Positions 1 to 21,585 of a DNA stretch of 21,585 bases are shown in pieces. The notes below the pieces were generated by a model that was not told the origin of the DNA, did no database searches, and saw only the letters and a program-made list of their open reading frames with translations. Origin of the DNA: a virus; the IMG/VR virus record IMGVR_UViG_3300006929_000154, positions 1 to 21,585 of that record. One strand, given 5' to 3'. Position numbers and translations under genes: made by a program. Position 1 is the first letter of the stretch. Each line of letters begins with the position of its first letter.

Positions 1-83
1 AGAACTTTTTGACTGTATATTGCCGGTGCCCAATTACCTTTTGCAAGGTTATTATAACCACCAGCTCTTGCCATAGTAGCCAT
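1..83 (-). CDS. Major capsid protein, N-terminal fragment (runs off the left edge)
   Basis: Only the first 27 codons are inside the window. The peptide starts MATMARAGG and continues into a G-N-W-x-P-x-I-Y-S-x-K-V stretch, which resembles the N-terminal arm of many phage major capsid proteins (a short disordered start, then an 'xxPEIWSxKL'-type motif). The start is chosen from a strong SD (AGGGAGGA) about 8 nt upstream of the ATG at 83; a second in-frame ATG lies three codons on. It follows the scaffold-like gene by 23 nt, the usual scaffold-to-capsid order. The motif is seen directly; the capsid role is inferred from motif plus position, and the body of the protein cannot be seen. Confidence 0.7.
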   Translation of the reverse strand, partial: MATMARAGGYNNLAKGNWAPAIYSQKV

Positions 84-106
84 ACTATAGTCCTCCCTAG
101 TTTAAG

Positions 107-1018
107 TTATGCCTCAAGATCAACCCTGCCTTCCTTCATAGCCTGATCAATCTCTGGCTCAAGTTTTTCAAAATCCCAAGGTTTGAGTTTTTGAATCTCT
201 GAAATCTTCCACATCTTGTTATTCTGCCCAACATTTACATCTCGGCTAGTAGCCTTAGTAACTGCCTTAGCAGCATCACTCGGTCTGGTTGATTTCCTTT
301 TCCTGTCTATTCCAACATCCACTTTATATAAATCAACAGTCCTACTTGCCCAAACAGGATCGGTATTGTTTTTAGTAATACCCTCAGAAATGCTTTTGGG
401 CTGTTCTTTAAGCCATTGTAAAAATTCTGGTGAAGTTTTGATTCCATCAAAATCAGGATGAGTATGTAAAAGTTGTTTATAAGCAGATTGAACTTTTAAC
501 TTTTGTTCACGTTCAGAAATACGACCTATTTCAGATTGTAAATCTTCTACTTGCTTAGAAGCCATTTTGTGAGAAATAGTTTCAACAACTTGATATACGT
601 CTGGATATTTGTCCTTAAACTGTTCTAGATCTTCATCAGTCTTAGGGGGAGCATATTGTACTTGTTTTTCAGCAACTTTACTTTGTGCTTCCAAAGTTTC
701 CTTTTCCTGCTTCCATTCAGACAATTTCTGATCGTAGTACGTTTTAAGATCATCATATCTTTTCTTGTAATCATGCCCTTCCCTTTTTTCAGTAGGAATT
801 TCTTCCTTATTGGGAACAGCACTTGCATTATTTGCATCCATAAAACCTTCGACTTCAGGAGTAGCTTCTGTCTTGGCCTTGACATCAGTGTCCTCAGTTA
901 CTTCAGTTTCTTCATCGTCATTTGTTAATTCTCTATCTTTTCCTTGGTACATATTTGCACGAGGATCATTTTCAAGAATGCTTGCCTTGTTGTGGTTGTT
1001 AGTCTTTTTCTTTGCCAT
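107..1018 (-). CDS. Putative capsid scaffolding protein
   Basis: A 303-aa highly charged protein. Residues 1-75 are very acidic and rich in T/E/D/A. Residues about 80-180 are dominated by K/E/Q helices typical of a coiled coil, and the C-terminus is again charged with a helical end (EPEIDQAMKEG). No enzyme motif is visible. An acidic, helical, low-complexity protein encoded immediately before the capsid gene is the normal signature of a phage scaffold, which directs shell assembly and is then lost or cleaved. The start is supported by a near-perfect SD (AAAGGAGGT) 5 nt before the ATG at 1018. The role is inferred from composition and neighbours, not from a conserved domain. Confidence 0.7.
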   Translation of the reverse strand: MAKKKTNNHNKASILENDPRANMYQGKDRELTNDDEETEVTEDTDVKAKTEATPEVEGFMDANNASAVPNKEEIPTEKREGHDYKKRYDDLKTYYDQKLSEWKQEKETLEAQSKVAEKQVQYAPPKTDEDLEQFKDKYPDVYQVVETISHKMASKQVEDLQSEIGRISEREQKLKVQSAYKQLLHTHPDFDGIKTSPEFLQWLKEQPKSISEGITKNNTDPVWASRTVDLYKVDVGIDRKRKSTRPSDAAKAVTKATSRDVNVGQNNKMWKISEIQKLKPWDFEKLEPEIDQAMKEGRVDLEA

Positions 1019-1106
1019 AGTTACCTCCTTTTACAGTGCCTCTTAATTGAGGGTAGCTGTTTTTGGTTGCAGAATCCAGTGCCAGTGGCATACCGGGTAG
1101 CTGGAA

Positions 1107-2939
1107 TTAATCAACTGCAGGCAGCAGAGAACCTGCTAAACCTACAGCTAAATTTGTTGCATGGTCATCGACCATTAAATCTTTAAAACTTTCTGTATCT
1201 TCTAAATATAACTTTCGTAAAAAGTATGGGGATATTCCTGTAACAGCTGTTGCTTTAGGGCCATAATATTTTGTAAAATTCTCAAAATATTCATCACTTT
1301 TAAATATCTTTTCTAGTAAAGGCATATGTACTTGAAATGTTCCATAATCTCTTTTATCCTCACTTCTTCTATTTTTTCCACCTTGACTTTCTATTTGAGA
1401 CCAATAATCAAATTGTTTAGCATCATACATATCATGTTTTTCTAATTCATATTTAAATGCTGGTAGTACTCTTCTTATTGCTTCTTTTACTTCATTTGAT
1501 GCTTCAAAATCTGTATATGCTTCATCTAAATACTCTCCCCATTCAGGACCTCTTTCTGTTCTTTCCTCATCAAGATACCTACGGTTGCTTCCTCTTTTCT
1601 TTTCTTCTGTTTCAGGATTCCAATAATCTTCATAATTTCTTTTATATAATTCTAAATTTTCTAATTCACTATCTTCATATGGTTCTATTGTATCTAACAC
1701 AGTTTGTCTTATCTGTACATCTTCGTCAGGAAATGGACCTTGATATTCATCTAAATAAGTTTGCCATGAACGACCTCCTTTACTTAAAGCTACTGGCATT
1801 TCTTGTACAGGTTTTTCACTTTGCTCTTCTTCTTCTATTATTTCATCTGTTTCTTCAGCACCTAATGCATTTATTGCTTCAAGTTCATCATATCCTATTA
1901 TTCTAGCTAGTACATCAGGAATAACAACTTCACCGTTTGATACAAGTATTTTCTCAGCATCTACAGGAGTTTTTCCAAAATCTAATTCTATTCCCTGTTC
2001 TTGAGCATATTTTATAGCTTTCTGGATCATGTCATTTATTTTTCTTAATCCTACTTTACGTACAGCTGCAGCATTTATTACAAATCCATCACTTTCGGCT
2101 GGAACATCATCAGCTACTCCAGAATCGTCTGCTCCGGATTGGTTTATTACACCCACTGGGCCTGCTGCTACTCCTCCGGTTGCCATATTGTTTATTGGAA
2201 AAGCTATGTATCTTTCTCCTAAAGGAGTAGGAACTTTTTTATATTCATATTTTCCTTTTATTGCTTCTAATTCTAAAGGAGTTGTTTCATATCCCATACC
2301 TTTTAATAATAAAGAACCTTCCATTGGTAAATTATATTTTTTTACATCTTCTTCTGTAAGAACCCCTTTTTCAATTAATTCAGATATAGGACTTGCACTT
2401 GGTCCATGCATTTCCTGTGTTCTTTCATCAAAAAATTTTGGAGAGCCTATTCTTCTATATGTTTCTTCATCATACCCCTTACCTTCAGGATCAAATCTAT
2501 CAACTATTCCTCCTCCACTCATCATTTCCGGAGCATTTTGAGGCATTTGCCCTTCTACAGGCCTAGGAGGCATACTCTGTTGATTTTCCATACTTTGGGG
2601 TACCCTACCATCCCTCTGACCTGATTCGGGCATTCCTTGCCCATTTACGGAGCCTTTTTTTAGATCAAAACCTGCCATTTCATTCATTACTTCATCGGTA
2701 GGCTCTGGAGGGTATTCACCAGTCTCCATTTTATGCATTAATTCAAAATAGTCAAATACGTAAGGCATAAGTTGTTTTAATTTCTCTATTTCTTCCGGAG
2801 TTAGATTCTTTTGTATAAGTTCAGCTTTTTCTAACTTTTCAACTTCAGGATCTCCAGCTGTCATAAACTGAAAATCAAAGCTACCTATATCTCCCCCTCC
2901 TCCTTCTTGAGGTATTTGTCCATTAACTTGTTGTACCAT
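1107..2939 (-). CDS. Large virion-type protein with C-terminal lytic-transglycosylase-like domain
   Basis: A 610-aa protein. Residues 1-150 are acidic and Q/P/G-rich. Around 255-360 there are two G-E/D-x-V-I-x-A/P segments (DGFVINAAAVRKVG, SNGEVVIPDVLARI), a pattern I associate with marine phage structural proteins. Residues 511-605 match the SLT/lysozyme-like fold: D-Y-W-S-Q-I-E-S-Q-G-G with E517 as candidate catalytic Glu, then Y-G-T-F-Q-V (532-537) and a final H-A-T-N-L-A-V-G helix. Such domains cut peptidoglycan locally during DNA ejection. The fold ends almost at the stop codon. SD AGGA lies 9 nt before the ATG at 2939. It sits between a large unknown structural gene and scaffold. The transglycosylase call rests on motif only. 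Confidence 0.55.
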   Translation of the reverse strand: MVQQVNGQIPQEGGGGDIGSFDFQFMTAGDPEVEKLEKAELIQKNLTPEEIEKLKQLMPYVFDYFELMHKMETGEYPPEPTDEVMNEMAGFDLKKGSVNGQGMPESGQRDGRVPQSMENQQSMPPRPVEGQMPQNAPEMMSGGGIVDRFDPEGKGYDEETYRRIGSPKFFDERTQEMHGPSASPISELIEKGVLTEEDVKKYNLPMEGSLLLKGMGYETTPLELEAIKGKYEYKKVPTPLGERYIAFPINNMATGGVAAGPVGVINQSGADDSGVADDVPAESDGFVINAAAVRKVGLRKINDMIQKAIKYAQEQGIELDFGKTPVDAEKILVSNGEVVIPDVLARIIGYDELEAINALGAEETDEIIEEEEQSEKPVQEMPVALSKGGRSWQTYLDEYQGPFPDEDVQIRQTVLDTIEPYEDSELENLELYKRNYEDYWNPETEEKKRGSNRRYLDEERTERGPEWGEYLDEAYTDFEASNEVKEAIRRVLPAFKYELEKHDMYDAKQFDYWSQIESQGGKNRRSEDKRDYGTFQVHMPLLEKIFKSDEYFENFTKYYGPKATAVTGISPYFLRKLYLEDTESFKDLMVDDHATNLAVGLAGSLLPAVD

Positions 2940-2974
2940 TAAATATATTCCTACTATTATTGTAAATATTATTA

Positions 2975-4651
2975 TTAACCTGAATATTTACTATTAAATT
3001 CAGCCATTGCCATTTCAAATTCTTCTTGAGAATTAAGAGGTAAATAATTTCCTGTCTCTGGATCTATGATATTTGTTCTAGGATTACCTGTAATTATTCT
3101 TTCTCCATCTGGTCCTTCATATTCCATAACAGTTCTTAGCCAAGCAGATGGACTAGGAGCACCATTTCCAACACTGTCTAATCTTTCTAACCAACTCATT
3201 CTTTGATCTCCACCCGGTTTGTGTTTTGGTAGACCTCCTGTTCCTACAGCAGCTCTCATAAATACATCAGCATTAACACCTAAACCAAAATGATCAGTCA
3301 TAGCATATAAATAATCTACATTTTTTCTAGCTGCTGCAGCCCATCGACCAGAATCAAAACCATCATATCCCCAATGAGTATGTACTCTTATTTTCATTCT
3401 ATCAGCCTGTAATGCTTCATCATAGGTAGTACTAGGATCACCGGGATATACTGCTTTATCAGTTTCTGTATCATATGCTCTAAATTCAACACCACCAGAA
3501 GGATCCCAATCACTTCCTCCCCCAATTCCCCATCTTTCAAGAGTTTTTGTAATTCCACTCCATCCTGTAACAAATTTTAATGCTTCGTAAGCTGCTACAT
3601 AAGGAGCAAGGGCAGGGTTCATCAATGCTGCTGTTTGTATTGATCCACTAAATTTTCCTTCTGGAGTTCCACTAGAAAATGATTTCATAGCACTATACAT
3701 AGCAAGAAATTTTCCTCCTAATTTCATTGCATCCTTTCCAAATTTAGAGGTTTGATCTAACCAGCTAGTGTTTGAACCATCTCCTAATCTAGATACAGGA
3801 CCAGTTCCAGCAGAACCTATTGTCGTTTGAGTTCCTAACCCTGTTCCAGTCCCTCCCGGTACAGATAAACCAATATTAGAAGCAGCTAATCCTGTAGGAC
3901 CTGCTAATTGTGTTATATCACCTTGTCCTGCAAGAGATGCAGGAGGTGGACCACTACTTGGCAATCTTCCTGTTGTAGCTAATCCTGTTTTTACTTGAAA
4001 AGGATATTGAACTGTAGGTACTTCAGGTACTGGACTCCATAGATCTTTAGCTTTTTTATATGTCCATTCAGCACCTTCCATTGCTAGATCTGTAGCTGGT
4101 TTTGCTCTAGGATCACTTAATTTGGCCCATTGTTTTTCAAGCCAAGAAATAGATTCAGGATCATCTGCTTTGTCTTCAGCAGCTCTTTCTATAGCTTCTC
4201 TACGACTTCGTACTACACCAGTAGGATCATCATCAATATTAAATAATGCTTCATTATCAGTTTGTCTACCTATATCTGTAATATTTAATCCTGCAGTCTC
4301 TACTCCTCCAAAACCAGTTCCTTCCCATCCAAATAAAAGATCTGGAACACCTTCTAATTGACCTAATTGTTTTTCTCTAGCTTTTTTTTGGTCTTCTGAT
4401 AGAGTCCAAAGATTAGTTCCTGCTCCATAACCTAAAACATCATTTCTTCCTATAGTAAGAGGATTATCTTGTAATGATTTAAAAAGAGGATCTTCTTTTT
4501 CAAATTGAGGATCTATATCTTCTTTTGTAAGAAATTCAGAATATTGCTCTGCTAAAGATGGATCTGTATAAGCTACATTTATTAAACCTTCATTATCTAC
4601 TTTAGGTTTAGATACTTGAGTTACAGAAGTAGTAAGTGGATTTATAGCCAT
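2975..4651 (-). CDS. Unknown large structural-type protein
   Basis: A 558-aa protein I cannot assign. The N-terminal 180 residues are acidic and polar. Residues about 215-295 are Gly/Thr/Pro/Ser-rich low complexity. A hydrophobic helical stretch follows (GKFLAMYSAMKSF and the MNPALAPYVAAYEALKF segment at about 340-360). The C-terminal 170 residues look globular, with many W, Y, D and G, including HTHWGYDGFDSGRW. There is no signal peptide and no recognisable catalytic motif. Its ATG overlaps the stop of the preceding 86-aa gene by one base (TAATG), so its translation is probably coupled to it. The position between portal and scaffold suggests a virion, connector or internal protein; that is inference. 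Confidence 0.6.
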   Translation of the reverse strand: MAINPLTTSVTQVSKPKVDNEGLINVAYTDPSLAEQYSEFLTKEDIDPQFEKEDPLFKSLQDNPLTIGRNDVLGYGAGTNLWTLSEDQKKAREKQLGQLEGVPDLLFGWEGTGFGGVETAGLNITDIGRQTDNEALFNIDDDPTGVVRSRREAIERAAEDKADDPESISWLEKQWAKLSDPRAKPATDLAMEGAEWTYKKAKDLWSPVPEVPTVQYPFQVKTGLATTGRLPSSGPPPASLAGQGDITQLAGPTGLAASNIGLSVPGGTGTGLGTQTTIGSAGTGPVSRLGDGSNTSWLDQTSKFGKDAMKLGGKFLAMYSAMKSFSSGTPEGKFSGSIQTAALMNPALAPYVAAYEALKFVTGWSGITKTLERWGIGGGSDWDPSGGVEFRAYDTETDKAVYPGDPSTTYDEALQADRMKIRVHTHWGYDGFDSGRWAAAARKNVDYLYAMTDHFGLGVNADVFMRAAVGTGGLPKHKPGGDQRMSWLERLDSVGNGAPSPSAWLRTVMEYEGPDGERIITGNPRTNIIDPETGNYLPLNSQEEFEMAMAEFNSKYSG

Positions 4652-4911
4652 TATTTATTTGATTTCTCTTTTTTCATTTCATCAAAATTATTCTTCAAAT
4701 TGAGGAGCATTGCCAGCAAACTGGCCCTCCCCTGCAGTCGGTACACCTCCAACTCCGATTGTGCCATTACCAGAGCCTGTAAGGTCTGTTGGTTGAGTCC
4801 CTTGAGGAGTTTCTGTAGGGGTTCCCATACTTGGGGATTGCCCAGCACCGGTGCTAGGAGTTTGAGGGCTTCCTGATTCTGGTTGCTGTTCTGGTTGTTC
4901 TGGGTTGACAT
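4651..4911 (-). CDS. Small helical protein overprinted on the 3' end of the portal gene
   Basis: An 86-aa protein read in a different frame from portal; its first 224 nt lie inside the portal coding region. It has a Q/N-rich start, an amphipathic region L-L-A-P-V-L-G-N-P-x-V-W-E-P-L (about 18-32), then S-E-L-E-V-Y-R-L-Q-G-R (53-62) and a K/E-rich tail. Short proteins with a W-x-x-L...Y-R-x-Q-G pattern after portal genes are a type I recognise from other tailed phages; their function is unknown to me. Support: SD AAAGGA 10 nt before the ATG at 4911, protein-like composition, and a TAATG overlap that couples it to the next gene. The portal tail in the same DNA is low-complexity P/Q/G/T sequence, as expected if this frame is constrained. 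Confidence 0.7.
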   Translation of the reverse strand: MSTQNNQNSNQNQEALKLLAPVLGNPQVWEPLQKLLKGLNQQTLQALVMAQSELEVYRLQGRASLLAMLLNLKNNFDEMKKEKSNK

Positions 4912-6820
4912 TTTGCATTATTCCTTTCAACATTTCAGCATAGATCTGTGCTTGATTCATATCATTAACAAGACTGTCTGGATCTATATCTTGAGATATT
5001 GCTAATTCTTTTATAAGATTAGGTATCTTAATAAATGGAGCAAGCATAGGATTTGCAACTGTTTGTAAAAGAGCTACCAATCGTTGAGATCGAACTTCTT
5101 TTTGCATTACTGAAGCAACACCTTTTGGTTTAATTTCAAGATCTCCTTCTATATCAGGATTCTCTTCATTAAACTGCATATTCCATTGAAATAAAGCTTC
5201 TCCTAATGGTTTTAAAAGATGATCATCAAGATTCTTTATAACAGTCTTAATGGATAAGCCTGCTGATCCAAGTAACATAGATAAGCCTGCTGCTGTTCTG
5301 CCTGTGCCAGTAACACCTGTCTGCCCATGCATTATACTGGGTATACCAGTTTCTTCATCTGCTAGTTGTCTAGCTTTATCATACATTTGTACATTTTCAC
5401 CTGCAGTATTAGGAAACTTTATAGCATTTACTGCAGTTCCTGTAACTCCAGATTGTCTTCGGAATACCTTGCCCGGAAATATATCATAATTTTGACCGGG
5501 TACTAAAGATGTTTCATCTACATCAAATACAAGATTTCCAGCAAGAGATAGATTATCTATAGCCATACGGACATGACCATTCATCAACATCTGTGCATCT
5601 TCCATATTTTCTGGAATACCGATACCCCACACTTGATAAGGACTTATTTCATATGGAAATATTTGATAAGGAATACGTACTGGAGTAAATGGATTAGCAC
5701 AAGCTCGTAGAATTTGATTTCCACAAATCCATATATTTACTTGTACTTGTCCTAACTCGTCTTCATCTATATTTGCTCCTATTTCATTCATAAAAGCAGA
5801 ATCTATACTTCCCCAGTATTCTATTACTTCAAATCGTTCATTAGCACTTCTATCTAAATGATTATCATCTCGTATTACACTTTCAAAATATTTATCTTGA
5901 TAATTTCCTCCTCCTGATAGTACGTCTCTAATAGCTTCAGGATTAAACATTGGCATATCCATAAGATTACGTAATTGTGTTCTATTCATTTTATGTCTTT
6001 GAATAACATAATCACAGTCTTCCATATTGGTAGCCATAGGATCAGGATAAAGATCCCAACAAGATACTGTTTCTATTTTTGGAACATCTTTTGTATAAGG
6101 AGTATATTCTTTACCTCCTTCTCCTTTATTCCACTTATGAACAGTTTTTGAAAAAGTAAAAGGACCTTTTATAACACCTGTACCTAATAAAACAGATTCA
6201 AAAATAGAATTTCGTAAAGTTGTAGTAGCATTTGTTCCTGTTAATTGATCATGAATAACTTTTTCCATACGTCTTGCTGTTTCTTGAGCAGGAGATATTT
6301 GAGGTTCTCCCATTCGTGAACGACCTTTTTGTATGTTAGTACCCTCATATTCAGATGCTATTCCACCTAAATAATCTAAATTTGTTCCGTCAGCTTGCAT
6401 TGCACCGGGAGGTAAATTTCTTCCATCTCCATTATATCCATAAGGATCTACTGGTTCTGTAGGTAATACTTGATCTAATGGAGTACCCATATGAGCAAAT
6501 TCAGCTACACCTTCTGGTACAGGAGTAGATTCTACTGTTATAGGAAATTTTTTGTTAGCAAACAGTATATCTACAATTTGTCCATAGGCAGCAAGTACTT
6601 TAGTTTTAGTTATTTTTATAAAAACTTTAGATTTTTCAGTAGAAGTATATTGAGTTGTAGAATCATATACTCCTCGAAAATTCTTATAAGCTTTTATCCA
6701 TCGTTCCTCATGAACTTGTCTCCCATCTTCAGCTTCCTTTTGTCTTCCCTTGATTACAGAAATAAGACCGGGAGCATCATCCGGATTCAGTTCACCTGAA
6801 ACATCAACAGGATCACTCAT
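4688..6820 (-). CDS. Portal protein
   Basis: A 710-aa protein of portal type: the dodecameric ring at one capsid vertex through which DNA is packaged and ejected. Portal-like features include an N-terminal R-W-x-K-A-Y-K-N-F-R-G helix, a central alpha/beta core with W-D-L-Y-P-D-P (about 255), Q-I-F-P-Y-E-I-S-P-Y-Q-V-W-G-I-G (about 380-395), and the late D-E-E-T-G-I-P-S...G-R-T-A-A-G-L-S-M-L segment followed by a long helical region typical of the clip/stem/wing. It is long, as in podovirus-type portals. The last 75 residues are P/Q/G/T-rich and share DNA with the 86-aa gene. SD AAAGGA lies 7 nt before the ATG at 6820. It sits two genes downstream of large terminase. Confidence 0.88.
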   Translation of the reverse strand: MSDPVDVSGELNPDDAPGLISVIKGRQKEAEDGRQVHEERWIKAYKNFRGVYDSTTQYTSTEKSKVFIKITKTKVLAAYGQIVDILFANKKFPITVESTPVPEGVAEFAHMGTPLDQVLPTEPVDPYGYNGDGRNLPPGAMQADGTNLDYLGGIASEYEGTNIQKGRSRMGEPQISPAQETARRMEKVIHDQLTGTNATTTLRNSIFESVLLGTGVIKGPFTFSKTVHKWNKGEGGKEYTPYTKDVPKIETVSCWDLYPDPMATNMEDCDYVIQRHKMNRTQLRNLMDMPMFNPEAIRDVLSGGGNYQDKYFESVIRDDNHLDRSANERFEVIEYWGSIDSAFMNEIGANIDEDELGQVQVNIWICGNQILRACANPFTPVRIPYQIFPYEISPYQVWGIGIPENMEDAQMLMNGHVRMAIDNLSLAGNLVFDVDETSLVPGQNYDIFPGKVFRRQSGVTGTAVNAIKFPNTAGENVQMYDKARQLADEETGIPSIMHGQTGVTGTGRTAAGLSMLLGSAGLSIKTVIKNLDDHLLKPLGEALFQWNMQFNEENPDIEGDLEIKPKGVASVMQKEVRSQRLVALLQTVANPMLAPFIKIPNLIKELAISQDIDPDSLVNDMNQAQIYAEMLKGIMQNVNPEQPEQQPESGSPQTPSTGAGQSPSMGTPTETPQGTQPTDLTGSGNGTIGVGGVPTAGEGQFAGNAPQFEE

Positions 6821-6834
6821 GTGTTTATCCTTTA

Positions 6835-7071
6835 TTATTTATGAGACTTTGATTGGCCCATTATCATACCTAATTGTTTGGTATGAGCACTACCACTGGT
6901 AGATGATGATTTTACAGATTGTTCAAAAGCTCCACTGTTTTCACCCATTACATGTGAATCTAGCCCTTCACGGTGTAATGAACTCTCATTAGCTTCATTC
7001 ATTTCACCTTGTTTACTCATCTGGCTCATAATATAACCTGATTTATAAGCTCCTTTTACACCTTTTGGCAT
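6835..7071 (-). CDS. Small polar protein of unknown function
   Basis: A 78-aa hydrophilic protein with no membrane segment, no Cys and a high S/K/G/M content. It opens with a basic MPKGVKGAYKSGY segment, is E/H/S-rich in the middle, and ends in GMIMGQSKSHK. It has a very strong SD (AGGAGG) that is itself part of the last codons of the upstream recombinase-like gene; its ATG lies one base after that gene's stop. It starts 14 nt upstream of portal in the packaging block. It may be a minor head or head-completion component, but nothing in the sequence shows this. Expression is likely given the SD. Confidence 0.6.
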   Translation of the reverse strand: MPKGVKGAYKSGYIMSQMSKQGEMNEANESSLHREGLDSHVMGENSGAFEQSVKSSSTSGSAHTKQLGMIMGQSKSHK

Positions 7072-7072
7072 T

Positions 7073-9298
7073 TTATACTCCTCCTTGTAAGTAAAGTTGT
7101 TGTTGTGTTAAATAATCTTCGTCATCTTCTTCTGTATCTTGTACAGGTCTTAAAACGGAATTGATTTGTTCGTCTATTGATTTTTCAGGTATTGGGATAT
7201 TGGGAGATGTAATATCATCTGGTACAGTATTTTTGTATGGAGCATTATATACATTTTCTTCAGCCCACTGTGCAGCTTGTGCTTCTCCTCTTATTTGTTG
7301 TTGTTCACCCATTAGTTCATATTTTTTCATTGGTGTTCCAAATGAAATAGGACTATCTGGGTATTTATGATGAATAGCAAAATCTGATTCTACATCCATA
7401 GATTTTTCTGCAGCTGCTCTATCTTTTATATTTTGAATCATTTCACGATCTGTTTTCGTTGGAAATGCAAGAGTAGCACCTATATCAGCCACATCTCCTA
7501 CAATAGGAACAATAGAAGCTCTATTAGTCCATAATCTCAATTGTCGTATATCTTCTTCATTAAGTCCCATAGCTCCAGCTATTTTATCTCCTACACTACC
7601 TTCTGGTTGAGCAAATTCTTCAGGAGAAGACATTTGATAAGCAGCTTCTGTTACTCCAATCAAACCTAATGTAACAGCCATACCTAATGGTCCTGCATAC
7701 TTACTAGCTCTTTTTGCACCTTTATATTTTGAAACCCATTGCATAAATTCTTTTTGATTTTTTGATTGAGAAAATTTTATGGCCTCATCAGCAGACATAT
7801 CTACATATTTATGATTAAGTTTAGCAGCTCGTGTTCTTTCATCGGCAGATAATTTTTCAAATTTTTTATTAGTTTCAAGTGCTTTTTTATCATCAGCTAG
7901 TATTTTTTCTTCTTTTAATAATTCTTTTTGTTTTTTAATATTTTCTAATTGTTTATCTAACGTTTGTCCTTCTGTTTGTGCTATACCTAAGTTTACTGCA
8001 GTTTCTATATTTTTTACATCTACAACTGCACCAAGAGTTCCCGGTGTTGTAGGTAATGCACCATAAAATGCTAATCCTGCATCAGATTTTTTCATATAGT
8101 TTGTAAATGTTTTATTTTTTAAATCATTTTTAGTAGCTATAAGTTCTTTGGTATCTGGAGAAATTGTATTATCCATCCAACCTGTATTAGTCATCCATGT
8201 ATGAGGAGTACTATTACTATATGCTGTTACAACAGAAGATACTCTTGCTTGCAATTTTCCAGCATCTTCAAAATCTCCAACTTGTGTTACAATTCCATAA
8301 GCTCCTCCTGTTCCTAAATGAGGTATAGGTCTTAATGTTGCCCTAAGTCTATTTGCATCTTTAGGATGTATTCCTAATTTATTATATACATCTTCGACAT
8401 GATGTCTTAAACTATGAAGACTTACATTTTCAGGTATTACACTTTTAGTATTAGGACTAGTATAAGAAATTTGTTCAGGAAATGCATTAGATAAATGTGT
8501 ATTAATTCCACCTTGAAAAGATGTTTTAAATACTATATTACCTTTTTTATCTAACTGAGTAAAACCTTCAAATAAAAGTCCCTTTGTTCGACCTCCTGCT
8601 TGTTGCCTAACAATATCTAATAAAGCTGGACTTAATACTCCTTCTACATCTCCAGCTTTAGTTGCAGTAGTTATAATTTCTCCTGTAGCAAAATCTATAT
8701 GTTCTAATCGTATTTTAGCCATATCCGAAGGTCTAAATCCTCCTAAATAAGCTAAACTAGCTACATTTTTTGCTGTTCCTTTTAATCCAGCTATAGCTGC
8801 AGTTATTTTTGGATTAAAATCAGGGGGAAATGTATATTTTCTTTGTCCTCCTTTTTTACTTTCTATAGTAAGAGCTTCCCAAGCTGTTTTTCCAATACCT
8901 CCTCGACCTCCTATAATAGGATCTGTTTGCATTGTTTTTTTAAGCCAAGATTTTCCTATAGCTGTACCTCCACCTTTAAGAACTTGATCAAAATCTAACT
9001 GTACCTGTCTTAAAAGAGGTATATCCCCTTTTCTTCCCTGTTCTAGTTTTTGAAAAGGACCATCAGCATCTATGAAAAAATCTTTAACTATATCTACATT
9101 TGAAACTACTTGTTCAGGTGTTAAATCAAGAATACTAACTAATTTATCATCTATTAATAACTTTGCTTCATCTAATAAATTAAATGTTCTTTTAAAAGTA
9201 TCTCTTCCTGTAGCTATAAAAGGTTTAAACATATCCCTTAAAGGCACATCTAAAAAGGCTTGTGCAGGTGCTGTTGAAAGTGTACGTTTTTTAACCAT
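7073..9298 (-). CDS. Large protein with tyrosine-recombinase-like core and virion-type C-terminal half
   Basis: A 741-aa protein. Residues about 160-340 look like a tyrosine recombinase catalytic domain: box I G-G-F-R-P-S-D-M-A-K-I-R-L-E-H-I-D-F with R189, candidate beta-strand Lys K214, box II S-L-H-S-L-R-H-H (H295, R298), then P-H-L-G (H327) and G-A-Y-G (Y334, candidate nucleophile; the usual H-to-Y spacing of 9 is not kept). Residues 440-500 are a charged coiled coil, 533-556 a hydrophobic helix, 594-612 a second one, and 640-741 acidic/polar. At about twice the usual integrase length, lying between large terminase and portal and starting 2 nt after the terminase stop, it resembles an ejected virion protein carrying a recombinase. 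Activity is uncertain. Confidence 0.6.
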   Translation of the reverse strand: MVKKRTLSTAPAQAFLDVPLRDMFKPFIATGRDTFKRTFNLLDEAKLLIDDKLVSILDLTPEQVVSNVDIVKDFFIDADGPFQKLEQGRKGDIPLLRQVQLDFDQVLKGGGTAIGKSWLKKTMQTDPIIGGRGGIGKTAWEALTIESKKGGQRKYTFPPDFNPKITAAIAGLKGTAKNVASLAYLGGFRPSDMAKIRLEHIDFATGEIITTATKAGDVEGVLSPALLDIVRQQAGGRTKGLLFEGFTQLDKKGNIVFKTSFQGGINTHLSNAFPEQISYTSPNTKSVIPENVSLHSLRHHVEDVYNKLGIHPKDANRLRATLRPIPHLGTGGAYGIVTQVGDFEDAGKLQARVSSVVTAYSNSTPHTWMTNTGWMDNTISPDTKELIATKNDLKNKTFTNYMKKSDAGLAFYGALPTTPGTLGAVVDVKNIETAVNLGIAQTEGQTLDKQLENIKKQKELLKEEKILADDKKALETNKKFEKLSADERTRAAKLNHKYVDMSADEAIKFSQSKNQKEFMQWVSKYKGAKRASKYAGPLGMAVTLGLIGVTEAAYQMSSPEEFAQPEGSVGDKIAGAMGLNEEDIRQLRLWTNRASIVPIVGDVADIGATLAFPTKTDREMIQNIKDRAAAEKSMDVESDFAIHHKYPDSPISFGTPMKKYELMGEQQQIRGEAQAAQWAEENVYNAPYKNTVPDDITSPNIPIPEKSIDEQINSVLRPVQDTEEDDEDYLTQQQLYLQGGV

Positions 9299-9300
9299 AA

Positions 9301-10896
9301 TTAATATCCAAATACTTGATCTTGTGGTTCATATTTCTGTGTGTACCTAGTCATTCTATGAGGACTGTGTACATTTACTAAAGTTCTACTCATCATCATA
9401 TATCTTAATGCATCATATGCATGGTCATCAGCTTTCGTGTCCACGTCTTCAGGATTAGTTTTAGACAGAGGCAACGTGGGCATAGTTCGGATAAGATTAT
9501 TGCAAGTGGAAAAAATACGAACACGAGGATTTCCATAATCATCACAAGCTAACCTTCGATGTACTTCTATCTTTCCTGCCATTCGGTTTCTGTCTGCTGG
9601 TATCCATCTTACTCCTCTTCTTATCATTGTTTCTGCTATACTAGGACCTAATCCTGTTTTATTCCAACAAGAAGAGTCCAAAGCTGCATGTTGTATTACA
9701 GGATCTTCTCTTTCCATCTCCATGATGGTATCTCCAAGTCTTTCTCCTGTAAATCCTTTGACATATAGTTCTCTATATATCCAAATATTATTATCCCAGT
9801 CAATTGCACCCCAAAGTATACAGGAAGGTGAAGCATATCCATAATCTCCTGATCTTACTCTAGCCCAACCATCTGGTACTTCAAAAGGTTCTACAACGTG
9901 CATACTTTTACTAAACTCTGTAAAGGCTGCACCTTCGGCTACATCCCAATCCCCCTCAAGTAATCTTTTTCTTTCTACTTCTGGTAAAGACATCAACATT
10001 GCTTCATATTGACCATCTTCAAACAGAAAAGGATTGTCAGTTAATCTAGCAGGTACAAACTTTCTTAAAAATAAAGGTTCATCTCCTTTTGAATGCCCTT
10101 TTGGATATTTAAGAATATCCCCACTGTCAAAATCTCTAGCCCAGAAAGGTTCATCAGGTGGTGCATGATCAAGATACATCTTTTTAACCCACCAACCCCC
10201 TACACCTCCGGGGTTTGCTGTACAACGCATGTACATATCTAAACTGGGATCTGTTGTTCTTAATCTAGATCGTAAATAATTCCATACGTATGGTGTAGGA
10301 TATTGTGTTATTTCATCTATACCTATCCAATTAAAAGCTTGTCCTTGGTATCTTGTTACATCTCTATCATCATCAACATATGAAAACCATATCTTTGCTC
10401 CGGATGGAAACTCCCATGTTGATTTAGCTTGTTTAAATACAGCACCGGGAAAAGCTTTTGTATATAGTTGTCTACTTTTATCTATTAACTCTGTTAATTC
10501 TGCCAGTGTTCTTCTTAATAACAGCCCTCGGTGATTAGGATTTGATGCATCTCGAAGTACATCTGCTAACAGTGCATATGATTTACCACCTCCGGCAGCT
10601 CCACCGTATAATATATCTCTTTCTGGAGACTCTAAAAAGATAGTCTGAGGTCCTTCATTCGGTCTAAATACAACGTCATGGTCTTTTAGATGATCTCTTA
10701 ATGCTTTTGGAACATGTTTTAGATCATCAGTTGTAACTACGGACCTTCCTCTACCTTTTAACGCATCATCTACCTTTTTAGATGCCTCCTGAGCCTTTTT
10801 TGCTGTTGCTCTAGCTTGTTTAGCCTGTTTGGTTAGCTTTTCAGCATTTCTCCGTTTGGCAGAAAGCTTTTTTTGAGTAGCAAGCTTGGCTCTCAT
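9301..10896 (-). CDS. Terminase large subunit (ATPase-nuclease core)
   Basis: The motor that pumps DNA into the prohead and cuts concatemers. From the ATG at 10896 the protein is 531 aa. A K/A-rich basic helix (1-50) comes first. Walker A is Y-G-G-A-A-G-G-G-K-S (97-106), Walker B is W-I-G-I-D-E (190-195), and a coupling-type motif T-A-N-P-G-G follows at about 226. RNase H-like nuclease acidic residues are G-D-Y-G (D351), A-A-L-D-S-S (D407) and K-A-D-D-H-A-Y-D-A-L-R-Y (D491/D495). There is no SD before ATG 10896. The frame stays open upstream to 10989 with protein-like sequence (E-E-E-K-K-K-R-G-R-P-P-K) but has no ATG, GTG or TTG there, so the true N-terminus probably lies in the overlapping upstream frame (10974-11204). 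Confidence 0.93.
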   Translation of the reverse strand: MRAKLATQKKLSAKRRNAEKLTKQAKQARATAKKAQEASKKVDDALKGRGRSVVTTDDLKHVPKALRDHLKDHDVVFRPNEGPQTIFLESPERDILYGGAAGGGKSYALLADVLRDASNPNHRGLLLRRTLAELTELIDKSRQLYTKAFPGAVFKQAKSTWEFPSGAKIWFSYVDDDRDVTRYQGQAFNWIGIDEITQYPTPYVWNYLRSRLRTTDPSLDMYMRCTANPGGVGGWWVKKMYLDHAPPDEPFWARDFDSGDILKYPKGHSKGDEPLFLRKFVPARLTDNPFLFEDGQYEAMLMSLPEVERKRLLEGDWDVAEGAAFTEFSKSMHVVEPFEVPDGWARVRSGDYGYASPSCILWGAIDWDNNIWIYRELYVKGFTGERLGDTIMEMEREDPVIQHAALDSSCWNKTGLGPSIAETMIRRGVRWIPADRNRMAGKIEVHRRLACDDYGNPRVRIFSTCNNLIRTMPTLPLSKTNPEDVDTKADDHAYDALRYMMMSRTLVNVHSPHRMTRYTQKYEPQDQVFGY

Positions 10897-10973
10897 ACGA
10901 GAAGACCAACTGTAAGAACCTTTTGGCTGTCCTTCTTGTTTTGGTGGCCTACCTCGTTTTTTCTTTTCTTCTT

Positions 10974-11204
10974 CTATAGGTACAATCCTTTATTCATACG
11001 TTTTGTCAAACCGGGATTAGATATTTTTCTATTTGCAGCTGTTGATAACCATCTAGCAGCTTTAGCAGGACCAACAGTTTGTACATAGCCAAAAGCTTTA
11101 TCTAATAGTTCAAGTTCTTTTTCTATAGGTTCATATACTTTCTGATCTTCAGATAACTTATATCCAAAAGGTACTGTAGAAGATGTTCTATTTACTCTTT
11201 CCAT
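10974..11204 (-). CDS. DNA-binding module, probably the detached N-terminus of large terminase
   Basis: A 76-aa protein: T-V-P-F-G-Y-K-L-S-E-D (10-20), a helical middle, then A-A-R-W-L-S-T-A-A-N-R-K-I-S-N-P-G-L-T-K-R (48-68). This resembles the 'recombinase' DNA-binding domain of serine recombinases (P-x-G-Y ... I-A-x-W-L-N ... S ... V-x-x-I-L), a fold that I believe some marine phage terminases carry at the N-terminus. It ends at TAG (10974), overlapping by 16 nt an open stretch in the terminase frame. A -1 shift in 10974-10989 would join it to R-G-R-P-P-K and the ATPase, giving about 635 aa. No good SD is adjacent to its ATG (GAGGAA lies about 14 nt away). Whether it is separate, shifted, or broken by a sequence error is open. 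Confidence 0.6.
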   Translation of the reverse strand: MERVNRTSSTVPFGYKLSEDQKVYEPIEKELELLDKAFGYVQTVGPAKAARWLSTAANRKISNPGLTKRMNKGLYL

Positions 11205-11240
11205 TTAACCAATCCATTTCCTCATCTGTATAAGGCCATA

Positions 11241-11603
11241 TCACATTACTATCCAAGGTTTTTTCTTTCCTCCTGTATATTCTCTAGCATGACCTTCCTC
11301 TATAAGTTGTTGACATATATCTACACTATCTACAAAAGGCACACCTAACACTCTACCAAACTTTCCTTTCTCTTCTTTAAAAGTTTTTATTATAAATTTT
11401 TTCGGAAGAAGTTCTTTAAGTCTAGCTTTTGCAGCCAAGCCAAGAACTTTTTCTTCCTTATTTCTCGTTCTCGACTCTGGTGTATCAATTCCCAGTAATC
11501 TGACCCTTTCATTTGCGATTGTAATTTTAAAGCCAAGATCAATGCATACATCTATAGTATCCCCATCTATTACTCTTATTAAATTGCATCTATACTCATA
11601 CAT
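11241..11603 (-). CDS. Staphylococcal-nuclease-like (SNase/thermonuclease) protein
   Basis: A 120-aa compact OB-fold nuclease. Family motifs are all present: V-I-D-G-D-T-I-D (residues 11-18, calcium-binding Asp), R-V-R-L-L-G-I-D-T-P-E (33-43, with the catalytic Arg and Glu) and G-K-F-G-R-V-L-G (80-87, second catalytic Arg). SNase enzymes cleave DNA and RNA with calcium. There is no signal peptide, so it should act in the cytoplasm or in the virion. Length is close to a minimal SNase domain; the C-terminus ends soon after the last helix. The ATG at 11603 has only a weak SD (GGAAA). It lies between a cationic-tail protein and the terminase region, so a role in host DNA turnover or genome processing is possible but inferred. 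Confidence 0.88.
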   Translation of the reverse strand: MYEYRCNLIRVIDGDTIDVCIDLGFKITIANERVRLLGIDTPESRTRNKEEKVLGLAAKARLKELLPKKFIIKTFKEEKGKFGRVLGVPFVDSVDICQQLIEEGHAREYTGGKKKPWIVM

Positions 11604-11627
11604 CTATAGTTTCCACATTTATTTTCT

Positions 11628-11948
11628 TTAATCATGTCTAACTTTTCTTATACCACCACCTTTGGCATATTTTTTAATTGCACCACCTTTGTTAAGTGCA
11701 ATTCTAACTGTAAAGTTAACTTTTCCACCTCTTCCTTCATCCTTTTCAGCTCTTACATCTAAATTAACTCCGGGTGCTATATTATATCTATTTCTAAATA
11801 TAGCCTTAGCATCACCTGCATTATTAGCTTTAATAGTCTTTGTAAGAGTAAGCCCTTCTAGTCCTAATGGATCTTCTACTTTAAGTTTATCTGGATCTTT
11901 CCAACGTAACTTACCTAATTTTGTATCTGCTACTTTTAATTCAGCCAT
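11628..11948 (-). CDS. Small basic protein with cationic Gly-Lys C-terminal tail
   Basis: A 106-aa protein. Residues 1-85 appear folded, with alternating beta-type segments (LKVADTKLGKLRW, KVNFTVRIALN). The last 20 residues form a G/K/R tail, G-G-A-I-K-K-Y-A-K-G-G-G-I-R-K, nearly identical to the tail of the otherwise unrelated 95-aa protein at 17452-17739. No enzyme motif or membrane segment is seen. SD AGGA lies 7 nt before the ATG at 11948 and is embedded in the last codons of the upstream coiled-coil gene; the two genes are 1 nt apart. The tail might bind nucleic acid or an anionic surface, or be a shared targeting tag; this is speculation. Function unknown. Confidence 0.7.
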   Translation of the reverse strand: MAELKVADTKLGKLRWKDPDKLKVEDPLGLEGLTLTKTIKANNAGDAKAIFRNRYNIAPGVNLDVRAEKDEGRGGKVNFTVRIALNKGGAIKKYAKGGGIRKVRHD

Positions 11949-11949
11949 A

Positions 11950-12564
11950 TTAATTTCCTGCTAAAGGATTTGATAGTGCTCTTTCAAGCTTAACATCAAA
12001 TCGAATTTCTAGATCTTTCATTTGATCTGTTAAAAAATCTTGTCTACGTTGTGCTTCTTCTTCTAGTGCTGTACGTTTTGAATCGAATCTATCTGAAGCA
12101 TGTTGTATCAAACTATTTAAATTCTTTCCAGTATCTGTAATTACAAATTGCATATTTGTTTCTAGATCAGAAATCTTACGATGTACATTTCTATTTAACT
12201 CTCTATTATCTTCTACTATTTGATCTATATTATCCTGTACTTTATACATATCATTTTTTAAATCAGTTTTAATAGTTCTAGCACTATCCTGTGCTGAAGT
12301 TACTAATTCTTTTATAGCTTCTAATTCAACATCTACTTGTTTTTCTAAACTTGTTATAGTTTCATTAATAATTCCTATCTCTCTATTAAATCCACTAAGA
12401 TCAGGTTCTACATATAAAGCAATCTGTTCTTCCATTGCTTTCCATCTAGCATACACTTCAAAACCTCCCCAGATACCACCTCCAAGTGTACTCAAAGCTG
12501 TAAGTATTGCTATTAACTTACCTCCCCTGAACTTTACTCCTCCAAACTCTACTTCACTACTCAT
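11950..12564 (-). CDS. Membrane-anchored coiled-coil protein
   Basis: A 204-aa protein. A short polar N-terminus precedes one transmembrane segment (about 16-35: L-I-A-I-L-T-A-L-S-T-L-G-G-G-I-W-G-G-F). Residues 60-195 are a long E/D/K/R/I/L helix with heptad-like spacing, ending near P-L-A-G-N. No Cys and no cleavable signal site. One N-terminal membrane helix followed by a long coiled coil resembles inner-membrane spanins or similar envelope-associated phage proteins, but no second spanin gene is recognised with it. The ATG at 12564 overlaps the last 8 nt of the secreted 507-aa gene, implying coupled translation; no clear SD. It follows two exported proteins, so this is an envelope-directed cluster. 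Exact role unknown. Confidence 0.7.
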   Translation of the reverse strand: MSSEVEFGGVKFRGGKLIAILTALSTLGGGIWGGFEVYARWKAMEEQIALYVEPDLSGFNREIGIINETITSLEKQVDVELEAIKELVTSAQDSARTIKTDLKNDMYKVQDNIDQIVEDNRELNRNVHRKISDLETNMQFVITDTGKNLNSLIQHASDRFDSKRTALEEEAQRRQDFLTDQMKDLEIRFDVKLERALSNPLAGN

Positions 12565-14080
12565 ATTGCTGGCTTATCATCTTTTCCATTTGTAAACTTG
12601 ATCGAACTGATATATAATCAGATAAAGGATCAGGCAAGTTATTATTAGTGTATATTTCTTCTACAGCATACCAATTTGTTTGTGTTATTATATTCTGTTG
12701 TTGATATGTTCTTATATCAGGACCAAGAGCATTTACAAGTGCAAGAGTTGTTAATTGAGCTACCGGATCGTAATTACTTGGTAGAGCAGCCATAATCTCT
12801 TTTGCTTTTTCCTGTTTCTTTTCTTGTTCCTTTGTTGGTTTATTTTCTACTACTTCTTTTATAGGTTCCGGTTCCTGTTTTTCTTCCACTTCTACTTCGT
12901 CTTTAGCAGCCTCTTGCTGTTCCGGTTCAGATTCTTCCTTAACTTCTTCTTTAATTTCTGGAGTTTCTGTTTCATTTTCAGCAACTTCAACAGTCTCTGT
13001 TACTTCTTCTGTAGTTTCTGTTGGCTGTTCAGTTACTTCTTCTACAACTTCCGGTTGTACTTCTATTTCTACAGGAGCTTCCATTTCTGGCATTTTTACT
13101 TCAACAGTTTCTACTTCTACTCCTATATCTTCTAACTCTGCTACCAATGTCTCTACTTCTACCATTACTTCATCAAGAGACATGTTATCTATATCCATAC
13201 TTTGAAAAGCTTCTTCTAGTACTTCTATCGGCATAGTATTTGGCATCTCATCTAGCTGTACATTATCTATTTCTACTGGCTCTAACTCGAATTGCATAAC
13301 CATGTCCATTTCTTCCATCATGGTATCCATTTCCTGTTGTTCAGCTACTGTAGAAGAATCATACGTATCCATTAAACCTAAAGTTATCTGCTCTTCCATC
13401 TGAGTAGGCTGTACAACTTCTATCCAAGTCTCCACTGCTGTAGTAATCACATTATAATTAACAGTATATGCTACGTTATCGAAGAAATAATTCTTTTTAC
13501 CACCTATTCGGATAAATACCTTATCTAAATCTCCTGCAAAATCATGTGCACCTGAATATGTAGTAGGTGTTCCTGTATTATCTAATGTAACTTGTCCAGT
13601 ATCCCACTGTAACACATTATCATTATATCCCTTAGTCTGAAAATATCCAGTAGTATTTGATTGAGAATGATACATCTGTAATTGCCATTCTAAAGCACCA
13701 CCTTCTGATATGTGAAAATCTTCTATATTTACATATTGGTCAAAAGTAGTTAAGGAGTTTGATGTTCCTTTTCCACACTTACCAGTACCAAAATATGCAT
13801 TACAATTTGGCATACTCGCAGGACCTAGCCCACCCCAATCTAGATCCATATCACCCTCGTAACGACTGGTTACGACACCTGTTTCACTATCTAATAGATC
13901 TCCTGTTGATTTATGTTCAACAGTAACAGTAGTTTCAGTAACTGTGTCTATATGACCTTCACCTAAATGTTCTGTTTCTACTTCTTGGGTAACAGTATCA
14001 CCCTCTTCTAACATCTGTGCATTAGAGTAATAGGAGTAGAAGAAGACTACCAAGGCCAATGCCCACACCGACTTCTTCAT
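12557..14080 (-). CDS. Secreted acidic protein with Glu/Val/Thr-rich central region
   Basis: A 507-aa protein with a clear signal peptide (MKKSVWALALVVFF..., cleavage predicted near A21-Q22). Residues about 80-215 look like a beta-rich globular domain with C93 and C101 flanking G-T-G, and many Y/W/D/G. Residues about 215-440 are extremely acidic, E/V/T/P-rich low complexity, turning into mixed E/P/K repeats resembling the periplasm-spanning arms of TonB-type proteins. The last 75 residues are again globular (L-P-S-N-Y-D-P...N-W-Y-A-V-E-E-I-Y). Start chosen from SD GAGGAAA 6 nt before ATG 14080, although this overlaps the preceding gene by 59 nt. Sec export should place it in the periplasm or outside. 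No family recognised; an envelope or lysis-timing role is a guess. Confidence 0.75.
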   Translation of the reverse strand: MKKSVWALALVVFFYSYYSNAQMLEEGDTVTQEVETEHLGEGHIDTVTETTVTVEHKSTGDLLDSETGVVTSRYEGDMDLDWGGLGPASMPNCNAYFGTGKCGKGTSNSLTTFDQYVNIEDFHISEGGALEWQLQMYHSQSNTTGYFQTKGYNDNVLQWDTGQVTLDNTGTPTTYSGAHDFAGDLDKVFIRIGGKKNYFFDNVAYTVNYNVITTAVETWIEVVQPTQMEEQITLGLMDTYDSSTVAEQQEMDTMMEEMDMVMQFELEPVEIDNVQLDEMPNTMPIEVLEEAFQSMDIDNMSLDEVMVEVETLVAELEDIGVEVETVEVKMPEMEAPVEIEVQPEVVEEVTEQPTETTEEVTETVEVAENETETPEIKEEVKEESEPEQQEAAKDEVEVEEKQEPEPIKEVVENKPTKEQEKKQEKAKEIMAALPSNYDPVAQLTTLALVNALGPDIRTYQQQNIITQTNWYAVEEIYTNNNLPDPLSDYISVRSSLQMEKMISQQYE

Positions 14081-14564
14081 CAGTTATTTCCTCTTGTTTA
14101 ACATTGTCTTTTACCCACTGATCATAATCAGGTCGTTTTTCAGGATTACTAGCCCACTCTTCAGCAGCCTCTAAACCAATTTTTCCATGAAACGGACAGG
14201 GGGTGCCTGCCATTTCCATTGCTTGAAATACTCTGGCATCTTGACAGAGGAGAGCAATAGCTCCTACTTTCATGCCCATTCTATACATAGCTCTACTGAG
14301 CTTTAATCTTTCACAATTTAAGTCTTTTATTGCTGTTCCACCAGCTATTCCTAGAATCTGTGTCTGTACAGCAGCAGAAGCTGCATAACTACAAACGTCT
14401 TGATTGTTAATTACTATTGATGGAGCATTTGCTGTACTTGGTGTTCTATCTACTGTAGTAGTTCCTGATACGGTTGAACTTGTGCTAGTAACAGTATTAG
14501 TATCGGCTGCATAAGCACCTGAGAACAGCATCAGGAATACTAGTAGATAGAAAAATATATGCAT
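14022..14564 (-). CDS. Exported protein with signal peptide and C-terminal poly-Leu membrane anchor
   Basis: A 180-aa protein: signal peptide 1-19 (F-L-M-L-F-S-G-A-Y-A, cleavage before A20), a Thr/Ser-rich linker (21-48), a folded helical region with Cys residues (D-V-C-S-Y-A-A-S near 56, D-L-N-C-E-R near 83, L-C-Q-D-A-R near 107 and G-T-P-C-P-F near 122), and a C-terminal hydrophobic end, V-G-V-G-I-G-L-G-S followed by seven Leu (165-180). It should lie in the periplasm, tethered to the inner membrane. The anchor is encoded by the same DNA as the next gene's signal peptide, in another frame. The ATG at 14564 follows the PqqA-like gene by 9 nt; its SD (GAGG) is distant. The pattern M-E-M-A-G-T-P-C-P looks like a conserved phage family I cannot name. 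Confidence 0.75.
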   Translation of the reverse strand: MHIFFYLLVFLMLFSGAYAADTNTVTSTSSTVSGTTTVDRTPSTANAPSIVINNQDVCSYAASAAVQTQILGIAGGTAIKDLNCERLKLSRAMYRMGMKVGAIALLCQDARVFQAMEMAGTPCPFHGKIGLEAAEEWASNPEKRPDYDQWVKDNVKQEEITDEEVGVGIGLGSLLLLLLL

Positions 14565-14573
14565 TAATAATAA

Positions 14574-14648
14574 TTAGACCTCTGCACAAGCATAGCAATT
14601 AATTTCCAGACCTACAGATACTTCTTTAACGATTGGTGATTTCCACAT
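14574..14648 (-). CDS. pqqA: PqqA-like ribosomal peptide (putative PQQ precursor)
   Basis: A 24-aa peptide. It has the PqqA pattern: M-W, then P-I-V-x-E (5-9), V-G (12-13), E-I-N-C-Y (15-19) and A-E (22-23). In PqqA the Glu and Tyr three residues apart (here E15 and Y19) are joined by the radical SAM enzyme PqqE with PqqD and become the PQQ skeleton; Methylobacterium PqqA, from memory, has W..P-I-V-x-E..V-G-x-E-V-T-S-Y-x-x-A-E at the same spacing. Two Cys (18, 21) flank Tyr, giving C-Y-A-C. The start is firm: SD AGAGGA, 9-nt spacer, ATG. It begins 5 nt after the small-terminase stop and ends 9 nt before the exported 180-aa gene. No pqqB-E is in the window, so processing would need host enzymes. 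It could be a different peptide using the same motif. Confidence 0.75.
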   Translation of the reverse strand: MWKSPIVKEVSVGLEINCYACAEV

Positions 14649-14653
14649 GTTTA

Positions 14654-15067
14654 TTATTCCTCTATTGTTACGGTAGGCATTTCCTTCTTGGCAGGCATTA
14701 ACACCACACCATGAAGAATCTTACCTTCCATTTCTACTTTTTCTTGTTTTCCAATACCTACTCGATCAAGTAGGGTTTGAGCTGCTTTTAGACGCAACTC
14801 GGCTCGTGGATGTTCACCCACATCGTTCATTCCTTCTACTACTCTGTTTATTGCTTGTACAGAATGTGCAGCCAGTTCTGTTTTAGCTGCTTCTAATATC
14901 TCGTCTGATAGTGTTTTTAACAATAGGCTACGTGAACTTTTAGAATATCCAGCTTTTTCTAGAGCTAGATTTATGTTACCACCAGTGTCAAATAGATTGG
15001 ACAGAAATGATTTCTGTTTATCTGTTAATTCTTTTTTCTTTTCTGCTAGTATACCACTGTGCTGCAT
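14654..15067 (-). CDS. Probable terminase small subunit
   Basis: A 137-aa protein starting at the ATG overlapping the previous stop by one base (TAATG); an upstream in-frame TTG at 15079 would add four residues but has no usable SD. Residues 8-50 look like the helix-turn-helix of Terminase_2-type small subunits: L-T-D-K-Q-K-S-F-L, then A-L-E-K-A-G-Y-S-K-S-S. They are followed by a long helical segment, A-x-N-R-V-V-E-G-M-N-D...A-E-L-R-L-K-A-A-Q-T-L-L-D-R-V-G-I-G-K, and a beta-like end (H-G-V-V-L-M-P-A-K). Small terminase recognises phage DNA and recruits large terminase. It is unusually far from large terminase here, with four larger genes, the PqqA-like peptide and the SNase in between. Assignment is by motif and context. 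Confidence 0.7.
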   Translation of the reverse strand: MQHSGILAEKKKELTDKQKSFLSNLFDTGGNINLALEKAGYSKSSRSLLLKTLSDEILEAAKTELAAHSVQAINRVVEGMNDVGEHPRAELRLKAAQTLLDRVGIGKQEKVEMEGKILHGVVLMPAKKEMPTVTIEE

Positions 15068-16251
15068 TAGTAGTTCCAACTTCCTTTGTATACTCTATAT
15101 GGACTTATATAGTTTTTAGTATCAGCACCAGATTTACCTCTAGTCTTTACAGCATAAGAAGCTGTACCTCTTTTTTTCTCTGTTTGATACCTTCTTTTTT
15201 TCATTATTGTACCCCTACCTGTTACATCTCCATAGGCAGGTCCTTGTAAAGCATCAGCTCTTTTTAACGATGGTATTCTATCAAAAAAATAAGGAAGTAT
15301 TTCTTGATCTATTATTTCTTTCATTTGTCGAGTGAACCATTTTGGAACCATATCTTTACTATTTTTAGATTGATAGAATATATAAGGATGATCATGGTAC
15401 TGCAATACTGTTTGTATAGCAGTACCATGATATTTATCATTTAATCTTTTTCTTAAACTAGGATCATTCCTAACTAATTCTCTAAATCTTCTAAATCCTC
15501 GATGTTGTAATTCATGATCTAATGTCTCTAATTGCTTCCAAGCTGGTTTTAATTTAGAAATATTACTTCTAGTTTTTACTTTTTTTACATAGGAAGGACT
15601 CCATGCAAATTGTTCTCCTTTTTCTTTTGAAGGCTGAAACTTTAAATCTCTTATTGATTCAAGTTGACCATAATCTGTTGGTTGAGTAAATACATTAAAC
15701 GTATCCTTTTCTCTTGGAATCAATCCTATTAAATCTTTTACTTTTGAAACTGCATGATAACCTGTTCCTTTACCCTTTCTCTCAACTTGTTCAAATGTAT
15801 AAGGATGTCTATATTTCTTATCTCCATATGTTCTCATCCTATCACTTGACCATCTAGGTGGTCCATATTTTAATTCATAAGTTCTTCTTGTACCAGTCAT
15901 AGCTTCAGTATCTGTACGTTTAGATTCAGGAAATTGTTCTTGTGCTTTTTTGTACATATCTTCATAACCAATTTCCTGTAAATTACCATGAATATGAGAT
16001 AACCTTGGATCAGTTTGTCCTTGAGACCAAAAAACTCCATGCAAACTTGGGTCAGGTATTTGAGTTTGTACTATTCGAGGTTTTTCTGTACCATAATCAG
16101 CACCAATTTTTCCCATAGGATTAAGTGGAGAGTGCATAAAATATTCCGTATTTATTGCATCTATACTTAATGGATTAGGTTCTACTTTTACTTTTTTCTT
16201 CTTCTTTTTTGGTGTATTACCATAATTCCAAGTTCTTTGTTTACGTGCCAT
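15067..16251 (-). CDS. Basic virion-type protein with HExxH metalloprotease-like motif
   Basis: A 394-aa strongly basic protein. The N-terminus holds R-T-W-N-Y-G-N followed by a run of six Lys. The centre is rich in R/K/W/Y/H. At about residues 243-252, T-L-D-H-E-L-Q-H-R-G contains H-E-x-x-H, the zinc-binding core of many metallopeptidases; H-G-T and Y-H-D-H-P follow 30-45 residues later and may supply further ligands. The protein ends S-W-N-Y. Start chosen at the ATG sharing its A with the upstream TGA (TGATG), 8 nt after GGA; an upstream TTG exists but lacks an SD. No signal peptide. Position before small terminase suggests a structural or ejected protein. The peptidase call is only a motif match. 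Confidence 0.6.
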   Translation of the reverse strand: MARKQRTWNYGNTPKKKKKKVKVEPNPLSIDAINTEYFMHSPLNPMGKIGADYGTEKPRIVQTQIPDPSLHGVFWSQGQTDPRLSHIHGNLQEIGYEDMYKKAQEQFPESKRTDTEAMTGTRRTYELKYGPPRWSSDRMRTYGDKKYRHPYTFEQVERKGKGTGYHAVSKVKDLIGLIPREKDTFNVFTQPTDYGQLESIRDLKFQPSKEKGEQFAWSPSYVKKVKTRSNISKLKPAWKQLETLDHELQHRGFRRFRELVRNDPSLRKRLNDKYHGTAIQTVLQYHDHPYIFYQSKNSKDMVPKWFTRQMKEIIDQEILPYFFDRIPSLKRADALQGPAYGDVTGRGTIMKKRRYQTEKKRGTASYAVKTRGKSGADTKNYISPYRVYKGSWNY

Positions 16252-16904
16252 CAGTAGTTCCAACTTGTTTTTTTTCTTTTTCTTCTTTTAGTTTTAGGAG
16301 CAGTAGGTTGCACTATACCTCCTCCGTAATATCCAGCTCTAGGTGTTAATTGATTCATTTGTTGTTGTCTTATCTGTGCATCTTCTGCAGGAAAAGGATT
16401 TTGAGGATAAGGTAATTCTGCAGTATTTTCTTGATCTAATGATGAGGGAATTAACAAAGTAAGAATACCACTTGCTCTAGCAAGCACACCTCTTGATAAT
16501 AAATTTGATTGTCTATTTCCTGAAAGTATTTTTTCAATTCTTTTGTTAGACTCTCTAACTCTTCTATCAGACTCTCTAAAAAGTTTCCGTGATACTCTAT
16601 TTTCTTCAGTAACCCTTTTTCTAGTAGCTCTTTCTACTTCGTCAAAACTGGATTCTAACTGATCAAGTAAATGATTTCTTAACTCAGAACTTGATATACC
16701 CTTTTTCATAATATTAGAGGGTATATTAGTATTTTTCCATGTTCCTCTAAATTTTGCACGTAAGTCCTTTACAAAATTTTGTCTTGCATTTTTTATCTTT
16801 CTTTTAATTTTAGGAATCCTATAAGCTTTCCTATACCATTTTATTAAATCATCTACATTATCAAATCTTGGTGCTTTTGGTACATTTTTAGGAATTTCTT
16901 GCAT
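16251..16904 (-). CDS. Basic helical protein of unknown function
   Basis: A 217-aa protein, very rich in K/R with long charged helices (residues about 25-130). A short hydrophobic stretch L-A-R-A-S-G-I-L-T-L-L-I-P (about 140-152) follows, then P-F-P-A-E-D-A-Q-I-R-Q (about 171-181), a motif also found in the 610-aa protein (P-F-P-D-E-D-V-Q-I-R-Q). It then has G-Y-Y-G-G-G-I-V and a very basic end K-R-R-K-R-K-K-T-S-W-N-Y. The S-W-N-Y end is shared with the next gene. SD AGGA lies 8 nt before the ATG at 16904. Basic, helical and probably DNA- or virion-associated, but no domain is recognised. Confidence 0.6.
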   Translation of the reverse strand: MQEIPKNVPKAPRFDNVDDLIKWYRKAYRIPKIKRKIKNARQNFVKDLRAKFRGTWKNTNIPSNIMKKGISSSELRNHLLDQLESSFDEVERATRKRVTEENRVSRKLFRESDRRVRESNKRIEKILSGNRQSNLLSRGVLARASGILTLLIPSSLDQENTAELPYPQNPFPAEDAQIRQQQMNQLTPRAGYYGGGIVQPTAPKTKRRKRKKTSWNY

Positions 16905-16914
16905 AGCCTATATC

Positions 16915-17109
16915 CTACTTGTTCTTTTTCTCAGAACTGGTATCCTCAGACCATTCAACATCTTTAGACCAAGGGTCTTTTACTGTTGCATCTTTTACTT
17001 GAGGTTTTACTTTTTCTACTTCAGCCCAAGGGTCTTTTACTATATTACTTGCTACCTGTGTTCTTCGTACAGGATTAGCATATGGTTTTCCTGTTTTAGT
17101 TAAAGCCAT
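16915..17109 (-). CDS. Small protein with duplicated V-K-D-P-W motif
   Basis: A 64-aa hydrophilic protein. The segment V-K-D-P-W occurs twice (residues 24-28 and 43-47), encoded by an exact 16-nt direct repeat (16969-16984 and 17026-17041), so it grew by internal duplication. It is basic at the N-terminus (K-P-Y-A-N-P-V-R-R) and acidic then basic at the C-terminus. SD AGGA lies 5 nt before the ATG at 17109, embedded in the last codons of the upstream gene; the ATG follows that gene's TAG directly. No known family; a D-P-W repeat could be a short binding peptide. Confidence 0.6.
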   Translation of the reverse strand: MALTKTGKPYANPVRRTQVASNIVKDPWAEVEKVKPQVKDATVKDPWSKDVEWSEDTSSEKKNK

Positions 17110-17451
17110 CTATATCCTATCTCCCTGTTCCTGTTGCCAACGTAAATCATTCTGATTAGGTACAATCAGCTCTGGATTTACATCAGGAGTAATTCTCCAT
17201 TCGTTGCTGTCCTCTGGTGTTCTTTGTGTGGTATCACAACCGGCATATTGTATCGTAAGATCTTCCGGTTTATCTTTATCAAAGTCTATAATCTTATCAA
17301 AATAAGGGCCTGCCTGTGTTTGGAATGTGTACAGCAACATTCTCTGGCAGTTGTCAGCTGATACGTTCTTAGCATATGGTACTGATTCAAATTGTGTACA
17401 GACACCGTGTAAGCACATGACCAAGGTTGCTACGTAGTAGACTATAGGCAT
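17110..17451 (-). CDS. Small secreted cysteine-containing protein
   Basis: A 113-aa protein with a hydrophobic N-terminus (V-Y-Y-V-A-T-L-V-M-C-L-H-G-V-C, residues 4-18) that looks like a signal peptide, then a folded part with Cys 35 and 72 and several Y/F/D residues, and a polar D/P/N/Q-rich C-terminus. It does not fit a lipobox well (H-G-V-C). It would be exported by Sec and may form a disulfide in the periplasm. The ATG follows the preceding gene's TAG immediately, so translation is probably coupled; no strong SD is visible. One of three exported proteins in this operon. Function unknown. Confidence 0.65.
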   Translation of the reverse strand: MPIVYYVATLVMCLHGVCTQFESVPYAKNVSADNCQRMLLYTFQTQAGPYFDKIIDFDKDKPEDLTIQYAGCDTTQRTPEDSNEWRITPDVNPELIVPNQNDLRWQQEQGDRI

Positions 17452-17739
17452 CTATTTATATCTGGCCTTACGTACACCACCACCCTTGGCATATTTTTTT
17501 ACAGATCCACCTTTTTTGAATGGACCAAGGTCTCTTATATCGTTTACTATGGTTGCCCCCGGCCAATTCTTTCCTGTTAATCGTTTATATCTTTTTTGGT
17601 CAAGGTCAGATATAGCTTTACCTTTTTCACCCATTGCTATTTGTCTTTCTATTCTGGCTATAAATTTCTGATCGGAATCGGATATAGCTTTACCACCTTT
17701 GTCTTGATCTGCATCAGATAGGGTTCTTCCATTAGACAT
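17452..17739 (-). CDS. First gene of the leftward operon: repeat protein with cationic tail
   Basis: A 95-aa protein with three copies of an S-D-x-D-Q repeat (T-L-S-D-A-D-Q at 6-12, A-I-S-D-S-D-Q at 18-24, A-I-S-D-L-D-Q at 42-48), the last two preceded by G-K. It then has G-K-N-W-P-G, and a C-terminal tail K-K-G-G-S-V-K-K-Y-A-K-G-G-G-V-R-K shared with the 106-aa protein at 11628-11948. The SD is GGAGA 7 nt before the ATG at 17739. It is the first gene after the leftward promoter (17846-17873) and a 5' hairpin, so it should be well transcribed. No family recognised; the tail is very basic and flexible and may bind nucleic acid. Confidence 0.7.
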   Translation of the reverse strand: MSNGRTLSDADQDKGGKAISDSDQKFIARIERQIAMGEKGKAISDLDQKRYKRLTGKNWPGATIVNDIRDLGPFKKGGSVKKYAKGGGVRKARYK

Positions 17740-17765
17740 ACTCTTCTCTCCATATTATAAAATTA

Positions 17766-17834
17766 GGCATAGATTCAACAATCCCTTTGCTGTCTTTCTG
17801 TTATACTTTGTGAAATTTTGAATAGATCTATGCC
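17766..17834 (-). promoter_or_regulatory. 5'-UTR hairpin at the start of the leftward mRNA
   Basis: GGCATAGAT (17766-17774) and its exact reverse complement ATCTATGCC (17826-17834) are 51 nt apart. Flanking TTCAA/TTGAA extend the stem imperfectly around a 4-nt offset. With the promoter at 17846-17873, the start should fall near 17838, so the stem would begin a few bases from the mRNA 5' end. It may protect the long polycistronic mRNA from 5' decay or act as a regulator site. Pairing is seen; function is inferred. Confidence 0.55.
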
Positions 17835-17845
17835 CTATATTCTCT

Positions 17846-17873
17846 ATTATACACCGTATAGTAAACTTGTCAA
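17846..17873 (-). promoter_or_regulatory. Consensus sigma70-type promoter for the leftward operon
   Basis: On the minus strand TTGACA (17873-17868), a 16-nt spacer and TATAAT (17851-17846) match the sigma70 consensus at both boxes. The context (A)CTTGACAA...GGTGTATAATA is nearly the same as that of the divergent promoter at 17934-17962. It lies about 105 nt upstream of the first late-operon gene and should drive the packaging/structural genes, using host RNA polymerase. Confidence 0.85.
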
Positions 17874-17933
17874 GTAAAATCTTAAAAAATACTGGTTTAA
17901 TTGTATAAAAAGTACAAAAAAATAAAAAAACAC

Positions 17934-17962
17934 TTGACAACTTGCTGATTTGGGTGTATAAT
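17934..17962 (+). promoter_or_regulatory. Consensus sigma70-type promoter pointing right into a gene-free region
   Basis: TTGACA (17934-17939), a 17-nt spacer and TATAAT (17957-17962) match the consensus exactly, with A-rich UP-like tracts just upstream (17908-17931). No convincing plus-strand gene follows, and all genes further right are on the minus strand. The transcript would therefore be a non-coding RNA, or antisense to the genes at 18481-19232. The next clear plus-strand terminator-like hairpin is at 19310-19348. Confidence 0.85.
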
Positions 17963-17968
17963 AAAGAT

Positions 17969-18160
17969 AACTCCTTTGATTGAGGGTTTAATATACCCTG
18001 TACCCTATCTAGGTACAGCAAGGGTATACCTACGTACAGCAACCGTTCTGGTTTAATTGTTGAATTTTAGTAAAAATGTGTCGACATTGCATACGTATAC
18101 ATAGAGGTACCCCAGTGGCTCATGCGTACCCCCGAAAAAGAATGGCAGAAATTCAACATT
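17969..18160 (+). ncRNA. Candidate non-coding RNA after the rightward promoter
   Basis: Starting about 7 nt after the -10 box, the transcript would carry a stable hairpin: TATACCC-TGTACC (17992-18004), a 7-nt loop and GGTACA-gcaa-GGGTATA (18012-18028), i.e. 13 bp with a 4-nt bulge. A second long-range stem follows, TGTTGAATTT (18058-18067) with AAATTCAACA (18149-18158), enclosing a GC-richer segment with two GTACCCC copies and palindromes (TGTCGACA, ATACGTAT). GTACAGCAA also occurs twice (18014-18037). The 3' end is not defined. The only plus-strand ORF, 18076-18225 (49 aa), has no SD. Structure is read directly; being an RNA is inferred. Confidence 0.45.
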
Positions 18161-18410
18161 TCACATTAATAATTATACTCGCTTTCCCAACTACAACCAA
18201 CTATCCAACCTTCATATTTAATTAGGTGTAATTAGGTAGTTTATTAATGCATCATGTGAAATATATTTTTAGTATAGATGACAAATTATTCTATACTAGT
18301 TTAATAGTTATTGATTACAAGGCTCTTGTTTAGGTTTGCGAACAATACACCTACACACAACCTGAACAATATCAAATATTTACGAATTATCTATCTACAA
18401 ACTGGGCAAA
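18161..18410. other. Gene-free control region with short direct and inverted repeats
   Basis: No credible gene on either strand. Visible elements: CCAACTA repeated (about 18187-18204) followed by CCAACC; a tandem 10-nt repeat TAATTAGGT (18219-18227 and 18229-18237); and an 8-bp perfect inverted repeat TAGTATAG/CTATACTA (18270-18277 and 18291-18298, 13-nt spacer) with no T-run on the exit side of either strand, so more like a protein-binding site than a terminator. The layout could be an operator or replication-origin region; neither is shown. Confidence 0.5.
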
Positions 18411-18448
18411 GAAAAAGCCCCCGTAAAACTTTCGTAATACAAGGGGCT
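18411..18448 (-). terminator. Rho-independent terminator of the right-hand operon
   Basis: On the minus strand AGCCCC (18448-18443), about 20 nt of loop, then GGGGGCT (18422-18416) followed by TTTTTC. GC-rich stem plus T-run ends leftward transcription after the small membrane genes, separating the right-hand operon from the control region. The plus strand has no T-run. Confidence 0.75.
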
Positions 18449-18512
18449 AGTTCTGGGAGAGTATTTGTATATTTACCTATTTACAGCAACAGTAATAACA
18501 GCATTAATATTG

Positions 18513-18710
18513 TCATTCTTTAAACCCCTTATGATATTCAGCATCTCTTAAAATAGAAACACCAACGAAACAAAGTATTCCGATAGCAAACTCTAAAGAA
18601 AAGATAAGAAAAGTAAATAAATCTAAAACACCAAAGTAAGCAGTAAAGCCCATGCTAGTTACAGCATGAAAAACAGCAATTGAACCAATTATTTTCATAA
18701 ATAATATCAT
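18513..18710 (-). CDS. Small two-helix membrane protein
   Basis: A 65-aa protein almost entirely hydrophobic, with two likely transmembrane helices (about 6-27 and 31-55) and a charged C-terminus (R-D-A-E-Y-H-K-G-F-K-E). The ATG at 18710 overlaps the stop of a 31-aa membrane peptide (ATGA), after a GGTGG that may serve as SD. Two helices and small size are compatible with a holin-like or other small inner-membrane phage protein, but no family is recognised. Last clear gene before the terminator. Confidence 0.6.
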   Translation of the reverse strand: MILFMKIIGSIAVFHAVTSMGFTAYFGVLDLFTFLIFSLEFAIGILCFVGVSILRDAEYHKGFKE

Positions 18711-18802
18711 GATATACCACCGTTGAAGTAAGCAAATAACAGAATTACAGCAATGAAACCCCAGACGAAAAGATTAAATACTATTAAAAACTTAACTAGC
18801 AT
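18707..18802 (-). CDS. 31-aa single-helix membrane peptide
   Basis: A short ORF, M-L-V-K then a hydrophobic helix of about 22 residues (F-L-I-V-F-N-L-F-V-W-G-F-I-A-V-I-L-L-F-A-Y-F) and a N-G-G-I-S end. The ATG overlaps the final 11 nt of the 146-aa gene, and its TGA overlaps the next ATG (ATGA). The tight overlaps at both ends and the clean membrane helix support a real gene; the SD is weak (AGAGA about 8 nt upstream), so translation may depend on coupling. Possibly a partner of the next membrane protein. Confidence 0.5.
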   Translation of the reverse strand: MLVKFLIVFNLFVWGFIAVILLFAYFNGGIS

Positions 18803-19232
18803 TGTAAAAATCTCTTATTCTTTTTACATCTGGAATAGGAAAGCCACCAGAAGTTTCCTTGTAATTTTCAATTGGTCTTTTTACATTCCTATCAATAGTC
18901 CATTGTGTAATTTTACTTCTAAACTTGTCCAGATCAGAAACAATATTTATATTATTTAAATCTTTTAAAATATATGTGCCGTTGTTAATCTTTTTTCTGG
19001 TTTGTTGTGTAGTCTCTGCAAGGAATCTCACTCTATATTTAGACGTAGTAGTGGAATAATTCCATGCAGTACTGTCTAGAAATATAAGACCCGTATTCAA
19101 ATTACGAACAGCAATTATAGTCTTATAAGATTGAAACATTTCTAAACTATAAATACCTATTTTAAAATTAATTATAAATTGATTTGCTACGGGCAAATTT
19201 GAAACGTTACTTGTCATATTTTGTACAATCAT
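18792..19232 (-). CDS. Small conserved phage protein (DUF8033-like)
   Basis: A 146-aa protein. The core V-A-N-Q-F-I-I-N-F (15-23), F-Q-S-Y-K-T-I-I-A-V (about 33-42), W-N-Y-S-T-T-T-S-K-Y-R-V-R-F-L (about 57-71) and the K-K-I-N-N-G-T-Y-I-L-K-D-L-N segment follow a pattern I know from small phage and plasmid proteins of unknown role (I believe the DUF8033 family: N-Q-F ... F-Q-S-Y-x-x-x-I-A ... D-Y-S-x-T-T-x-x-Y). SD AAAGGA lies 8 nt before the ATG at 19232; a promoter is seen just upstream (19269-19297). The family name is from memory and the function is unknown. Confidence 0.7.
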   Translation of the reverse strand: MIVQNMTSNVSNLPVANQFIINFKIGIYSLEMFQSYKTIIAVRNLNTGLIFLDSTAWNYSTTTSKYRVRFLAETTQQTRKKINNGTYILKDLNNINIVSDLDKFRSKITQWTIDRNVKRPIENYKETSGGFPIPDVKRIRDFYNAS

Positions 19233-19268
19233 CTTTTTGATCCTTTATGTTAAATTATAATTGTGTAC

Positions 19269-19297
19269 AGAATAATTCTAAAATATGAAAAAGTCAA
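19269..19297 (-). promoter_or_regulatory. Probable promoter for the 146-aa gene and membrane peptides
   Basis: Minus strand TTGACT (19297-19292), a 17-nt spacer and TATTCT (19274-19269). One mismatch in the -35 box and one in the -10 box. It lies about 40 nt upstream of the ATG at 19232 and directly downstream of the terminator hairpin 19310-19341, so it re-starts transcription after that stop. A TATAAT further downstream lacks a matching -35. Confidence 0.5.
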
Positions 19298-19304
19298 CTA
19301 AACA

Positions 19305-19348
19305 TAAAAAAAGAGCAAGTTAGATATATAACCTGCTCTTTCTTTTTT
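19305..19348. terminator. Bidirectional Rho-independent terminator
   Basis: AAAGAGCA (19310-19317) pairs with TGCTCTTT (19334-19341); TAA...TTA extensions with one G-U pair give a stem of about 13 bp and a 6-nt loop. The minus strand exits into a T-run (19309-19305), ending the DUF932 transcript; the plus strand exits into CTTTTTTT, which could stop the rightward antisense transcript. T-runs on both sides make it two-way. Confidence 0.85.
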
Positions 19349-19479
19349 TAGGTAGTCGGTTTATTTCATATCATAAACTCTCCTCTCATTTATCAAAGGA
19401 TAAAAAACAAATACAATAGAAATACAATAATTATAATTAAACATAATCTATAAATGGTAAGTATAATATTAATCACTAG
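19349..19479. other. AT-rich 3' region of the DUF932 gene
   Basis: No gene recognised. A minus-strand ORF of 27 codons (19361-19444) has no SD. A strong SD (GAGAGGAGA) at about 19380 leads only into ATG-ATA-TGA, so it looks like a remnant or chance match. Otherwise simple A/T sequence. Confidence 0.4.
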
Positions 19480-20580
19480 CTATGCCACCAATTGTAATTG
19501 TAGCCAATCCTGACTATCAAGCATATTTCTGACAGAAATTTCTCTTTCTTTTTGTACATTAGCTTTCTGACTGCCCTTCCTTCCCATTGACACTTCGACA
19601 AGTTTTCCTTTGCTGTTTTCTCGTTCAAAAGTTTCATCAGTGTGAGTTGACCAATGAGTAACAGCATTGTATAAACCCCAAAGAGTAGAACCATTACTTA
19701 TTTTTTCCTCATTAAATCTATGTAAAAGATAATCACAAAGATTTGTATTAACAAGTTTAGTGTCGTACCTTTGTTGTTTATATAATTTAGTGTCTAGTTC
19801 TGGTAAATCATTGTTTAGAGCTTCTCCCGTATCGGAACGAAGAATAGCCTTAACGTAACCTACTTTATCTAAATCAGCTAAAGTACTAACAGCTTTATTT
19901 TCTTTTTTACAAATAGTATTTGCCAACAACCTGACAGCATCCATGTCAGAAATCTCGGTAGTAGTCCATCTCTTAAACTTCTCTCCATGATTAGTATACA
20001 TATTCAAAGTTTCTGAAATTTTAGAAACTGCCGAATGGACATTTAATCCTGACGTATGTTTTTTATATTCATGGTAAAACCGTTGACCTCCGAACACCAA
20101 AGTGTTTAAACACAAGGAACGAAATGCACCCGTAAAAGTTTGAAAAGCCCAAGATCCATCTATAGAATTAAAAATATCGGTTCTTAAGCAAACATCATCT
20201 CCCTCTTTTACTTTTGTTTTATGGTCAAGAAAATGAATAGTTCTTTTAGCCTTTGCACCATTATCCCAAGTACTATCTACTATTTCTAGATTTCCTTTAG
20301 ATACATCATCCTCTTTTAATTTATCGGTGTATATCTTGTACAAGTCAATGTGTGGTACTGTTTTATATCGTTTGCTATGATTACCGATAAAATCTCCCGT
20401 ATCGGAACGAATAACAGCTTTCCTTTTTTCAGCTTGTACATATTCACCGTTAAAGTTATAAAACAATGGCTCTTCTTGTACACCAAAGTCAAACAAACTA
20501 AAATCATTTAAGTCATTATGTTTATGAGTTTCAGGTAAAACATGAGTTCCTGTCCCCATAATATTATTACTATCCAACAT
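19480..20580 (-). CDS. DUF932 phage/plasmid-type protein
   Basis: A 366-aa protein of the DUF932 (phage/plasmid-like TIGR03299) type, widespread in phages and plasmids and of unproven function, often near replication or early genes. Family-like features: an early Y-x-V-x-P/H segment (R-Y-K-T-V-P-H-I-D-L-Y), the central G-S-W-A-F-Q-T-F-T-G-A-F-R-S-L-C-L-N-T-L-V-F-G region (about 150-172), and a C-terminal W-G-L-Y-N-A-V-T-H-W-S-T-H segment. R-S-D-T-G occurs twice, coded by the same 18 nt (19823-19840 and 20393-20410). SD GAAAGGA lies 8 nt before the ATG at 20580. A terminator follows. A cytoplasmic early role is inferred from position. Confidence 0.85.
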   Translation of the reverse strand: MLDSNNIMGTGTHVLPETHKHNDLNDFSLFDFGVQEEPLFYNFNGEYVQAEKRKAVIRSDTGDFIGNHSKRYKTVPHIDLYKIYTDKLKEDDVSKGNLEIVDSTWDNGAKAKRTIHFLDHKTKVKEGDDVCLRTDIFNSIDGSWAFQTFTGAFRSLCLNTLVFGGQRFYHEYKKHTSGLNVHSAVSKISETLNMYTNHGEKFKRWTTTEISDMDAVRLLANTICKKENKAVSTLADLDKVGYVKAILRSDTGEALNNDLPELDTKLYKQQRYDTKLVNTNLCDYLLHRFNEEKISNGSTLWGLYNAVTHWSTHTDETFERENSKGKLVEVSMGRKGSQKANVQKEREISVRNMLDSQDWLQLQLVA

Positions 20581-20633
20581 TTTAAAATCCTTTCCTGTAT
20601 AATGTTAAAAATATAATCGTATACAAAATATAA

Positions 20634-21401
20634 TTAATTGCAACCACTTATTTTATTATTATTTTTATTCTGTACAGAAACACTTTTAATTTTTCCGAAA
20701 TCCCCCACAACATGATGCCTGAGAATAGTTCCTATATCTAATCCCTTTGCAAAATCTAATATTTGTTTTCCTTCTGTATAGGTAGATTGACTGACATTTT
20801 TTCTCGTATGCTCCCATTGTAACCTTACTCTTCCAAAAGTCCCGTAGCAACCACCTCCCTCTTGTTCACCTACCAATTTCTTTTGACTACCATGGGCATG
20901 AAATACAATGACAAAATCTCTGAGCTTTCGTGTACACAGCTGACAATTTTTACAGGTTATCTTTTTATTATATTCTGCTGGACACCTGACAAATTTTACT
21001 CCTTTATGAACAAAGTTTTTTCTGACATTTTTATCTGACAAAGTAATAGTTGTAGGAAACATTTTCTTATGTACAGCAATTGCATCATCTAGATTGTCGG
21101 TTGATCTATTAATAGTAGTAGTATTTTCATTTACCTTTACATCATGCAACAAAAACAATTTATCTAGTGGCTCGTTTTCAAGTTTGAAATGAGTAAATGT
21201 AAATGCTTTTCCTTTTTTTGGTACTGCATTAAGTACAGCTTTTAAATAGTTCCAATTTATCTCACTTGTACTTTTATCCTGTACAGGATTAAGAGGACAT
21301 ATTTTGGGGCAACTACCAAAAACATTTTCTATACCAGAACGATAGGTTACAGCAATATCGGTAGTTTTTAATGCCTGACTTTTTCTAACTAGTTTTAGCA
21401 T
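20634..21401 (-). CDS. Cys-cluster phage early protein (DUF7227/gp88-like)
   Basis: A 255-aa protein with C-P-K-I-C-P-L (31-37), I-N-W-N-Y-L-K-A-V-L-N-A-V-P (48-61), A-F-T-F-T-H-F (66-72), R-C-P-A-E (139-143), C-K-N-C-Q-L-C (150-156), F-H-A-H-G-S-Q-K-K-L (167-176), G-G-G-C-Y (182-186) and R-H-H-V-V-G-D-F-G (228-236). The Cys clusters probably bind metal (Zn or Fe-S). The H-x-x-G-D-F near the end recalls mycobacteriophage gp88-type proteins; I believe phage versions are called DUF7227. It ends soon after that motif, so the C-terminus may be short. Its start overlaps the preceding 58-aa gene by 17 nt and lies in an A-run with no clear SD. Function unknown. Confidence 0.7.
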   Translation of the reverse strand: MLKLVRKSQALKTTDIAVTYRSGIENVFGSCPKICPLNPVQDKSTSEINWNYLKAVLNAVPKKGKAFTFTHFKLENEPLDKLFLLHDVKVNENTTTINRSTDNLDDAIAVHKKMFPTTITLSDKNVRKNFVHKGVKFVRCPAEYNKKITCKNCQLCTRKLRDFVIVFHAHGSQKKLVGEQEGGGCYGTFGRVRLQWEHTRKNVSQSTYTEGKQILDFAKGLDIGTILRHHVVGDFGKIKSVSVQNKNNNKISGCN

Positions 21402-21561
21402 TTTTTTTTGCTTTTTGTTCGGTTATATGTACATAACCATTTTTAATATTAACTGATATTTTTTTCCCTGTACTTAAATGATAGCCGATTCGTTCATTCA
21501 TTTTGATTAGATCTTTTTTAGTTTGTACAGGAATAACTTCATGTAATTTAGATTTTTTCAT
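21385..21561 (-). CDS. Small basic early protein
   Basis: A 58-aa protein from the ATG at 21561: SD AGAGG, 10 nt, ATG-AAA-AAA. An in-frame TTG at 21582 would add seven residues but reads through the SD, so the later ATG is preferred. The protein is Lys-rich, with a helix (L-I-K-M-N-E-R-I-G-Y-H-L) and a beta-like segment (K-I-S-V-N-I-K-N-G-Y-V-H-I-T), ending in a Lys/Ala tail. It looks like a compact alpha-beta fold, but I do not recognise the family. It is the first gene in the window of the right-hand operon; its promoter lies outside. Confidence 0.6.
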   Translation of the reverse strand: MKKSKLHEVIPVQTKKDLIKMNERIGYHLSTGKKISVNIKNGYVHITEQKAKKNAKTS

Positions 21562-21585
21562 TTTTATATTCCCTCTTATCAATTG

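Follow-up and report, generated by a model that had tools for sequence, protein, structure and literature searches.

A phage-borne pqqA gene that may supply host enzymes with the consumed precursor of PQQ

What is a phage to do with the precursor peptide of pyrroloquinoline quinone (PQQ) if it carries none of the enzymes that convert it? The question is raised by a gene of 24 codons, ATG to TAA, at positions 14574..14648 (minus strand) of the window, the 21,585-base stretch of a virus record analyzed here. An earlier note had described an ORF of this size, preceded by AGAGGA, between the small terminase gene and a gene for an exported-type protein, and we find it at 14648..14574 on the minus strand. 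The Shine-Dalgarno sequence (14658..14663, minus) lies within the final codons of terS, 9 nt ahead of the ATG. Its product, MWKSPIVKEVSVGLEINCYACAEV, matches both curated models of the PqqA family, a test set beforehand: in profile searches TIGR02107 scores 30 bits against a cut-off of 20 (E=3.4e-7) and PF08042 scores 24.3 bits against 21.1. Every residue listed in the earlier note is present in the peptide, including E15 and Y19 of the ExxxY motif, the pair that forms PQQ. No homologue of pqqB, C, D or E is encoded in the window, as had been claimed. The TIGR02107 cut-off was not exceeded in any of 14 control genomes or five complete related phages, and a PHROGs search with the window peptide returned no family that covers pqqA. 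Position alone suggests that the gene belongs to a late operon.

The surroundings of pqqA are those of a phage genome, with a host-type metabolic gene flanked by terS and phage proteins. Directly upstream is terS (14654..15079, minus; PF03592, 28.5 bits; phrog_51). Downstream, pqqA adjoins a gene for a 180-residue protein with a signal-peptide-like N terminus and a hydrophobic C terminus (14022..14564, minus; phrog_20531, E=8.4e-14, function unknown), which neighbor mapping also finds without pqqA (locus L005). The next gene encodes a 507-residue protein, again with a signal-peptide-like N terminus (12557..14080, minus), that is repeatedly found next to pqqA in the clade (cluster c2). The other edge of this cargo region is formed by terL (9301..10896, minus), which is of the HMO-2011 type (phrog_979, E=2.2e-59) and whose product shares about 52% identity with the large terminases of Roseobacter phage CRP-13, Pelagibacter phage HTVC115P and HMO-2011. 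The portal protein matches PF23899 and phrog_1216, and no DNA polymerase gene was identified within the 21.6 kb window. Judged by its terminase, from which alone the group label is taken, the window phage is HMO-2011-like.

Several other features of the window deserve mention. Between the portal gene and terL, positions 7073-9298 (minus) encode a 741-residue protein whose N-terminal half resembles, weakly, a tyrosine recombinase domain (PF00589 below cut-off; phrog_1, E=6e-8), an unusual element within a structural module. An SNase/thermonuclease-like gene (PF00565; 11241-11603, minus) lies in the terS-terL cargo region. The small proteins encoded at 11628-11948 and 17452-17739 (minus) have similar lysine-rich C-terminal tails, KKYAKGGGIRKVRHD and KKYAKGGGVRKARYK; they differ otherwise, and the common motif is C-terminal.

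The interval between terS and terL is variable. A TerS search, blind to the peptide, yielded 43 loci, 38 of which span the whole interval that runs from terS to the gene preceding terL. These intervals are about 0.6 to 4.3 kb long; pqqA is present in 20 and absent from 18. Some phages whose TerS is 92-98% identical to that of the window have no pqqA (L004-L007), indicating that gain or loss of the gene is recent, and because about half of these closely related intervals are without it, pqqA is dispensable. In remoter members (L061 and similar) pqqA is found ahead of terS instead. Nor is it a group-wide trait of HMO-2011-type phages, as it is missing in the complete genomes of HTVC115P, CRP-13, HMO-2011, HTVC103P and ctYwJ313. 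HMO-2011 itself carries a lone gene for the alpha subunit of methanesulfonate monooxygenase about 2.5 kb before its terL, which is a parallel instance of orphan metabolic cargo.

Where it is present, the gene is under selection. Because searches with the EINCYACAE pattern are circular for the peptide core, the assessment of conservation was restricted to samples obtained through neighboring genes: the TerS-drawn sample (25 loci with pqqA, eight distinct peptides) and one from another phage group drawn through a GroES-like neighbor (PqqA in 41 of 80 loci, 19 distinct peptides). In both samples M1, W2, P5, E9, V12, G13, L14, E15, I16, N17, C18, Y19 and C21 are invariant. The earlier note had asked whether E15 and Y19 are conserved across related phages, and both stand unchanged at all 25 and 41 loci, which were collected independently of the peptide. 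For residues 13-23, pN/pS is 0.024 and 0.065 in the two samples, indicating strong purifying selection on the core; for residues 2-12 it is 1.17 and 0.45. An SD-like site precedes pqqA at 25/25 loci of the terS set and 40/41 of the groES set, compared with 8.5% of random positions. The window gene is conserved in independently assembled relatives.

Lone pqqA genes are widespread among viral sequences. In IMG/VR, the alpha-type motif EINCYACAE occurs in at least 119 stretches and the beta/gamma-type pattern GFE(V/I)TMY in at least 120, with a full PqqA-like ORF in all of the latter that were listed. Among the alpha-type matches listed, one group consists of HMO-2011-like phages, a second has a terL nearest to those of HTVC027P/HTVC023P (about 40%) with pqqA between the portal gene and groES, and a third is T4-like, nearest to HTVC008M and Melnitz; further unassigned contigs also carry the gene. 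At least three lineages of alpha-type phages therefore carry a lone pqqA, at different loci, and in T4-like phages both peptide types are found near gp5. None of the 361 viral loci listed, which are partial, contains pqqB, C, D or E or a PQQ alcohol dehydrogenase gene; by contrast, pqqB is present in 90 of 110 bacterial loci. We therefore rejected the idea that the viral loci are misclassified bacterial contigs. Since the contigs are partial, some of the genomes could hold pqqB-E beyond the contig, and since some contigs also appear twice, the viral totals do not equal numbers of independent genomes.

The gene is also present in cultured phages. A tblastn search of 50,697 phage records (INPHARED) with the beta/gamma-type peptide gave 12 matches, nine of them to phages isolated on Methylophilales (P19250A, Venkman, MEP301, MEP401, MEP402 and four Melnitz strains); every isolate phage matched (9/9) thus infects methylotrophs. 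The other three are one metagenomic genome and two records named Acinetobacter phage MD-2021a. The latter pair was set aside: the one inspected (L517, CAKLQF020000010.1) holds a bacterial pqqABCDE operon beside the polyphosphate kinase gene ppk and is therefore probably a mislabeled or chromosomal contig. The same search with the window peptide, a second alpha-type peptide or a Gluconobacter-type peptide gave no match in INPHARED. All five isolate records tested pass TIGR02107, and in each the gene has an ATG, a stop codon and a purine-rich SD-like site (L516, MZ577097.1, 2995-3066; L512, L513 and L514, 3001-3069; L515, 621-689). In the isolate records pqqA is either unannotated, as in P19250A, MEP301, Venkman and MEP402, or called "hypothetical"; the Melnitz annotation has, over this gene, an ORF that runs on the other strand (gp152). 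PQQ goes unmentioned in the publications on MEP301, MEP401/402 and Venkman, and in the Melnitz paper it appears just as a medium ingredient. The isolate set excludes the Methylophilales phages EXVC038S, MEP431-434 and HIM624-A (NCBI taxonomy), and we do not claim that the gene is universal. The peptide type fits the presumed host, with GFEVTMY in methylotroph phages and EINCYACAE in the others.

Which bacteria might the window phage infect? The nearest bacterial peptides come from small (0.8-1.7 Mb), AT-rich marine alphaproteobacteria that share a family with several single-cell genomes titled Rhodospirillaceae. Across 28 genomes of this family, PqqA exceeds the cut-off in 23 and PqqE in 24, and PQQ alcohol dehydrogenase matches are found in 11 of the 13 genomes examined, eight of them over the cut-off. 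At least six family genomes (L166, L184, L179, L167, L183 and L271) also contain an orphan pqqA in a conserved AKR-LysR-pqqA-MFS locus (in L166 at 3536-3610, in L184 at 7774-7848). This orphan is the closest bacterial DNA to the window gene, differing at 12 of 75 nucleotides compared with 16 of 75 for the operon copy, and in L166, L184 and L179 the orphan encodes exactly the peptide that some phages have. EINCYACAE-pqqA loci of other lineages (L168, L191, L240, L249 and L254) also carry LysR homologues, with about 55% identity. GC content is similar in the window phage and the family, about 0.31 against 0.345. The window terL was not found in the 28 genomes, a result that does not exclude this family as host. 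We regard the family as a candidate source of hosts for the window phage. As to the expectation that hosts possess pqqDE, PqqE is common in this candidate family, which has the closest peptides. A literature search for AEGEAN-169 and PQQ found no paper.

Considering these observations together, we propose that the window gene is a phage-borne pqqA, an auxiliary metabolic gene that supplies the consumed PQQ precursor to PqqB-E of the host; we put the probability of this reading at roughly 0.8. During infection the phage pqqA would be translated, and its product would be bound by host PqqD and crosslinked at E15-Y19 by host PqqE. The crosslinked peptide would then be trimmed by host proteases and matured to PQQ by host PqqB and PqqC, and the resulting cofactor would keep periplasmic PQQ-dependent alcohol dehydrogenases loaded and running. 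The phage would bring the consumable, not the machinery: pqqA alone would suffice because one PqqA is spent per PQQ while PqqB-E are reusable. In sequence terms, the model is based on a full-length PqqA-family peptide with the reactive Glu and Tyr, selection on the core and the lone occurrence of the gene. It also draws on the recurrence of host-matched versions among unrelated phages, and on bacteria in which a near-identical PqqA is accompanied by PqqE and PQQ alcohol dehydrogenases and, in several, by a second, orphan pqqA. One methylotroph has five pqqA copies, three of them outside operons and one rising with PQQ synthesis, and in cell extract 70-80% of added PqqA peptide is converted to PQQ (PMC9851590). 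In Acetobacter, PQQ increased by 29% with pqqAB, compared with about eightfold with pqqABCDE (PMC7936290); given these yields, precursor supply may not necessarily be limiting. Overall, the interpretation offered in the earlier note is supported, with the family match and the invariance of E15 and Y19 in its favor.

Could the peptide instead act against the host pathway? As a decoy it would occupy host PqqD/PqqE and lower PQQ or divert SAM, for example slowing some host process with which phage growth has to compete. Retention of the leader and core for PqqD/PqqE recognition, without the remaining pathway, would suit such a role. A decoy, however, has no need for both reacting residues and a whole core held at pN/pS 0.02-0.07. 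Moreover, the isolated carriers infect methylotrophs, in which methanol oxidation is PQQ-dependent, and a lytic phage that depleted the cofactor would hurt its own yield. We consider a decoy improbable, even as the best placed of the alternatives to precursor supply.

Another explanation is that pqqA was acquired with other cargo and brings no benefit. The site is a variable one, and the gene is missing from 18 of the 38 complete intervals of related phages, as would be the case for a passenger. Purifying selection on the core, the maintained SD sites and recurrence in unrelated lineages at different loci argue against this, and we regard it as slightly less probable still than a decoy.

We also asked whether the two cysteines flanking Tyr19 (C-Y-A-C) mark a different ribosomally synthesized and post-translationally modified peptide (RiPP), which a radical SAM enzyme, be it host PqqE or a different one, would turn into a compound distinct from PQQ. 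C18 and C21 do not vary among the alpha-type viral copies, and the earlier note had suggested that they could change the chemistry. When 84,980 species genomes were scanned for EINCYACAE, 110 stretches matched, and most of their titles name Alphaproteobacteria or unresolved Proteobacteria. Of the 105 bacterial peptides extracted, 87 are encoded beside pqqB or pqqC, ten are orphans and eight come from loci truncated where the stretch ends. Because 87 of these PqqAs are operonic, C-Y-A-C is ordinary in alphaproteobacterial PqqA and the cysteines are ruled out as a sign of new chemistry; the methylotroph phage versions do not have them. A separate product is accordingly very unlikely. Finally, with just 24 codons an ORF might resemble PqqA by chance, an idea we dismiss almost entirely, as the curated cut-offs are passed and the gene is conserved across contigs and lineages.

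The broader pattern suggests that phages of PQQ-dependent bacteria repeatedly and convergently acquired pqqA alone, in at least three alpha lineages and several methylotroph lineages, each with a host-matched core. With less confidence than for the window gene itself, we favor the view that supply of a RiPP substrate is a widespread, overlooked strategy and that the precursor limits PQQ turnover in infection. If so, a gene of 24 codons, shorter than the minimum length of common gene callers, would be among the commoner auxiliary genes of phages of PQQ producers, and one overlooked or labeled hypothetical in those cultured methylotroph phages that we inspected. Phages of methanol- and alcohol-oxidizing bacteria would then adjust a periplasmic redox cofactor, with a bearing on one-carbon cycling. 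Existing phage-host pairs would allow a direct test of what limits PQQ supply. Viral pqqA is not new in itself, and the caution that such calls may exist was right: pqqA was proposed as an auxiliary metabolic gene in the Lake Baikal methylotroph virus VP_266 in 2020, together with methanol dehydrogenase (PMC7678222), and viruses from reservoir sediment have been described that carry pqqA, pqqE and pqqD (PMC13188868). The breadth of viral pqqA and its presence in isolates appear to be unreported so far; we found no report on its breadth, on marine alphaproteobacterial phage groups or on cultured methylotroph phages, which is weak evidence, as the search was without most subscription journals.

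Comparison with known systems places the window gene more precisely. Operonic alphaproteobacterial PqqA (TIGR02107/PF08042), such as MWKSPVVREVAVGLEINCYACAEI of marine MAGs L198, L201 and L224, has the same length and matches the same family models, with W2, P5, E9, G13, E15, Y19, both cysteines and A22-E23 in common. Leader residues differ, and the phage copy stands without pqqBCDE in a terminase/cargo region. The orphan chromosomal pqqA of the AKR-LysR-pqqA-MFS locus is likewise a lone gene, but the bacterial one has conserved neighbors and a full operon elsewhere in the host. VP_266 also has a virus-borne pqqA; it adds methanol dehydrogenase, whereas the window phage is HMO-2011-like on its terminase and has no PQQ enzyme in view. 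P19250A, Venkman, MEP301, MEP401/402 and Melnitz share with the window phage a lone pqqA and an SD-like site. Theirs is of the beta/gamma type (GFEVTMYVMNK and similar), with known hosts and an unannotated or hypothetical gene, whereas the window peptide is of the alpha type. A parallel in logic is psbA of cyanophages, with which the phage provides whichever component of a host system is consumed most quickly. The supply logic would be the same for pqqA, with the difference that psbA encodes a protein subunit and pqqA the substrate of a cofactor pathway.
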